Below are positions 1 through 64,000 of a stretch of DNA of 64,000 bases, one piece after another. Position 1 is the first letter of the stretch. Every line of letters starts with the position of its first letter. Below the pieces are notes generated by a model. It made no database searches. It worked only from the letters and a program-made list of their open reading frames with translations, and was not told the origin of the DNA. Where the stretch lies: NCBI RefSeq assembly GCF_023502425.1, contig NZ_JAMFMA010000002.1, forward strand, positions 1-64,000, written 5' to 3'. The position numbers and the translations under genes are program-made. The stretch comes from Flagellimonas spongiicola. GTDB lineage: Bacteria > Bacteroidota > Bacteroidia > Flavobacteriales > Flavobacteriaceae.

Positions 1-56
1 TCCAAAACCCTTTCCCGACACTTAAAAAACGCCCAGCCTTATCAGCTAAGCGGGTG

Positions 57-88
57 CAAATATAAGCAGGTTATTTTTATCCAACAAA
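57..88 (-). promoter_or_regulatory. Leftward promoter for a gene beyond the left edge
   Basis: On the minus strand a TTTG (complement of 85-88) is followed by 20 nt and then TATATTTG (complement of 57-64). This matches the Bacteroidota housekeeping promoter TTTG-N19-21-TAnnTTTG. The transcript would run out of the window to the left, so its gene is not visible. It is divided from the porin gene, which also reads leftward, by about 90 nt. Confidence 0.6.
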
Positions 89-177
89 CAGTTTTTCGGA
101 TATTTTTTTCAAAAAAAACAGACTAATTTGTAACATGCTGTTTTTCAACAGGAAATTAATTTAGAGTTAGGACAACT

Positions 178-2232
178 TTAAGAAAAGAAATTCCAAACAA
201 GCCCAAACCGAATCACAAAATCCCGATATGGATAGTTTGGCGCTGAATAATATTTTGGCTCTGTAGAAAACAAAGTATTGAAATGTTCTGCCTTTAAATA
301 AATTCTTGTTTGCCTCACTTTGGCATTAATAAAAAAGTCCAATAAAGGGTATGCCCCGAACTCTTCATTATTCTGAATATAGAATTCACCCAACAAAGGA
401 TTGTAGGCATTCATATTATAGGAAGTAAAATATTTAAAGGTCACCCCTGTTTGTATGAACATTGCCTTTTTGAAAATATCATTGGAATAATAAAGAGTAT
501 TTCTTGTCAATAACTGAGGCACGTTCATCACCTGATTGTCCTGTGTTACCTCCTGATAAAGTACGGTATTTGCCAAGGCCCATTTTCTCCAATTGAGCTC
601 CTTGAAATATTTTACCCTCAAATGATTAATTGTACCGGCTTCTTGAAACGGTTTTACAAAAGCGGTTTCCTGTCCAGCATCAATTTGATCCTGGCTGGCC
701 GTGGATTGAAAATAGGTATAGTTGTCAATAGCACTATATTCTGCTTCCAGTTTACCAAGCAGTTTGGAATCCAAACCGAAACGGATATTTTGAATCTGCT
801 GATTCTCGAATGCCCCTGTATTTAACCAATTGTAATTTCTGTAATCACTTTGGTATAGCAGGAAATTAAAATCTGGCATTCTAGACGAGGCATGGATAGC
901 CCCGGTAATCCTGATCTTATCGTTCAATTGATAATCTACCTGCGCATTAAACGTATTTCCGGTTAAATCACCTGTAATGGTGTAATTAACGTCCCCTTGC
1001 AAACTCAATCTTCCCAAATCCTTAAAGTAGGTGCCTCCTATACTAAGCTCCTCACCTTCCAATTTATTTGGAATTATACCCTCATCAGTCTGCAATAAAC
1101 TGTTGAAGAAATAATTATAGTTATAAAGACTCGCCGTTCCTGTCAATCGCCCCAAAATTCGATTGGAAAACTCCGCTGATACTTTATTGAACATTGTCTT
1201 AAGTCTAGCTCGGTCCTCTATTGGAGTTACAAAAGGGTCATCTCCAAAAGCACTATTTTGTGCCGTTTGGGTAAAATCGTAAAACTTGGTTTCGTAAGTA
1301 AATTCATGCCCTAGCGACAATGAGGTAGGGAGACCTTTGGTGGAATCCTTTTTTACATTGAACAGTTTTAATTGATGATCAAAATAATAACGTTTGCCAA
1401 GAATACGATTATTGGCATCTGTAAATTGCACATCAATCCTGGAGCGATCACTAAATTCATCTTCGCCTCCTTCAAATTGCTCTCTTACCAATAGTCCGCC
1501 ATTTTCTTCAGCTTCCAAATCTTGTGCTGCAATATGTCCGCGTATTGCATAATTTCCTTTTTCATTGGAATATGCAAAAGTGGTTCGGAAATTACCTGCT
1601 TGCGTTTGATCAAACCTATATTTCCCCAAGGACCTAAAACCCTTGTACGCTATTGATGCACTAAATCGTTTGGAAAAATTAAAAGCCAACAAGGCATCAA
1701 GCAATTGCCCTTGCTCCAACGTAGTTTTGAACATTAACTCCGTCATTGGTGTGGCTACGTTATAATAATTGATATCCTCCACTTCGAAATAATTGGAATG
1801 TATGGCACTGGCGCCCAGTCTAGGATAATAGGAGTCCCTGCCAAAGGTTCTTCCCAGCGTATTATAAGGCCTACCAATGTTTTCAAAAGGCATCAATTCA
1901 AAGTCGTCGGTGCGCAGGTAGTTGTACTTATATTCTTTATGGATTGTCAAGGATGTATCCAATATAATGGTATCCCTTGCATATGAGATAATCTTGTAAT
2001 CTTTTATGGAAATAGTGTCTACTTGTTGTACTACGGTTTTGGGCCGTCTAAGCTTTGGTTTTCTTACCTTAATGGAATCCCGACTTCTTAAGGAATCCAA
2101 TTCCATTTTTGGACGTATGGAATCGTTTTCAACAACAATAGAGTCTGTTTCTTTTGGAGGTGGAATGGAATCCTGTTGTGCAAACAAGGAAAAACTCAAC
2201 AAAAAGAATAGGGCAAAAAATAATATTCTCAT
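178..2232 (-). CDS. Putative outer-membrane porin (Porin_10-like)
   Basis: 684 residues. A signal peptide (about 1-18, ending before QQ) is followed by a Ser/Asp/Lys/Pro-rich linker (about 20-65) and then a long run of alternating hydrophobic and polar segments typical of a beta-barrel, ending in an aromatic residue cluster (WNFFS). This layout matches the uncharacterised putative porin family of Bacteroidota (Porin_10). It should sit in the outer membrane; substrate unknown. It is divergent from rnhB. A TAnnTTTG box lies on its strand at 2251-2258, about 20 nt before the ATG, without a clear -33 partner. Confidence 0.75.
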   Translation of the reverse strand: MRILFFALFFLLSFSLFAQQDSIPPPKETDSIVVENDSIRPKMELDSLRSRDSIKVRKPKLRRPKTVVQQVDTISIKDYKIISYARDTIILDTSLTIHKEYKYNYLRTDDFELMPFENIGRPYNTLGRTFGRDSYYPRLGASAIHSNYFEVEDINYYNVATPMTELMFKTTLEQGQLLDALLAFNFSKRFSASIAYKGFRSLGKYRFDQTQAGNFRTTFAYSNEKGNYAIRGHIAAQDLEAEENGGLLVREQFEGGEDEFSDRSRIDVQFTDANNRILGKRYYFDHQLKLFNVKKDSTKGLPTSLSLGHEFTYETKFYDFTQTAQNSAFGDDPFVTPIEDRARLKTMFNKVSAEFSNRILGRLTGTASLYNYNYFFNSLLQTDEGIIPNKLEGEELSIGGTYFKDLGRLSLQGDVNYTITGDLTGNTFNAQVDYQLNDKIRITGAIHASSRMPDFNFLLYQSDYRNYNWLNTGAFENQQIQNIRFGLDSKLLGKLEAEYSAIDNYTYFQSTASQDQIDAGQETAFVKPFQEAGTINHLRVKYFKELNWRKWALANTVLYQEVTQDNQVMNVPQLLTRNTLYYSNDIFKKAMFIQTGVTFKYFTSYNMNAYNPLLGEFYIQNNEEFGAYPLLDFFINAKVRQTRIYLKAEHFNTLFSTEPKYYSAPNYPYRDFVIRFGLVWNFFS

Positions 2233-2250
2233 TCCAGTCTATTGGTCAGG

Positions 2251-2258
2251 CAAAGGTA
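2251..2258 (-). promoter_or_regulatory. -7 box of the porin gene
   Basis: The complement reads TACCTTTG, an exact TAnnTTTG match, 19 nt before the porin ATG. I see no good TTG at the expected -33 distance, so this is a half-supported promoter. Confidence 0.35.
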
Positions 2259-2369
2259 TATGTTTTGTTTCTAAAGAAATGTGAAAGTTTATTTCACAAA
2301 ATCACAAGGTTTTCCAATTGCATATTTCTTCTTAGTTTTCGGTCCCGCTACGGTTAATTGTTCAATCCT

Positions 2370-2966
2370 ATGCTCAAAAGTCATTTTAAATTTTCAAATG
2401 AAGCAGGCACCGATGAAGCTGGACGTGGTTGTCTTGCCGGACCGGTAACTGCCGGTGCCATAATTCTACCTGAGGGATTTAAGAACAGCATACTTAATGA
2501 CTCCAAGCAACTATCGGAGTTAAAACGCGAGAACTTGCGACCTATCCTAGAGAAGGATGCAATAAGTTTTTCAGTTTGCCATGTTTTTGAAGATGAAATT
2601 GATAAAATCAATATTTTGAACGCCTCCATATTGGCCATGCATAGAGCACTTGATGGGTTAACTTCCATACCGAGCATGATTCTAGTAGACGGTAATCGAT
2701 TTAAACCCTACCAAGATATTTTATATGAATGTGTGATCAAGGGTGATGGAAAGTTCATGAGTATTGCGGCCGCATCTGTCTTGGCCAAAACGCACCGAGA
2801 TGCTTATATGCTAAAGATTCATGAAGAATACCCTATGTATAATTGGAAAAAGAACAAAGGGTACCCAACGAAAGAACATCGCGAGGCCATCAAAAAATAT
2901 GGAATTACGAAATACCATCGAAAAAGTTTCCGACAACTTCCAGAACAGTTGACACTGGGTTTGTAA
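2370..2966 (+). CDS. rnhB: Ribonuclease HII
   Basis: 198 residues. Removes RNA from RNA/DNA hybrids and starts ribonucleotide excision. The family signature GTDEAGRG is at 13-20, supplying catalytic Asp15 and Glu16; Asp107 (in LVDGNR) and Asp126 (in KGD) complete the DEDD site, and IAAASVLAK follows. Length is normal for the family. The frame is open from a TTG at 2358, but the ATG at 2370 leaves a normal N-terminus and is preferred. It is followed after 28 nt by a large lipoprotein gene on the same strand, so the two may be co-transcribed. Confidence 0.96.
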
Positions 2967-2994
2967 AATCCTAAATTTGTGTCAAACTTCAAAA

Positions 2995-5454
2995 ATGAAA
3001 TCTAAGGCGCTTCTACCCTTATTAACCCTATTCTTTCTTTGTTGTAAACCCGAAGTGCCACGCACAGACGATCTATTGGGGCATGTTTTACCAAATTCCA
3101 CGTTGCTTATTAAAATCAATAATTTGTCCAATTTTAAAAGCGAGTTGAAAAATAGTTCTTTTTTGGACATCACACAGGAAAACGGGCTTTTTAAGGCACT
3201 CACTGACAAATTGGACGGCCTACAGTACCTGAATACTGATGATAATGCGCTGGTTGCATTTTATGAGGTTGGAAAGAACAACCACGAATACATCCTGACC
3301 TTAAAGCGCAACCAAACTAAATTTGACATTGATAGTTTGGAAAACAAAACTGTTGAAACCCTGACATATGAGAATAATTCCATCACCAAATACACCTTGG
3401 ATGGAAATGAATTCTATAGTGTTGCACAAGGAGATGCACTTCAAATAGCTTCCAATCAAATCTTGATTGAGAATATTATCCGCTCTCCTTATCCAAAGGG
3501 AACCAATCGTAGTATGGAGCGTTTATACAATAGTTCAAGTACTAGTAAATCTGCAACCTTTTTCATGAATATGGATGAACCTAGCGCTATGGCATCCACC
3601 CACATGAAAGACGATCAGCAGACATTGGATGCTTTTGCTGATTGGATAAGTTTGGATTTTACAGCCAACTCCGACCAAATAAATTTTAGTGGGGTTACCT
3701 TGGCTTCAGATTCCACTCAAAATTTCATCAATTTATTCAAGGGCACTTCTCCTTTGCAGAACAAAACACCGCTCTATGCTCCTCAAAACACAAAGAGGTT
3801 GATCTCTTATACGTTTGACGATTACTCCGAATTTGCTAAGAACCAGAATGACTATTTGGATCGTGTCAAACCAATCGACACCTTGTTCAACACGGTTGAA
3901 GAACTTGGGGTTATAGAGGTAAATGCTGAAAAACTAGTACTTCTAAATGCTTACGGCACTGAAAATATATTGGATTTTGTGAACGCCGATAGCAATGGCA
4001 CGTCCAACTACCAAGGCAGTGAAATTATCGAATTAAAATCCCAAGATTTCCTGAACAAAGGATTTGAGCCATTGCTCAAGGATTTTAAGTCCAATTACTG
4101 CACTATACTAGAAAACACCTTCATATTTTCAGAAAATAAGGAGGGTTTGCAAACCTTACTCAGCAACTACAAAAGCAATTCTGTCTTTTCGAATACTGCT
4201 ACTTACTCATCTGCAACTGGCCAATTGGCCAATGAAGCATCTATACTTTATATCGCCAATGCGAATGGAATTGAACAAATGACAACATCGTATTTGACCG
4301 AGAGTCTATCTTCAATGTTTGATGCAAAAAAATTCGAGGAACATTGCTTTGCAGCCCAAGTAGTTGCAGATAACGGTTTTTCTCATGCGAATATGCTGAT
4401 CACAAAAATCGCCAAAAGCACTGTATCCAAATCCGTCACTCCCTTGTTTACCCTAGAGTTAGATACTGATTTGATCGTGGATCCCCAATTTGTTAAAAAC
4501 CATCGCACCAACAAACAAGAAATTGTAGTGCAAGATCAAAATAACATTTTGTATCTCATTTCCACGGACGGAAAAGTCCTTTGGAAAAAACAATTGGAGG
4601 GTAAAATCCAAGGTCGAATAGCGCAAGTGGACATCTATAAAAATGGGAGACTACAATTGGCATTTTGCACCAACAACCAATTTTTGATTCTTGATCGAAA
4701 TGGAGATGAAGTGGCACCGTTCAGCATAAGCTTTGATGGAGGCAACCTAAACCCCCTTTCCGTATTTGATTATGAAGGTCGAAAAGATTATAGATTTTTA
4801 GTTACCCAAGGCGAACGCGTGTTCATGTACAACAATCGTGGGAAAATAGTAGATGGATTCAAGTATACCCGTGCTCAAAGTCCGATATTGAATTCCCCGA
4901 AACATTTTAGAATTTCAAATAAAGACTATCTGGTGTTTCAACTGGAAGACAAAAGCCTAAAAATACTCCATCGCGCAGGAGGCGAACGATTGAAAGTTGC
5001 TGAAAAAATAGATTTTTCAGACAACGAAGTGTTTTTGTATAAAGATAAATTTACCGTTACCAATAAAAAGGGTGTGCTGCATCAAGTGGATTCCCGTGGA
5101 AAATTAACAAGTTCTAACTTCAATCTGAGCCCTGACCATGGTATGTACACCACAAGTAAAACCCTTGTTTTTATGGATGACAATATTTTGAGCATAAAAG
5201 GCAAAAAGGTGGAACTTGATTTGGGTGTCTACACCAAACCCAAGATTTTTTACATCTACGACAAAATCTATGTCAGCGTTACTGACATTCAAAACCAGAA
5301 AATCCATTTGTATGACAGTCAAGCCAAGAGCATTCCCAACTTTCCTGTGTTTGGCAACTCAATTATAGACCTAGTGGATATGGACAATGACCGCAAACTT
5401 GAATTAGTTGCCAAGGATCAAGAAAATTCCATCATTGTTTACCGCATGAATTAA
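2995..5454 (+). CDS. Large lipoprotein with C-terminal propeller-like repeats, unknown function
   Basis: 819 residues from the ATG at 2995; the frame is open from a TTG at 2977, but the ATG gives a clean lipoprotein signal (hydrophobic stretch ending FFLCC, lipidated Cys16 or 17). The N-terminal half has an alpha/beta look without motifs I recognise. From about residue 480 on there are repeated short units such as STDGKVLWKK, NNRGKIVDGF and DSRGKLTSS, which resemble blades of a PQQ-like or WD-like beta-propeller. It follows rnhB closely. Probably anchored in an envelope membrane and binding something through the propeller, but no role can be assigned. Confidence 0.8.
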   Translation: MKSKALLPLLTLFFLCCKPEVPRTDDLLGHVLPNSTLLIKINNLSNFKSELKNSSFLDITQENGLFKALTDKLDGLQYLNTDDNALVAFYEVGKNNHEYILTLKRNQTKFDIDSLENKTVETLTYENNSITKYTLDGNEFYSVAQGDALQIASNQILIENIIRSPYPKGTNRSMERLYNSSSTSKSATFFMNMDEPSAMASTHMKDDQQTLDAFADWISLDFTANSDQINFSGVTLASDSTQNFINLFKGTSPLQNKTPLYAPQNTKRLISYTFDDYSEFAKNQNDYLDRVKPIDTLFNTVEELGVIEVNAEKLVLLNAYGTENILDFVNADSNGTSNYQGSEIIELKSQDFLNKGFEPLLKDFKSNYCTILENTFIFSENKEGLQTLLSNYKSNSVFSNTATYSSATGQLANEASILYIANANGIEQMTTSYLTESLSSMFDAKKFEEHCFAAQVVADNGFSHANMLITKIAKSTVSKSVTPLFTLELDTDLIVDPQFVKNHRTNKQEIVVQDQNNILYLISTDGKVLWKKQLEGKIQGRIAQVDIYKNGRLQLAFCTNNQFLILDRNGDEVAPFSISFDGGNLNPLSVFDYEGRKDYRFLVTQGERVFMYNNRGKIVDGFKYTRAQSPILNSPKHFRISNKDYLVFQLEDKSLKILHRAGGERLKVAEKIDFSDNEVFLYKDKFTVTNKKGVLHQVDSRGKLTSSNFNLSPDHGMYTTSKTLVFMDDNILSIKGKKVELDLGVYTKPKIFYIYDKIYVSVTDIQNQKIHLYDSQAKSIPNFPVFGNSIIDLVDMDNDRKLELVAKDQENSIIVYRMN

Positions 5455-5583
5455 AACCGCTTTACTGCCACTTATACATTAGTTCAAACAAATCATACAT
5501 CTTGGCTAAGGACCGGGTGATTTCTTTTGTAGTTTACCTAGAATCTTTTTGTTTAAAGAACACACAATCAAAACACTATAAAA

Positions 5584-6915
5584 ATGAAAACCTCATCCCC
5601 TGGCAAAATCCTTTTGGGTTTTGTTTTTGTCTTTGGCTTTTGTCTTAATGGCAATGCCCAATTTTTTAAAAAACTGGCAAAAAAGGCCGAGAAAGCAGCG
5701 GAACGAACCGTTGAAAGACGCGTAGAAAAGGAAACTTCCGAAAAAACAGATCAAGCACTTGACAGTATACTTGAGCCAGGCTCTGGAGGAAACAAGCAAG
5801 GGCCTAATCAACCGCAACCAACAGGAGGTGACCCTAATGCACAAGGTGGGCAGTCTGGTAATGGGCAAACCACAGCACCCTTAGGTTCCAGTGGCCCAAA
5901 AACCATTCAAGTATATAGTAAGTTCGATTATGTCCCAGGAGACAAACAGTTGTTCTTCGATGATTTCAGCAACGATTTTATCGGTGACTTCCCTTCTAAA
6001 TGGAATACTAATGCCGGTGGCGAAGTAGTCACTCTTGGTGAATCTCCGCAAAAATGGCTTGGGTTAAAATCTGGATACAATATTTATTACATTCCCAATG
6101 CCCCTCAACTCCCTGAGGAGTACACTATAGAATTTGATATTGCAGCTGTTGGATTGGACCGAAATACCTCTTCAACCGCACAACTTCAAATCATGCTCAG
6201 CAATGATGAAAAATTTGCAGAAGGTTCCAACTACGCTTATGCCGAAATACCTTTTTGCCAATACGCTGCAATTGGGGTAACCGTACAAAATAGAATCAAT
6301 AACAGACGGGAAATCCGTAGCACGGTGAAAGCGGACTTCCGTGATGAGATTTTAGATAACCCACATATATCCATAGCGGTGAACAAACTTCGATTCCGAC
6401 TTTGGGTCAATGAAGTCAAATACATTGATGTACCTCAATTGGTTCCAAGTGGCTCTGTTCTAAATACCTTAAAATTCCACATCAACAACTTTAAAGATGG
6501 CAAAGAGGGCGTTTTCATTTCCAACCTTAAAATTGCGGAGGGTGGCGTTGACTTAAGGCGCAAATTGATAGCAGAAGGAAAAATTTCCACTAATGGTATA
6601 TTATTCGATACTGGGTCCGCCAATATCAAACCGGAGTCCATGGGTATCATTCGACAGATCTTCCAAGTACTCCAACAAGATGCCACCATCAATTTGAAGA
6701 TTGTTGGACACACGGATAGTGACGGAAGTGATACGAACAATATGGATTTATCAAAGAAACGCGCCGAGTCGGTCAAAAATGCACTGGTTTCCGTTTATGG
6801 TGTCAACGGCAATCGATTGACCGTTGATGGAAAAGGTGAAAGTGAACCCCTAGCGGATAACAGCACTCCAGATGGCAAGGCACAAAACAGACGAGTAGAA
6901 TTTATCAAACAGTAA
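5584..6915 (+). CDS. OmpA family protein
   Basis: 443 residues. Signal peptide (about 1-26, ending GNAQ), then a Lys/Glu-rich helical stretch, a Gly/Gln/Pro-rich linker (about 60-105), a beta-rich domain of unknown type (about 110-330), and a C-terminal OmpA domain (about 332-443) that binds peptidoglycan. The OmpA domain shows VGHTDSDGSD and the closing NRRVEF. It likely tethers the outer membrane or a surface complex to the cell wall. The next gene starts 2 nt after its stop, so they form an operon. Confidence 0.88.
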   Translation: MKTSSPGKILLGFVFVFGFCLNGNAQFFKKLAKKAEKAAERTVERRVEKETSEKTDQALDSILEPGSGGNKQGPNQPQPTGGDPNAQGGQSGNGQTTAPLGSSGPKTIQVYSKFDYVPGDKQLFFDDFSNDFIGDFPSKWNTNAGGEVVTLGESPQKWLGLKSGYNIYYIPNAPQLPEEYTIEFDIAAVGLDRNTSSTAQLQIMLSNDEKFAEGSNYAYAEIPFCQYAAIGVTVQNRINNRREIRSTVKADFRDEILDNPHISIAVNKLRFRLWVNEVKYIDVPQLVPSGSVLNTLKFHINNFKDGKEGVFISNLKIAEGGVDLRRKLIAEGKISTNGILFDTGSANIKPESMGIIRQIFQVLQQDATINLKIVGHTDSDGSDTNNMDLSKKRAESVKNALVSVYGVNGNRLTVDGKGESEPLADNSTPDGKAQNRRVEFIKQ

Positions 6916-6917
6916 TC

Positions 6918-7598
6918 ATGAAAAATGTGTTAATCAGCTTATTGGCATTTGTAATCGGAATTTCCGGTGCATGTGCGCAAACGGACTGCAGTAAATACTA
7001 TCCTATTTCCGATGGGGCCAAATTTGAAATTTCCCTGTACAATGGCAAAATGAAGAAAGAAGGAAAAGTAGCGTATTCTGTAATCAATGATGGCGGAGAC
7101 AAAATTTTGTATACCATGGAAATGTATGATAAGAAAGATGCTCTTTTGGGAGATTCCACTTATGGTATGCAATGTGAAAATGATGGGGTTTCTATTGATT
7201 TTAAATCGATGATGAATTCTGGGATGACCAGCCAGTTTCAAAATATGGAAGTGGATATTAATGGCAACAATATTTATTTGCCCAACAATCTGTCTGTATA
7301 TGATGTGTTACCTGATGCCGAAATGGAAATTACCGTTACCGGTGCTCCTATTGCGATGACATCAACTATAAAAATGGTGGACAGGACTGTAATTGGTGAA
7401 GAAGCAGTTACTACTCCTGCAGGAACATTTCAGTGCAAAATATTAACCTATACCACTGAAATGAAAATGGGCATCAAAAGTTCAGGGTATACCAAACAAT
7501 GGCTTGCAGAAGATGTTGGAATGGTTAAAACCGAAGATTACAATAAAAAAGGAGGGAAATTAAGAAGCATCAGTTTGCTTACTTCTTACCAACAATAG
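6918..7598 (+). CDS. Secreted TapB-like / DUF3108-like protein
   Basis: 226 residues. Signal peptide about 1-21 (ending GACAQ). The rest is beta-rich and contains VTTPAGTFQCKIL and TKQWLAEDVGMVKTE, which resemble the TapB/DUF3108 group of periplasmic beta-sheet proteins that often start with a PISDGAKFE-like segment as here. No catalytic motif. It begins 2 nt after the OmpA-family gene and so is co-transcribed with it, which suggests an envelope role. It is followed by a hairpin terminator at 7621. Confidence 0.72.
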   Translation: MKNVLISLLAFVIGISGACAQTDCSKYYPISDGAKFEISLYNGKMKKEGKVAYSVINDGGDKILYTMEMYDKKDALLGDSTYGMQCENDGVSIDFKSMMNSGMTSQFQNMEVDINGNNIYLPNNLSVYDVLPDAEMEITVTGAPIAMTSTIKMVDRTVIGEEAVTTPAGTFQCKILTYTTEMKMGIKSSGYTKQWLAEDVGMVKTEDYNKKGGKLRSISLLTSYQQ

Positions 7599-7620
7599 TT
7601 CGTTAACCAACCAAAAAATG

Positions 7621-7650
7621 AAAGCCGGGGTCTATACCTCGGCTTTTTTT
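7621..7650 (+). terminator. Intrinsic terminator, overlapping the lipB 3' end
   Basis: Stem AAAGCCGGGGT / ACCTCGGCTTT (one G-T wobble) around a short CTAT loop, followed by a run of T on the plus strand. It ends the OmpA/TapB-like operon. The same stem contains the last codons and TAG stop of convergent lipB (7632-7634), so coding and termination signals overlap. Confidence 0.85.
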
Positions 7651-8348
7651 GTGATTAGTTCTGCTTCAAAGAGGTCATTGAAATGGTAGAGCAATTTTTG
7701 TTTTATCTCTTCCATGTCCACTTCCTTTTTTCCTAATTCCACATTTAATGAGGTAACAGATTTATCCTTAATCCCACAAGGTATCATCAAATCAAAATAC
7801 CCAAGGTCTGCATTAATATTAAATGCAAATCCATGCATGGTTACCCAACGACTTGCCCTAACACCCATGGCACATATTTTTCTGGCAAACGGTGTTCCAA
7901 CATCCAACCATACTCCCGTTTCGCCTTCAGAACGTTCAGCTTTCAGGTCATATTCTGCCAATGTTCGTATTACTATTTCCTCCAAAAGTCGAAGGTATTT
8001 ATGGATATCCGTGAAAAAATTATCCAAATCCAATATGGGGTAACCTACAATTTGTCCTGGACCATGGTAGGTAATATCCCCTCCTCGATTGATTTTGTAA
8101 AAAGTTGCCTCCTTCTCCTTTAGTTGGGCTTCATTGACCAAAAGATTATTGATATCACCACTTTTACCCAGTGTATAAACATGCGGATGTTCAACAAAAA
8201 GAAAATGGTTGGGAGTTTCAGTTGTAGTACCTGATCTTCTATTCTGGATTTTTAAGTCTACAATCTTTTGGAAAAGCAATTCTTGATAATCCCATGTATC
8301 CTTATAGTCCTTAAGCCCCAAATCCTGCAGTGCAACTTTTTTATTCAT
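7632..8348 (-). CDS. lipB: Octanoyltransferase LipB
   Basis: 238 residues. Moves octanoyl from acyl carrier protein to lipoyl-dependent enzymes, the first step of lipoate synthesis. Seen: RGGDITYHGPGQ (88-99), the catalytic Lys157 in RKICAMG, HGFAFNIN (172-179), and the acyl-thioester Cys191 in IPCGI. Length and motif order are standard. The final residues are encoded by the arm of a terminator shared with the convergent operon. An ATG start at 8348 is used. It is separated from the next minus-strand gene by 32 nt. Confidence 0.96.
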   Translation of the reverse strand: MNKKVALQDLGLKDYKDTWDYQELLFQKIVDLKIQNRRSGTTTETPNHFLFVEHPHVYTLGKSGDINNLLVNEAQLKEKEATFYKINRGGDITYHGPGQIVGYPILDLDNFFTDIHKYLRLLEEIVIRTLAEYDLKAERSEGETGVWLDVGTPFARKICAMGVRASRWVTMHGFAFNINADLGYFDLMIPCGIKDKSVTSLNVELGKKEVDMEEIKQKLLYHFNDLFEAELITKKAEV

Positions 8349-8380
8349 CCTGCAAAGATACGAAGCACCTCTATAGAAGC

Positions 8381-9121
8381 CTAGTCTTCCAGCTCTACCT
8401 CCAAATCCAAGGCAGAGGGGTTTTTCATGAGTTCCATAAATCCAACTTCGAGGAATAGTGTCTTGCCATCTGCACTAAAAGTGGCTCCTTCCACATTTGC
8501 GGATTTCACCCTTCTTGGGAAGTGGTATTTCAGCGTATACGTTGAGCCAGAAAGAAACATCTCAGCGCCTTGTAAACTGTCCAACCCTTGTTGAAACAAA
8601 ACTTCGTCCAGGATTTTGGCCTTTCTACTAAAAGTTTTCTTGTCGAAAGTATAGTTCACCTCAGTGGTTGGTTCCTCGGAGCCCAATCCACCCGGTTTAT
8701 CGCCTCCATTATCTGGCCCAAAAGTACTTGCGCCTTGAAAAGCGTTGAAGGCATCATTAACCTCTTCAACTTTGGTGAATTCACTGAACAAATCAAATTT
8801 CATCACCTTTTCTTCAGGATTCATGACCATATGCATGTTAAAGGGTTCCAAGCGCTTCAATTTTGCTTGTTCTTCTGGAGATAATTGGGCAATACTATCC
8901 TTTTTTTCTTCCAGTAAATCTTTAAAGGAAATGAGGGAATCAACGGCCTTTTCATCACTTTTCATCATTTCTTCCCCGGCCATTTCCATCAACTCGGACC
9001 CGTCAAAATTTATAGAGAGTTTACCAGTACCATCCTCATTGAGGTACATCTCCTCCGTAAAATTGCAGGCGCCAAGTAAAACTGTAAAAACAAGAAAAAG
9101 AATTTTATGGATAGTCTTCAT
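8381..9121 (-). CDS. Putative lipoprotein, unknown function
   Basis: 246 residues from the ATG at 9121; a TTG at 9130 is in frame but the ATG gives a clean signal (MKTIHK, hydrophobic core, lipobox LLGAC, lipidated Cys19). The mature part is rich in Glu, Asp, Met and Lys with a long charged helical region (about 45-110), then a Gly-rich stretch and a beta-rich C-terminus. I recognise no domain. It lies upstream of lipB on the same strand and may share its transcript. Confidence 0.7.
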   Translation of the reverse strand: MKTIHKILFLVFTVLLGACNFTEEMYLNEDGTGKLSINFDGSELMEMAGEEMMKSDEKAVDSLISFKDLLEEKKDSIAQLSPEEQAKLKRLEPFNMHMVMNPEEKVMKFDLFSEFTKVEEVNDAFNAFQGASTFGPDNGGDKPGGLGSEEPTTEVNYTFDKKTFSRKAKILDEVLFQQGLDSLQGAEMFLSGSTYTLKYHFPRRVKSANVEGATFSADGKTLFLEVGFMELMKNPSALDLEVELED

Positions 9122-9264
9122 AATGGTCAATATTTTTTGTGTTGGATTATTTCAACACCTAAAATAACCATTCACGCACAAAGAGCCACATTTAATCGTT
9201 GGGATCATATGGTTTTTGTCGAAAACACAGAATTTAGCGTCCGCAACTATTTTCGTATCTTTTA

Positions 9265-10035
9265 ATGGCTATGAAAATAATTGTATTTCACTCTATTATC
9301 TGCCTTTTTTTTCTGCTATTGGGTAGTTCCTGCACAAAAAACCAAGCTGAAACCACAATACAGACCAATGCAAATGAGAACGTTGCCCTGAATAAGAATA
9401 AAATCGAGAGCAACGAAGATGATACCGCTCAAAAAATGCTGTATTATGCTGCATTAGGTGATAGCTATACGCTTGGTACTGGCATTTCTGAAGAAGAAAG
9501 TTTTCCCAATCAACTTCAAACTTCGCTAGCGGTACAATTAAACACACGCATCAACTTAGAAATATTGGCCGTAAATGGTTGGCGTACGGACAATCTATTA
9601 AGCAATTTTCAAGAACTAGACAGGGATTCCTATGATTTGATAACGCTCTTGATTGGTGTAAACAATCAGTTTCAAGGTCTTGATTACGAAAAATTCACGA
9701 TGGAATTCAGTGAACTCGTCGAACACTCAATTAATCTAGCCAATAATAAGCCAGAACGTGTCATACTCATTTCAATTCCGGATTACACCTATAGTTCCTT
9801 GGGAAGCGTCTATGCTTCTGATGAGGATTCTTCCGAGATAGACAAGTGCAACGGGTTTATAGCCACTATTGCTGAGCAAACAGGTTGCCAGTTCGCCGAT
9901 TTTACGGATATCAGCAGAAAAGGTCTAGAAAAACCTGAGTACATAGCTCCGGATGGATTGCATTTATCTGCCTTGGCATACGAAGAATTTGTGAGCAGGA
10001 TACAACCTATGGCTTACTCCGAGCTTGCAGATTGA
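9265..10035 (+). CDS. SGNH/GDSL hydrolase lipoprotein
   Basis: 256 residues. A lipoprotein signal (hydrophobic stretch ending LLGSSC, Cys23) precedes an SGNH fold: block I ALGDSYTLG with the nucleophile Ser, block III GVNNQ with the oxyanion Asn, and block V DGLHLS with the Asp-His pair. It is therefore an esterase or lipase/acylhydrolase of the GDSL type acting in the envelope; substrate not deducible. It is divergent from the lipoprotein gene at 8381-9121 and monocistronic. Confidence 0.88.
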   Translation: MAMKIIVFHSIICLFFLLLGSSCTKNQAETTIQTNANENVALNKNKIESNEDDTAQKMLYYAALGDSYTLGTGISEEESFPNQLQTSLAVQLNTRINLEILAVNGWRTDNLLSNFQELDRDSYDLITLLIGVNNQFQGLDYEKFTMEFSELVEHSINLANNKPERVILISIPDYTYSSLGSVYASDEDSSEIDKCNGFIATIAEQTGCQFADFTDISRKGLEKPEYIAPDGLHLSALAYEEFVSRIQPMAYSELAD

Positions 10036-10045
10036 AATCCAAGTT

Positions 10046-10201
10046 CTAATTTGTGTTATTGAGTATGACAAGTGCACCTATTACACCTGGCACCCAACCA
10101 CAAAAAGTTAGTAGCAAAACGATAAAGAAAGAACCACAACCTTTTCCTATAACCGCCAAGGGCGGGAAGATTATGGCCAATAAAACACGTAAGAAACTCA
10201 T
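10046..10201 (-). CDS. YqaE/Pmp3 family membrane peptide
   Basis: 51 residues from the ATG at 10201; the open frame extends farther upstream, but this ATG places the family start correctly. Two transmembrane helices: one with IIFPPLAVIGKGCG and one with CGWVPGVIGALVIL. These are the hallmarks of the Pmp3/YqaE (UPF0057) stress-related proteolipids. Location is the inner membrane; the family is linked to membrane potential and stress tolerance in other organisms. It is convergent with the SGNH gene (10 nt between stops). Confidence 0.88.
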   Translation of the reverse strand: MSFLRVLLAIIFPPLAVIGKGCGSFFIVLLLTFCGWVPGVIGALVILNNTN

Positions 10202-10292
10202 TGATTTGATAATTGATTGATGACATATATAGGTCGCACAAACCCGTAATTTGTTACACAAAACCCTTACTTTTAAATCCAGAGTTAACCGT

Positions 10293-11342
10293 ATGCGTTT
10301 TAGGATTACAATAATTGCATTGCTCATAGGATTATTGGGCCACAGTCAATATAAATTCCATGGTCAAGTAGATTCCACATTTGTTGGCAATCCGGTTTAT
10401 TTGTCCTTAGTGGAGGATTACAGAAAGTCCTCCCGCATTTACTTGGAACAGATCATAAGTAGATCCTACGTGGATTCTGTAGGCAATTTTGCCTTTGTCG
10501 GTGACAATCTTTCCACCACAAACCGTATTTATCGAATCCATTTGGACGAGTGCGAAAAACAAGATGATACCCATCATTTTATGGGACAGTGCAACAGTAG
10601 TCAAAGTGTACTGTTTATCGCCAATAATAACGACACGGTGCATTTCCCTATTTCATTTACTGACCAAGACCTTTGTACAATTCATTCTTCAAATAGCAAA
10701 TCAGGGCAATTACTGCAGGTTGCACAACTTAAGGAAGAAATGATTTTTGACTTCATGGATTTTAGAAGTGAGGCCAATCAAAAGTTGAATTCCAAAAAAT
10801 GGTTTGCCCGTTTACAGGAATTTGGCCTAAACGCAAAAGAACCGCTCACAGAATTATACATTTTTGATTTTTTATCCGATCGTAAAAACGAGACCTATCC
10901 CTATTACTTGCAGGATGTATCCAACAATCCATATTATATTGGATTGCATGAGCGGTTAAACAACAATTATGTAGGTGCTGATTTTACCCGACAATTTGAA
11001 GCAGAAATCAATGCGGATAAACAATTAGCATCATTCAGTGGTGAAAAACCCGTGAATTGGCAATGGATTTTAGGGTTGTTGTTGGCAGTATCCGTCAGCT
11101 TCAACTTGTATTTGCTCAATCGGTATAAAAAGAGACAAAAAAATAACCGTTCTGCTCAACTGCAAATGTTAACCCCGCAAGAACAAAAAATTGTCCAACT
11201 CATCATGGAAGACAAGACCAATAAAGAGATTGCTGCCGACTTATTCATTAGTCATAGCACGATTAAAACGCATATCAACAATCTTTACAAAAAATTGAAT
11301 GTCAGCTCAAGGCAAGAGGTTGTTGCGCTTTTCAAAAATTAA
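10293..11342 (+). CDS. Membrane-anchored LuxR-type transcriptional regulator
   Basis: 349 residues. The ATG at 10293 starts a signal-like hydrophobic segment (about 4-17), then a roughly 235-residue exported region, one transmembrane helix (about 257-277, in NWQWILGLLLAVSVSFNLYLL), a basic stop-transfer (RYKKRQKN), and a C-terminal LuxR/GerE helix-turn-helix (about 293-349: LTPQEQKIVQLI, NKEIAADLFIS, STIKTHINNLYKKL). The layout indicates an outside-sensing, inside DNA-binding one-component regulator. The sensed ligand and target genes are not visible. It is followed by a GGGTCTAGACCC palindrome. Confidence 0.87.
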   Translation: MRFRITIIALLIGLLGHSQYKFHGQVDSTFVGNPVYLSLVEDYRKSSRIYLEQIISRSYVDSVGNFAFVGDNLSTTNRIYRIHLDECEKQDDTHHFMGQCNSSQSVLFIANNNDTVHFPISFTDQDLCTIHSSNSKSGQLLQVAQLKEEMIFDFMDFRSEANQKLNSKKWFARLQEFGLNAKEPLTELYIFDFLSDRKNETYPYYLQDVSNNPYYIGLHERLNNNYVGADFTRQFEAEINADKQLASFSGEKPVNWQWILGLLLAVSVSFNLYLLNRYKKRQKNNRSAQLQMLTPQEQKIVQLIMEDKTNKEIAADLFISHSTIKTHINNLYKKLNVSSRQEVVALFKN

Positions 11343-11352
11343 AATCCACCGG

Positions 11353-11364
11353 GGGTCTAGACCC
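11353..11364. repeat. 12-bp palindrome after the LuxR gene
   Basis: GGGTCTAGACCC is a perfect palindrome 10 nt after the stop codon. The related core GGGGTCTA also occurs at 7627 and 34270, each time in a 3' hairpin. It may be the degenerate remains of a terminator-like repeat. Confidence 0.4.
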
Positions 11365-11436
11365 AAAATCCAACCTAGGAAAATCTTAATCACCTAAGAA
11401 ATCACGCATTTTCGGAGAAACTTTAATCCGAAAAAC

Positions 11437-11994
11437 ATGAAACATTTTTTAATTGCAATTTTTATGTTGGGGGTAACAACAGGCTGCGCCCAAAGCTTTA
11501 ACCAAGAAGTAAAACTGGAAGATGGCAAAACCTTTCTATTAGGAAAAATCACGCTGGAAGGTCTTCAGAATGCTCCTTATAGCGATTGGTTCAATTCCAA
11601 CTATCAGGCTTATGCGGTGGATAAATCCCTTATTGATGTGTTCAAAACCAATCTACAAGAATACCATGTAAAGCTATTTTTGGGTACCTGGTGCGGCGAT
11701 AGTAAACGGGAAACCCCTCGTATCCTTAAAATTCTAGAGGCATCCAATTTCCCAATGGACAACTTGGATATTGTCGCATTGGACCGACGAGAAGGTAAAG
11801 TCAAAACCAGTCCAACAGGTGAGGAACGAGGATTGAACATTCTAAGAGTGCCCACCATATTGTTCTACAAAAATGGGAAAGAAGTCAACCGAATTGTAGA
11901 AAGTCCGATTGAAACGCTGGAAGAGGACATGGCACAAATCCTATCCGGAAAATCCTATACACCCAATTACGCCACTTTAAGCAAGGCAAAATGA
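11437..11994 (+). CDS. Secreted thioredoxin-like protein with a single active-site Cys
   Basis: 185 residues. An N-terminal export signal (about 1-19, TTGCAQ) is followed by a thioredoxin fold: active-site region LGTWCGDSKRETPR and cis-Pro region RVPTILFYKNGKE. The usual CxxC is replaced by WCGDS, leaving one Cys, so a classical dithiol exchange is unlikely; a monothiol, peroxide-reactive or non-redox role is possible. TTGC is a poor lipobox, so it could be either secreted or lipidated. A strong terminator follows immediately. Confidence 0.8.
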   Translation: MKHFLIAIFMLGVTTGCAQSFNQEVKLEDGKTFLLGKITLEGLQNAPYSDWFNSNYQAYAVDKSLIDVFKTNLQEYHVKLFLGTWCGDSKRETPRILKILEASNFPMDNLDIVALDRREGKVKTSPTGEERGLNILRVPTILFYKNGKEVNRIVESPIETLEEDMAQILSGKSYTPNYATLSKAK

Positions 11995-11996
11995 GG

Positions 11997-12036
11997 AATT
12001 AAAGCGCAAAAGTGTAATTTTGCGCTTTAATTTTTT
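11997..12036 (+). terminator. Strong intrinsic terminator directly before lysS
   Basis: A perfect 15-bp stem, AATTAAAGCGCAAAA (11997-12011) with its complement (12018-12032), loop GTGTAA, then a T run to 12036. It starts 3 nt after the stop of the thioredoxin-like gene and ends 8 nt before the lysS ATG. Confidence 0.9.
12015..12022 (+). promoter_or_regulatory. Probable lysS -7 box inside the terminator
   Basis: TAATTTTG, an exact TAnnTTTG match, spans the loop and 3' arm of the preceding terminator, 21 nt before the lysS ATG. A TTG at -33 is not evident. If used, transcription would start about 15 nt before the ATG, after the hairpin, so the terminator would not block it. Confidence 0.45.
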
Positions 12037-12043
12037 ATAGACT

Positions 12044-13735
12044 ATGCAACTATCGGAACAGGAAATCGTTCGAAGGGAAAAATTGGCAAAGCTTAGGGAA
12101 ATGGGTATAAACCCTTACCCAGCCGCATTATATCCAGTGGATGTTACTTCAAATAGCATCAAAAACGATTTTGCAGAAGGTAAACAGGTGGTTGTTTCCG
12201 GTAGATTGATGTCTCGTCGAATCCAAGGAAAGGCTTCCTTCGCCGAACTGCAGGATAGTGAAGGTAGAATCCAGGTTTATTTCAATAGGGATGAAATTTG
12301 CCCTGGAGACGATAAAACCCAATACAATGAGGTCTATAAAAAGTTGCTCGACATAGGTGACATTATTGGCATAGAAGGTGAGTTGTTTACGACCCAAGTT
12401 GGAGAGAAAACGGTAATGGTCAAGAACTTCAGTCTGCTGAGCAAGGCATTACGTCCACTACCATTGCCCAAAGTTGATGCTGACGGGAACGTTTATGATG
12501 AATTCAATGATCCTGAATTAAGATACCGTCAGCGTTATGTGGATTTGGTAGTAAATCCGTCGGTAAAGGAAACATTCATTAAAAGGACCAAAATCACCAA
12601 TAGCATAAGGGAATTTTACAATGAAAGAGGCTATTTGGAGGTGGAAACCCCAATTTTACAGCCTATTCCCGGTGGTGCTGCGGCTCGACCATTTTTAACA
12701 CACCATAATGCGTTGAACATTCCTTTATACCTAAGAATTGCCAACGAATTATACCTAAAACGATTAATTGTTGGTGGGTTTGATGGGGTTTATGAATTTT
12801 CCAAGGATTTTAGAAATGAAGGAATGGACCGCACCCACAATCCGGAATTCACCGTAATGGAACTTTACGTTGCTTATAAGGATTACAATTGGATGATGGA
12901 CACCACCGAACAGCTTTTGGAAAAAATTGCCATAGATGCCAATGGTAGTACCAAGATCCAGGTTGGTGCAAACGAAATCGAATTTAAAGCACCGTACGCC
13001 AGAGTACCTATTTTGGAGGCTATCAAGGTTCACACAGGTCATGATGTTGCAGGTATGGACGAAACGCAATTGCGTGAAGTAGCCCAAAAGTTAGACATAG
13101 AGGTGGATGAAACCATGGGCGTTGGAAAACTTATAGATGAGATTTTTGGCGAAAAATGTGAGCATCACTACATACAGCCTACATTTATAACCGACTATCC
13201 AAAGGAAATGAGTCCTTTGACCAAGGAACATCGAAGTAATCCAGCTTTGACGGAGCGCTTTGAGTTGATGGTCAATGGTAAAGAATTGGCCAATGCTTAT
13301 TCTGAGCTTAATGACCCTATTGATCAACGTGAACGGTTTGAAGAGCAACTACGATTATCTGAAAAAGGCGATGATGAGGCTATGTTCATTGACCAGGATT
13401 TTCTTCGTGCTTTGGAATATGGTATGCCACCTACCTCTGGAATTGGAATTGGAATTGACCGTTTGGTAATGCTCATGACCAACAACTCCTCCATCCAAGA
13501 GGTACTGTTCTTCCCACAAATGCGACCTGAGAAAAAACAAGTGGAGTTAACTGACGAGGAAAAGGTCATCATGGAGATTTTAAAACCTCAAGGTGAAATG
13601 CTATTAGCGGAACTTAAAAGCCAAGCAGGATTAAGCGGTAAAAAGTGGGATAAAAGCACTAAAAACTTGGCAAAGTTGGGCTTATTTCAAGTTGAGAAAA
13701 ACGATGATGGTTTGTTTGCTAAACTAAAGCAATAA
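12044..13735 (+). CDS. lysS: Lysine--tRNA ligase with C-terminal extension
   Basis: 563 residues. Charges tRNA-Lys. The N-terminal OB-fold anticodon-binding domain (about 50-150) contains [15 protein letters not shown]; the class II catalytic core follows with RYRQRYVDL (motif 1 region), [18 protein letters not shown] (motif 2) and [12 protein letters not shown] (motif 3), then FFPQMRPEK, where many bacterial LysRS end. About 65 further residues form a helical region resembling a winged helix; such tails occur in related lysS proteins. Its promoter appears to lie in the upstream terminator. Confidence 0.97.
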
Positions 13736-13793
13736 ATCTATAGTTTTTGCGATTTATAATGATTCATTTCATTCATAAAAACATCTAAGTCCA

Positions 13794-14450
13794 TTGAAGA
13801 TTTTATTGTATTACCTCACACTTCTGTGCACCATGACGGTAAGCGCACAGATTAATTTTAGCAAAGCGGAAATTGTCAAAACAAATGGCGAAAAACTTAA
13901 ATGCTTTGTAGCTCATATTTCCAAAACCAAAGAGGTAACGCAGGTTTTTTATAAAAAGGATAGGAAAGCAGAGATTTTAAGTTTAAATGCCTCAGAAGTT
14001 ATTGAAATCGTTGTCCGGAATAAAAAAAGAATCCGTATTGCCAAGGTGGAAATTGATAATAGGTCAAATGAAATGTCCAAATTACTTTTTTTGGATCGAG
14101 ATGGATCCTTTGACCTTAAAACAAGGGTATTACCATTGGAGTTATTGGTAGATGGAGCAGTTCCACTTTATAAGTCCAGTTTTGATGGTATAGAGAAGTT
14201 CTTCATTAAAGACCATAATAATGATATCGTTCAGTTACTATACAAACGATATTTTATAATGCGTGAACCAACACAGATAGGAAATGAATTCCTTAAGGAA
14301 AACAATCATTATTTCGGTCAACTATTAAATGAAGCACCTTGCCTAACTAATAAATCAAAATTTAAACCTCCTGCATTTGATGAGTTAAAGCTAATTGGCT
14401 ATTTCGAAAGATTCAATAGTGGACAATGTGGTGATTGGCGAAGTAAATAA
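13794..14450 (+). CDS. Secreted hypothetical protein
   Basis: 218 residues, starting at a TTG at 13794; this start is needed to give the signal peptide (MKILLYYLTLL..TVSAQ, cleavage near 19), and no in-frame ATG serves as well. The mature part is beta-rich and resembles the N-terminal region found before beta-barrels in some flavobacterial outer-membrane proteins (GEKLKCFV..., YKKDRKAE..L), but here no barrel follows. Function unknown. It stands alone between lysS and the ECF sigma gene. Confidence 0.6.
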   Translation: MKILLYYLTLLCTMTVSAQINFSKAEIVKTNGEKLKCFVAHISKTKEVTQVFYKKDRKAEILSLNASEVIEIVVRNKKRIRIAKVEIDNRSNEMSKLLFLDRDGSFDLKTRVLPLELLVDGAVPLYKSSFDGIEKFFIKDHNNDIVQLLYKRYFIMREPTQIGNEFLKENNHYFGQLLNEAPCLTNKSKFKPPAFDELKLIGYFERFNSGQCGDWRSK

Positions 14451-14476
14451 TTACCTCTAAGATGTCAAAATTCATA

Positions 14477-15022
14477 TCAGAACATTAACACTGAGGCATT
14501 TTCGCGGATGATTCTAAGTGCCTTGGACATTTGATTTTCCACGGTTTTTATGGAAATTCCCATATCTTCCGCTATTTCGCGGTATTTGCGTCGTTCTAAC
14601 TTATTCATGATAAATATTTCCTTGCATTTTGGAGGAAGTTTTTCAATCAACTCCTCTAATTTGTCGAACACGGATTTCATAGTGGAATCCTCTTCTTTTT
14701 GCTCAAAATAGCTATCATAAATAGTTTCCCAGCGTACCTTATCCAATAGATCAGCCCTATTTTTCTCCTTTCTTATGTGCATAAGGAATTGATTATGGCA
14801 AGCCTTAAACAAGTAAGACTTTAATGAACCCTTGATGTTCAAGTTTTTACGCTTTTCCCATAGTTTTAAAATAACCTCCTGCACAATGTCCTTGGATAGG
14901 CTGCGATTACCACTTAATTGAAAGATGTAATTACAAAGCCAATCATAGTACTCGTCAAACAAATACTCATAGGCGGAAACATCGCCGGACCTAAGTTTCG
15001 ATAAGAGTAATTGTTCATCCAT
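14477..15022 (-). CDS. ECF RNA polymerase sigma factor
   Basis: 181 residues from the ATG at 15022 (an upstream in-frame ATG at 15121 would add 33 residues overlapping fecR and is rejected). Sigma region 2 (about 20-85) includes YEYLFDEYYDWL and DIVQEVILKLWEKR; region 4 (about 120-175) includes LPPKCKEIFIMNKLE and YREIAEDMGISIKTVENQMSKAL. It belongs to the Bacteroidota group that pairs with FecR anti-sigma factors. The partner fecR is divergent, 75 nt away, rather than downstream as usual. It should recruit polymerase to the fecR-receptor operon. Confidence 0.93.
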   Translation of the reverse strand: MDEQLLLSKLRSGDVSAYEYLFDEYYDWLCNYIFQLSGNRSLSKDIVQEVILKLWEKRKNLNIKGSLKSYLFKACHNQFLMHIRKEKNRADLLDKVRWETIYDSYFEQKEEDSTMKSVFDKLEELIEKLPPKCKEIFIMNKLERRKYREIAEDMGISIKTVENQMSKALRIIRENASVLMF

Positions 15023-15064
15023 TTTCAAGAAAATATGGACTAAAGTAAAAAATTTATAAAAAAC

Positions 15065-15097
15065 GTAGGGGTTTTTTGTCAATTCAGCATCTTTAAG
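15065..15097 (+). promoter_or_regulatory. Possible ECF-type promoter of the fecR-receptor operon
   Basis: The 75-bp divergent region contains GTAGGGGTTTTTTGTC (from 15065) and then CATCTTTAAG just before the fecR ATG. It lacks a TAnnTTTG box. A GTAGGGG-like element is plausible as an ECF -35 element, with CTTTAAG as the -10 partner. This rests on position and lack of a housekeeping box, not on a comparison. Confidence 0.35.
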
Positions 15098-16273
15098 ATG
15101 AAAGACTGCCATTATATGCAAGAATTAATCGAAAAGTACCTGAATAGGACGATTAGCAAAAAAGAGCGAAAACAGCTCAAAAAATGGGTTTTGGCAAATA
15201 ACAACAACCTCAGAACCTTTAGAACAGAAATCAAGAATAGGTCCAAAAACAACCTTTACCATCAATTTGACGGTAAAGATGCGTATGTCACATTCCTGAA
15301 ATCAATCGAAAAAAGAAAGAAACGTAATCCTTTTGTTCAGCATCAATGGAAATATGCAGCAATCTTTATTGGATTGATATCTCTGGGTTTAATAGTGGCC
15401 AAGCCTTGGAATTCTGAACAAAGTTCGCAAATCACTTCCACTGAACACCAAGAAATAAATCAATTAAACCAGGTGGTGATTACCTTGGCCGACGGAACAA
15501 AACAACTATTGTCCAAAGATGACACGGGTACCATCAGCAACAAGAATGGCAAAGTCATCGCAGTTAAAAATGGTAAAGAACTTGATTTTAGCGGCACTTC
15601 TTCAACCCAAGAGGACCAACTTGTATTCAATGAAATTTACGTGCCTTATGGGCAAACCTTTTCGCTTACATTATCTGATGGGACCAAAGTTTGGCTAAAT
15701 GCAGGCACTAGTCTAAAGTTTCCACAACATTTGAATACAGCAACAAAAAACAGAATCGTCTATTTAAGTGGTGAAGCTTTTTTTGATGTAACCAAAGATA
15801 AAAATCGTCCATTCATTGTAAACGCAGAAAATCTGGACATCGAAGTTTTAGGCACCCAGTTCAACGTATCAGCCTATAAATCGGATGGGGCTATTGCAAC
15901 AACACTTGTAGAGGGATCAGTACGCGTATATGAAAATTCCAATCCGGACACTAAAATGAAGTTGACACCAAACTACCAAGCGGCTTTTGCAAAAGAGCAC
16001 GGTACGTTCTCGAAACATTTTGTGGATACAAGAATCTATACAGGATGGATGCAAAACCTGCTGATCATAGACAATTTAAAGTTTGACCATATCCTTAAGA
16101 AATTAGAGCGCTCACACAATGTAACCTTTATCAATAAAAACTTGGATTTGAACAATGAGGCATTTATGGGTGAGTTTGAAAATGAATCGATAACACATAT
16201 TCTAAACACCATTGCCTCTAGTACACCATTTAACTATACAATAGAAAACAATGTCATAACAATATCAAAATAA
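15098..16273 (+). CDS. FecR family anti-sigma factor
   Basis: 391 residues. Cytoplasmic sigma-binding region (1-82) with basic helices, one transmembrane helix (about 84-103), then the periplasmic FecR domain (about 180-285; VPYGQTFSLTLSDGTKVWLN, YLSGEAFFDVTKD, VLGTQFNVSAY) and a C-terminal DUF4974 domain (about 320-390). It should hold the ECF factor inactive until a signal from the TonB receptor's STN domain reaches the FecR domain. A hairpin and 74 nt separate it from the receptor gene. Confidence 0.95.
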   Translation: MKDCHYMQELIEKYLNRTISKKERKQLKKWVLANNNNLRTFRTEIKNRSKNNLYHQFDGKDAYVTFLKSIEKRKKRNPFVQHQWKYAAIFIGLISLGLIVAKPWNSEQSSQITSTEHQEINQLNQVVITLADGTKQLLSKDDTGTISNKNGKVIAVKNGKELDFSGTSSTQEDQLVFNEIYVPYGQTFSLTLSDGTKVWLNAGTSLKFPQHLNTATKNRIVYLSGEAFFDVTKDKNRPFIVNAENLDIEVLGTQFNVSAYKSDGAIATTLVEGSVRVYENSNPDTKMKLTPNYQAAFAKEHGTFSKHFVDTRIYTGWMQNLLIIDNLKFDHILKKLERSHNVTFINKNLDLNNEAFMGEFENESITHILNTIASSTPFNYTIENNVITISK

Positions 16274-16276
16274 AAA

Positions 16277-16298
16277 GGAAGGTGTTGCAGCACCTTCC
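16277..16298 (+). other. Intercistronic hairpin between fecR and the TonB receptor
   Basis: GGAAGGTG (16277-16284), loop TTGCAG, CACCTTCC (16291-16298), without a T run. This is a likely attenuator or RNA-processing/stability structure. The segment ACCTTCCCAATA (16292-16303) recurs at 19641-19652 in the terminator after the receptor. Confidence 0.55.
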
Positions 16299-16347
16299 CA
16301 ATATTAGATCGCTAACTCAGATTATTAACAATCAAACATTCAAAATT

Positions 16348-19300
16348 ATGAAAAAAAGCATGGTTATCAAGTCATCCAGAATTTGGATGGTTAACCAAAA
16401 AATGACGCTAAAGATGAAATTAAGTGTAATACTCAGTTTCTTCATGATTTGCCAACTCACTGCGAATGACATCTATTCGCAGAAGAAAATGCGTTTTCAA
16501 TTTGAAAACACTCCGTTAAAAGAAATCCTCAAGGAAATAAAAAGCCAATCCGGATATCGGTTTTTTTACAACGTAAACGAAATCAACGACGATAAAAAGA
16601 CTTCACTTATTGCAGACAATGAAAATGTTTTTCCTGTTTTAAATCGATTGAGCTCAAACGAAGGATTGACCTATACCATCAATGGTAATCAAATCGTCCT
16701 TAAAAAAGTACAGCTAGGAACGATTGATGATCTAAAGGTTGACCAATATGAACTCACAGGTACAGTTAAGGACAGTCAAGGTGGTCCGCTCCCAGGTGCC
16801 AATATTCTAGTAAAAGGAACCACAAATGGAACCCAAGCTGATTTTGATGGAAATTTTACACTGGAATTAGAAGACAACAATGCTATTTTGGTGGTCTCCT
16901 ATCTTGGCTTCAAGACCAAGGAAATTGCATTAAACGGACAATCAAATATTGATATTGTCTTAGATGAAGATGCCGCCCAACTCGAGGATGTGGTTGTGGT
17001 AGGTTCAAGAAATCCAAATAGAACCGCAACCGAAACCACCGTACCCGTTGATGTAATTGATGTTGCTACAATTGCAAATCAAGGACCTCAAGTAAGTGTC
17101 AATCAAATCTTAAATTATGTAGCGCCATCATTTACCTCGCAAAGCCAAACCGTTTCGGATGGAACAGATCACATTGATCCCGCTTCTTTGCGTGGTTTGG
17201 GCCCGGATCAAGTGTTGGTATTGATTAACGGAAAACGTAGACACACTACTGCTTTGATCAATGTGAATGGTACCGTAGGTGCAGGTAGCGTGGGTACGGA
17301 TATGAACGCTATACCAGCAGCCGCAATTCAGCGCATTGAAGTACTGAGAGATGGTGCCGCTGCACAATATGGTTCAGATGCCATTGCCGGTGTAATCAAC
17401 ATTGTACTGAAAAAGTCAACTGGTAAGTTGGATTTATCCTTGACCACTGGTGCAAATTTCAGTGAGAACAGCAACCAATTTGAAGGCGGAAGTGACGGAG
17501 AAAAGTTCCAATTAGACGCAAATTATGGATTACCAATTGGCGATGGCGGATACATCAATTTTACGGGTTCATTGTCTACACGGGAACCTGCATTACGCAA
17601 CAAGGACTATGCAGGGGATATTTTCCAAGGATTTCATGGAGCTGAAAGAGTCTTTGCCAATGGCGGAGGCACAGTAGCTGATATGACCTTGCAGGATTAT
17701 GCCAATGCCGCACAAGGCATAGGTTATCTTGACCAAAGTGTCAAAGATCAAATTGCTGGTCTAGACCTATCCAATGACGATGATATAGGAACCTTTCGTG
17801 ATTTATTGGGATTTGATGCAGATGAAGACGAATTGGCCGCTCGCGGTTTAACTAGAAAAGATTTTAGATTTAAAGTAGGTACATCACGATTAAGAGAAGG
17901 AAAGTTCTTCGCCAATATGTCAATTCCTGTTTCCGACAATACCGAAATTTATGGTTTTGGTGGTATCAGTTACCGACAAGGTCTGGCATCCGGGTTCTAC
18001 AGAAGACCCGCTCAAGGTGATGGACGGGCCAATACCCCTGCATTTCCCAATGGATTTTTACCTAATATAGGCACGGACATCCTTGATCAATCCCTTGCAA
18101 TCGGTATTCGAGGTAAGGTTAACGAATGGGATGTGGATTTCTCCAATACCTATGGAAAAAATTCATTTGATATCACAGTAGGAAACTCAAGTAATGGAAC
18201 CTTGGGTGTAGCCACCCCGCGAACTTTCGATGCTGGAGGATTAGGATTCAGTCAAAATACCACCAACTTGGACTTTAATCGGTTTTACGATGATGTATTT
18301 GAAGGTTTCAACGCTGCGTTTGGAGCAGAATACAAAGTGGAAAAGTATGAAATTATCGCTGGAGAGGAATCTTCCTATACCAGTTATGACATCAATGGTA
18401 ATCCTGTGAATAGTGTAACCCCTAATGATCAATTGGTACGAAACAACTTCACAGGTGCAGCTTTAGGTGGTGGCGCACAAGTTTTCAGGGGATATGACCC
18501 AGGAAATGCCACAGAAAAGTTTAGGAACAATATATCCCTTTATGCCGATTTTGAAGCAGACTTTACAGCGAATTGGCTGTTAAGCCTTGCCGGTAGATAC
18601 GAGAATTACTCCGACTTTGGAAGTACATTCAATTACAAGCTGGCAACCCGCATCAAACTTTCAGATAACCTCGCATTAAGAGGAGCAAGTAGTTCTGGTT
18701 TTAGGGCACCTTCTTTACACCAACAGTTTTTTAGTAGAACCAGCACTGTATTTGTAGATAATGTTCCTTTTGAACAAGGTACTTTTACTAACGACAGTAG
18801 AGCCGCCGCCTTGATTGGTATCGATAAACTAAAAGAAGAAACCTCAAATAGTTTTAGCGCTGGTTTTACGGGAACATTTGGTGATTTCACGATCACGGTA
18901 GATGGCTACTTGATCAACATTGATGATCGAATTGTATACTCCGGTAGTTTTGGTGATGGGGATGACCCAGAGTTAGAGGCTATTTTTGAAGCTGCAGGAG
19001 CCACAAGTGCGCGTTTCTTTGTTAATGCCATCGATACCAAATCCTCCGGGGTTGATATCGTACTGTCACATAAAACCAATTTAGGTGATGCCATACTTAA
19101 AAACGATTTCGCAGCCACCTTCAATAAAACCGAGGTTGAAGACATTTTCGTACCCGAATTGATTGAGAATGCGGGGTTGAGCGGTGCATTTTTTGACGGT
19201 CAGGAAGAAGCATTCCTAACCTTGGCACAGCCCCGGACAAAATTGAACCTTACCAATTTGGTGTCTTATAATTCATGGGATTTCTTGTTGAGAAATGTAT

Positions 19301-19593
19301 TCTTTGGAGAAGTTACTGACCCCGATGATTTTAATGGAGACGCAAGAGTTGAAGGAACAACCATAAGTGATGACGCTATATATGGAGGTAAGCTGGTTAC
19401 CGATTTAACCGTTACCAAGACATTTTCGGAAAATCTGGCATTAACCGTTGGTGCGAACAATCTATTTGACGTTTACCCTGATGAAAACAGAGCTGGCGGT
19501 ACTTCCGGAGATCAATTTGTGTATTCCAGAAGAACCTCTCAATTTGGTTACAGTGGTAGATACCTATTTGCCCGACTACGATTTAGCTTATAG
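16348..19593 (+). CDS. STN-domain TonB-dependent receptor
   Basis: 1081 residues from the ATG at 16348 (frame open from 16282). A long N-terminus and signal peptide (about 1-47) precede an STN/secretin-like signalling domain (about 50-120; LKEILKEIKSQSGYRFFYN), a carboxypeptidase-D-like regulatory domain (about 130-210; GTVKDSQGGPLPGANILVKGT), a plug (about 215-335; LEDVVVVGSRN, LRGLGPDQVLVLINGKRRH) and a C-terminal barrel ending RLRFSL. The STN domain and the upstream FecR fit a cell-surface signalling receptor. No SusD gene follows, so it is not a typical glycan system; the ligand could be a siderophore or other organic molecule. Confidence 0.93.
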   Translation: MKKSMVIKSSRIWMVNQKMTLKMKLSVILSFFMICQLTANDIYSQKKMRFQFENTPLKEILKEIKSQSGYRFFYNVNEINDDKKTSLIADNENVFPVLNRLSSNEGLTYTINGNQIVLKKVQLGTIDDLKVDQYELTGTVKDSQGGPLPGANILVKGTTNGTQADFDGNFTLELEDNNAILVVSYLGFKTKEIALNGQSNIDIVLDEDAAQLEDVVVVGSRNPNRTATETTVPVDVIDVATIANQGPQVSVNQILNYVAPSFTSQSQTVSDGTDHIDPASLRGLGPDQVLVLINGKRRHTTALINVNGTVGAGSVGTDMNAIPAAAIQRIEVLRDGAAAQYGSDAIAGVINIVLKKSTGKLDLSLTTGANFSENSNQFEGGSDGEKFQLDANYGLPIGDGGYINFTGSLSTREPALRNKDYAGDIFQGFHGAERVFANGGGTVADMTLQDYANAAQGIGYLDQSVKDQIAGLDLSNDDDIGTFRDLLGFDADEDELAARGLTRKDFRFKVGTSRLREGKFFANMSIPVSDNTEIYGFGGISYRQGLASGFYRRPAQGDGRANTPAFPNGFLPNIGTDILDQSLAIGIRGKVNEWDVDFSNTYGKNSFDITVGNSSNGTLGVATPRTFDAGGLGFSQNTTNLDFNRFYDDVFEGFNAAFGAEYKVEKYEIIAGEESSYTSYDINGNPVNSVTPNDQLVRNNFTGAALGGGAQVFRGYDPGNATEKFRNNISLYADFEADFTANWLLSLAGRYENYSDFGSTFNYKLATRIKLSDNLALRGASSSGFRAPSLHQQFFSRTSTVFVDNVPFEQGTFTNDSRAAALIGIDKLKEETSNSFSAGFTGTFGDFTITVDGYLINIDDRIVYSGSFGDGDDPELEAIFEAAGATSARFFVNAIDTKSSGVDIVLSHKTNLGDAILKNDFAATFNKTEVEDIFVPELIENAGLSGAFFDGQEEAFLTLAQPRTKLNLTNLVSYNSWDFLLRNVFFGEVTDPDDFNGDARVEGTTISDDAIYGGKLVTDLTVTKTFSENLALTVGANNLFDVYPDENRAGGTSGDQFVYSRRTSQFGYSGRYLFARLRFSL

Positions 19594-19639
19594 TTCTGCT
19601 CTCCAATGCTTTGAATTAGGCGAGTTTAGTTAAGTGTGA

Positions 19640-19666
19640 AACCTTCCCAATACGGGAAGGTTTTTT
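19640..19666 (+). terminator. Intrinsic terminator of the FecR/receptor operon
   Basis: AACCTTCCC (19640-19648), loop AATAC, GGGAAGGTT (19654-19662), then TTTT. It lies 47 nt after the receptor stop. Confidence 0.88.
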
Positions 19667-19715
19667 CATATGGATCACACCCGTTATCTTTAAGCCATCG
19701 AACCTATATCCTACT

Positions 19716-21146
19716 ATGGAAAAATCCAAAATCATAGGCCTTATTCTTGGCCCAATTGTATTCCTTTTATTGACCTATCTTCCCATGGAATTAATTTCTG
19801 AAAAAGGTGACCCCGTAATAGCCGTTGCTGTTTGGATGTTGATTTGGTGGATCACGGAAGCCGTATCCATTTCCGTAACCGCCTTGCTCCCATTATTGCT
19901 TTTTCCAATTCTAAAGGTATTGCCCATTGGAGAGGTTGGTGCGAACTATGGCAGTCCAATTGTCTTTTTGTTTTTTGGAGGTTTTGTTATGGCGTTGGCC
20001 TTGGAAAAAGTCAACCTACATAAACGGATTGCATTGAATATTATTAAGTTGACTGGAACCACACCCAACAAAGTGGTTTTGGGGTTCATGATTGCTACTG
20101 GATCATTGAGTATGTGGATTAGCAATACGGCAAGTACTGTGGTCATGTTACCCATTGCGTTATCAGTAATCAACCTATTGATCAATGATGAAGATGGTTT
20201 TACAAAGAATGATCGAAATTTTGCCTTGAGCGTAATGTTGGGTATTGCTTTTTCCGCCAACGCGGGAGGGATTGCTACCGTAATTGGAACGCCACCTAAT
20301 TCCGTTTTAATTGGACTTTTGGAAAATGAGTACAATACGGAAATCTCCTTTTTGAAATGGATGACATTAGGATTGCCATTTTCGATTGTTATGGTCGGGA
20401 TTTGTTATTTGGTATTGGTTAAATGGATGTACCCCAACCGAGATCTACAGTTCAATGCATCCAAAGAAGTAATTCATAAAGAACTTGAAAAATTGGGTCC
20501 GACATCGGGCAAGGAAAAATTGGTGTTGGCCATTTTCGCCGTAACGGTTTTCCTATGGATTTTCCGAACACTAATCAACAGTATCTTTCCATCGCTTGGA
20601 TTGTCGGATACCATGATCAGTATTTTTGCTGCTATAGCATTGTTTTCAGTTCCTTATAACTTAAAAAAAGGGGATTTTATCATCCAATGGAAAGATACCT
20701 CAAAACTTGCGTGGGGTATCTTGATTCTGTTTGGTGGTGGTTTGGCCTTGGCCAAAGGAATGTCATCTAGCGGTATTGTCGATATTGTTGCCAATGCCAT
20801 AGCCAGCAGTGATATTAGCATCTTGCTCACAGCATCCTTATTGATTGCCCTAATGCTGTTTATGACAGAATTAATGAGTAATGTGGCTTTGGTAGCCGTA
20901 TTGGCTCCTGTAGTGGCGGGTATTGCCATAGGTCTGGATATCCCAATCCTGTATTTATTGATACCTGTGACCATTGCCAGTAGCTGTGCATTTATGTTAC
21001 CGATGGCTACACCTCCAAATGCAATTGTTTTTGCCAGTGGCTATGTCAAAGTGCCACAAATGGCACGGGTAGGGGTCATATTAAACCTTATCGCAGTTGG
21101 ATTGTTGATTTTGGTCTTTCAGTTTGTGATTCCATTATTATTCTAG
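19716..21146 (+). CDS. SLC13/DASS family sodium:carboxylate symporter
   Basis: 476 residues with about 11 hydrophobic segments. The two family signatures are present: SNTASTVVMLP in the first half and NVALVAVLAPV with ATPPNAIVFASG in the second; GTPPN also occurs in the middle (IGTPPNSVLIGL), as expected for the two-fold repeat that forms the sodium and carboxylate sites. It probably imports di- or tricarboxylates such as succinate, malate or citrate across the inner membrane. It stands alone and is convergent with a repeat-protein gene. Confidence 0.93.
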   Translation: MEKSKIIGLILGPIVFLLLTYLPMELISEKGDPVIAVAVWMLIWWITEAVSISVTALLPLLLFPILKVLPIGEVGANYGSPIVFLFFGGFVMALALEKVNLHKRIALNIIKLTGTTPNKVVLGFMIATGSLSMWISNTASTVVMLPIALSVINLLINDEDGFTKNDRNFALSVMLGIAFSANAGGIATVIGTPPNSVLIGLLENEYNTEISFLKWMTLGLPFSIVMVGICYLVLVKWMYPNRDLQFNASKEVIHKELEKLGPTSGKEKLVLAIFAVTVFLWIFRTLINSIFPSLGLSDTMISIFAAIALFSVPYNLKKGDFIIQWKDTSKLAWGILILFGGGLALAKGMSSSGIVDIVANAIASSDISILLTASLLIALMLFMTELMSNVALVAVLAPVVAGIAIGLDIPILYLLIPVTIASSCAFMLPMATPPNAIVFASGYVKVPQMARVGVILNLIAVGLLILVFQFVIPLLF

Positions 21147-21147
21147 T

Positions 21148-21174
21148 AAAAAAAGCCCCTCTTTTAGAGGGGCT
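21148..21174 (-). terminator. Terminator of the short repeat-protein gene
   Basis: On the minus strand AGCCCCTCT, loop AAA, AGAGGGGCT is followed by a T run (complement of 21148-21153). On the plus strand there is no T run after the stem, so it mainly serves the minus-strand gene, though it also lies just after the transporter stop. Confidence 0.82.
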
Positions 21175-21182
21175 CCTAACAA

Positions 21183-21199
21183 ACTAACTAACTCAAAAA
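21183..21199 (-). repeat. 3' UTR repeat copy 1 (GAGTTAGTTAG)
   Basis: ACTAACTAACTCAAAAA on the plus strand, identical over 17 nt to 21820-21836. Each copy lies between the stop codon of a repeat-protein gene and its terminator. The core AGTTAGTTAG is also found on the plus strand at 41766-41775, after doxX and before its terminator. Confidence 0.6.
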
Positions 21200-21217
21200 A
21201 ATAGTAAGAAACTAACT

Positions 21218-21520
21218 TTATTGTATATACGGATCAAAACCAATTGGTAGATATCCGGATGTATCAAAATCTAACTCCAAGTCATCATTTTCATCAATAT
21301 AATTGATGGCATCCAAGAAAAATTCACCATTATAAGGGTCAAAATTCTCAGGAAGATATGGAGCGGTATCAAAACCTAGTCCGTGTTCATCTTCTTCAAT
21401 GAATACTAAAGTATCCACATCAAAATAATGAATTGGGGCATTGTTTTTTTTAGGGCTGTTCGCCGCAGCAAAAATGGTTGTTACGGCAATAAGTATTACA
21501 ATCAGATTTCTAATTTTCAT
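21218..21520 (-). CDS. Small secreted acidic tandem-repeat protein
   Basis: 100 residues. Signal peptide about 1-20 (ending FAAAN), then two units of about 34 residues (33-66 and 67-100). Each unit contains the core [LF]-x-F-D-T-x2-Y-L-P-x2-F-D-P-Y preceded by an acidic stretch with [IV]-x-[FY]-I-[ED]-E. The mature protein has no Cys and is strongly acidic. The same unit occurs five times in the gene at 21863-22594, so the two are paralogues; the UTR repeat and terminator layout are also shared. A TATCTTTG box (complement of 21545-21552) lies about 25 nt before the start. Function unknown. Confidence 0.75.
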   Translation of the reverse strand: MKIRNLIVILIAVTTIFAAANSPKKNNAPIHYFDVDTLVFIEEDEHGLGFDTAPYLPENFDPYNGEFFLDAINYIDENDDLELDFDTSGYLPIGFDPYIQ

Positions 21521-21790
21521 AACCGTCGTTTTTCAATTTTAAGACAAAGATATAACCACATATTGTGAAGATTATTACAATTAGATTTTCGTTAACGTTA
21601 GGGTAAAATCGACCGAAAAATGGAGTTGGTAACGCTTCGAATCCGCCATTGAAAACCTGTTGATCAAAGCATCTATATTTTGTCAGATTGATAGTGTTAA
21701 AGTGTTTATTTTAACAAAAACACTTCATCGAATTCTATGTTATTTTTTTGTTAACTAGCAGGAAATGAGTTGTATTAGCTCCATAAATCG

Positions 21791-21811
21791 AAAAACCCCC
21801 TAAAAGGGGGT
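21791..21811 (-). terminator. Terminator of the long repeat-protein gene
   Basis: On the minus strand ACCCCCT, loop TTT, AGGGGGT is followed by TTTTT (complement of 21791-21795). It lies about 50 nt after the stop at 21863 and is placed like the terminator of the paralogous gene. Confidence 0.8.
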
Positions 21812-21819
21812 CTTTCTTG

Positions 21820-21836
21820 ACTAACTAACTCAAAAA
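21820..21836 (-). repeat. 3' UTR repeat copy 2 (GAGTTAGTTAG)
   Basis: Identical over 17 nt to 21183-21199 and in the same position relative to stop codon and terminator. The conservation of this non-coding segment suggests either that the whole gene unit was duplicated or that the 3' UTR has a function. Confidence 0.6.
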
Positions 21837-21862
21837 TTTGTAAAATGAAAATTACATCCTAC

Positions 21863-22594
21863 CTAATCAACCCTGGTATAGGGGTTAAAGTTTTTTGGAA
21901 GGTAGATTGAGGTATCAAAACCCAAATCCAAATCTTCTTCTTCCATATAATTGATGGAAGCTACTTCCAATACTTCGGTGTATGGATCGAAACCTTCAGG
22001 TAAAGTATACTCAAAATCGTCACCCAATTCCCACTCAGTTTCAGTCTCTATATATGATATGGAGTTTAAATCCATATATGCTTCGTAAGCCGAAAAATCA
22101 GCTGGAAGGTAATCTTCCGTGTTGAAACCAAGATCTAAATCCTCTTCTTCCAAATAATTGATGGCATGAACATCAACTACATCTGAATAGGCATCAAAGC
22201 CTTCAGGTAAATAGCGATTGGTGTCAAAATCCAATTGCAGTTCATTTTCTTCAATATATATAAGGGAATTCAAATCAAAATAGGTCTCGTAAGGATTAAA
22301 ATCGGATGGAAGGTAATCCGAGGTATTAAAACCTAGGTCCATATCCATGTCCTCTTCCAAGAACTCTATATCACTTAAATTTAACTCATAGGACCCTTCA
22401 TTCCATAAATTATAAAATCTAAAGGTCTCATCTTCAAAACCATTACTTACGTGTAATAGCTTAACACTGTTCTCAAACGTGCCTACCTGTTCGGTATGAT
22501 TTTCTACAACAGCTGCAGCGGCACTTTGTTGCTCTTTTGCTACGGCGGTACTACTTAAGAGGACGCATCCGTAAATCATTAATAATTTGTTCAT
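21863..22594 (-). CDS. Secreted acidic protein with five 34-residue repeats
   Basis: 243 residues. Signal peptide about 1-19, a variable region (20-69), then five units at about 70-106, 107-140, 141-174, 175-209 and 210-243. The core is DLGF[DN]T-x2-YLP-x2-F[DN]-x-Y with acidic and hydrophobic flanks (INYLEEEDLDL). Units 1 and 3 continue as Y-E-x-Y-[FM]-DLNS; units 2 and 4 as Y-x-[DE]-V-x-[DE]-V-x2-INY, so there is a two-unit, about 68-residue higher period. No Cys, no enzyme motif. Such regular acidic repeats could bind cations or form a surface filament or solenoid, but this is inference. Divergent from the metalloprotease. Confidence 0.78.
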   Translation of the reverse strand: MNKLLMIYGCVLLSSTAVAKEQQSAAAAVVENHTEQVGTFENSVKLLHVSNGFEDETFRFYNLWNEGSYELNLSDIEFLEEDMDMDLGFNTSDYLPSDFNPYETYFDLNSLIYIEENELQLDFDTNRYLPEGFDAYSDVVDVHAINYLEEEDLDLGFNTEDYLPADFSAYEAYMDLNSISYIETETEWELGDDFEYTLPEGFDPYTEVLEVASINYMEEEDLDLGFDTSIYLPKNFNPYTRVD

Positions 22595-22861
22595 TTTTGA
22601 TTGAATTTTTTGATTGATGATGTATGCTTATAAGACTATCATATTCCAAGAATGTTACAGCATTTTGATTTTTTTAGGGAAATTTCAAACGTGGCTCAGC
22701 CCAGCTATAGGTAGGGTTTCAAGCCAAACCATCAGTAAAATGCAGGACTCCCAAAGATTAGCACCTCTCCCACAAAAAAATAGAGTTAGTAATTTTTTAA
22801 CAGTCTATTATCGTGTTTTTTAGGTTCTTTGGGCGCATTGAGATTACCAAATTGATTATAA

Positions 22862-25360
22862 ATGTTTCAAAAAGTACTTCCCAAAATCCTATTGGTATTC
22901 CTATTAATAGGTTCAATTCATCATTCAGACGCGCAACTTTTCAAAAAGAAAAAGGCAGACACGGCCAAAAAGGAAAGCGAAAAACCTAAAAAGGACGCCA
23001 TAAAACCTTATGACAAGGTTATTACCAAAGATGCAGAAACCGACCCTGGTCTTTTTGCCGTACATAAGGTTGATGACAAACAGTATTACGAAATTCCAGA
23101 TTCCTTGTTCAATAGGGAAATGCTCATGGTGAGCAGAATATCCAAAACTGCGACCGGAATTGGTTTTGGTGGCGGAAAAATCAACACCCAAGTGCTTCGA
23201 TGGGAGAAAAAACCTAAAAAAGTATTGCTTAGGGTTGTTTCCTATGGCAATGTTGCGGCAGATTCACTGCCGATTCATGAGGCGGTGGTCAATTCCAACT
23301 TTGAGCCAGTTCTTTATGCTTTCGATATCAAAGCTTTCAACAAAAAAGACTCGCTGAATCCCGCAACTGTTATTGAGGTGGATGGGTTGTTCACAAAAGA
23401 TGTGAAGGCATTAGGAATGCCAGAACGTTACCGTACACAGTATAGGATAAGTAGATTGGCAGCCGATCGCAGTTATATCGAATCCTTAAAAAGTTACCCC
23501 CTAAATGTAGAGGCAAGACACGTAAAAACCTATATCGCAAGTGCTGCGCCAAGTAACCAAAGTTTAGGTTCCATCTCGGTAGAAATCAGCAATTCCATGA
23601 TACTATTACCTGAAGAACCTATGAAACGACGCTATTTTGATGAACGTGTTGGATGGTTTGCCCGTGGGCAGGTAGATTACGGATTAGATGCTCAAGAAAG
23701 TAGGACTGTACGCTATTTGGACAGATGGCGTTTGGAAGTAAAAGATGAGGACATTGAAAAGTTTAAGGCCGGTGAGTTGGTGGAGCCTAAGAAACAAATT
23801 ATTTATTACATTGACCGTGCTACACCAAAAACATGGGTGCCTTTTATAAAACAAGGTATAGAAGATTGGCAAGTTGCCTTTGAAGCCGCAGGTTTTAAAA
23901 ATGCGATTATTGCCAAAGACCCACCTACAGTGGAAGAAGATCCTGAATGGTCTCCAGAGGATGTCAGATATTCAGTAGTGCGGTATTTGGCTTCGCCTAT
24001 CCCCAACGCCAACGGACCACATGTTAGTGATCCTCGAAGTGGTGAAATCCTAGAATCCGATATTAATTGGTACCACAATGTTATGACCCTGCTTCGAAAC
24101 TGGTATTTTGTACAAACTGCAGCAATCAACCCGGATGCTCAGAACGTGGAATTCAAAAAAGAAATCATGGGACGGTTGATTCGTTTTGTTTCTGCACACG
24201 AGGTAGGACATACGCTTGGACTACCGCATAATATGGGAAGTAGTCATGCCTATCCTGTGGATTCCTTGCGATCTGCGGCATTTACAAATAAATATGGTAC
24301 TGCACCTTCAATAATGGACTACGCCCGATTTAATTATGTGGCCCAACCTGGGGATGAAGGCGTTGCAATGATGCCTAACATTGGTGTTTATGACAAATAT
24401 TCCATCAAATGGGGGTATCAACCAATTTTAGATACTTCGGCTGAGGATGAAAAACCTATTTTGAATAGCTGGATAAGGGAACATGAAAATGATCCTATGT
24501 ATCGATTTGGTCACCAACAAATTGGCGATATACATGATCCAAGTTCACAAACTGAGGATTTGGGTGACGACGCAATCAAAGCGAGTCTCTATGGTATTGC
24601 CAACTTAAAGCGGATTGTTCCAAATCTAACCAGTTGGACAACTGAAGAAGGTGGTAATTATGACAACCTCGAAACTTTGTATGGTCAAGTTGTGGCGCAA
24701 TATAGGCGTTACATGGGCCATGTTTCCAACAATATTGGTGGGGTCTATGAATTCCACAAAACCGCTGACCAGGAAGGTGCCGTTTACACACATGTGGACA
24801 AAGCACATCAAAAGAATTGCATGGAATTTATTCAAGAACAATTATTTGCCACGCCAGAATGGTTGATTGATCAAGATATTTTCAACAAGATCCAGTATTC
24901 AGGTAGTGTGGAAAATATCCGCTCAACGCAGGTAAGGTACCTGAACACCATACTTCATTTGGGGAAACTGGCCCGTATTATAGAAAATGAAACTATTAAC
25001 GGAAAGGATGCGTATGGTCTTTTGGAAATGATGCAAGACCTACGACAGGGTATTTGGTCCGAGACACGCAGTGGAAAAGCAATCGACACCTACCGTAGAA
25101 ATCTGCAAAAAGCACATATAGACCGACTGAGCTATTTGATGACAGCCGAAAACTTGGGTAGACTTTCAGATTTTGGAGGTTATCGTAAATCAACCGCTAT
25201 TAATACAGTGCAATCAGATGTACGTTCCGTAGCACGTGCAGAATTGAATAATCTAAAAAGGGACATACGTAACGGTCTTAGCCAGATTTCTGATCGTATG
25301 AGCCGCTACCACTTGCAGGACGCCTTGGAACGAATCGATCAAATCCTAGATCCAAGCTAG
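22862..25360 (+). CDS. Secreted zinc-dependent metalloprotease (DUF5117/DUF5118 group)
   Basis: 832 residues. Signal peptide about 1-24, a Lys-rich linker (29-50), then N-terminal domains (about 50-320) with YEIPDSLFNREMLMVSRI as seen in the DUF5118/DUF5117 proteins, and a metzincin-like catalytic domain with HEVGHTLGLPHN: zinc ligands His446, His450 and His456, catalytic Glu447. SIMDYARFNY follows, giving a Met-turn candidate. The C-terminal 300 residues are helical. Likely exported to the periplasm or surface; natural substrate unknown. Confidence 0.92.
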   Translation: MFQKVLPKILLVFLLIGSIHHSDAQLFKKKKADTAKKESEKPKKDAIKPYDKVITKDAETDPGLFAVHKVDDKQYYEIPDSLFNREMLMVSRISKTATGIGFGGGKINTQVLRWEKKPKKVLLRVVSYGNVAADSLPIHEAVVNSNFEPVLYAFDIKAFNKKDSLNPATVIEVDGLFTKDVKALGMPERYRTQYRISRLAADRSYIESLKSYPLNVEARHVKTYIASAAPSNQSLGSISVEISNSMILLPEEPMKRRYFDERVGWFARGQVDYGLDAQESRTVRYLDRWRLEVKDEDIEKFKAGELVEPKKQIIYYIDRATPKTWVPFIKQGIEDWQVAFEAAGFKNAIIAKDPPTVEEDPEWSPEDVRYSVVRYLASPIPNANGPHVSDPRSGEILESDINWYHNVMTLLRNWYFVQTAAINPDAQNVEFKKEIMGRLIRFVSAHEVGHTLGLPHNMGSSHAYPVDSLRSAAFTNKYGTAPSIMDYARFNYVAQPGDEGVAMMPNIGVYDKYSIKWGYQPILDTSAEDEKPILNSWIREHENDPMYRFGHQQIGDIHDPSSQTEDLGDDAIKASLYGIANLKRIVPNLTSWTTEEGGNYDNLETLYGQVVAQYRRYMGHVSNNIGGVYEFHKTADQEGAVYTHVDKAHQKNCMEFIQEQLFATPEWLIDQDIFNKIQYSGSVENIRSTQVRYLNTILHLGKLARIIENETINGKDAYGLLEMMQDLRQGIWSETRSGKAIDTYRRNLQKAHIDRLSYLMTAENLGRLSDFGGYRKSTAINTVQSDVRSVARAELNNLKRDIRNGLSQISDRMSRYHLQDALERIDQILDPS

Positions 25361-25397
25361 GCGCATTTTGTAGGAATATATCACAACTAAGAAGTAA

Positions 25398-25448
25398 AAA
25401 GGGGCAAACCATGCATTTTATCGATTATACCATGCATTTTGTCCCTTT
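25398..25448 (+). terminator. Probable hairpin terminator after the metalloprotease
   Basis: AAAGGGGCAAA (25398-25408) pairs with TTTGTCCCTTT (25438-25448) with one G-T pair; an inner pair of ATGCAT palindromes (25411-25416, 25432-25437) extends the stem after a CC bulge. The T run after it is weak (TTTCACATC), so it may act in RNA stability instead. Confidence 0.45.
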
Positions 25449-25532
25449 CACATCTTAAATCGCTAGTTTCACAACATATCGTGAATATTGGCAATAGGTT
25501 TGCCTATTTTAGTAATCCCAAATCCTAAAATC

Positions 25533-25721
25533 ATGACCTACAAAATCAAGAGTCTTATCTATTTTTTGTTTTTTATGGGTTCTTCCACTATGTATTATGT
25601 GATGGAAGAACACCAAGAGTTCCAACAACACCTTCAAGCAAAGGAACTAGCAGAAACTGATTTTGAAGAATCGTTGGACGAAGAGAACAACACAGAGGAG
25701 TTGGAACTGGCCCAAGAGTAG
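25533..25721 (+). CDS. Small single-helix membrane protein, unknown
   Basis: 62 residues from the ATG at 25533 (the open frame begins earlier at 25488). One hydrophobic segment near the N-terminus (about 7-22) and a strongly acidic C-terminus rich in Glu, Asp and Gln. No recognised family. The acidic tail recalls the neighbouring repeat proteins but contains no repeat unit. Short, so the coding call is moderate. Confidence 0.45.
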   Translation: MTYKIKSLIYFLFFMGSSTMYYVMEEHQEFQQHLQAKELAETDFEESLDEENNTEELELAQE

Positions 25722-25827
25722 ATTCCGGGCAACCCAAATTTCATAAAAGCTTATTAAAATTTGATTTGGTTTTAAACCATTTGGTACTTGGTATGTCCAA
25801 TTTCCAAAATCATTAAAATTTAAGCAT

Positions 25828-26271
25828 ATGAAAAAATTGGTAATGGCCTTGTTCCTCTTGGTAGCTATTGGAGCAACTGCCCAAAAACATGGAAAGCGAT
25901 TTGGTAAAGAAATGAAGGCTGATATGACAGCCGAACAGTTGGCTACGCTGCACACCAAAAAGATGACTTTGACGCTAGACTTGACCGAAGGGCAACAACG
26001 TCAGATAATGGAAATCAATTTGGCCAAAGCAGTGGAAATGAAGACCAAAAGAGCCGAGATTAAAGCCAAAAAAGAAAGCGGGGATTGGCAAAAACCAACC
26101 GCTGATGAACGATTTGAAATTGAAAATGCCCGTTTAGATCGCCAAATAGCGCATCATCAACAAATGAAGGAGGTTTTGACAGAAGATCAGTATAAAACCT
26201 GGAAAAAAATTACGCTAGGAAAAAGAATGAAAGGCAAAAAGAAAATGCAGGAGAAGGGAAGAAGAGGATAG
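25828..26271 (+). CDS. Spy/CpxP-like periplasmic protein
   Basis: 147 residues. Signal peptide about 1-19 (ending ATAQ). The mature part is all-helical and highly charged: MTAEQLATLHTKKMTLTLDL and LTEGQQRQIMEINLAKA in the first half, MKEVLTEDQYKTWKKI in the second, then a basic tail. The LT-x2-Q-x-[KR] pattern is typical of Spy/CpxP/LTXXQ proteins and similar small flavobacterial proteins (DUF4890-like). A periplasmic chaperone or metal-stress role is known for the family; it is not proven here. A terminator follows. Confidence 0.75.
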   Translation: MKKLVMALFLLVAIGATAQKHGKRFGKEMKADMTAEQLATLHTKKMTLTLDLTEGQQRQIMEINLAKAVEMKTKRAEIKAKKESGDWQKPTADERFEIENARLDRQIAHHQQMKEVLTEDQYKTWKKITLGKRMKGKKKMQEKGRRG

Positions 26272-26288
26272 TGTTTTTTGTTGATTTT

Positions 26289-26323
26289 AGAAGCCCCGCC
26301 TTGCCATGGACGGGGCTTCTTTT
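26289..26323 (+). terminator. Intrinsic terminator after the Spy-like gene
   Basis: AGAAGCCCCG (26289-26298) pairs with CGGGGCTTCT (26311-26320), followed by TTT. The loop of 12 nt can pair further inside. Confidence 0.85.
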
Positions 26324-26420
26324 GTTTACAAGGATTCTTGCCATATAAACCATTTTAACAATTTGCGCCGTATATAAAATAACACCCGTTTGGGCTGTCT
26401 TAATTTAAAACACAGCAAAT

Positions 26421-27239
26421 ATGAATACCAAAGTTTTATTTACGGCCCTAACCTTCCTAATTACTAGTTCTTTTACCATTGCCCAAAACAAATACCATTG
26501 CTTGGATGAATCCTGTGCTTTTAAGCCTGGCCAACAAGTTTATGTGTTTGGCAATGATGTTAAACTCCGATCAAAACCAAGTGCGGAATCCGAGGTATTG
26601 GATCTGTTGAAAATTGGGGAATCCGTTGTAATTGTGGGAAAAACAGCTTTTTCATGGCCCTACAATGGATTCGATTCCTTTTTCTATGAAGTGCGATACA
26701 ATAATGAATCCACGGGATACATTCTTGGTGGTCTACTTGCATTGGAACGGATAAAACTCAACGGTATCAACTATTATTTCGCGTATTCCAAAAGGCACAA
26801 AAAAACCTTTTTGAATATTCGCCATGTAGAAAATGGTGATTATGTTGAAGTCAAAACTCCTTTGTCCAACACAACCTTCAGCATTACAACATATGACGAT
26901 AAAGGCGTACCTGGATTAGATGGTATGTTTTATATCGATTATCTGTCCGAAGCATGTGGTGTTGATGGCGGGGGAATCTACGTATTTGCCCACAATGGGT
27001 TATTGACCCCTACAGCTTCTTTGACCAAGGTTTCAGATGCTGGAGTTTATTTTCACCATGAGCGTTTCATTTTTCCCGCAGATTCCGGAGGGCTTGAGGA
27101 TAAAATCTTGTTCAAGAAAGAAGCTGGTGAAATGCTGGATGAAGCTACAAATTGGACAAAAACCTCCGTTGAAATTCGCGAGTTAAGTTGGATTGATGGC
27201 CAATTGGTCCCCGAATTTGAGGAAATAAGCGCCCATTAG
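26421..27239 (+). CDS. Secreted SH3-domain protein
   Basis: 272 residues. Signal peptide about 1-21 (ending TIAQ). A bacterial SH3-like domain lies at about 30-105 (VKLRSKPSAESEVLDLLKIGESVVIVGK ... GYILGGLLAL in parts), the type often used for cell-wall or peptide binding. The remaining 165 residues are beta-rich with no motif known to me. Stands alone; just downstream is the four-palindrome promoter region of satD. Confidence 0.7.
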   Translation: MNTKVLFTALTFLITSSFTIAQNKYHCLDESCAFKPGQQVYVFGNDVKLRSKPSAESEVLDLLKIGESVVIVGKTAFSWPYNGFDSFFYEVRYNNESTGYILGGLLALERIKLNGINYYFAYSKRHKKTFLNIRHVENGDYVEVKTPLSNTTFSITTYDDKGVPGLDGMFYIDYLSEACGVDGGGIYVFAHNGLLTPTASLTKVSDAGVYFHHERFIFPADSGGLEDKILFKKEAGEMLDEATNWTKTSVEIRELSWIDGQLVPEFEEISAH

Positions 27240-27247
27240 CACCCTAT

Positions 27248-27353
27248 TATCTGTTTTTTAGCAGATATTTCTTGTATATCTGCTATTTTACAGATATTTT
27301 TGATTATCTGCTTATTAACAGATATATTTCGATTATCTGTCGATCAACAGATA
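27248..27353. promoter_or_regulatory. Array of four palindromic operators upstream of satD
   Basis: Four copies of TATCTG-N8-CAGATA at 27248-27267, 27277-27296, 27305-27324 and 27334-27353. All arms are perfect and all spacers are exactly 8 nt, while the spacer bases differ. The start-to-start distances are 29, 28 and 29 bp. Site 2 lies between the -33 and -7 boxes and site 3 covers the predicted transcription start. The conserved arms with variable centres are typical of a dimeric DNA-binding protein; the HTH at the end of SatD is the obvious candidate. Confidence 0.85.
27271..27302 (+). promoter_or_regulatory. satD promoter
   Basis: CTTG at 27271-27274 and TATTTTTG (exact TAnnTTTG) at 27295-27302, separated by 20 nt. 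Transcription would start near 27308, about 64 nt before the ATG. It is embedded in the operator array. Confidence 0.65.
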
Positions 27354-27371
27354 TTATTAATCAATATTACC

Positions 27372-27971
27372 ATGATTGCAGTACTTACTGGGGATATTAA
27401 AAACTCAACTGGGGTAGATGCTTCTGAATGGATGCCTGCCCTTAAATCAGCCTTGGATACTTACGGAACGGAGCCCAAGGCATGGGAAATATACAGAGGT
27501 GACAGCTTCCAATTGGAAACCTTGCCCAATAATGCCTTAGATGCCGCAATTAGCATCAAGGCCAGCATCAAACAATTCAAAAACCTTGATGTCCGTATTG
27601 CAATTGGCTTAGGCGAGAAGCAGTACCAAGCGGAAAAGATAACTGAGTCCAATGGTGAAGCATTTGTAAATTCCGGAAAGTGTTTTGAAGGATTAAAAAA
27701 GCAAAACTTAGGCATCAAATCTTCCAATAAAACTTTTGATGAACATATCAACCTATTGCTAGAACTCGCTCTGTTGACCATGGACAATTGGCCACCTGCA
27801 ACAGCTTCAACAGTGAGGTATGCCCTATTGAATCCTAATAAAAACCAGAAGCAATTGGCACAGTTGCTCAAAAAATCGCAAGGAAATATCAGTGAAGAAT
27901 TGACAAAAGCTGGTTTTGATGCCTTACAGAAAATGATTCGCTTCTATAAATCACATTACCCAAAACCATGA
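27372..27971 (+). CDS. SatD family protein with C-terminal HTH
   Basis: 199 residues from the ATG at 27372; the open frame starts at 27300 but that part lies in the operator array. Residues 1-130 match the SatD family (opening with MIAVLTGDIKNST). The C-terminus (about 156-190; QKQLAQLLKKSQGNISEELTKAG) is a helix-turn-helix. Three motif blocks look like class III nucleotide cyclases: TGDIKNST (Asp8), YRGDSF (Asp44) and NGEAFVNSGK (Asn100), compared with FLDLKSST, YVGDEA and HGDTVNTAAR in the cyclase at 30605. An inferred nucleotide-binding autorepressor. Its last 4 nt overlap the DUF3307 gene. Confidence 0.82.
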   Translation: MIAVLTGDIKNSTGVDASEWMPALKSALDTYGTEPKAWEIYRGDSFQLETLPNNALDAAISIKASIKQFKNLDVRIAIGLGEKQYQAEKITESNGEAFVNSGKCFEGLKKQNLGIKSSNKTFDEHINLLLELALLTMDNWPPATASTVRYALLNPNKNQKQLAQLLKKSQGNISEELTKAGFDALQKMIRFYKSHYPKP

Positions 27972-28693
27972 TTGTACTAGCCTTAAAACTTTTGCTTGCC
28001 CACTTTATCGGTGACTTTATGCTCCAACCCAACCGTTGGGTCGAAGATAAATTAGAGAAAAAATGGAAATCCAAATATCTCTATTGGCATATGGCGATCC
28101 ACCTTGCCCTTTTAGTATTACTATTACAATTTCAATTACTGGGTATTATCGCTCTTATCGTCATCAGTCACTTTAGTATTGACTTACTGAAATTGCATTT
28201 TTCCAACCCAAAAAATTACCGCTGGGTATTTGCATTGGACCAATTGGCACATTTAACGGTAATCGCAGTTGCGGTCCATTGGGTGCATCCTTTTCAAATG
28301 GAATGGAGCTATTTGTTTTCCGACAAATTATTATTACTAGCTACATTTTTGGTTTTTGTGACCTTTGTTTCGGGTATATTGATGCGGATGTTGTTAGCGC
28401 CTTACATCAAGGAAGTGATTACAGAAGATAATTCCGCCGAAGGAGGATCCTTAAAAAACGCCGGTACCTACATTGGAATGTTGGAAAGACTCTTCGTATT
28501 TGGCTTTATTCTTATGGGGCAATGGGCCGCTATTGGATTATTGATAGCTGCTAAATCCGTATTCCGATTTGGAGATCTGAACAAAGGCAAGAATCGTAAA
28601 TTAACCGAATATGTTTTAATAGGCACTTTGCTGAGTTTTGGATTGGCCATACTTTCTGGAATGCTCTATAAAAATTTAGACTCCTTGCTTTAA
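27968..28693 (+). CDS. DUF3307 domain membrane protein
   Basis: 241 residues. The N-terminal DUF3307 segment (LKLLLAHFIGDFMLQPNRWV and FSIDLLKLHF..) is followed by more helices, for about six or seven transmembrane segments in total. Function unknown. It overlaps satD by ATGA, which implies translational coupling and shared control by the operator array. SatD and DUF3307 genes are commonly paired, so they probably form one functional unit in the inner membrane and cytoplasm. Confidence 0.88.
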   Translation: MIVLALKLLLAHFIGDFMLQPNRWVEDKLEKKWKSKYLYWHMAIHLALLVLLLQFQLLGIIALIVISHFSIDLLKLHFSNPKNYRWVFALDQLAHLTVIAVAVHWVHPFQMEWSYLFSDKLLLLATFLVFVTFVSGILMRMLLAPYIKEVITEDNSAEGGSLKNAGTYIGMLERLFVFGFILMGQWAAIGLLIAAKSVFRFGDLNKGKNRKLTEYVLIGTLLSFGLAILSGMLYKNLDSLL

Positions 28694-28716
28694 AAGGCAG
28701 GCCAATGGCCCGCCTT
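28694..28716 (+). terminator. Weak hairpin after the DUF3307 gene
   Basis: AAGGCAGGCC pairs with GGCCCGCCTT around AAT with one mismatch, directly at the stop codon. There is no T run, so termination would be inefficient or depend on Rho. Confidence 0.4.
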
Positions 28717-28739
28717 ATCCAACATTTGAGTAGTCTCAA

Positions 28740-29573
28740 CTACTGCTCTACTCCATCCCAAACTCCTGTTACTACTGTTGATTTAACAAAATCTGAAAAA
28801 TCGATAGGTTTTCTGCCCAATACCTTTTCAACATCATGGGTAATTAATTGGTTGTTCGGATTGGTGAGTACATGGCTAAACAGATAATCAATCAGCCACA
28901 CATAATCTGCTGGTACATCGTGTTGTTTTAAGGCTTGGATATAAGCTTCCAACGAGATTGCTTCAAATGCGATTTCTCTATTGGTCGCTTCAGCGATTTC
29001 ATGAATCACTTCCCTGAAGGTTAGAAGTCGTGGACCTGTCAATTCATAAATCTCACCATCATGTTCGCTATTCAACAAGGCTTCCACCACTACAGCTGCT
29101 ATATCTTCAGCATCAATATATGGAACCTCCACATCTGCATGAGGTAAAGCCACAAACCCACCTTTAATTGGGTCCAAGAAAAAACTCTCACTAAAGTTTT
29201 GACTGAACCAACTGGCTCTAACAATGGTATGCGGTATTCCAGATTCAATTACTAACTGTTCACATCGTTCGGCCTCGGTTTCTCCTTTACCGGATAGCAA
29301 AACAACCTTTTTAATATTTTGTTGTTTGGCCGCCTCAAGCAGACTTTTTATCGCTTCAAAAGCTCCAGGAACCGCTAAATCAGGTTGAAACGTAATATAA
29401 ATCTTATCCATACCTTCCATGGCAATTGGCCAGGTTTCCGGTTGGTCCCAATCAAATACCGGGGTTTCGCTTCGTGAACCAATTCGTACATGATGGCCTA
29501 ACTTGCTTAATTGCTCTGCTACTCTTCGGCCAGTTTTGCCTTTTCCTCCTAAAACTAAAATTTGCTCTTTCAT
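28740..29573 (-). CDS. NmrA-like NAD(P)-binding protein
   Basis: 277 residues. A Rossmann fold with LVLGGKGKTGRRV (about 6-18) at the N-terminus, VVLLSGKGETEAE in the middle and PHTIVRASWFSQNF, typical of the atypical SDR group that includes NmrA and quinone oxidoreductase-like proteins. Such proteins either reduce small molecules or sense NADP redox state. It is followed on the same strand (upstream here) by two small membrane-protein genes, DUF1772 and a DUF5367-like one, with 27-29 nt gaps, so these three form an operon. Confidence 0.85.
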   Translation of the reverse strand: MKEQILVLGGKGKTGRRVAEQLSKLGHHVRIGSRSETPVFDWDQPETWPIAMEGMDKIYITFQPDLAVPGAFEAIKSLLEAAKQQNIKKVVLLSGKGETEAERCEQLVIESGIPHTIVRASWFSQNFSESFFLDPIKGGFVALPHADVEVPYIDAEDIAAVVVEALLNSEHDGEIYELTGPRLLTFREVIHEIAEATNREIAFEAISLEAYIQALKQHDVPADYVWLIDYLFSHVLTNPNNQLITHDVEKVLGRKPIDFSDFVKSTVVTGVWDGVEQ

Positions 29574-29600
29574 GATAATTGTATTTTGATGTTATGTTTA

Positions 29601-30080
29601 TTACTTAATTAGTGCTGCAAGGGTCAATAGACCAAATGAGATTGTCGAGGATACCGTGCGAATGGTGTGGAATCGGTTCCACGGTTGTTCAAATTGATTT
29701 CTCAATTGCGCCAGATCCTCAACACTGCTGGACAACAAATCGGTTTTGTCCAACATTTCATTTAAGGGAACATTTCCAAAAATGGTGACCAATGCTAATC
29801 CCACCAGGTAAATCAACCCGGCGGAAAAGCAAAGCCAAAAAATGGAAATTGAATCTGTTCGATTGATGAATGAACTCCAAAATGTAAGCAGTACCGGACC
29901 AAAAAAGACCAAAAAGAATAATGGGTTTTGGATGGTACGGTTCATAGCTTGAAATGCTTGTAAATATCCTTGGTCATTTAAATTGGCAATTCCAGTAGCC
30001 ACTGCATTTCCCCAAGTGAAACAAAGTCCCGCCGATAGGCCTGTTAATATGATTGCGATAAAAAGAGTGGTATTTCCCAT
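29601..30080 (-). CDS. DUF1772 family membrane protein
   Basis: 159 residues with four transmembrane helices. GLSAGLCFTWGNAV near the start, MNRTIQNPLFF, and NVPLNEMLD followed by WNRFHTIRTVSS fit DUF1772, a family related to fungal anthrone oxygenases. The pattern of Asn, His and Arg near the membrane face is kept. The reaction in bacteria is unknown. It lies between the NmrA-like and the DUF5367-like genes, a typical accessory operon for small hydrophobic substrates. Confidence 0.85.
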   Translation of the reverse strand: MGNTTLFIAIILTGLSAGLCFTWGNAVATGIANLNDQGYLQAFQAMNRTIQNPLFFLVFFGPVLLTFWSSFINRTDSISIFWLCFSAGLIYLVGLALVTIFGNVPLNEMLDKTDLLSSSVEDLAQLRNQFEQPWNRFHTIRTVSSTISFGLLTLAALIK

Positions 30081-30109
30081 GATTGTATTTATTGGTTAAT
30101 GATTGTATT

Positions 30110-30502
30110 TTAATTTGTATTGACTGTTCTAATTTTTAGCAACCAATACAGGAAAACTACGCCGATAAACTCCGCAGCAATCAACCAAAAGTCCAGCGAC
30201 CCAAAGAAGCTCGCGTAACTTCCACCAAAAGGAATTATCAACATAGGAACTGTTATTAATGCGTCAAGAGCAGCACTGGCAGTTAGCATAATTAAACCCG
30301 TCACAATACCATGGGTCAATGCTCCTTTTCGATAGTACATTTTAGCTCCATTCCATACTAAAAAAGGCACCACGATTACCAATCCAATATTTGCTTGTGG
30401 ATAGCTGTCCTCTAGAAAAGGAATCTCAAAGAAGACCGTAAATGCTGTCACCCCAATAATCCAAATGAGGATTCCGATAAAAAGTGCTCTTATAATATTC
30501 AT
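30110..30502 (-). CDS. Small membrane protein, DUF5367-like
   Basis: 130 residues, four predicted transmembrane helices (about 5-25, 40-52, 64-92, 105-122). The opening RALFIGILIWIIGVTAFTVF and the later DALITVPMLI resemble DUF5367 proteins, but I am not certain of the family. First gene of the leftward operon with the DUF1772 and NmrA-like genes. It is divergent from the cyclase gene. Confidence 0.6.
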   Translation of the reverse strand: MNIIRALFIGILIWIIGVTAFTVFFEIPFLEDSYPQANIGLVIVVPFLVWNGAKMYYRKGALTHGIVTGLIMLTASAALDALITVPMLIIPFGGSYASFFGSLDFWLIAAEFIGVVFLYWLLKIRTVNTN

Positions 30503-30604
30503 AACTATTCGATTTTAATTACAGGACAAAGCTATTATGCGTACTCCCAGCCAATTTGTTCAAAACGGAGGAAGATTTGTTCGAAAAGGATAACTTTGAA
30601 GAAC

Positions 30605-31669
30605 ATGGGACTTTCACGAATCAATAAACGGAGGTGGAGAATCTTAAGATTCTATATTGTGGGTTGGACCTTGGCTTGTCTTTTTCTAAGTATTGTACGC
30701 GGTGTTGGTACCGAGGAATTAGGCAGTTTAAAGTTTGAGTTTGACCAAAGTATCTTGATTTCTTTTACCTTAGGTCCTATTATGGGTCTCGTTTCTGGTC
30801 TTGCCCAAATCCTTACAGAAGAGCGCATATACAAGTTCATTTCCATTCAACGCTTTTTGCTGATTCGGTTTTTATACACTATCGGCTTTTTAATAGTCGT
30901 TGTAATGGCAGCCTACAGTGTTTATCAGGTACTTTTTGGAACCGAATTAGGAATTATTCAATTTGCCTTTGATGAAGGTAGTTGGGCCATCTATTTTTAT
31001 GTCCTAGTGGTGGATTTTATGCTTTCCGTATTGCGTCAGGTTAATTTGATGTTGGGTGAAGGAAATCTTCGAAAGCTGCTTATGGGTCACTTTTATACGC
31101 CACGGGAAGAGGAACGTATCTTCATGTTTTTGGATTTAAAGTCCTCTACCCCAATGGCCGAAAAATTAGGACATGTGCAGTATAGTAAATTAGTGCAGGA
31201 CTGTTTCAACGATTTGGGGATTGTTGCTTCAAGTGATGCTGAAATTTACCAATATGTGGGGGATGAAGCCGTACTAACCTGGGAAATGGAATCTGGAATT
31301 GAAAACTTAAGCTGCCTAAATACGTTCTACAGGTTTAAACAGCGATTAGAGGACAAACGTCAATATTACGAACTCAAATACGGTTGCCATCCCTTTTTTA
31401 AGGCCGGGATGCATGTTGGCGTGGTCACCGTTACCGAAGTTGGGAAGTATAAAAAAGAGATTGCCTATCACGGTGATACGGTAAATACCGCTGCGAGAAT
31501 TCAGGGACAATGCAACAATCTTAAAAGTGAATTATTGGTTTCCGAAGCACTAAAATCCAAATTAGATACGGACACATTTCATTTTAAACCCATGGGAAGT
31601 GTGCCACTTAAAGGAAAGCAAGGTAAAGTGGCCATTTGCTCCGTATACCGGGAACCTGTCAACTTCTAA
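30605..31669 (+). CDS. Membrane-bound class III adenylate/guanylate cyclase
   Basis: 354 residues from the ATG at 30605 (a TTG at 30596 is also in frame). Four transmembrane helices (about 15-33, 48-70, 88-112, 126-148) form the sensor/anchor, and the catalytic domain covers about 168-350. Metal-binding Asp177 (FLDLKSST) and Asp220 (YVGDEAV) are present, as are Asn294 and Arg298 (HGDTVNTAARIQ), so it should be active. It makes a cyclic nucleotide in the cytoplasm. Its last 11 nt overlap the convergent AraC gene. Confidence 0.9.
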   Translation: MGLSRINKRRWRILRFYIVGWTLACLFLSIVRGVGTEELGSLKFEFDQSILISFTLGPIMGLVSGLAQILTEERIYKFISIQRFLLIRFLYTIGFLIVVVMAAYSVYQVLFGTELGIIQFAFDEGSWAIYFYVLVVDFMLSVLRQVNLMLGEGNLRKLLMGHFYTPREEERIFMFLDLKSSTPMAEKLGHVQYSKLVQDCFNDLGIVASSDAEIYQYVGDEAVLTWEMESGIENLSCLNTFYRFKQRLEDKRQYYELKYGCHPFFKAGMHVGVVTVTEVGKYKKEIAYHGDTVNTAARIQGQCNNLKSELLVSEALKSKLDTDTFHFKPMGSVPLKGKQGKVAICSVYREPVNF

Positions 31670-32516
31670 TTTCACTTGGGCGAAAGCCGTATTTTTTGGC
31701 GAAAGCATTAGAGAACGAACTCAAACTATCATAACCTACCTGCCAAGCTGCCTCCTGAACCGAAGCCTCTTGATGCCTTAAAAGGTCATGGGCTTTGGAA
31801 AGTCGCTCGTTTTGAAGGTACTTAAAAACAGGCACCCCAAAATAGGCTTTAAAGTTCTTTTTCAATTTAAAGCTGTTCACACCAATTTGCTTGGAAAGTT
31901 CTGAGAGTGACGGTGGGGAATCCAAATTTTGGGAAAGTATCTCTTTTGCTTGGACCAGTTTTTCTTTTTCTGAGCTTTTGATTCCATCTGAATCCTGTAG
32001 TGCCAATTGTCCAAAAAAGTGGGAAAGTAAAGCAGTTACCTGACTTCGAAAAAACATCATTTTGGTCTTGCCCTCATAAGGCGAATGGAACATTTGATTT
32101 ACTATGGATTGCATCTCCGGGGTCATATAAAATTTTGGACCCTGCACATAATGATCAGAAGGATTTACCAATTGATTCAGCATTTGAGCAAATAACTCGC
32201 CTTCACCATGTGGTAACTTTGATAGATTCCTTGGAGATGTTGCGATTAAAATACACTCCAAAGGTTTGTTGGCCGATACCGTGTGGACAAATTCCACCTT
32301 TTCATCCGCGTAAAAAGATAAGGCAAGGCCTTTACTATGCTTATATGCCTTTTCCTTACCATCGTATTTTATGTTTAAGGTTACATTTCCCATCCCATAA
32401 AACGCAACAGCTATCAATTGCTCATCAAAAGTGCAGGAATCTATAGTGACAATGTCTGAATTCCCTTCTTCCACTAGAATCACAAAATCATTAATATGTA
32501 AAAAATCCCGGGTCAT
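31659..32516 (-). CDS. AraC family transcriptional regulator
   Basis: 285 residues from the ATG at 32516 (TTG at 32528 also open). The C-terminal 100 residues carry two HTH motifs (LSELSKQIGVNSFKLKKNFKAYFG; VQEAAWQVGYDSLSSFSNAFAKKYG) ending in FRPSEIRS. The N-terminal 180 residues are a beta-rich sensor region without a known signature. The target is not visible; the divergent TetR/SDR unit starts 142 nt away. The 3' end overlaps the cyclase gene by 11 nt. Confidence 0.9.
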   Translation of the reverse strand: MTRDFLHINDFVILVEEGNSDIVTIDSCTFDEQLIAVAFYGMGNVTLNIKYDGKEKAYKHSKGLALSFYADEKVEFVHTVSANKPLECILIATSPRNLSKLPHGEGELFAQMLNQLVNPSDHYVQGPKFYMTPEMQSIVNQMFHSPYEGKTKMMFFRSQVTALLSHFFGQLALQDSDGIKSSEKEKLVQAKEILSQNLDSPPSLSELSKQIGVNSFKLKKNFKAYFGVPVFKYLQNERLSKAHDLLRHQEASVQEAAWQVGYDSLSSFSNAFAKKYGFRPSEIRS

Positions 32517-32605
32517 ATGCGCAAACAACTATTTAAAGTTACGCATTTGGCATAAATTCCTATTGGTAAGATGGAGCATGATTCGAAACCAAAGTTTGCA
32601 GAAAA

Positions 32606-32636
32606 TTTGTGAAGTAAAAAAAATAGATTAATTTTG
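32606..32636 (+). promoter_or_regulatory. Promoter of the tetR gene at 32659
   Basis: TTTG at 32606-32609, 19 nt, then TAATTTTG at 32629-32636, a full match to the Bacteroidota promoter. The operator palindrome begins at its last base. Confidence 0.75.
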
Positions 32637-32652
32637 TAGACGACTGGTCTAA
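32636..32652. promoter_or_regulatory. TetR operator 1
   Basis: GTAGAC-GACTG-GTCTAA, a near-palindrome just after the -7 box and over the transcription start, 6 nt before the tetR ATG. It matches operator 2 at 15 of 17 positions. Confidence 0.8.
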
Positions 32653-32658
32653 TATACA

Positions 32659-33243
32659 ATGGAAACCGCCAAAGAACATACGTTACAAAGAATCCTTAAG
32701 ATAGGAGGTGAATTGATTATCCAAAAAGGATTCAACAATGTAGGACTCAATGAAATCCTAAGTACTGTCAATATTCCAAAAGGATCATTCTACTACTATT
32801 TTAAGAGTAAAGAAGATTTTGGCCTTCAAGTCATTAAAAACTATGGTGAAGAATCCTTAAAGCTTCTTCGCTCCTATTTAGAGGATGAAAGCAAAACCCC
32901 AAAAGAACGGTTTATGACCTTCTTTAGGGATATCAGACTGGTATACATCCAAAAGGACTTTACCGAAGGATGCTTGCTTGGTAACTGTAGCTTGGAATTG
33001 AGTGATCTTAAATCCAGTTATGCCCATGGTGTAGCAACAGAATTGGATAAATGGGAAGCTCTTTTTGAAGCTTGCATTAAGGAAGGGCAGGAAGATGGCA
33101 GTATTTGCAACAACAATGATGCTCAAAAACTAGCAGCATACTTACTAAACAACTGGGAAGGCGCTATTCTTAGAATGAAATCACAAAAGAACGAAAAACC
33201 CTTGTCACTGTTTATTGAATTTACTGAAGAATTGTTAACCTAA
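32659..33243 (+). CDS. TetR/AcrR family repressor (NemR/AcuR-like operators)
   Basis: 194 residues. HTH at about 25-47 (VGLNEILSTVNIPKGSFYYYFKS). The region FTEGCLLGNCSLELSD (about 100-115) is typical of the TetR branch that includes NemR and AcuR, regulators that respond to reactive electrophiles through Cys residues; here two Cys are close together. The operators TAGAC-N5-GTCTA before this gene and before the SDR gene also fit that branch. It should repress itself and the SDR gene 49 nt downstream. Confidence 0.9.
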   Translation: METAKEHTLQRILKIGGELIIQKGFNNVGLNEILSTVNIPKGSFYYYFKSKEDFGLQVIKNYGEESLKLLRSYLEDESKTPKERFMTFFRDIRLVYIQKDFTEGCLLGNCSLELSDLKSSYAHGVATELDKWEALFEACIKEGQEDGSICNNNDAQKLAAYLLNNWEGAILRMKSQKNEKPLSLFIEFTEELLT

Positions 33244-33260
33244 ATTTTTTTATCAAATTA

Positions 33261-33277
33261 GTAGACGACTAGTCTAC
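33261..33277. promoter_or_regulatory. TetR operator 2, before the SDR gene
   Basis: GTAGAC-GACTA-GTCTAC with perfect 6-nt arms, 15 nt before the SDR start. The second site implies the SDR gene has its own regulated promoter or is controlled at both points; I do not see a good TAnnTTTG box here. Confidence 0.75.
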
Positions 33278-33292
33278 TATAAACAAATCATT

Positions 33293-34180
33293 ATGAAAAA
33301 GAATGTATTGATTACAGGAAGTAGTAGCGGTTTTGGATATCTAACAGCGATATCCGCCGCCAAAGCCGGCCAAAAAGTTTGGGCCACTATGAGAAACGTT
33401 GAAGGCAAGAACAGGAAAAAGAAGGAAGAATTGGAGCAAATTGCCCTCGAAGGTAAGCTGCAAATACGGGTTCTTGAGCTGGACGTAACCAATTCCGAAT
33501 CTATAGACCAAGCTGTGCAAACCATTATAGCCGAAGATGGAAACATCGACGTCTTGGTGAACAATGCAGGGGTTATGTTCGTCGGTATTACAGAAGCCTA
33601 CAGTTTGGAGCAAATCCAAAAACAATTCGATGTGAATTTCTTTGGAATTGCGAGAATGGTAAAAGCAGTAACGCCACATATGCGGAATTCTGGTGATGGA
33701 TTGATCATCAACACCACCAGTTTGGCTGGCAGATTGGCTTTCCCATATTTCGGAGTGTATTGTGCCAGCAAGCATGCGGTTGAAGCCTATTCACAATCAC
33801 TGCGTTACGAATTGGCGCCTTTTGGTGTGGAAGTTTGTATTGTAGAACCAGGTCCCTTTGGCACCAACCTATTGTTTACTGGACCCAAAGAAGCAGACCA
33901 AAACACATTTGAAGCTTATGGAGAATTTAAGGACGTACCCCAAGCAATGCTTAAAAATTTCGAAGGCTTTTTTGACAGTGAAGATGCCATCAACCCACAG
34001 TTGGTAGCCGATGACACTTTGAAACTTATTGAGATGGAGAAAGGTACACGACCTACTCGCACGGTTTCCGGCATTGACTATGGCACTGTGGAATACAATG
34101 CAAAGACCCAACCCATTCAAGATGCATTGGTAAAAGAAGCCCTGCAAATGGAACACTTGCTTACGGTCTCTAGAAACTGA
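33293..34180 (+). CDS. Short-chain dehydrogenase/reductase
   Basis: 295 residues. Classical SDR: nucleotide-binding TGSSSGFG (about 7-14), NNAG in the middle (NNAGVMF), the catalytic Ser in NTTSLAGR and Tyr/Lys in YCASK. C-terminal tail longer than average, as in retinol-dehydrogenase-like SDRs. It lies downstream of a TetR gene with matching operators on both, so it is likely induced by a small reactive compound that it reduces. Confidence 0.92.
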   Translation: MKKNVLITGSSSGFGYLTAISAAKAGQKVWATMRNVEGKNRKKKEELEQIALEGKLQIRVLELDVTNSESIDQAVQTIIAEDGNIDVLVNNAGVMFVGITEAYSLEQIQKQFDVNFFGIARMVKAVTPHMRNSGDGLIINTTSLAGRLAFPYFGVYCASKHAVEAYSQSLRYELAPFGVEVCIVEPGPFGTNLLFTGPKEADQNTFEAYGEFKDVPQAMLKNFEGFFDSEDAINPQLVADDTLKLIEMEKGTRPTRTVSGIDYGTVEYNAKTQPIQDALVKEALQMEHLLTVSRN

Positions 34181-34265
34181 ATGCATGAAAGCAATAAATC
34201 AAGAACCAAAAAATGGTATTGGAAAATGCATTCTATATGATGGGTTGAATGTTTCTTGATTTCAA

Positions 34266-34286
34266 GGGCGGGGTCTAGTCCCGCCC
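34266..34286 (+). terminator. GC-rich hairpin between the SDR and araC genes
   Basis: GGGCGGG, loop GTCTAGT, CCCGCCC. There is no T run after it, but its strength and position suggest transcription termination or RNA stabilisation. The loop region contains the GGGGTCTA string seen in two other 3' hairpins (7627, 11352). Confidence 0.55.
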
Positions 34287-34318
34287 TATCATCATACTTG
34301 GATTTTAATTTACCACCA

Positions 34319-35173
34319 ATGATTGTTACCTATAAACGCATTGACCTATTTGGACGGTTGTTGTTTGAAACAGCAAGGATTATCCCACCATTTAAAACAC
34401 CTAATCCAATGGTAAATGAAGCGTGTTTTCTTCATATTAGGGAAGGAGCCTATAATTCAATGTCGGAGGAAGAAATTCTCCATGTAAAAAGTCAGCAATC
34501 GGTGCTAATGAAATGTGGAAATTATGTCGGACAAATGTTAGCCGACAAAAAAACCGGACAATATCGAGCTGTAGCTGTACACTTTCATCCAGAAGTTCTG
34601 CGTACTATATACAAAAACGATCTTCCCCAGTTTCTTATAAAAAAGAAAAAACATCCTTCCAGAAACAACATGGCCCTAATACCTGCCTCCAAAGCAGTTG
34701 ATAAGTATATAGATGATGTATTGTTCTATTTTGACAATCCACATTTGGCCAATGAGGAAATGTTGGTCTTAAAAACGAAGGAAATCATTTTGCTTTTAAT
34801 GCATACAGAAAATGCAACAGGCATACAAACAATCCTGGAAAACCTTTTTACCCCGCGTGCGGTTGATTTCAAAACTACAATTGAGTCCCATTTGTTTCAT
34901 GAAATATCCATACTGGAACTTGCTCAGCTTACAAATATGAGTCTGTCTTCATTTAAAAGAAGATTTAAGGCACTTTATGGCATAGCACCACTGCAATACA
35001 TTTTAGGAAAACGATTGGAAAAAGCCAAAGAGCTATTGCTCATTTCCGACCTTTCCATAGGCGATGTTGCCTACTCGTCAGGATTTAGTTCCCTTCACCA
35101 CTTTTCTAAAAAATTCAAGGAAACCTATGGTGCAGCACCTTCACATTTCAGAATGAGCTTTGTAGATAAATAG
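34319..35173 (+). CDS. AraC family transcriptional regulator
   Basis: 284 residues from the ATG at 34319; the open frame starts at 34256 but that would include the hairpin. HTH region at about 185-284 (ISILELAQLTNMSLSSFKRRFKALYG, IGDVAYSSGFSSLHHFSKKFKETYG) with a closing PSHFRMSF. The N-terminal part has MKCGNYVGQM, as seen in the AraC group with an effector pocket near the start. The likely target is the gene at 35254, 80 nt downstream, but no operator is visible. Confidence 0.9.
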   Translation: MIVTYKRIDLFGRLLFETARIIPPFKTPNPMVNEACFLHIREGAYNSMSEEEILHVKSQQSVLMKCGNYVGQMLADKKTGQYRAVAVHFHPEVLRTIYKNDLPQFLIKKKKHPSRNNMALIPASKAVDKYIDDVLFYFDNPHLANEEMLVLKTKEIILLLMHTENATGIQTILENLFTPRAVDFKTTIESHLFHEISILELAQLTNMSLSSFKRRFKALYGIAPLQYILGKRLEKAKELLLISDLSIGDVAYSSGFSSLHHFSKKFKETYGAAPSHFRMSFVDK

Positions 35174-35253
35174 TTGAGCTTTTTATCAAAAAAACAAATC
35201 CAAAGCTTCCGCAATTTTGTGTCATTGAATTGGTTAATCAAAAAAAATGACAC

Positions 35254-36012
35254 ATGAAAAAAGTAATTGCCTTAAGTCTGTCCCTAGCGGCAGTAGGCGT
35301 TTTAAGCGGATTTATAATCAGTGAAAATTTGAAAAAGGAAGCTATGGAAACAACAGTGAGTAAGGAAGAACAAATCATCAACACCGCATTCTTTTATCTG
35401 AAGGAAGGAAAAGAAAAGGATTTTGAAATTTTAAGAAGTAGAGGCAACGTACTTCTAGAAAAATACGGCGCAAAAATCGAACGCGTGATCAAACCAAAGA
35501 TGATTGCAATGGGAGATATGGAACTACCTGACGAAATCCATTTTGCAGTTTACCCAAATATGAAAGCCAAAGAAGCTTTAGATAATGATCCTGAATTCAT
35601 CAAACTAAAGCAGGAATACATAGCAACCTCAGTTGAAAAAATGTTTGGATTTGCTACCAAGAAAGACCCCGATTTTAAGTTTTTTCGGGAGATTGGTGAC
35701 GTAACAAAAACTTATGGTATAGCCTTGATCTATTACAAGGACGGTAAACAATATGCTGAACAATTCACCGAATACCACAACGAAGCCTGTGAGATCATCC
35801 CAGAATTCGGGACACATTTTGAACGCTTTCTGATTCCTTTTGCAGCCGCAAATGATTTAGTGGAACAGCCAAACGAAATCCACCGGTTTTATTTCGATAG
35901 TCCGGAAGGCATGCAGCATATGGTTGAAGACAAACGCATGCAAGCCCTGTTTCCTAAACGTGATGACAGTTTGAAAAACTTGGTTTTCGTAATTGGTGAA
36001 GCACTTCAATAA
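35254..36012 (+). CDS. Exported protein with two DUF1330-like domains
   Basis: 252 residues. An N-terminal hydrophobic segment (about 4-24) suggests a membrane anchor or uncleaved signal. Then two similar halves follow, about 40-135 and 150-250, each starting with a beta strand (NTAFFYLKEGKEKDF; GIALIYYKDGKQYAEQF), and each ending in PDEIHFAVYP / PNEIHRFYFDSPEGM. This is the dimeric alpha/beta barrel fold of DUF1330 proteins, here as a tandem pair. Function unknown. It may be regulated by the AraC protein encoded just before. A strong terminator follows. Confidence 0.7.
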   Translation: MKKVIALSLSLAAVGVLSGFIISENLKKEAMETTVSKEEQIINTAFFYLKEGKEKDFEILRSRGNVLLEKYGAKIERVIKPKMIAMGDMELPDEIHFAVYPNMKAKEALDNDPEFIKLKQEYIATSVEKMFGFATKKDPDFKFFREIGDVTKTYGIALIYYKDGKQYAEQFTEYHNEACEIIPEFGTHFERFLIPFAAANDLVEQPNEIHRFYFDSPEGMQHMVEDKRMQALFPKRDDSLKNLVFVIGEALQ

Positions 36013-36015
36013 AAT

Positions 36016-36042
36016 AAAAAGCGGGGCAAAGCCCCGCTTTTT
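36016..36042. terminator. Bidirectional terminator
   Basis: AAAAAGCGGGGC, loop AAA, GCCCCGCTTTTT: a perfect 12-bp stem with T runs on both strands, between the convergent DUF1330-like and FMN-binding genes. Confidence 0.92.
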
Positions 36043-36049
36043 CAGTAGG

Positions 36050-36550
36050 TTAGATGGCCCCTTTTGTATGAAGGGCTTCCATCTTGTTCAAAACTTCTTT
36101 TACAGCTTTTGTCATGGACTTGGCGGAAATTGTTGCTCCGGAAATAGCATCTATTTCACCACCATACTCCAGTGAATCTCTTGACCCTTTGCCTATAAAC
36201 TGTTTTAGCCAGCGCTGACTGCCAATTTGCCTTCCATGGTTTTCACGATATATCAACACCTTTGCCTTTTTTATTTCCAGCTCAGGGGTCAGTAGCACCA
36301 CATAGTCGAACATTTCTTTCATACTCGCGGCTCGACCTAAATAAGCAAACCCCAATTGCCCTTCCGCTGAACTTATGGTAAAGAGATGATCTTCAACCAA
36401 AGTTGCTTCCAGTGGTGTAAGTTCAAACTCCTCAATTTCATACGAAGTTGCGACCGCGTTATGCAATTTTTGCTGCAACCGAGGTGAAATTTTATCATTC
36501 ATAAAAGACATGCAGAGCAGTACAACTGTACCAAAAACGATTCGCTTCAT
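36050..36550 (-). CDS. Exported FMN-binding domain protein
   Basis: 166 residues from the ATG at 36550, which starts a signal-like segment (MKRIVFGTVVLLCMSF). The FMN_bind domain has LGFAYLGRA and the attachment region ISGATISAKSM, whose Thr in SGATxSA is where FMN is bound through a phosphoester in NqrC/RnfG-type proteins. It probably carries electrons in the periplasm. It starts 4 nt after the DUF6607 stop, placing it in the heme/iron island; reduction of iron or heme is a reasonable guess but not shown. Confidence 0.85.
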   Translation of the reverse strand: MKRIVFGTVVLLCMSFMNDKISPRLQQKLHNAVATSYEIEEFELTPLEATLVEDHLFTISSAEGQLGFAYLGRAASMKEMFDYVVLLTPELEIKKAKVLIYRENHGRQIGSQRWLKQFIGKGSRDSLEYGGEIDAISGATISAKSMTKAVKEVLNKMEALHTKGAI

Positions 36551-36554
36551 GCTG

Positions 36555-37481
36555 TTATTTACCTTCTGCATTTTGAATTGGCTCACAGTCTACAACAAAA
36601 CTGTTGATTAATTGTGCTATTTCAGCCGCGGAAGCTTCCTTTTTCTCTAACGGATAGAAATGCATGAACATGGGTTGACCATCCAACTTTTTACGTAAGG
36701 TCAAATCTCCCTTTCTATTGTAAACTTCATCCCAGGAATCGCGAACATTTGCCCAAAAAGATTTGTGCTTGCTCCACCAGTTTACAGCTGCTTGACATTT
36801 GTTATCTTCTACTTTTTTGTAAGTATTCATACCCTTTTCTTGAGCGAGCAAAATATCTGCTTCATTATCTTCCCTAATAATTTTGTCGTTATCCTGCTCA
36901 TGTACCCACCCATAAGCGGTAATCTCATGACGATTGCCACGCTTCATGACGTTGTAATCGCTTCTATTGGAATACTCTCGCCGCGGTAAAGGAGAATCGG
37001 TTTTGTTTTCCCAATAATGCTTTCCATCAAAATGCACCCAGGTGGCAGAACCAGAATACCGGGGACTGTCATCCACTTGAAACACTTTTTGGGTCCATTG
37101 CCCCTTAACTTGCTCCTTGGGCAGCGTTCCAAAAACCCAATTGTTATCCTTATCGTAATAAAAAACTTCTTGATTTTCGTACTCCCAATCTTGGCGCCAG
37201 TGTTTAATGATCATAGTATCATTGATTACCAACAGATGTTGTATGGAAATCTTGTTCTTTTCATCAACAATGGGCAATGCCAATTCCAAGGCACCAGAAG
37301 TGTAATCCATTTTCTTTTCGTAATCAATTTCAGGGGAAAAGGTCTCGGTGTATTTAAAAGTTACTTCGTAACAGCCGCACATATCTAGAATAGCTTCTCG
37401 GTCTAAATCCTTCTTCTTCTGTGCAGACATCGTGAAGATGACTCCTACTAGCATTCCCAATACCAGGGTTGATTTTTTCAT
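36555..37481 (-). CDS. DUF6607 family exported protein
   Basis: 308 residues from the ATG at 37481 (alternative ATG 37499). Signal peptide about 1-20 (ending SAQ). MCGCYEVTFKYTETFSPE with a paired Cys, HWRQDWEYE, GKHYWENKTDSPLPRREYS and VEDNKC fit DUF6607. No known function; Trp- and His-rich stretches would suit binding of a flat ligand, which is only a guess. First gene of the leftward arm of the iron/heme island. Confidence 0.85.
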   Translation of the reverse strand: MKKSTLVLGMLVGVIFTMSAQKKKDLDREAILDMCGCYEVTFKYTETFSPEIDYEKKMDYTSGALELALPIVDEKNKISIQHLLVINDTMIIKHWRQDWEYENQEVFYYDKDNNWVFGTLPKEQVKGQWTQKVFQVDDSPRYSGSATWVHFDGKHYWENKTDSPLPRREYSNRSDYNVMKRGNRHEITAYGWVHEQDNDKIIREDNEADILLAQEKGMNTYKKVEDNKCQAAVNWWSKHKSFWANVRDSWDEVYNRKGDLTLRKKLDGQPMFMHFYPLEKKEASAAEIAQLINSFVVDCEPIQNAEGK

Positions 37482-37517
37482 AGTGGTAGTATTAAACATG
37501 ATTATTATTTCTGGGAG

Positions 37518-37525
37518 CAAAAATA
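37518..37525 (-). promoter_or_regulatory. -7 box of the DUF6607 operon
   Basis: Complement TATTTTTG, exact TAnnTTTG. The central palindrome at 37532-37554 begins 6 nt upstream of it and covers its -33 region. Confidence 0.55.
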
Positions 37526-37531
37526 TTAATT

Positions 37532-37554
37532 TTATTTAGATTGAATAAAAATAA
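37532..37554. promoter_or_regulatory. Shared palindrome in the divergent heme-island promoter (Fur-like)
   Basis: TTATTTAGATTGAATAAAAATAA is symmetric at 18 of 23 positions. It sits midway between two divergent -7 boxes (37518-37525 minus, 37559-37566 plus) and overlaps both -33 regions. An AT-rich 23-bp palindrome in front of heme uptake genes fits a Fur-type operator. The link to Fur is inference. Confidence 0.55.
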
Positions 37555-37558
37555 CATA

Positions 37559-37566
37559 TATATTTG
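37559..37566 (+). promoter_or_regulatory. -7 box of the TonB receptor-HmuY operon
   Basis: TATATTTG, exact TAnnTTTG, 17 nt before the receptor ATG. The nearest TTG is 15 nt upstream, inside the palindrome, a slightly short spacing. Confidence 0.55.
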
Positions 37567-37583
37567 CCAACAATTAATCCAGA

Positions 37584-39749
37584 ATGAATCTAAATAAGCA
37601 ACTATTCCTATTCACCTTTTGCTCCACTATTAGCATTGGTCTGTATGCACAACAACGAGATACCATTGCCCGGGAGTCCATGGAAATGAAGCAATTGGAA
37701 GAGGTCATTGTTACTGGGGAAAGTAAAGTAATGTCCCTTAGTAAAAAGTTATTTGCTGTCGGTGTGGTAGAACAAAAAGACATTGCCAAAGTAGCCGGGA
37801 ACAACTTAGCAGATATTCTAAACTATAATTTGAACATCACCATCACTCCAGACGCTTCCACAGGCAGGTCCACTGTGAACATGTTCGGATTGGATGGACA
37901 GTACGTGAAAATACTATTGGACGGGATTCCCATTGCCAGTGATAACGGTGTGGGCAACAATATAGACATCACGCAAATCAACTTGGAGGACGTGGAACGG
38001 ATAGAAATCGTTGAGGGGTCCATGGGTGTTCTATATGGAGATAATGCCGTGGCAGGAGTCATTAACATAGTTACCAAAAGAGGACTTGAAGGTGATTACG
38101 CTTGGCAAGTGCAAGTCTCTGTACAAGAAGAAACCATCGGCAACGAATTCTCATTGTTTGATGAAGGTCGTCATATCCAAAACTTTAAAATTAGTAACCA
38201 AGTCAGTGACAAATTGAGCTATTCCCTAGGGGCATCACGTAATGACTATGCTGGTTTCTATAACGGATTCCTAGGAAAGGACTATGTAAACATTGAAGAT
38301 AATGCTGTAGTCAATGATGGCCTTAGAGGAACCGAATGGAACCCAAAAGAGCAATTGACTTTCTTCGGAAATATAAACGCCAACATTGGTAAACACAATA
38401 TCTTCTATAAACTGCAATATTTTGATGAGGCTGTTACTGTCTACGACAGAAACGTCACAGGTAGATTGGACACAAGTACCGGGTTGGTAAAACCTACTGC
38501 CTTAGATGAAATTTTTGAGACGGATAGATGGGTCAATAACCTTAACGTTTCTGGCCCATTAAAAGGTCAAACCAATTATAATTTGTTTTTCTCTTTCCAA
38601 GATCAGAAGAGGTACTACCAACAATATGTCTATAATATTTTACAGCAAGGAATTGAATCCTTCATAGCTGATGATCTAAGCCAATCAAGCGAAATTTGGT
38701 ATTCCAAGGGATTTGTGTCCAACATTGTTCCTAAATCCGCATTCTTCAATGCTCAATTGGGTTATGAATTCACGCGTCAAAGTGGTTTTGATGCCATAGC
38801 AACCGGAGACTATTCCAACGACGTGGTAGAAAATACCTTGGAGAATTATGATTTCTTTGGTGTATTTGACTTGAATGTCACGGACAAACTGTCCTTCTAC
38901 CCTGGAGCACGGTTTACCAACAATTCACAATTTGGGAATCAGTTTATCTGGTCCATTTCATCTACTTACGATTTTACTGAAACTTTTAAACTCAAAGCTG
39001 TATTGGGTTCTGCATTCAGGGCTCCAAATTTTGAGGAACTGTTCTTCTACTTTGTAGACGCTAACCATAATGTTCAAGGAAATCCAGACTTACAACCTGA
39101 AGATGGTATCTCTGTCTTTTTAAACTTGGAAAACAAGTACCAAATTGGTGAAAGTGGAATCTTTAAATCAGCCTTCAAATCCTATTATTTTGATATTCAA
39201 GATAAGATTGCAAGTGTTGTCACTGCTGATGAAAATGACAGAAGTCTTTTCACTTTCGCCAATGTGGACTATTCCAAAATCCTCGGGTTTTCATGGGAAA
39301 ACAGCATCAAACTAGATAGATGGCAACTTGGACTAGGAGCTACCTACATGGGTGAAGCTACCGCTGTAAACGAATCCGCTGATAGCAATAGTGATTACTT
39401 ATGGAGCTTTAATCTCCAGTCAAATTTAGGGTATTCAATTCCTAGGTTGAACACCATTCTTTCCGCACAATTAAAGTATACAGGGCGTACCCAGGTTCTT
39501 GTTCCCGGAGCTAACGGTCCAGTAGTGGGTCAAACCAACGATTTTACATGGATGGATGCCTCCATCAAGACGGATATCACCAAGGATTTGGGAGTAACCC
39601 TTGGTGCACGAAATATCTTCGATATAGTTACCGTAAATGCATCTGATGTGCCTACTGGAGCTCACGGTTCTTCCACAGGTTCAGCGCGTTTATTCGGTAA
39701 TGGAAGATCCTATTTTCTAAAACTATCATACAATTTAAACTTTAATTAA
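37584..39749 (+). CDS. TonB-dependent receptor, probably heme
   Basis: 721 residues. Signal peptide about 1-23. The TonB-box-like LEEVIVTGE follows directly, then a plug (about 50-165; DILNYNLNITITPDAS, LLDGIPIASDNG, GSMGVLYGDNAVAGVINIVTKR) and a 22-strand-type barrel ending KLSYNLNF. No STN or carboxypeptidase-like domain, so no surface signalling. Coupled to a downstream HmuY gene (5 nt gap), which makes heme the likely ligand. Imports it across the outer membrane with TonB energy. Confidence 0.93.
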   Translation: MNLNKQLFLFTFCSTISIGLYAQQRDTIARESMEMKQLEEVIVTGESKVMSLSKKLFAVGVVEQKDIAKVAGNNLADILNYNLNITITPDASTGRSTVNMFGLDGQYVKILLDGIPIASDNGVGNNIDITQINLEDVERIEIVEGSMGVLYGDNAVAGVINIVTKRGLEGDYAWQVQVSVQEETIGNEFSLFDEGRHIQNFKISNQVSDKLSYSLGASRNDYAGFYNGFLGKDYVNIEDNAVVNDGLRGTEWNPKEQLTFFGNINANIGKHNIFYKLQYFDEAVTVYDRNVTGRLDTSTGLVKPTALDEIFETDRWVNNLNVSGPLKGQTNYNLFFSFQDQKRYYQQYVYNILQQGIESFIADDLSQSSEIWYSKGFVSNIVPKSAFFNAQLGYEFTRQSGFDAIATGDYSNDVVENTLENYDFFGVFDLNVTDKLSFYPGARFTNNSQFGNQFIWSISSTYDFTETFKLKAVLGSAFRAPNFEELFFYFVDANHNVQGNPDLQPEDGISVFLNLENKYQIGESGIFKSAFKSYYFDIQDKIASVVTADENDRSLFTFANVDYSKILGFSWENSIKLDRWQLGLGATYMGEATAVNESADSNSDYLWSFNLQSNLGYSIPRLNTILSAQLKYTGRTQVLVPGANGPVVGQTNDFTWMDASIKTDITKDLGVTLGARNIFDIVTVNASDVPTGAHGSSTGSARLFGNGRSYFLKLSYNLNFN

Positions 39750-39754
39750 AAACC

Positions 39755-41296
39755 ATGAAAAAGCTTACATTTTTATATGTGACATTGTTCTTAGCCATCC
39801 TTAGTTCGTGCAGTAACGATGACTCGGATGACCTTATTGACTTTTCGGTGACCTTCAATACGGCTACCATAAGTACTACCGAAACAGAGACAACCACGGA
39901 AATCACCTTAAACTTTTCCAGGGCTGCCACGGAAGCAGGTACCATCACTGTATCTTATTCTGGGGAAAACGCCACCTATGGTACGGATTTCTCCACGGCA
40001 CCTGCAGGTAACGCGGGAAGCATTAGTATTCCTGTGTCCGTTGGCGATTTGAATACCAGCATCACGTTGACAAAGATTTTGGACCCTGTTGAAGGAACAA
40101 CCAAGTCCGTAACTTTCGCTTTGGATGGATTTGACAATACCGATTGGATGAATGGTTCTTTGACCTCTTCCACTGTTAGTTTTTCACCAATTGCAGCTTT
40201 AAATGGCATTATCGACTTGGAAAATGGTGGTTCCAACATGCCCAACCAAGTTTACTTTGACTTCAGCAGTGGCGTACAGACTGCGGTGAAGCGTGATACT
40301 TGGGAACTTGCATTTTACAATGGGACCGAAAACAGGGTGTATCTAAATTCTTCCTTATTGGTATCTGCCGCAGAATTGGAAGGAATCACCGATTTATTAT
40401 CGGTAACAGAAACCACGGATTTAAGTTCACCTTTGGAATTGAACACCTTGGATCCCATGACTTTTCAACCTACCACGGTTACCGTAAATACCGTTTCTGA
40501 CTTATTGCAGGGACTACCAGTTGGGTATTTCCAATATGGTGATATCCAGGAGAACATTGTCTTTACCGATAGTGGCGCAGGAGAATTGGAAGGTACTGCA
40601 TTTGCTGAAGTATCCACAACAGCTTCAGAGAACAACGTTTACATCATTGGTTTGGGAAATGCCATTCCTACAGAAGCTGCTGAGCCGGGAAGTATCAATA
40701 CTACAGGCGATCATAGAGGATTTATGAAAGTTCGCATTTTATCTGATGGGAACAGCTACACTATTCAGTACGCTGATTTAGAAGAGACCACCAACTTCTC
40801 CGAAGTCACTGTTTCAAAGAACGATAGCTACATTCTTTCCGCATTTAGTTTAACCGAAGGACAGCCTGTTAGTGTGGAACCAGCCAAGGATTCATGGGAC
40901 ATTAATTTCAGTGGAGTCTTTTCCTACTATGGGAGTCAAGGACCTTTATTTGCTGGTTTGACCTATTCTGATTACGCTGTGCATAACACCTTAGGAGGTG
41001 TTGGCTTGTATCAAGTTACAACCTACGAAAGGGATTCAGAGGGTGTTGTCACTGAGTTTGATGTGCCATCCTATGCGAATTTTGCGAGAGGAGATGTAGA
41101 CGAATCCTCTTTTATTTATGACGACAGAACCGTAATTGGTAGTGGATGGAGAGATGCTTTTGGCGGAACCTTGCGCGATGACAGATATTATGTACTCAAG
41201 GATGCAGCTAACAACTATTATAAATTGATGTTCACAGCCTATGTAAGTAACGAAGGCGTGCGTGGTAATGCACAATTCACTTATGAACGTCTTTAA
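39755..41296 (+). CDS. HmuY family heme-binding lipoprotein
   Basis: 513 residues. Lipoprotein signal ending ILSSC (Cys20). The first 130 mature residues are Thr/Ser-rich and look like a Calx-beta-type domain. The HmuY part follows, with YFDFSSGVQT..RDTWELAF and again KDSWDINF, and closes with ANNYYKLMFTAYV and QFTYERL, as family members do. HmuY proteins take heme from host or environmental proteins and pass it to a TonB receptor; the receptor gene is directly upstream. Longer than Porphyromonas HmuY (about 215) because of the extra domains. Confidence 0.88.
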   Translation: MKKLTFLYVTLFLAILSSCSNDDSDDLIDFSVTFNTATISTTETETTTEITLNFSRAATEAGTITVSYSGENATYGTDFSTAPAGNAGSISIPVSVGDLNTSITLTKILDPVEGTTKSVTFALDGFDNTDWMNGSLTSSTVSFSPIAALNGIIDLENGGSNMPNQVYFDFSSGVQTAVKRDTWELAFYNGTENRVYLNSSLLVSAAELEGITDLLSVTETTDLSSPLELNTLDPMTFQPTTVTVNTVSDLLQGLPVGYFQYGDIQENIVFTDSGAGELEGTAFAEVSTTASENNVYIIGLGNAIPTEAAEPGSINTTGDHRGFMKVRILSDGNSYTIQYADLEETTNFSEVTVSKNDSYILSAFSLTEGQPVSVEPAKDSWDINFSGVFSYYGSQGPLFAGLTYSDYAVHNTLGGVGLYQVTTYERDSEGVVTEFDVPSYANFARGDVDESSFIYDDRTVIGSGWRDAFGGTLRDDRYYVLKDAANNYYKLMFTAYVSNEGVRGNAQFTYERL

Positions 41297-41305
41297 GTCT
41301 TGATT

Positions 41306-41755
41306 ATGGGAATCAAAAGTATCATTTTCATTATCCTTCGATTGATTTTGGGAGGTATGATGGTTTATGGAGGTATCCAAAAATTCCAAAAGCCTATCCC
41401 CTCTCCAGTTGAAGTCGTGGAAAAAGCGGAAAAATTCACCGCACCGGAGAAAGAAAGTACGCTTCAAAAAATATTGTACATCAGTGGAGCCAAACAGACT
41501 GGGTACTTTTGGCAGGTCCTTGGGATTTGCGAACTGATATTTGGTCTGTTGGTACTGCTCCAAGGCACAAGCTTTGTAGGAGCAATATTCTTACTTCCTA
41601 TCACATTGCACATTTTTTTGTTCCATGTGTTCCTGGAAGCTGATGAACTTGGCGAATTGCTTCAAACAGGAGGTTTGTTTGCTATCAACGTTTTGCTCAT
41701 CATTAAAGAAAGAAGTAAGTGGGAACATTTACTTTGGATCAGACCTCTTGAGTAG
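41306..41755 (+). CDS. DoxX family membrane protein
   Basis: 149 residues from the ATG at 41306 (TTG at 41300 in frame). Four transmembrane helices with GGMMVYGGIQKFQ at the start, GYFWQVLGICELIFGLLVL and LPITLHIFLFHVFL, typical of DoxX. It starts 9 nt after the hmuY stop, so it belongs to the heme operon; the family is linked to redox reactions at the membrane. A terminator follows. Confidence 0.87.
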   Translation: MGIKSIIFIILRLILGGMMVYGGIQKFQKPIPSPVEVVEKAEKFTAPEKESTLQKILYISGAKQTGYFWQVLGICELIFGLLVLLQGTSFVGAIFLLPITLHIFLFHVFLEADELGELLQTGGLFAINVLLIIKERSKWEHLLWIRPLE

Positions 41756-41789
41756 GTTAGGTCACAGTTAGTTAGATTTTTGTTTGTAT

Positions 41790-41817
41790 CGGGGCCTTAA
41801 AAGGCCCCGTTTTTTTA
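41790..41817 (+). terminator. Terminator of the heme operon
   Basis: CGGGGCCTT, loop AA, AAGGCCCCG, then seven or more T. The AGTTAGTTAG element found before the two repeat-protein terminators precedes this one as well (41766-41775). Confidence 0.9.
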
Positions 41818-41938
41818 TCCCATGTGTACTTTGAAAATTTCCTCGTTGTTGGTTGGTAAGAAACTATTGTTGGAAACAATAAACTAATCCTCTCGTTTAA
41901 GAAAGGAAGCAATAGCAACGCATTTGGAATTAGAAGGG

Positions 41939-42376
41939 TTACAATCGTCTATCCCCTTCTTCAATTGGTACATCATTAATGCTTGCAAAACGTTTCCTCA
42001 TTAGTCCATTGGTGTCAAACTCCCAGTTTTCATTGCCATAGGCTCTATACCATTCGCCTTGCTTATTTTGATATTCATATTCAAAACGTACTGCAATACG
42101 GTCATCACCATGTGCCCAATACTCCTTTTTAAGTTTGTACTGTTTTTCATTTTCCCATTTTTGCTTCAGAAATGCCTGGATTTCCTCCCGCCCTTGGATG
42201 AATTCTGAACGGTTTCGCCATTCACTATCCACCGTATACGCCTTGGAAACTTTTATAGGATCCTGGCTATTCCATGCATCTTCAGCCAGTTGTATCTTTT
42301 GTTTTGCCGATTCCAAAGTAAACGGGGGAACCGGCATTTTTACTTCATGTTCCATTGTTTGTTGTTTAGGTTTCAT
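41939..42376 (-). CDS. DUF1348 (NTF2-like) protein
   Basis: 145 residues, cytoplasmic. [56 protein letters not shown] and GNENWEFD are hallmarks of the DUF1348 branch of NTF2-like proteins, which have a cone-shaped pocket and unknown reactions. It is the most downstream gene on the minus strand here, 88 nt after the hydrolase gene and separated from it by a terminator, so it has its own promoter or reads through. Confidence 0.9.
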
Positions 42377-42384
42377 TAAGTCGG

Positions 42385-42439
42385 ATAAAAACTAAAAACA
42401 CTACCCGCAACCTCATGAAAAAGATGAGCTACGGGCAGT
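42385..42439 (-). terminator. Terminator after the epoxide-hydrolase-like gene
   Basis: On the minus strand a long imperfect stem, ACTGCCCGTAG-CTCAT with ATGAG-(G)-TTGCGGGTAGT, around a CTTTTTC loop, is followed by GTTTTTAGTTTTTA (complement of 42385-42399). It ends the hydrolase transcript. Confidence 0.75.
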
Positions 42440-42463
42440 GCACCGAGTTACTGGAATTATGGG

Positions 42464-43423
42464 TTATTTGATTTTGTTCTTTGTCAGGAATTTGCTGATG
42501 TAATTCGCAATTTCATCCCCTTTTTCCTCTAAGGCAAAGTGACCCGTGTTCAATAAATGGAATTCCACATTGTTCAAGTCGCGTTTATAAGGATATGCTC
42601 CGGATGGTGGGAAAATGTAATCGTTCTTTCCCCATACGATCAAGGTAGGTACCTGATATTCCCTAAAGAGCTTTTGCCACCCTGGGTAACGATCCACATT
42701 TGTGCGGTAATCGTAAAACATCGCCAATTGGATTTCGTTGTTCTCTGGGCGCGTCAAGTGCTGCAGGTCATGATGCCAGTTATCTGGACTCACTTTGGTA
42801 CTGTCTTGCACCCCATGTAAATACTGCCATTGCAATCCGGCCATGGCGTGGAAACCTTCCAATGGTTTTTTGTTCGCTTCGGAGTTGTCGGCCCATAGCT
42901 TTCGTAACGGGTCCCAAAAATCAGCCAAACCTTCGGTATAAGCATTACCATTTTGCACGATAAAGGCCTCTACTCGTTCTGGGTGTTTTTCAAAAATGCG
43001 ATACCCCACAGGTGCCCCATAGTCCATCAAATACAAACTATAGCTGTTGATTTGAAGTTGCACCAATAACGTATCAACGATCTCAGCAAAATTGTCAAAA
43101 CTATACTCAAACTCAGCCATTGGTGGCTGGGAGCTGCGTCCATAACCGGGGTAATCCGGAGCGATCAAATGATAGTCTTGGGAAAGGTCTTGCATTAAAT
43201 TTCGGAACATGTGCGAAGAGGTAGGATAACCGTGCAATAAAACTAAAGTTGGAGCTTCTTGGGGACCCGCTTCGCGGTAAAAAATATCCAATCCTGCAAT
43301 CTTGGCGGTATGGAAAGTGGTTGGATAACTGTCTACACCGGACTTTTTTCGTTGTCCGTTAAGGTTCGTGGCCACAAAAAGTGCCATTACAAATACTACT
43401 AGAATTGATTTACTTGTTTTCAT
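42464..43423 (-). CDS. Exported alpha/beta hydrolase, epoxide hydrolase / dehalogenase type
   Basis: 319 residues. Signal peptide about 1-23. Alpha/beta hydrolase fold: oxyanion region LLHGYPTSSHMF (62-73), DYPGYGRSSQP, an Asp nucleophile (Asp134 in YLMDYGAPVG) in place of Ser, and the catalytic His295 in NTGHFALEE. An Asp nucleophile points to an epoxide hydrolase or haloalkane dehalogenase. It would act outside the cytoplasm. A perfect operator palindrome lies 36 nt before the ATG, and the tetR gene is just upstream on the same strand. Confidence 0.88.
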   Translation of the reverse strand: MKTSKSILVVFVMALFVATNLNGQRKKSGVDSYPTTFHTAKIAGLDIFYREAGPQEAPTLVLLHGYPTSSHMFRNLMQDLSQDYHLIAPDYPGYGRSSQPPMAEFEYSFDNFAEIVDTLLVQLQINSYSLYLMDYGAPVGYRIFEKHPERVEAFIVQNGNAYTEGLADFWDPLRKLWADNSEANKKPLEGFHAMAGLQWQYLHGVQDSTKVSPDNWHHDLQHLTRPENNEIQLAMFYDYRTNVDRYPGWQKLFREYQVPTLIVWGKNDYIFPPSGAYPYKRDLNNVEFHLLNTGHFALEEKGDEIANYISKFLTKNKIK

Positions 43424-43458
43424 GATTTTACGTATTAATTGTTGTGCTTATTTTTATT

Positions 43459-43472
43459 TACCGAACGTTCGG
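43459..43472. promoter_or_regulatory. TetR operator before the hydrolase gene
   Basis: ACCGAACGTTCGGT, a perfect 14-bp palindrome in the 71-bp gap between the tetR stop and the hydrolase start. Confidence 0.85.
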
Positions 43473-43494
43473 TTATTTTAATGAATAAATTTTT

Positions 43495-44055
43495 TTAGGT
43501 TTGATACCTGTTTTCAATATTTTTTAGGGCCTCTGCAAACGGAGCAGTATTGTCCATGGCCTTACTTAAGACCAAACTACCCTGCACTTCTACAAAATTC
43601 TGTTGTGCTACCTTAAACGCTTTTTCTTTATCTAGACCCATTTCCTTGCCCAATACAGTAAAAGCTTCCAACCATTGGTTGATGCCGCGTTCTATTTTGG
43701 CTCCAAAAAGGGACATTCCCGTATCCATACTCAATGAACGGTACAAACATACTTCGGTACCGTTACCATACACTTCTCCAATATTGTACAGTGCATCTTT
43801 TAGCCGGATTTGGGGAGCCACCTCCGCATTGGACATGACCTTAAAAATCTTTTCGTTTACCCAATTTTCCATAAAGTCAAGGACGGCATCCGTCATTTCC
43901 TTTTTTCCTCCAGGAAAACGGTGATAGAGACTGGCTTTTTTAAGGCCCGTAGCTTCAGCCAATTCATTAAGGCTGGCCCCGTCGTAACCTTTGGAGCGGA
44001 ACACGGACATAAGCCCGATTAAAATTTCCTGATCTGATACTTTTGCCATTCTCAT
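43495..44055 (-). CDS. TetR/AcrR family repressor of the hydrolase gene
   Basis: 186 residues from the ATG at 44055; a second ATG at 44049 is equally possible, because the predicted transcription start falls almost at these codons and would give a nearly leaderless message. HTH at about 25-47 (ASLNELAEATGLKKASLYHRF). The C-terminal part is a ligand domain. The operators ACC[GA]AACGTTCGGT before this gene and before the hydrolase show self-control and control of the hydrolase. Confidence 0.9.
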   Translation of the reverse strand: MRMAKVSDQEILIGLMSVFRSKGYDGASLNELAEATGLKKASLYHRFPGGKKEMTDAVLDFMENWVNEKIFKVMSNAEVAPQIRLKDALYNIGEVYGNGTEVCLYRSLSMDTGMSLFGAKIERGINQWLEAFTVLGKEMGLDKEKAFKVAQQNFVEVQGSLVLSKAMDNTAPFAEALKNIENRYQT

Positions 44056-44059
44056 GGGA

Positions 44060-44090
44060 CAAATGTACAACCAATTTCAATTTTACCAAA
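44060..44090 (-). promoter_or_regulatory. Promoter of the tetR gene at 43495-44055
   Basis: On the minus strand TTTG (complement of 44087-44090), 19 nt, TACATTTG (complement of 44060-44067). The TTTG is part of the operator, so a bound repressor would cover the -33 element. The start of transcription falls within a few nt of the ATG. Confidence 0.7.
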
Positions 44091-44098
44091 CGTTCGGT
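44085..44098. promoter_or_regulatory. TetR operator before its own gene
   Basis: ACCAAACGTTCGGT, one mismatch from the perfect palindrome at 43459-43472. Confidence 0.8.
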
Positions 44099-44205
44099 AA
44101 TATTTTAACAAATATTTATATTTATTCGTTTTTAAATTAAACAAATCAGATACTTTTACTTTAGTATGAAGTAACCTTTAATTACGACAGATTTCCAGTT
44201 ACTAT

Positions 44206-45375
44206 ATGAACCCACCCAAGTATATACTGCCTACCATTGTCATTGCACAGTTTTTTTGCACCTCGCTGTGGTTTGCAGGTAATGGGGTATTGGTACAACT
44301 TATAGCCGAATACAACTTAGGTGTAAACAGTTTAGGGAACATTACCTCAGCGGTTCAATTTGGATTTATTACAGGCACTTTGCTTTTTGCCGTTTTGACT
44401 TTGACCGATCGTTTTTCGCCTTCCAAAGTTTTCTTGGTTAGCGCCGTTTTAGGTGCACTAAGTAATTTGGGAATTGTACTAGACGGTTCAGGCTAGACCA
44501 TGATTTTAACCTCCCGATTTCTCACTGGCTTTTTCCTAGCAGGTATATATCCAGTGGGAATGAAAATCGCCGCCGATTATTACGATAAAGGTCTCGGTAA
44601 ATCTTTGGGGTACTTAGTTGGTGCTTTGGTGGTGGGTACTGCCCTTCCCCATTTCTTGAAATGGTGGGCTGCTGTGTTTCCTTGGCAGTATGTTATCTAT
44701 TCCATATCCGTTTTAGCCATTATTGGTGGTTTGTTGATGTTTTTATTAGTGCCTGATGGACCTTTTAGAAAACCAAGTCAACGGTTGGACCTAACAGCAT
44801 GTTTCACGGTTTTTAAAAAACGGGGTTTTAGAGCTGCTGCATTTGGCTACTTTGGGCATATGTGGGAATTATACACTTTTTGGGCCTTTGTGCCTTTTCT
44901 TCTGGGATTGCATATGGAACTGAAATCCATCAATAGCTTACCAGTTTCGTTTTGGTCCTTTTGGATTATAGCCATTGGTGGCCTGGCTTGTGTATTAGGC
45001 GGCTATATTTCGCTACGAAAAGGTGCCAAGATCACAGCTGCAATAGCTTTAGGTCTTTCTGGTTTATGCTGTCTGTTATCCCCAGTGTTTTTAAGCTATG
45101 CTTCTACACCAGTATTTATACTATTCCTTTTGTTTTGGGGAATGGTGGTAATTGCGGATTCACCCTTATTCTCCACTTTAGTCGCGAAAAATGCCCCCGT
45201 TGAAATAAAAGGAACCGCTCTGACCATTGTAAACTGTATTGGCTTTGCGATTACAATTTTGAGTTTACAACTTTTGAATCACCTTCAAGCTATAGTTACT
45301 CCAAACTATCTGTTTGTGATTTTGGTCCTAGGGCCCGCAATTGGGTTGTGGAATTTATTTAAAAAACAGTCTTGA
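44206..45375 (+). pseudogene. MFS transporter broken by one in-frame TAG
   Basis: Two parts in the same frame: 44206-44496 (96 residues, opening IVIAQFFCTSLWFAGNGVL) and 44500-45375 (291 residues, TSRFLTGFFLAGIYPVGMKIA onward). Together they make one major facilitator transporter of about 388 residues with 12 helices. A TAG at 44494-44496 interrupts it in the loop before a conserved R-FLTGFFLAGIYPVGMK motif, and an ATG follows after a single codon. This may be a recent nonsense mutation, a sequencing error, or a case of re-initiation. The 3' end overlaps hemL by 17 nt. Confidence 0.85.
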
Positions 45376-46636
45376 CAGCTTCAATCGTTTTGTCCAAATC
45401 CGCATAACTCAAGGCATCATTCAAAAAATAACTTTCAAACGCAGATGGTGGTAGATATACCCCTTGATCTAACATACCATGAAAATACCTTTTAAACGTA
45501 TCGTTATTTCCTTTAGCGGAACTTGCAAAATCAACTACTGGTTCATCACAGAAGTGAACAGAGATCATACTTCCAAAACGGTTGATTTGATGCACTACTC
45601 CCTTTTCAGTTAATACTTCCGCAATGCCCTTATGCAAATATTCAGTTTTTTCGGCTAGACTGGTAAACACTTCAGGTTTGGCATTGAGTTCGCTAAGCAT
45701 AGCCAGTCCAGCACTCATGGCCAATGGATTTCCACTTAAAGTCCCTGCTTGGTAAACCGGTCCTTCAGGTGCCAAGTGGGACATGATTTCGGCACGGGCT
45801 GCAAAAGCACCCACAGGTAAACCGCCGCCAATCACCTTCCCGAACATGACAATATCCGCATCAATTCCCAATGCTTCCTGCGCGCCACCTTTACCCAATC
45901 GGAAACCGGTCATCACCTCATCAAAAAGTAATAATATACCTTCTTGGGTGCAAAGCTCACGGAGCCCATGGATAAAATCTTCTTTAGGAATGATACAACC
46001 CATGTTTCCGGCAATAGGTTCAAGTATAATTGCAGCTATTTCACCACTGTTCGCATCAACAAGTGACTTTACACCATCCAAATCATTGTAATCGGCCAAT
46101 AAAGTGTCTTTTGCCGTTCCTTGGGTAACCCCAGGACTATTAGGACTTCCAAAAGTAACCGCGCCACTTCCAGCTTGTATCAAAAAGGAATCGGAATGTC
46201 CGTGATAACAGCCCGCAAATTTGATGATCTTATCCTTGCCAGTATAGCCTCTAGCCAAGCGTACCGCGCTCATGCAAGCTTCTGTACCGCTGTTCACAAA
46301 ACGGATTTTATCAATATTGGGCACCATGGATACCGCTAATTGCGCCAATTCCGTTTCAATTTCAGTTGGCATCCCAAAGGAGGTTCCTTTTTTGGCTTTT
46401 TCAATTACGGCATTGATTACGGGTTCATGGGCATGACCTAAAATTAGGGGTCCCCACGAGGCGATATAATCGATGAGCTGATTGCCATCTTCATCATAGA
46501 GGTATGCTCCTTTTGCTTCTTTTACAAAAATAGGATCTCCGCCTACGGCCTTGAATGCCCGAACAGGTGAGTTAACTCCACCTGGAATAAATTTTTTGGC
46601 TTCAGCAAAAAGTGCGCTGCTTCGTTGGTATAGCAT
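45359..46636 (-). CDS. hemL: Glutamate-1-semialdehyde 2,1-aminomutase
   Basis: 425 residues. Converts glutamate-1-semialdehyde to 5-aminolevulinate in heme synthesis by the C5 route. Seen: [13 protein letters not shown] (16-28), [24 protein letters not shown], the PLP-binding Asp239 (FDEVMTGFR) and the Schiff-base Lys267 ([14 protein letters not shown]). Standard length. It follows glucosaminidase on the same strand after 67 nt with an inverted repeat. The convergent MFS gene overlaps by 17 nt. Confidence 0.97.
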
Positions 46637-46663
46637 TAGTGTTCTTGGTTTTCTTGAATCCCG

Positions 46664-46694
46664 TTGTATTGAAATTTCAAACGATTCAATACAA
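46664..46694. repeat. Inverted repeat between glucosaminidase and hemL
   Basis: TTGTATTGAA (46664-46673) and TTCAATACAA (46685-46694), perfect 10-bp arms with an 11-nt spacer. No T run follows on the minus strand, so it may be a regulatory hairpin or operator for hemL, 28 nt before its start. Confidence 0.5.
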
Positions 46695-46703
46695 TTAGTG
46701 GGA

Positions 46704-47561
46704 TTATTTGGTTTTTTCTTTCCTGATATTGAGTACCTGCCCTACAGATATGGTATTGTTTCTTAAGTTATTGAGGCGCTTCAATTCATCCACGGAAATG
46801 GTATACTTTTTCGAAATACCATAAAGTGTGTCCCCTCGTTCCACCACATGGGTAAATACATCATATTTTTTAGGGGCACGAACCGTATCGAAACCACCAT
46901 CCACAACTTCAGCATCATACGAATCCAAATCAAATTGCTCAATTAGGGCGATCAATTTTTGCGGATATTTTCGATCAGTGGCGTAACCTGCCTGTCGCAA
47001 ACCGTAAGCCCATTTCTTGTAGTCGTCTCTTCTGTAGTTGAAAAGAAAACTATAACGGGAACGAGAGCTTAGGAATATGCTATGATCACGGAATGAATAC
47101 ATTGGATGATTATATTTACGGAAGCATTCCCCCTTGGCGTCGTCATCGTGAAAATCAAATTCGCCGTCCCAGCCGGTATGGCATTTAATTCCAAAATGGT
47201 TATTGGTTTTACGTGTGAGCTCACCTCTACCGGACCCGCTTTCCAAAATGCCTTGGGCCAAAGTGATACTGGCTGGAATACCAAATGCACGCATTTCGTA
47301 TTGTGCCATTTCCGCAAACGTTTCAATATACTCCCTTGTGTTGGCAATTGGGAATTTCACAAAGCGGCCAGGGTTTGGAGGTAAGGGAAACAATTCGTAT
47401 TCCTTAGGCCCATCCTTTGGTAAATCCCGATTTGGATTTCTAGGGGTTTTGGTCTCAACCACAGGCTTAGGTTGGGGTTGACGTGTTACCGTCCTTTTCT
47501 TGGATTTGCAGCTTGCCATAAGGAGCACAAGCACAACAACATAGGTTATTCTTCTGATCAT
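46704..47561 (-). CDS. Glucosaminidase lipoprotein with LysM
   Basis: 285 residues. Lipoprotein signal ending LLMASC (Cys18). A basic/Pro-rich linker, then a glucosaminidase domain (about 70-200; [29 protein letters not shown] in part, with the catalytic Glu in LESGSG) and a C-terminal LysM domain (about 233-280; [21 protein letters not shown]). It cuts the glycan chain of peptidoglycan and binds it through LysM. Its start overlaps the stop of the PLP deaminase gene by 4 nt. Confidence 0.92.
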
Positions 47562-48463
47562 AAATCCAATAACGGTAAATTTTTCCTTTTCAGTACCTCG
47601 TTCATTCCTTTTATACCTTGGAGTCCTCCAGTATGGATGGCCAAAATTTGGGTTCCCGGATTAAAATATCCTTTCTTAATCAGGTCAAAAATACCAAAAA
47701 CCATTTTTCCGGTATATATGGGATCTAATGGAATTCCTGTTGTTGCCTTAAAATCGTTTATGAATTGTACCAATTCCGAATTGATCTTGGCATAACCTCC
47801 AAAATGATAGCCCATAACCAAATCCCAATTTTCGGCTTGGGCAAATTTACGGATATCCGATTTTAGAAAATCGCCTTTCAAGGCTGGAAACCCCAATATT
47901 TTCTGATGTTTTTTAGCTGAGTTGATCAATCCCGAAATTGTCCCACCGGTTCCCACGGCACAACAAATCTGAGTAAAAGTATCGTCTTCCTTCGTCAAAA
48001 TCTCTTCACAACCTTTTATGGCCAGTTCATTGCTCCCACCTTCAGGAATTAAATAGAAATCCCCATGCTTTTTCCGCAATACCCCTAAAAACGACTCGTT
48101 TTTTTTATTGCGATAATCCTCACGTGATACAAATTGAAAATCCATACCATGTTTAGCTGCCAATTTCAAGGTAGGGTTGCCTTCCCAGTTTGATTCCAGT
48201 TCGTCACCACGAATAATCCCGATGGTTTTCAAACCAGACTCTTGACCTGCAAATGCAGTGGCGGCAATATGGTTGGAAAATGCTCCTCCAAAAGTCAATA
48301 AGGTTTTGAATCCATCCTGTTGTGCCCTAAATAGATTGTATTTGAGTTTACGGTACTTATTCCCCGAAACAAAATGATGAATGGTATCCTCCCTTTTGAG
48401 GGCTAGTCGCACATCATGCTTTTCTAAAAGTGGCAATTGTACAAACTGGTTGGGAATATTCAA
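47558..48463 (-). CDS. ACC deaminase / D-cysteine desulfhydrase family PLP enzyme
   Basis: 301 residues. Fold type II PLP enzyme: the N-terminal KREDTIHHFVSGNKYRKLKYNL in parts has the Lys-binding loop (SGNKYRKL), then LLTFGGAFSNHIAATA and VGTGGTISGLINS for the phosphate. It matches the 1-aminocyclopropane-1-carboxylate deaminase / D-cysteine desulfhydrase family; substrate unresolved by sequence alone. It overlaps glucosaminidase by 4 nt and is preceded after 10 nt by the HExxH membrane protein, forming an operon. Confidence 0.88.
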   Translation of the reverse strand: MNIPNQFVQLPLLEKHDVRLALKREDTIHHFVSGNKYRKLKYNLFRAQQDGFKTLLTFGGAFSNHIAATAFAGQESGLKTIGIIRGDELESNWEGNPTLKLAAKHGMDFQFVSREDYRNKKNESFLGVLRKKHGDFYLIPEGGSNELAIKGCEEILTKEDDTFTQICCAVGTGGTISGLINSAKKHQKILGFPALKGDFLKSDIRKFAQAENWDLVMGYHFGGYAKINSELVQFINDFKATTGIPLDPIYTGKMVFGIFDLIKKGYFNPGTQILAIHTGGLQGIKGMNEVLKRKNLPLLDL

Positions 48464-48473
48464 TGGGTACAGC

Positions 48474-49125
<652 letters not shown>

Positions 49126-49193
49126 GCCCTGTTCGGCATAGTATTTGTGGTTAAAAACAAGACCATTAACAGCAACTCAAAACAAAATTTGAT

Positions 49194-49772
49194 ATGAAAA
49201 ATGTAAAATTAGTTACCCTATTCGCCTTAGCAGGATTCTTTATGGTTTCCTGTTCTTCCGTCAAGGTTGTTTCCGATTATGATACCAAAACTGATTTTGG
49301 CACATACCAGACGTATGCCTTCTATAAAACTGGTATTGACAAGGCACAAATCTCTGATTTGGACAAAAAACGAATTCTAAGAGCTATTGAAGCTGAAATG
49401 ACCACTCGTGGCTTTGCTAAATCCCAGAAACCAGATGTGCTGATCAGCATTTTCACCAAAGAGCGAGAACGTGTGGATGTTTACAACAACAACTTTGGTT
49501 GGGGTGGAGCTTGGGGCGGTTTTTACAATCCTTGGGTCTGGGGTCCTGGCTGGGGCTGGGGCGGCTACGGCAACAACGTGAGTACCCGAACTGAAGGTTC
49601 ATTATATATAGATGTAATCGATGCCAATAAGAAAGAACTGGTATGGCAAGGTCGTGGAATCGGTACCTTGAACAACACCAGCAAGATTGAAAAGAAAGAA
49701 GCACGTATCAAGGAATTTGTATCGCATATTCTAAAAGAATATCCGCCAATACCTGCTGTAGCTTCCAACTAA
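49194..49772 (+). CDS. DUF4136 domain lipoprotein
   Basis: 192 residues. Lipoprotein signal ending FMVSC (Cys20). VKVVSDYDTKTDFGTYQTYAF and LRAIEAEMTTRGFAKS.KPDVLI are typical of DUF4136. A Gly/Trp-rich stretch (about 100-128) is unusual and probably flexible. Closing segment LVWQGRGIGTL. Envelope lipoprotein of unknown role. A terminator follows. Confidence 0.9.
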   Translation: MKNVKLVTLFALAGFFMVSCSSVKVVSDYDTKTDFGTYQTYAFYKTGIDKAQISDLDKKRILRAIEAEMTTRGFAKSQKPDVLISIFTKERERVDVYNNNFGWGGAWGGFYNPWVWGPGWGWGGYGNNVSTRTEGSLYIDVIDANKKELVWQGRGIGTLNNTSKIEKKEARIKEFVSHILKEYPPIPAVASN

Positions 49773-49777
49773 AATAT

Positions 49778-49804
49778 AACCGTCCGAAAGGGCGGTTTTT
49801 TTTG
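49778..49804 (+). terminator. Terminator after the DUF4136 gene
   Basis: AACCGTCC, GAAA tetraloop, GGGCGGTT (one T-G pair), then a T run. Confidence 0.88.
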
Positions 49805-49872
49805 TTGCATACTCAACAAAAATCGGAAATGAGGACTTGAATTTGTACCTTTAAGGCAAGTAATACAAGAAC

Positions 49873-51624
49873 ATGAGTTACGAATCCAATCCTATTCTGG
49901 ACAAGCTTCCAGAACATCTTAAGCAATTCATAAAACCTCAGAATTATGAAGAATATACCGCCATTGATCAGGCCGTATGGCGATATGTGATGCGAAAAAA
50001 TGTGGATTACCTAAGTCAAGTTGCCCATAAGTCCTATGTAGATGGATTAAATAAAACTGGTATATCCATTGATGACATTCCCAATATGTATGGGATGAAT
50101 CGAATTTTAAAAGAAATTGGTTGGGCTGCTGTTGCGGTAGATGGGTTTATACCGCCAGCCGCATTCATGGAATTCCAAGCATATAATGTTCTAGTAATTG
50201 CTTCCGACATCCGACAGTTGGAAAACATCGAATATACCCCTGCACCGGATATAATTCATGAAGGTGCCGGACACGCACCCATAATTGCCAATCCCGAGTA
50301 TGCCGAGTACTTAAGAAGATTTGGCGAAATTGGATGTAAGGCCATTTCAAGTGCCAAGGATTATGAGTTGTACGAAGCTGTTCGACATCTTTCAATAATA
50401 AAAGAAGCTGCAGGAACTCCTCAGGAAGAGATTAAAAAGGCCGAAGAGCATATTGAATTTCTTCAAGATAATATGGGAGAACCCAGTGAAATGGCACTGA
50501 TTCGTAACCTACATTGGTGGACTGTTGAATACGGACTTATTGGTGAGGTATCACAACCTAAAATATATGGCGCAGGTCTGCTATCTTCAATTGGAGAAAG
50601 CAAATGGTGCATGACAGATGATGTGGTAAAACTTCCCTACACCATTGAAGCAACACACAAGGCATTTGACATTACCAAACCACAACCGCAATTGTTCGTA
50701 ACACCCAATTTTGCGCACTTGAGCCAGGTATTGGAAGATTTTGCAAATACCATGGCCCTACGCACTGGAGGGCTTTCTGGGGTTCAAAAATTAATCAATT
50801 CCAATGCTTTGGGTACTTTGGAACTCAGTACAGGTCTTCAGATATCTGGAACTTTCAATGAAGTAATTGAACACAATGGCAAGCCCATCTATATCAAAAC
50901 CAACGGGCCCACCGCATTGGCGTTTAGGGAAAAAGAACTTGTTGGACATAGTACTTTGGATCATGCGGAAGGTTTTGGCTCACCCATAGGTAAGCTCAAA
51001 GGCATCAATCTAGCTATTGAAGATATGGGGCCACGTGATTTGAAAGCTTATAAGATTTTCGAAGAGGAAGAAGTTACATTGGAATTTGAGGGCGGTATCA
51101 AAGTTGAGGGAACAATCGTCACCGGAACCAGAAACCTTCAGGGTAAAATCCTGTTAATCACATTTAAAGATTGTAAGGTTACCCATAATGATCAGGTTCT
51201 TTTTCTTCCAGAATGGGGATTATATCATATGGCTGTTGGGCAAAACGTGGATTCGGCATTCAATGGCCCTGCTGACTTGCATAGCTTTGATTTGATTTCC
51301 CATGAATTGACGGAAACCACAATCAAGAAAACTTCAAATGCACGTAGGTTAAAGCTTGAAGGCTATTACCAACGTGTTCGCGATTATAGAGACGGAATCA
51401 ATACCTACATCTCCAGAAGCAAATTATTCGAAGAAATCAAAGAAGAATTCCCAGAAGATTGGTTACTGCCTGTAGAATTATATGAACTGGCCAAAAATGG
51501 ACAACGCGATGCCTTGGCGCAAGAAATCAAAAATCATTTGCAGGAAGTCAAAAAATCAAGGCCCGAAGTGGGACACTTGATTGATGATGGATTAGCATTG
51601 GTTGACGAGGCTTTGGTTCGTTAA
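49873..51624 (+). CDS. Aromatic amino acid hydroxylase (pterin-dependent) with C-terminal extension
   Basis: 583 residues. Pterin-dependent hydroxylase core at about 60-310: the iron ligands are His129 and His134 in IHEGAGHAP and Glu219 in WWTVEYGL. Family members usually have about 40 residues between the second His and Glu; here it is 85, so a helical hairpin of about 45 residues (AEYLRRF...MGEP) is inserted. About 270 more residues follow the core with no known motif. Probable phenylalanine hydroxylase, but tyrosine or tryptophan cannot be excluded. Its stop overlaps the convergent peptidase gene. Confidence 0.88.
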   Translation: MSYESNPILDKLPEHLKQFIKPQNYEEYTAIDQAVWRYVMRKNVDYLSQVAHKSYVDGLNKTGISIDDIPNMYGMNRILKEIGWAAVAVDGFIPPAAFMEFQAYNVLVIASDIRQLENIEYTPAPDIIHEGAGHAPIIANPEYAEYLRRFGEIGCKAISSAKDYELYEAVRHLSIIKEAAGTPQEEIKKAEEHIEFLQDNMGEPSEMALIRNLHWWTVEYGLIGEVSQPKIYGAGLLSSIGESKWCMTDDVVKLPYTIEATHKAFDITKPQPQLFVTPNFAHLSQVLEDFANTMALRTGGLSGVQKLINSNALGTLELSTGLQISGTFNEVIEHNGKPIYIKTNGPTALAFREKELVGHSTLDHAEGFGSPIGKLKGINLAIEDMGPRDLKAYKIFEEEEVTLEFEGGIKVEGTIVTGTRNLQGKILLITFKDCKVTHNDQVLFLPEWGLYHMAVGQNVDSAFNGPADLHSFDLISHELTETTIKKTSNARRLKLEGYYQRVRDYRDGINTYISRSKLFEEIKEEFPEDWLLPVELYELAKNGQRDALAQEIKNHLQEVKKSRPEVGHLIDDGLALVDEALVR

Positions 51625-53303
51625 AACCCAAGCTTTGTCAAGTTTTCATCGGTATTTTGAATTTGCGGTACCGGACCTTTTTTTACTGGTAAAAAACTGA
51701 AGTTCTGAGTACTTCCATTCCTTTCGATACCAATTTCCGCGTTTCGCTCAATATCACCATACCAAATGTTACTGGATATAACTTTGTCTCCATTGCGAAT
51801 ACCTGCCATGTACGCCGTACTGCCCTCAATTACATTGGAAATTACCTTATGCTCTTCATTAAAGGTAAACCCAAGCTCGAACACATCGCTTTGAGGACTA
51901 AAGTCAACTGCCAGTTTATTGAACAAATCTCCCAATGGCAATGGCTCGCCATTTTCAATGTGTTTATTGAAAAACTCCTGGAACTGTTCGCCAAGAATTG
52001 GTTTCATGACAGACAAAAAATAGTCATGATTTAGCTTTTGATCCTTTTCCCTGGCATCTTCAAGGATTTGATGCATTACAACATCAAGGCTTTTTTCACC
52101 ATCAGTCAGGCGACGTATTTCAAGATCTAGATAAAATGCAAAAACAGCCCCTCGGTAATAGGGTAAGTTTGCATAATCCCTACTCGCCCAAAAATTTTCA
52201 TAGTTGATCTCCGAGTTTGGAGCTAAGAACACCGGTGAGTTATAAAGTTTACGTATAATCGAATTCATTTCATTAATGAAATGCGTAGAACCAGCTTCAT
52301 TAATATTGTTCTTAGCAATATTCTTGAAGGCGTAATACTCGGTGAAACCTTCACTAAACCAATATTGCTCCTCTTCGTTTTCATTTTTTATGATACTCCC
52401 TATCCAATTGTGCATTAATTCATGATTGAACAAATGCACCATCTGTTCCACTTCCATAAACTCATTGTTTGAGAAGGAGGTAGCAAAGGAATTGGTTATT
52501 CCCGTACCTTGATAACTACTGCCGTTTGGCGTATAAATGGGCTGCATGGTCACTGTAAAATATTCCTGTGTATGATCATTCCAAAAATCCCGCTGCGCGA
52601 TGATCGTTTCTTTGAGAATGGCTTTCATATCACCTACCGTAAAGGGCACCCATTCTCCTCGGGTTGCGAGATATACCGTATTATCCTTTATAGGGATTGC
52701 ATTAACTTCAAAGTCCCCACCTACAAAAATTGCTTCTAAAAATTCCTGCTTGGGAAGTGTTTTTAGATGTTGTGTTTTTTGTTGTGAACCAAAACTGTTT
52801 TGAATTACGTCCTTAGGCCCCAAACCATTCCAATTAATCACCAGATCTAAGGATTCACCGGCTGATTTGGGTACCATAAATAAATTATGGGAAAATAAAT
52901 GGAAATAGGTAGGTTGAATAATTGGTCGGTAGGTCTTTCTAGATGTGATGGGCTTTTCAAAATCCTGTTGTAAAACATAACGAAAATGAAGCTCCTTTAG
53001 ATTTTCGGGATGGTTCAAAACAATCCAACCGCTATCCTTGTTCACTTCAATTGTTCCGGAAACTTTTTCCAACGCCATTTCCTTGATGGCATTATGTAGT
53101 TCTTCTTGTCCCCATGCACTGTTAGGATATTCCAATATGGTGATGCCATCTTGTGAAGGCATAAATTTCATTTCAACCTTCAGTTGATCAATGGAATCTT
53201 TATGTGTCACGGTGATGTTGTAATCAATTTGGTTGGGATTGGGATTGGAACATGAAACAAGAACTAGTAATACAACAAGAAGAGCACCAATTGATCTATA
53301 CAT
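51621..53303 (-). CDS. M61-like aminopeptidase lipoprotein with PDZ domain
   Basis: 560 residues. Lipoprotein signal ending VLVSC (Cys18). N-terminal beta domain, then a gluzincin catalytic domain: His294-Glu295-x-x-His298 (HELMHNWIG) and Glu318 in WFSEGFTEYYA. A C-terminal PDZ-like domain (about 470-545; VISNVIEGSTAYMAGIRNGDKVIS). This is the M61 layout, a glycyl aminopeptidase-like enzyme of the cell envelope. It shares a 4-nt overlap with the convergent hydroxylase gene. Confidence 0.88.
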   Translation of the reverse strand: MYRSIGALLVVLLVLVSCSNPNPNQIDYNITVTHKDSIDQLKVEMKFMPSQDGITILEYPNSAWGQEELHNAIKEMALEKVSGTIEVNKDSGWIVLNHPENLKELHFRYVLQQDFEKPITSRKTYRPIIQPTYFHLFSHNLFMVPKSAGESLDLVINWNGLGPKDVIQNSFGSQQKTQHLKTLPKQEFLEAIFVGGDFEVNAIPIKDNTVYLATRGEWVPFTVGDMKAILKETIIAQRDFWNDHTQEYFTVTMQPIYTPNGSSYQGTGITNSFATSFSNNEFMEVEQMVHLFNHELMHNWIGSIIKNENEEEQYWFSEGFTEYYAFKNIAKNNINEAGSTHFINEMNSIIRKLYNSPVFLAPNSEINYENFWASRDYANLPYYRGAVFAFYLDLEIRRLTDGEKSLDVVMHQILEDAREKDQKLNHDYFLSVMKPILGEQFQEFFNKHIENGEPLPLGDLFNKLAVDFSPQSDVFELGFTFNEEHKVISNVIEGSTAYMAGIRNGDKVISSNIWYGDIERNAEIGIERNGSTQNFSFLPVKKGPVPQIQNTDENLTKLGF

Positions 53304-53355
53304 GATTCGAATTTATTTTAAGACTGATAAATCCCGTCAATGTTACAAAAACAAA

Positions 53356-53961
53356 TCAATCCAAAAAATTTGAAGTATCTGAGATGACTTCACCATGGTA
53401 TTCCAAAGTCCAACCCATAGAATTTGTAATCAGGTAAATTCGAGATAATTCGCTGATCAATCTATTTTCCGCATTGGACTTAAGGTTTGAAGCCTCTATT
53501 TTCATCCGCAAAGCATCCATTACGTTATCCTTTATGGTATTATAATCTGAGGCGTCAAAAGGATTAAAGTAATCGGCCGTTACATCATAATATTGAAAGT
53601 CAGGATTGATTTTGATTTCCGGTTCTGGAATTGACTCTATTGTGATTGTTTTCCGAGCCTCATCCAATGTATAGTCCAGTTGGGATAAATCGTATCCAAT
53701 GGTCACGTCTGCATTAACAACAACCAAGGCTCTTTTATCCGCTGTTAGCAATTGTCCAAACAATTCCTTGGTGTCGGCATAATTCAACACCTCGACAAAA
53801 TGACCTTCAGTTACAATTAATTTGGAAACATGCTGCAATTCCGTTTGAATTAACATTGAATTTTCCTTCAATAGCGCTTTCCTATCTGTGTACTCCGAAC
53901 AAGATTTATAAATAAATATAGACGTCAGCGCAATTAAGGCACCTAGCAGTATCTTTCTCAT
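53356..53961 (-). CDS. DUF4230 membrane-anchored protein
   Basis: 201 residues. N-terminal membrane anchor (about 4-19), then an extracytoplasmic DUF4230 domain with VSKLIVTEGHFVEVL, ALVVVNADVTIGYDLS and IESIPEPEIKINPD. Function unknown. Last gene of the alaS-DUF6090-GSCFA-DUF4230 chain; its ATG abuts the GSCFA stop with no gap. Confidence 0.9.
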   Translation of the reverse strand: MRKILLGALIALTSIFIYKSCSEYTDRKALLKENSMLIQTELQHVSKLIVTEGHFVEVLNYADTKELFGQLLTADKRALVVVNADVTIGYDLSQLDYTLDEARKTITIESIPEPEIKINPDFQYYDVTADYFNPFDASDYNTIKDNVMDALRMKIEASNLKSNAENRLISELSRIYLITNSMGWTLEYHGEVISDTSNFLD

Positions 53962-54921
53962 TTATCTGAATTTCATAAACGGATATCGTTGTAGTAGATA
54001 CGTGATTTTGGCCTCCAAGGATTGCAGGAATATTTGGTGATCCGAAGATTCTGGGTTGAATGGTCTATGGTTTAAGCCTTTTTGTACTTCCTCTACCTTG
54101 TGCATTACTTCGTAATCCCCTTGGGAAATCCATACACTTTTAAATCGCGCCCAGATGTAGTCAACTGCTACACTATTGGGGTGTACCATATCCTTGTCGT
54201 AAAACCGATAGTCCCTAAGTTCATCCATCATGACTTCGTAACTTTCAAAATAGGACACCATAGCAGTGGCTTCATTCTGACTGAGACATTGATGTATTGC
54301 CGTTAGTAGATGCGACTTACTCCGTTGATTTTCAACAAATCCGTCCTTTATATGCCGAACCGGACTAAGTGTAAAAATAAGCTGGGCCTTTGGATTCACA
54401 GCCGCAACTTGCGCTACAATACCGTTTAAACAAGTTGAAATTTGCTCCAGGTTCAGCAATTCCTTATCAAATTCCCTCTGAGGTACTTTATGGCAATTTG
54501 CCACAGCCTTAGTGGTTGCCTTATTCCGATAAACCCAAGCCGTCCCCAGCGTAATGATTAGATGGGTGGCCGATTCCAATTCCTCTTTTGTACTTCTAAG
54601 CGCATTGTTCAAATCATCCACTAAACGCTCTTGTGAAGTGGCAGCTAAATCAGAATGTGCATCAAAACAGAGCCAGCGGCCATTTTGCATAAAAACTTCA
54701 TCTTTAGTATACCATTGACTTGCTAGCGCCCTATGGATTAAATTTTGTATTGCGAAGGGGTGGAATAATATTCCGAAAGGATTACGCCTTGTTGCAAATT
54801 GATAAAAATCCAGCTTTTTGCCAATGTTTTCGACAAAACAAGAACCTAGTAGCAGTATTCTACTAGCATAACCAACAGGGTTTTTCGATGGTTGCCACGG
54901 AATCGTTGTTTGAAGTTGCAT
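53962..54921 (-). CDS. GSCFA domain protein
   Basis: 319 residues from the ATG at 54921 (TTG at 54939 in frame). The GSCFA signature is near the N-terminus (LLGSCFVENIGKKLD), then RNPFGILFHP, LIITLGTAWVYRN, LSPVRHIKDGF and DMVHPNS. The family is related to SGNH hydrolases: the Ser in GSCFA, and Asp/His in MVHP can serve the same purpose. Substrate unknown. 1 nt after the DUF6090 stop. Confidence 0.92.
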   Translation of the reverse strand: MQLQTTIPWQPSKNPVGYASRILLLGSCFVENIGKKLDFYQFATRRNPFGILFHPFAIQNLIHRALASQWYTKDEVFMQNGRWLCFDAHSDLAATSQERLVDDLNNALRSTKEELESATHLIITLGTAWVYRNKATTKAVANCHKVPQREFDKELLNLEQISTCLNGIVAQVAAVNPKAQLIFTLSPVRHIKDGFVENQRSKSHLLTAIHQCLSQNEATAMVSYFESYEVMMDELRDYRFYDKDMVHPNSVAVDYIWARFKSVWISQGDYEVMHKVEEVQKGLNHRPFNPESSDHQIFLQSLEAKITYLLQRYPFMKFR

Positions 54922-54922
54922 G

Positions 54923-55576
54923 TTATTTGCAATTATCAATATTCTCTATCATATCGCGATATTGCCCTTCCAATTGTACCTCCAATTGGTTTATAATTTT
55001 GAGCACCTTAACTAAATCGTCAATACTTCGATTGCTCAGCGCATCTGTAGCCTTCTTCATCTCATCACGAACTAAATCCTGGGTATAGTACATGCCTTGA
55101 AGATCGTATAAACAATCATAACCAAATTCATGGAAAATACCGGTAGATTTTGAAATTTCCCAAGCAATGCTGCTCAAATCCGTTATTTCCAAATACAAAC
55201 TGGTATCACTGATATAATTATAGATGCCATCGCCTATAAAAACAGAATCAATGGCTACAATAAAATTTGGGTATTTGGCCCTAAAATTTTCCCAATCAGT
55301 AGGTGATAACAGCAATTGATCTTGTTCATTCAGCGCACCGTCCAATTCATGAACAAAAGGCGGGATTTTTTGATTTTCAGTGCGATTTTCAACAAGTTGC
55401 ACCAAATTGGCTTCTATTTCACCCTTAATCTTGGTGAGGGCAATTTCCTTGTCTTTTTGAATGGATTTAGCTGAATTCCAATCGTTGAACCATATGGCCA
55501 AGTTAATGCCCACAAATAACAATAGGATTTCCCCAACAATATATTTCCAGTTAATATGCTTTAGTCTAAAGGACAC
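54923..55576 (-). CDS. DUF6090-like membrane protein
   Basis: 217 residues, starting at a GTG 3 nt after the alaS stop. A single transmembrane helix (about 12-30; YIVGEILLLFVGINLAIWFNDWN) with the family-typical NDWN at its end, then an extracytoplasmic helical domain. DUF6090-like proteins are common in Bacteroidota and unassigned. It is co-transcribed with alaS and the GSCFA and DUF4230 genes. Confidence 0.8.
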   Translation of the reverse strand: MSFRLKHINWKYIVGEILLLFVGINLAIWFNDWNSAKSIQKDKEIALTKIKGEIEANLVQLVENRTENQKIPPFVHELDGALNEQDQLLLSPTDWENFRAKYPNFIVAIDSVFIGDGIYNYISDTSLYLEITDLSSIAWEISKSTGIFHEFGYDCLYDLQGMYYTQDLVRDEMKKATDALSNRSIDDLVKVLKIINQLEVQLEGQYRDMIENIDNCK

Positions 55577-55579
55577 TTT

Positions 55580-58204
55580 TTAAGTTGTGGCATTTATTAT
55601 TTCCATAGCCTTGCTCAAGGCTTCAGGAATCCCCGCTGGATTTTTACCTCCTGCGGTAGCAAAAAACGGTTGTCCACCTCCACCTCCCTGGATAAATTTA
55701 CCCAGTTCCCGAACAATGGCACCGGCATTTAATCCCTTGTTGGACGCCAAATCCTTTGAAATGTAACAACTTAATATGGCTTTTCCGTCCTTTTCGGACC
55801 CCAAGAGCAGAAACAATTCGCTTACTTGACCTCCAATTTCAAAGGACAAGTCCTTTATTCCCGAAGCATCCAAGTCTACTTGTTTGGCCAAAAATTGGAT
55901 ACCATTGATGTCTTCCAATTCTGAGATCAATTCACTTTTAAGACCTTTTACCTTATCCTTCAAAAGCTGCTCTACCTGCTTTTTAAGGGAATTGTTTTCT
56001 TCTTGCAGACTTGCAACTGCTTTTACTGGTTCTTTGGTATTGTTCAGAAGATCCTTGATTTCAAAAAGCATTCTGTTGTTCTTGAAATAAAATTCCTTGA
56101 CCGCATCCGATGTAATAGCCTCAATACGTCTAATGCCGGCTGCAACCGCACCCTCGGAAACAATCTTGAAGTGCCAGATATCCGCCGTGTTCTTTACATG
56201 TGTGCCACCACACAACTCAATGGATTGCCCAAAGCGCACCGTTCTTACCGTGTCTCCATATTTCTCACCAAACAAAGCCATTGCGCCTTGATCCATCGCT
56301 TCTTGCAGCGGAATGTTTCGGTTTTCTTCAAAAGGTAATTGGCCTTCTATCCGAGCATTCACAAAATTCTCCACGTTCCGAAGTTCTTCCGTAGACATCT
56401 TGGAAAAATGGGAGAAATCGAATCGTAGGTATTTGGAATGGACTGCAGACCCCTTTTGTTCTACATGGGTTCCTAGGACTTCTCGTAAGGCTTGATGCAG
56501 TAAATGAGTCGCTGTATGATTACTTGCGGTTCTCCAACGTTGTTTTTTGTCAACCGCCGCTTTAAATGTCCCGGAGGTATCTTTTGGGAGATTCTCAGCA
56601 AAATGAACAATCTCGTTGTTTTCCCTTTTGGTATCCAGAATATAGATCACATCGCCGTTTGAGGCTTCCAGATATCCTTTATCACCAACTTGACCACCAC
56701 CTTCAGCATAAAATGGGGTAAGGTTGAAGACCAATTGATATTGGTCACCGCCTTTTTTGGAAGTTACCTTACGATACTTCACTAGTTTCACATCGGCTTC
56801 CAATCGATCGTATCCAATAAATTCCTGTTCAGCATCCGTTAAGAGTATTGTCCAGTCTTCTTTGGATATTTCTGATGCTGCCCTAGAACGGTCTTTTTGG
56901 GCTTTGAGTGCTTTTTCAAAGCTATCTACATCCAAAGTATAGCCTTTTTCTTCCAAGATGAGGGTGGTCAAATCAATTGGAAACCCGAAAGTGTCATACA
57001 ATTCAAAAGCCTTTTCCCCATCAATGGTCTTTGTAGGCGCGGATTTGATTACGGAATCCAACAACACAAGTCCTTGTTCCAAGGTGCTCAAGAAGGAACT
57101 TTCCTCTTCCTTGACCACATTCTCAATGAGTTGGTATTGCTCACGAAGTTCTGGAAAGGCCTTCCCCATGGACTCCCCCAATACTTTTACCAACCTGTAA
57201 ATAAAGGGCTTGTTAGTTCCTAAAAATGTAAACCCATAGCGTATTGCGCGCCTTAAAATTCTTCTGATGACATAGCCTGCACCATTGTTGCTAGGCAACT
57301 GACCATCAGCAATGGAGAAAGCTACTGCCCTAATGTGATCAGCTACAACACGAATTGCGATATCCGTATCTTCCGCTTTCCCGTATTTTTTACCAGTAAT
57401 AATCTCTATTTCCCGAATGAGCGGGGTAAAAACATCGGTGTCATAATTGGATTGAACACCTTGCAATACCATGCATAATCGTTCAAAACCCATCCCAGTA
57501 TCCACATGCTTTTCAGGCAGACTTTCTAGGGAACCGTTGGCTTTACGATTGTACTGCATAAAGACCAAATTCCATATTTCCACGACCTCTGGGTGGTCCT
57601 GATTTACCAGTGAAGCACCGGGAATTTTTGCTTTTTCTTCTTTGTTTCTTATATCCACATGGATTTCTGAACAAGGACCACAAGGGCCTTGATCACCCAT
57701 CTCCCAAAAATTATCCTTTTTGTTGCCCATGATGATGCGGTCTTCTGGCACAATAGCCTTCCATAAATCAAAGGCTTCTTTGTCCATTTCTAAATTATCC
57801 GCATCTTCACTTCCTTCAAAAACAGACACATACAGGCTTTCTTTATCTATTTTATAGACCTCAGTGAGCAATTCCCAGGCCCAATGGATAGCTTCTTTCT
57901 TAAAATAATCCCCGAAACTCCAATTGCCCAACATCTCGAACATGGTATGGTGGTAGGTATCTTTTCCCACCTCATCCAAATCGTTGTGCTTGCCGCTAAC
58001 ACGAAGACATTTTTGCGTATCCGCGATCCTTTTGGATTTGGATATTGAATTTCCTAGAAAAAACTCCTTGAACTGGTTCATCCCTGCGTTGGTGAACATC
58101 AATGTTGGGTCATCTTTCATGACCATTGGTGCAGAAGGAACAATCTTATGTTTTTTGCCTTCAAAAAAACTTAAAAACTGTGCTCTTACTTCTTGGGATG
58201 TCAT
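55580..58204 (-). CDS. alaS: Alanine--tRNA ligase
   Basis: 874 residues. Charges tRNA-Ala and edits mischarged Ser and Gly. Catalytic class II core with [15 protein letters not shown] (about 33-47) and [12 protein letters not shown]; editing domain with [17 protein letters not shown] (HxxxH) and CGGTHV; C-terminal coiled region and DHHA1 domain with [15 protein letters not shown]. Complete. First gene of an operon with three poorly known genes that have 0-3 nt gaps. The minus-strand promoter is not clear (TAATTTTA near 58230). Confidence 0.97.
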
Positions 58205-58254
58205 CGGAAATGCTAGGGTTTTATTAAAATTAACAGTTTAAGTAAAACAATTTT

Positions 58255-58262
58255 TATATTTG
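58255..58262 (+). promoter_or_regulatory. -7 box of the M23 peptidase gene
   Basis: TATATTTG, exact TAnnTTTG, 48 nt before the ATG. No clear TTG at -33. Confidence 0.45.
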
Positions 58263-58310
58263 TTTGTTCTCCTTAAAATAGAATGCGCAAAAATAGGATA
58301 AAATCCCTTC

Positions 58311-59288
58311 ATGTCTAAAGTTAAGTACTATTACGATCCGGATACCCTCTCATATCGAAAGATTGAGCCCAAAAAATCCAAACGGTACCGGAATCTCTTC
58401 TTTTTTCTCTTGGGGTCTGCACTTTTTGGCTTTCTAGGATTAATCATCTTATTGAATACAAGTTGGGTCAATACGCCAAAGGAATTGTCCTTAGATCGTG
58501 AGGTCCGAAATTATGAGCTTCAGTTTGAGATATTGTCCAAGAAAATGGAGCAGATGGAGCAGGTATTGGCCAATATTGAGGAACGTGACAATAATATTTA
58601 TCGACTCTATTTTGAGGCCAATCCGATTCCTGAAGAACAGCGAAGGGCTGGATTTGGGGGTGTTAATCGCTATAAATCCTTGGAAGGTTTCAATAATTCG
58701 GAAATCATCATAAATGCCACCCAGCAATTGGACATCATCCAAAAGCAAATGGTCATTCAATCCAAATCCTTGGACGAAATTGCGAAGCTGGCTGAGGAAA
58801 AAGAAAAATTACTAGCAGCCATCCCTGCAATTCAACCGGTACGAAATGAGGATTTAACTCGAATGGCCTCTGGATATGGATGGCGTTCCGATCCTTTTAC
58901 CAAAGCGCGAAAAATGCATCGTGGTATGGATTTTACTGCACCAAGAGGCACGCCTATTTACGCTACAGGAGATGGTGTGGTGGTACGGGCAGATAATCGC
59001 TCTTCTGGATATGGGAAACACATACGAATAGATCATGGCTACGGCTATATGTCATTATATGCTCATTTGAGCAAATACAATGTTACCAAAAAACAAAAAG
59101 TTAAACGTGGTGATTTAATCGGTTTTATTGGCAACACAGGACGCTCACAGGCACCACATTTGCACTACGAGGTCTTTAAAGACAAAGAGCGCATCAACCC
59201 TATTAACTTCTACTATGGAAGTTTAACAGCGGAAGAGTTTGAGAATATGCTCAAGTTTGCTACACAGGAGAACCAATCCTTGGATTAA
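58311..59288 (+). CDS. M23 family peptidase, membrane-anchored
   Basis: 325 residues. Short basic N-terminus, one transmembrane helix (about 27-47), a coiled-coil region (about 60-100 and 135-165), then an M23 (LytM-like) domain with HRGMDFTAPRGTP (zinc His) and HLHYEVFKDKERINP. It is a cell-wall endopeptidase or, if degenerate, an activator; the His and Asp ligands are present so activity is expected. Divergent from alaS, and overlaps the merR-like gene by 1 nt (TAATG). Confidence 0.92.
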   Translation: MSKVKYYYDPDTLSYRKIEPKKSKRYRNLFFFLLGSALFGFLGLIILLNTSWVNTPKELSLDREVRNYELQFEILSKKMEQMEQVLANIEERDNNIYRLYFEANPIPEEQRRAGFGGVNRYKSLEGFNNSEIIINATQQLDIIQKQMVIQSKSLDEIAKLAEEKEKLLAAIPAIQPVRNEDLTRMASGYGWRSDPFTKARKMHRGMDFTAPRGTPIYATGDGVVVRADNRSSGYGKHIRIDHGYGYMSLYAHLSKYNVTKKQKVKRGDLIGFIGNTGRSQAPHLHYEVFKDKERINPINFYYGSLTAEEFENMLKFATQENQSLD

Positions 59289-59617
59289 TGCACATAGACC
59301 TTCCTGAAAAACGATATTACGGTATTGGCGAAGTTGCCAAAGCATTTGGCGTGAATACCTCTCTGATACGTTTTTGGGAAAAGGAATTTGATGTATTGCA
59401 ACCTAAAAAGAATGCCAAGGGTAACCGAAAATTTACACCCCAGGATATCCACAACCTTCAATTGATCTACCATTTGGTCAAGGAACGTGGATTTACCCTC
59501 GAAGGAGCAAAAATCCATTTGAAGGAAGAAAAACAAAAAACCCTCTCCACTTTTGAGGTAATTCAAAAACTACAAAAGGTAAAGGCGGAATTATTAAAGA
59601 TTAAGGAGCAATTGTAA
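59288..59617 (+). CDS. MerR family transcriptional regulator
   Basis: 109 residues. HTH at about 8-30 (YYGIGEVAKAFGVNTSLIRFWEKEF) and GNRKFTPQDIHNLQLIYHLVKERGFTLEGAK in the wing and helix that follow, then a short coiled-coil C-terminus for dimers. No metal-binding Cys. Translationally coupled to the M23 peptidase gene (TAATG), which is a common arrangement in Flavobacteriia; it may control cell-wall genes. Confidence 0.92.
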   Translation: MHIDLPEKRYYGIGEVAKAFGVNTSLIRFWEKEFDVLQPKKNAKGNRKFTPQDIHNLQLIYHLVKERGFTLEGAKIHLKEEKQKTLSTFEVIQKLQKVKAELLKIKEQL

Positions 59618-59628
59618 GTTCGAAGTTT

Positions 59629-59970
59629 CTAACTGGACTTTTCATTTAACATTTTAATTGCTAATGGAGTTTGGTCTCTATCATACTTTAAAAGGTCAAT
59701 ACTATAATCATAATCTTCAGTCTTCAACTCAAATTTACCTTTTCCCCTTTTCCAATGACCTACCCCATGTCCTGTAATCAAATCGATTATCGTTGTTAAC
59801 ATTCCCGTAAACCAAGGAATTTTCCCTTTAACAAAATTCACTCTTCTAACTTTAGAATAATTAGTAGGATTAATTAGTATGGAACCTGACTTCAATATCT
59901 CAAAGTCATCCTCACGGAAAACGACTTCAACTCTCGGTGAATTCTGAATAATTATTATTTCATTTTGCAT
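59629..59970 (-). CDS. Hypothetical protein
   Basis: 113 residues, no signal peptide. Alternating beta strands at the start (IIIIQNSPRVEVVFREDDFEIL) and a hydrophobic middle (IPWFTGMLTTIIDLITGHGVG) that could be a membrane loop or core. No family recognised. ATG at 59970. It ends 12 nt from the convergent merR-like stop. Confidence 0.55.
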   Translation of the reverse strand: MQNEIIIIQNSPRVEVVFREDDFEILKSGSILINPTNYSKVRRVNFVKGKIPWFTGMLTTIIDLITGHGVGHWKRGKGKFELKTEDYDYSIDLLKYDRDQTPLAIKMLNEKSS

Positions 59971-60021
59971 TCCTTAAATAATTCGTTTACTAAAATTTAG
60001 TAACCCGCCAGATGGTTTTTT

Positions 60022-62424
60022 TTAATGATTCCCTCTAGGAAGCAAATGAGTCAAAGATACTGCCACAGAATCTATTTTTGGTCGGGAATAATAGAGCGGG
60101 AAATACGCATCCTTTGCCCACGATTCGAACAAATTACCATAAAACGGACTATCCGGGTCACCTGATTGCCCTGGACTGTTGGTGCCAATTGCAGCATCCC
60201 AATCCCCCGTATTCACAATAACGCGAAAGGTAGCCCCACTACTCTGACGTAAATTACTTCCTGTAGAACCTGGAGTATAGGCATTTCCACCTCTTGGTAA
60301 GGGGCCTAAATCCAATTTGGTTCTTAGGCTATCGTTAACTGCTTTACTTAATGCATGCTCCAGATACGTATGCTTGTTCTTTCTTTGCCCGTATTGCCAA
60401 GAATCCATATTTGAACCCAATGAAACTTCTAAATCATGAACAGCTGCGGAAAACGCATGGGTCAAAAATTCATTTCGTCCTAAAACTGGTGTTGGACCAA
60501 ACCGATCATCGGGGTTTTTCAACCATTCCATAATCCGAGCCGGCTGAATTCCAGGCACAATCCCTTTACCTTCATCTGGAATGAATTGTTCACCTGCCAT
60601 CTTCTTAATTTGATTTTCCCATGCTACATAAATAGCTGCTGCTATCGAATTCGCTTCAAGCTTATAATCCCAATCTGCCAACCGTTCTTTTGCATTCGCT
60701 GCGCTTTCCTCAAAAACAAGTTTTTCCAACATAGGAACAAGAATTCTTGCGGGGATAGAGACATAGTCCGTTTGTAACGCCTTCATATCTTCCATGGTCA
60801 ACTTTTTGTCGGTAGTCAAAACCTCATCCACACGATCCCCACGATAGGGGTCCGACCATGAAAACCCGATAGCATCCCAATGGGCATAATCTTCAGGAGT
60901 AACGTTTTGGTTGGCCGTGGCTATATAACCTTTTTCTGGATTATGGGCATTGGGTTTTTCGATAATTGGTAGATATCCGTCCCACTCGTATCTACCATCA
61001 CCGGGTATAGGCACAAGACCACTGAAATTTCTGCGGACAGGAGCTATTCCAACAGCCTGCCAGCCAATATTTCCTTCTTTATCCGCCCAAATCATATTTT
61101 CTCCAGGAATATGACTGTAATCACACGCATTTCTGAATTCATCCCACGATTTAGACTGGTCCATCCGCAAAGACGCCAAATATGGGGAACCACCGGGTTC
61201 CAACCAAGCACAACGTACGGCATAGGCAACATGGTTTTCAGTATCAATATAGGTCACTGGACCATGAACGGTGTAAAAGAGCTTCGCCTCATGGTCTTCC
61301 TGCCCTTTTACTTTAATGGTTTCAGTAAGCTGTGTCATATCCACCCACTCTCCCTTGTACTTATACTGGCTTGGGTTATTTGGATTCAATTCATAAACGT
61401 AAAGATCTTCTCCATCGGTTCTAAAGACCGTTAATCCCCAAGCACCATATTCATTATGACCTATGGAAATACCAGGAATCTCGGGTTCTCCACCACCGAT
61501 CACATTCCACCCAGGTGCAATAAGGTGGTTCATATACCGCAAGGATGGGGTAGCCAATGTTCTATGGGGATCATTGGCCATATACGTATTGCCATCTACC
61601 ATTCGATTTCCCTCTATCACCCAATTATTACTGCCAATAGCCAAAGAATCTCCTTGCAAATGATCCTGAAACGTTAAAATTTCTTCCGCTGTTGTATTCC
61701 TATATTCCGGGATTACATGATCGCTCGTAAACGCAACCGGCTTTCGATAGGCATTGTACAAGGCTAAAATGTCATCTGATAACAAATCAGAATCAATGCT
61801 GGGATCCAGATTCAAGTCTGGCTCTTTTGGATGAAACCAATACAAGTCCTTTACCGTTTCTTCGCCAAGTTTAGCAACCGCTCTTCCTATTTGCAGTTCT
61901 TGGGTGATATTGCCCAGCAATCCTTGATGTCGGGAAATCACTACTTCAGGTGTCCATTTTTCGGGTTGTATCCCTAGTAACTTAAACTCAATAGGCAGAT
62001 TATTTGGGGTTTTCAATATCTCATCGATGTAAGCATTCACGCCGTCCGTATAGGCTGTTATGATTTCAACACCGTCATCGTGATAATGATTCATTTCGGT
62101 GGTCATATCGCCCCGATACATAAACAAACGTGTCCCAATATCCCGATTCAACTCTGTTGGACCAAGTATTTCCGCAACGGTTCCTGTTGCTTGTCTTCGC
62201 CAAATTTCAAACTGAAAAAGTCTGTCGGACGCGGCGGAATAACCTTGGGCAAAAAATAGATCACGCTGATTTTTTGCATAAATATGATTTACCCCCCATT
62301 TATCCCGTACAATTTCGACAGATTCCTGTAAACCATCAGCAGTGAATTCAAGCGTTGGTATCGATTCCTTTTTTTTACAGGAAAAGCAGAGAACGATTAC
62401 AGATAATAGAAAAACTTGTCTCAT
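60022..62424 (-). CDS. Penicillin acylase family lipoprotein
   Basis: 800 residues. Lipoprotein signal with CFSC (Cys13 or 16). N-terminal nucleophile hydrolase precursor: the alpha chain with VEIVRDKWGVNHIYAKN, then autocleavage between Gly264 and Ser265 in AIGSNNWVIEG, so Ser265 becomes the nucleophile. Later Asn and Arg positions of the family are in the NGAWGL-like segment (EYGAWGLTVFRTDGEDLY) and PRGGNAYTPGS. Cleaves amide bonds such as those of N-acyl compounds, perhaps acyl-homoserine lactones or beta-lactams. It acts outside the cytoplasm. Confidence 0.93.
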   Translation of the reverse strand: MRQVFLLSVIVLCFSCKKKESIPTLEFTADGLQESVEIVRDKWGVNHIYAKNQRDLFFAQGYSAASDRLFQFEIWRRQATGTVAEILGPTELNRDIGTRLFMYRGDMTTEMNHYHDDGVEIITAYTDGVNAYIDEILKTPNNLPIEFKLLGIQPEKWTPEVVISRHQGLLGNITQELQIGRAVAKLGEETVKDLYWFHPKEPDLNLDPSIDSDLLSDDILALYNAYRKPVAFTSDHVIPEYRNTTAEEILTFQDHLQGDSLAIGSNNWVIEGNRMVDGNTYMANDPHRTLATPSLRYMNHLIAPGWNVIGGGEPEIPGISIGHNEYGAWGLTVFRTDGEDLYVYELNPNNPSQYKYKGEWVDMTQLTETIKVKGQEDHEAKLFYTVHGPVTYIDTENHVAYAVRCAWLEPGGSPYLASLRMDQSKSWDEFRNACDYSHIPGENMIWADKEGNIGWQAVGIAPVRRNFSGLVPIPGDGRYEWDGYLPIIEKPNAHNPEKGYIATANQNVTPEDYAHWDAIGFSWSDPYRGDRVDEVLTTDKKLTMEDMKALQTDYVSIPARILVPMLEKLVFEESAANAKERLADWDYKLEANSIAAAIYVAWENQIKKMAGEQFIPDEGKGIVPGIQPARIMEWLKNPDDRFGPTPVLGRNEFLTHAFSAAVHDLEVSLGSNMDSWQYGQRKNKHTYLEHALSKAVNDSLRTKLDLGPLPRGGNAYTPGSTGSNLRQSSGATFRVIVNTGDWDAAIGTNSPGQSGDPDSPFYGNLFESWAKDAYFPLYYSRPKIDSVAVSLTHLLPRGNH

Positions 62425-62576
62425 GGAATGGAGTTTTGAGTTGCGAGTTGTATGGTAAGAACTTCCAATTTCTGTTATTTATGAAATTTATAGAAAGAAG
62501 TTTGCGTAATAAAACTGACGCATAAGATAATTACTTATGAATTATTAATTCCTTGGAACCTCCAAACAAGTCCGAT

Positions 62577-64000
62577 TTAATCAGAAATGGTATCTCTAAC
62601 GGACTCTCTATTGGCATTTAATTCATCTTCCAAAAAATACAATCCGTCCAATGCTGGTGTATACTTAGTAATAGCAACTCCATCATTGTTATTGGACAAT
62701 TTTCCTTTTTTATTATATCGTCTTACTTCAGAGTAAATTCCAGAAGGTTCTAATTGGTATTCATAAATTGCAGTTCCGTTGACGTCTTCCAACAAACTCA
62801 AATCTGTATCATAAATCGTTGATTTGGAAGTCTCACCCATTTCGCCCCATTCATATTGGATTTTATGATAGCCGTTGGGGCCAATTACAGGTTTTCTATT
62901 TTTATCCAGATACTTATAACTCATTGTATGACCCAATTCATTTAACACGTAAGACTCCACGGCAATTCCATCCACATTATTGGCTAATCTATTATTACGC
63001 CCCAAATATTCATAACTGTCTACATAGTGACGGCCATTGTATCTAATCTTAATAGCACTCACGGCATCTGAATTTTCAATTCGATTATTCCTGGCATCAT
63101 AAAATTGAGTAAGCACTTTATTTCCGTAACGATTATAATAATATCTAGTAATGGCTACACCATTTTTTAAGTTGCCATCAATTCCATATTCAAGTTTTAC
63201 CGAATCCAAGCCAAAACGATTATATAGGAATTTGGTTTGGTATACTCCATCATGGGTAACAGGGCTCCCAGTAATATCGAGATTACTTCTTCTTATAATT
63301 TGATTTTTCTTATTATAAGCATAGACATTATAGGTTGCACCTTGATTGGCCATTGCCAGCTCATTATCCTTATTAAAATAGGTGGTCTTCAACTTATTAC
63401 CCCGTTTATCGTATTCCCACCTTATAATCGCCACATCTGCTTCAAACGCTATTAAATCCCCAAGGGAATCATGGGTACTATTCTCAATTTTATTTCCGTT
63501 GCTGTCATATTCGTATTTATGTTCCACAACACCATCATCTGTCTTGGCATATCCCCCGTCAGAATCATAATACACTTCTGATTTCAGATTTCCATTCCCA
63601 TCTAATTTTTTTCGGATCATAGCAACACCAGAGTTGTTTTCCAATGCATCACCATAGACATCTAAATTATGTTCTCTTACAATACTGTCACCAATATATT
63701 CGTATTTCCTTGCACCCCATTTGTTATCACTATATTTTAATACGTACCCAGGGTAATAATATGCTTCGAACTGAATTCTCCCCAAAGAGTCATAATCTTT
63801 GACCTGCGAATGGTAATCATCATTGGCAACAATTGCTTTACCATTTTTATTAAAGCGTTTTACACTTGTTTGACGGTCATTTAAATCATAAGTGAAGGTG
63901 TAAATAGAAGCTCCATTGCTATCGTAGGTATTTTGACCATCTTCATTAAGTGAACTTACTTTAACGGTATTGCCACGCTCATCATATTCGTATTTCAAGT
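62577..64000 (-). CDS. YD-like tandem-repeat protein, 5' end beyond the window
   Basis: At least 473 residues; the frame is open to the right edge with no ATG or signal peptide, so the N-terminus lies outside. It is built from about 11 units of roughly 40 residues with the pattern Y-x-[YF]-[DN]-x-x-G-[NR]...[DN]-x-x-G or [DN]-x-x-N...G-[VA]-A. This resembles YD (RHS-like) repeats but is more regular and lacks an RHS core. Likely an exported beta-rich surface protein. The final unit is followed by a short Glu/Asn-rich tail (LEDELNANRESVRDTISD). Confidence 0.72.
   Translation of the reverse strand, partial: LKYEYDERGNTVKVSSLNEDGQNTYDSNGASIYTFTYDLNDRQTSVKRFNKNGKAIVANDDYHSQVKDYDSLGRIQFEAYYYPGYVLKYSDNKWGARKYEYIGDSIVREHNLDVYGDALENNSGVAMIRKKLDGNGNLKSEVYYDSDGGYAKTDDGVVEHKYEYDSNGNKIENSTHDSLGDLIAFEADVAIIRWEYDKRGNKLKTTYFNKDNELAMANQGATYNVYAYNKKNQIIRRSNLDITGSPVTHDGVYQTKFLYNRFGLDSVKLEYGIDGNLKNGVAITRYYYNRYGNKVLTQFYDARNNRIENSDAVSAIKIRYNGRHYVDSYEYLGRNNRLANNVDGIAVESYVLNELGHTMSYKYLDKNRKPVIGPNGYHKIQYEWGEMGETSKSTIYDTDLSLLEDVNGTAIYEYQLEPSGIYSEVRRYNKKGKLSNNNDGVAITKYTPALDGLYFLEDELNANRESVRDTISD

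Follow-up and report, generated by a model that had tools for sequence, protein, structure and literature searches.

Probably exported acidic repeat proteins of Flavobacteriaceae and their predicted envelope-stress-type promoters

Two neighboring genes on the minus strand of a 64,000-nucleotide stretch of Flagellimonas spongiicola DNA (the whole of which we call the window) encode acidic proteins built from tandem units of about 34 residues. What are these proteins, and under which control are they made? An earlier note on this DNA had described the proteins and overlooked the regulatory sequences around their genes, which appear to hold most of the functional information. The new result reported here is one of regulation: many of the repeat genes are predicted to lie behind envelope-stress-type promoters.

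Two window genes and their repeat family

We recovered both minus-strand open reading frames described in the earlier note, the long gene P0002 and the short gene P0001 (Table 1). Its seven units were also found by a unit profile, five in P0002 (E = 6.7e-69) and two in P0001 (E = 1.7e-28); this profile was trained on 187 units, with the window proteins among the source sequences. When 2000 shuffled versions of P0002 were searched as a control, 14 reached E <= 1, the best at 0.053. Each unit carries the core motif LGF[DN]T-x2-YLP-x2-F[DN]-x-Y, and the LP and F of its YLP-x2-F core are invariant.

Two alternating sub-types had been claimed for the long protein. In the window the alternation is clear, with 58-61% identity among units 1, 3 and 5, 58% between units 2 and 4, and 31-45% for odd-even pairs, but across the genus it is weaker: in 32 five-unit proteins, that of the window among them, identity is 56% for 1/3, 62% for 3/5, 55% for 1/5, 52% for 2/4 and 45-53% for odd-even pairs. 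Because the alternation fades across the genus, an origin of the P0002 units by duplication of a pair is possible and not strongly supported. Purifying selection acts on P0002, with dN/dS of 0.05-0.21 in the 11 pairs computed; together with the wide presence of the family in relatives, this argues that the window genes are real.

The N-termini of both proteins, read by eye only, resemble signal peptides and agree with the export proposed before; both proteins are probably exported. Their acidic character was confirmed by composition. With a cut at residue 20, mature P0002 has 57 D+E against 5 K+R (net charge -52) and mature P0001 has 19 against 2 (net charge -17), with a computed pI of 4.05, and the median charge of 83 repeat relatives is -0.21 per residue. 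Neither mature window protein contains Cys, as the earlier note had stated, but this state is not family-wide, since Cys occurs after residue 22 in 47 of the 83, the window proteins being counted among them.

Searches of the two window proteins gave nothing convincing in Pfam (best E 0.21 and 0.5), NCBIfam (none and 0.046) or PHROGs (0.05 and 0.0094). P0002 had no match among PDB sequences (best E 0.12), and a two-unit profile of 54 rows had no convincing one there (best E 0.19). The 54 two-unit segments, searched singly, gave scattered and weak matches to Pfam (best E 0.0047, in 1 of 54) and NCBIfam (best TIGR00295, 0.00023, in 3 of 54). TPR and other 34-residue repeats have the same unit length; however, the window repeat matched no Pfam repeat family, and its models show no paired helices. 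The literature, searched in titles and abstract starts, held nothing judged relevant to the repeat proteins, and a search with peptide words was likewise empty. The view that no named domain covers these proteins is thus upheld, and the family appears to be new, without an entry in Pfam, NCBIfam or PHROGs.

The unit is common in relatives, so that neither of the refuting conditions set in the earlier note came about. Of 36 genus genomes, its own counted, 35 have P0002, and the only one without a match is 71%-complete; the 23 other genomes in the same search gave one match (E 0.118). Named relatives belong mainly to Flagellimonas, Allomuricauda and Muricauda. Within Flavobacteriaceae, 110 of 397 genomes matched by protein (E <= 0.01) and 108 of 397, from 70 of 237 genera, by profile (1e-5), so that about a quarter of the genomes sampled carry this uncatalogued family. 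All 10 matching genomes in an order sample of 296 were Flavobacteriaceae, as were six of the seven matching genomes in a phylum sample; the seventh (G933, E 9.7e-4) was not upheld on re-examination. The repeat family was found only in Flavobacteriaceae in these family, order and phylum samples, and plasmid and phage records gave no match to the repeat.

For the comparisons below we surveyed 60 usable regions holding 83 repeat genes (window counted, L151 left out). These regions were chosen from match lists and are non-random, so proportions among them are not frequency estimates.

Table 1. Predicted and observed features of the repeat locus, in window coordinates
Feature	Position	Strand	Detail	Basis
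Terminator-like hairpin between P0001 and the convergent DASS transporter gene	21146..21174	.		By eye
3'UTR element TTTTGAGTTAGTTAG after P0001	21184..21198	-		Shared sequence
Short repeat protein P0001	21218..21520	-	100 aa, two units	ORF, unit profile
P0001 unit 2	21227..21322	-	Residues 67-98	Unit profile
P0001 unit 1	21332..21424	-	Residues 33-63	Unit profile
P0001 probable signal peptide	21458..21520	-	About residues 1-21	By eye from sequence
Predicted housekeeping -7 box TATCTTTG of P0001	21545..21552	-		Sequence versus TAnnTTTG consensus
Terminator-like hairpin and T run after P0002	21790..21812	-		By eye
3'UTR element TTTTGAGTTAGTTAG after P0002	21821..21835	-		Shared sequence
Long repeat protein P0002	21863..22594	-	243 aa, five units	ORF, unit profile, dN/dS
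P0002 unit 5	21878..21970	-	Residues 209-239	Unit profile
P0002 unit 4	21980..22075	-	Residues 174-205; most divergent unit of the window	Unit profile
P0002 unit 3	22085..22177	-	Residues 140-170	Unit profile
P0002 unit 2	22187..22279	-	Residues 106-136	Unit profile
P0002 unit 1	22289..22384	-	Residues 71-102	Unit profile
P0002 probable signal peptide	22538..22594	-	Residues 1-19	By eye from sequence
Predicted ECF-sigma promoter of P0002	22631..22658	-	GTAAC (-35), 17 bases, GTCTTA (-10)	Conserved upstream block
Met-zincin neighbor (DUF4953/DUF5117/DUF5118), divergent	22862..25360	+	Association not obligate	Pfam

A predicted ECF-type promoter and its candidate sigma factor

A block upstream of the long gene is common to 32 genus sequences and has the form GTAAC-N17-GTCTTA in the window. 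The shorter GTAAC-N17-GTC was found upstream of all 31 genus orthologs of P0002 tested, and precedes 36 of the 83 repeat genes versus 5 of 909 other ORFs in the same regions. A looser pattern gave 36/83 versus 11/909 (Fisher p = 4e-33, a value that ignores gene kinship). The spacer is 17 bases in 38 of 39 sites of a promoter set that retains two doubtful rows, L113 (inside an ORF) and L149 (249 bases away).

The motif is absent from the other 47 repeat genes, P0001 included. We compared this distribution with that of TAnnTTTG, the consensus of housekeeping promoters as given in the cited part of PMC9723704. This box precedes none of the 36 repeat genes with the ECF motif, 24 of the 47 without it and 116 of the 909 other ORFs, so the two are mutually exclusive among repeat genes. 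A further element, GTTAA, lies 20-21 bases 5' of GTAAC in 31 of the 39 sites, whereas 77 of 873 control windows have GTTAA anywhere in 48 bases. At the P0002 promoter this element is degenerate, and the composite pattern does not match there.

The pattern GTAAC-N16-18-GTCTTATA gave 28 matches in 18 genomes and 20 in a read-backwards control (summed by hand), and the short promoter pattern gave 5 matches and 5 control matches in the own genome. As 28 and 20 barely differ, the evidence lies in the location of the matches: 15 are just 5' of a repeat gene and two precede ECF sigma genes. Three more, in three genomes, precede one membrane-protein gene, which we take to be DUF456. We also noticed a second GTAAC-N17-GTCTTA site in the window (53319-53347, minus strand), 15 bases before 51621-53303, which encodes a 560-aa protein with a lipoprotein-like start.

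Which sigma factor might read these promoters? The own genome has 30 Sigma70_r2 genes, and a scan, in which 4 of the 30 loci yielded no ORF, placed a GTAAC...GTC site upstream of two. One encodes a 169-aa ECF sigma with a 17-base spacer in its own promoter; after it come a 143-aa protein, which has no Pfam match and is anti-sigma-like by gene position, and three DUF4252 proteins (L304:4062-6706, G000:C1; apparently autoregulated). This sigma had one match per genome in all 30 genomes searched, and GTAAC-N17-GTC precedes 25 of the 26 orthologs, of 30, with a start read. P0002 and the sigma gene have promoter sequence and spacing in common; P0001 is without it. In the literature we found no recognized account of the role of this operon. 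A second ECF sigma lies at L190 (G000:C9:90623-90708), where the next gene encodes a 132-aa protein and a 117-aa protein is encoded divergently; the GTAACC...CGTCTTA sites there face each other and have an 18-base spacer.

We infer, with good support from these promoters, that a conserved ECF sigma factor drives transcription of the long repeat gene, and the DUF4252-operon sigma is the likeliest candidate. Assignment to one sigma is not proven, given the 30 Sigma70_r2 genes and the second ECF sigma with its similar site. Elsewhere in the window, a Sigma70_r2 gene (14477-15121, minus strand) is followed by a FecR-like (15098-16273) and a TonB-receptor-like gene (16282-19593), both read by eye.

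Of the 397 family genomes, 187 carry the composite GTTAA-N15/16-GTAAC-N17-GTCT, against 35 matches for the read-backwards control (hand count). A profile match to the repeat is missing from at least 79 of these 187, so the promoter also serves genomes outside the repeat family. Among 50 composite-promoter loci examined (L224-L273, some sharing one site), 18 rows from 17 sites precede what by eye is a single outer-membrane barrel protein, scanned at L260 only (CarboxypepD_reg plus barrel), and 15 loci had no ORF inside the script limit. Two composite sites, in two genomes including the own one, precede signal peptidase I (lepB); one was scanned (L255). A 147-aa protein behind the composite promoter at L224/L259 looked repeat-like by eye but found no support from the unit profile (E = 1).

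As the sigma gene, lepB and the barrel gene share this kind of promoter, P0002 is probably made under envelope stress. Exported and outer-membrane proteins and a signal peptidase would suit an envelope regulon. The repeat genes point to such a cell-envelope sigma regulon in Flavobacteriaceae, with promoter GTAAC-N17-GTCTTA, the DUF4252-operon sigma as candidate factor, and lepB and the barrel gene as candidate co-targets.

For Flavobacterium psychrophilum, ECF promoters (motif SM6, with CGT in the -10 box) have been predicted before secretion genes and an ECF sigma/anti-sigma pair (PMC9723704). The passages on SM6 in that paper name no such repeat protein; GTAAC as the -35 element and the spacer of 17 bases are results of the present analysis, and the likeness to SM6 is drawn from the published description. 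Control by an ECF sigma is also reported for the type IX secretion genes of Porphyromonas gingivalis, where another motif has been suggested (PMC4800418).

Other regulatory elements and the surroundings of repeat genes

Eight of the 60 regions have the repeat gene immediately 5' of a LytS-type histidine kinase and LytTR regulator (Pfam, one protein per family scanned: His_kinase in L115, LytTR in L147). LytTR regulators bind paired direct repeats. In the 170 bases before each of the eight repeat genes, TTC[AG][CG] occurs as a pair at a spacing of exactly 21 bp, as it does for 2 of the 909 other ORFs and 1 of the remaining 75 repeat genes. The 21-bp spacing was picked after inspecting the sequences, and nine other spacings tried in these eight regions gave zero matches. 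A stricter word (two CGTTTC, 19-23 apart) matched in three of the eight. The 21-bp pairs fit predicted sites of the adjacent LytTR regulator, a reading that concerns these relatives and not the window genes. Two unrelated kinds of conserved promoter element, ECF type and LytTR type, thus occur among repeat genes, and we regard the regulatory conclusion, predicted as it is from sequence patterns, as well supported.

In eight of the 60 regions a HlyD gene lies within two genes of the repeat gene, and the second genus copy of the repeat gene sits inside a TolC-HlyD-repeat-ABC-FtsX/MacB operon (names from Pfam matches on L065; a divergent NtrC-type pair was read by eye). This exporter-operon copy was seen at L064, L065 and L134-L142, and at L064 and L065 its C-terminus is a different tail with Cys. 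No sigma-54 site was found 5' of the TolC gene in the eight exporter regions examined.

A shared element also lies downstream of the genes. TTTTGAGTTAGTTAG stands just 5' of both repeat-gene terminators, and the genome holds one more exact copy, a third, at G000:C1:314998 (L191). The looser TTGA[AG]?TTAG is 3' of 25 of the 83 repeat genes versus 10 of the 909 other ORFs; among the 31 genus orthologs of P0002 it follows 29. The TTTTGAGTTAGTTAG element is possibly an RNA element.

Structure models and possible modes of action

Structure prediction gave no global fold, either for the full protein or for three units. Full-length P0002 had a pLDDT of 34 with a one-genus alignment, whose shallowness, rather than disorder, may explain the value. 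The three-unit model, also from a one-genus alignment, had a mean pLDDT of 59.5 and a pTM of 0.22, with pLDDT 70-77 in three ten-residue blocks at the YLP cores. One alignment (A3, 92 rows) was dropped, being spread over 139 columns with its unit 2-4 rows presumably one unit out of register; another (A4) held 64 of 111 segments and omitted 31 unit 2-4 rows, 15 short-protein rows and one L044 row. The models hint that the acidic mature chain may be disordered for the most part and ordered locally at the motifs, an appearance that shallow alignments could mimic.

What the proteins do at the molecular level we infer from these features. With moderate confidence we read them as multivalent acidic proteins of a new family, exported, largely without a fold and governed by envelope-stress regulators. 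Envelope stress would activate the ECF sigma and hence transcription of the long repeat gene, and some other family members would be targets of the adjacent LytS/LytTR pair. Along a largely disordered mature chain, each core motif might fold into a local turn and dock onto some partner in the envelope, and two to six units would then give multivalent binding.

Spy/CpxP-type proteins offer a partial parallel, being likewise small, exported and induced by envelope-stress regulators, and a sub-threshold DUF4890 gene neighbors window-type repeat genes. Spy-type proteins, small periplasmic stress proteins, are helical, however, whereas the repeat proteins are acidic and repetitive. The fibronectin-binding repeats of Gram-positive bacteria are also acidic, disordered and of similar length, and bind one partner many times; they belong to wall-anchored adhesins, and their likeness to the window repeats is by description only.

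The proteins could instead be soluble acidic sponges that bind metal ions or cationic antimicrobial peptides, either in the periplasm or outside the cell, with the repeat as a mere supply of charge. The strong negative charge of the window proteins and their relatives, the second copy inside exporter operons and the stress-type promoters all suit this reading, and cation binding, one of the roles suggested in the earlier note, is possible. Mere charge, however, needs no invariant LP and F, and the conserved hydrophobic and aromatic positions suggest specific binding. As more than charge is conserved, we prefer a docking motif and think the sponge unlikely, in either place of action.

A more specific form of docking seems quite improbable to us, namely that the proteins are a new class of secreted multivalent signals of Flavobacteriaceae, made under stress and sensed or buffered by envelope regulators. 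Each unit would be a docking peptide, the regulators would be the LytS kinases encoded beside some of the proteins and the ECF anti-sigma system for others, and unit number would then set the strength of the response.

The divergent met-zincin protease raises another reading, in which the repeat protein is its substrate, inhibitor or propeptide-like partner. The two genes are divergent neighbors in the genus, the protease lies within two genes of a repeat gene in 21 of the 60 regions, and in L108 and L153 the pair is kept together with the transporter absent. In 29 regions, window included, repeat genes lie within two genes of a DASS transporter, in a chromosomal block whose variable members are lysS (by eye), the met-zincin and the sub-threshold DUF4890 gene; 19 of these regions have the protease within two genes and the other 10 do not. 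One genus locus, L050, retains both repeat genes and lacks the protease, and the kinase and exporter regions have other neighbors. The association is therefore not obligate, the link proposed before is weak, and a partnership with the protease is very improbable.

Least credible is a secreted matrix or surface protein (an adhesin, or the surface filament proposed in the earlier note): tandem repeats and probable export would suit it, but the proteins are small, their promoters are of stress type rather than part of a surface-structure locus, and NCBIfam models of type IX secretion sorting domains gave no match at E <= 1 for the window proteins.

The preferred reading, docking proteins under envelope-stress control, concerns a family whose surroundings vary further. 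Alpha/beta-hydrolase genes lie within two genes of a repeat gene in five regions. Two or three repeat genes per region were seen at L120, L123, L126 and L127, several with an ECF-type promoter of their own.
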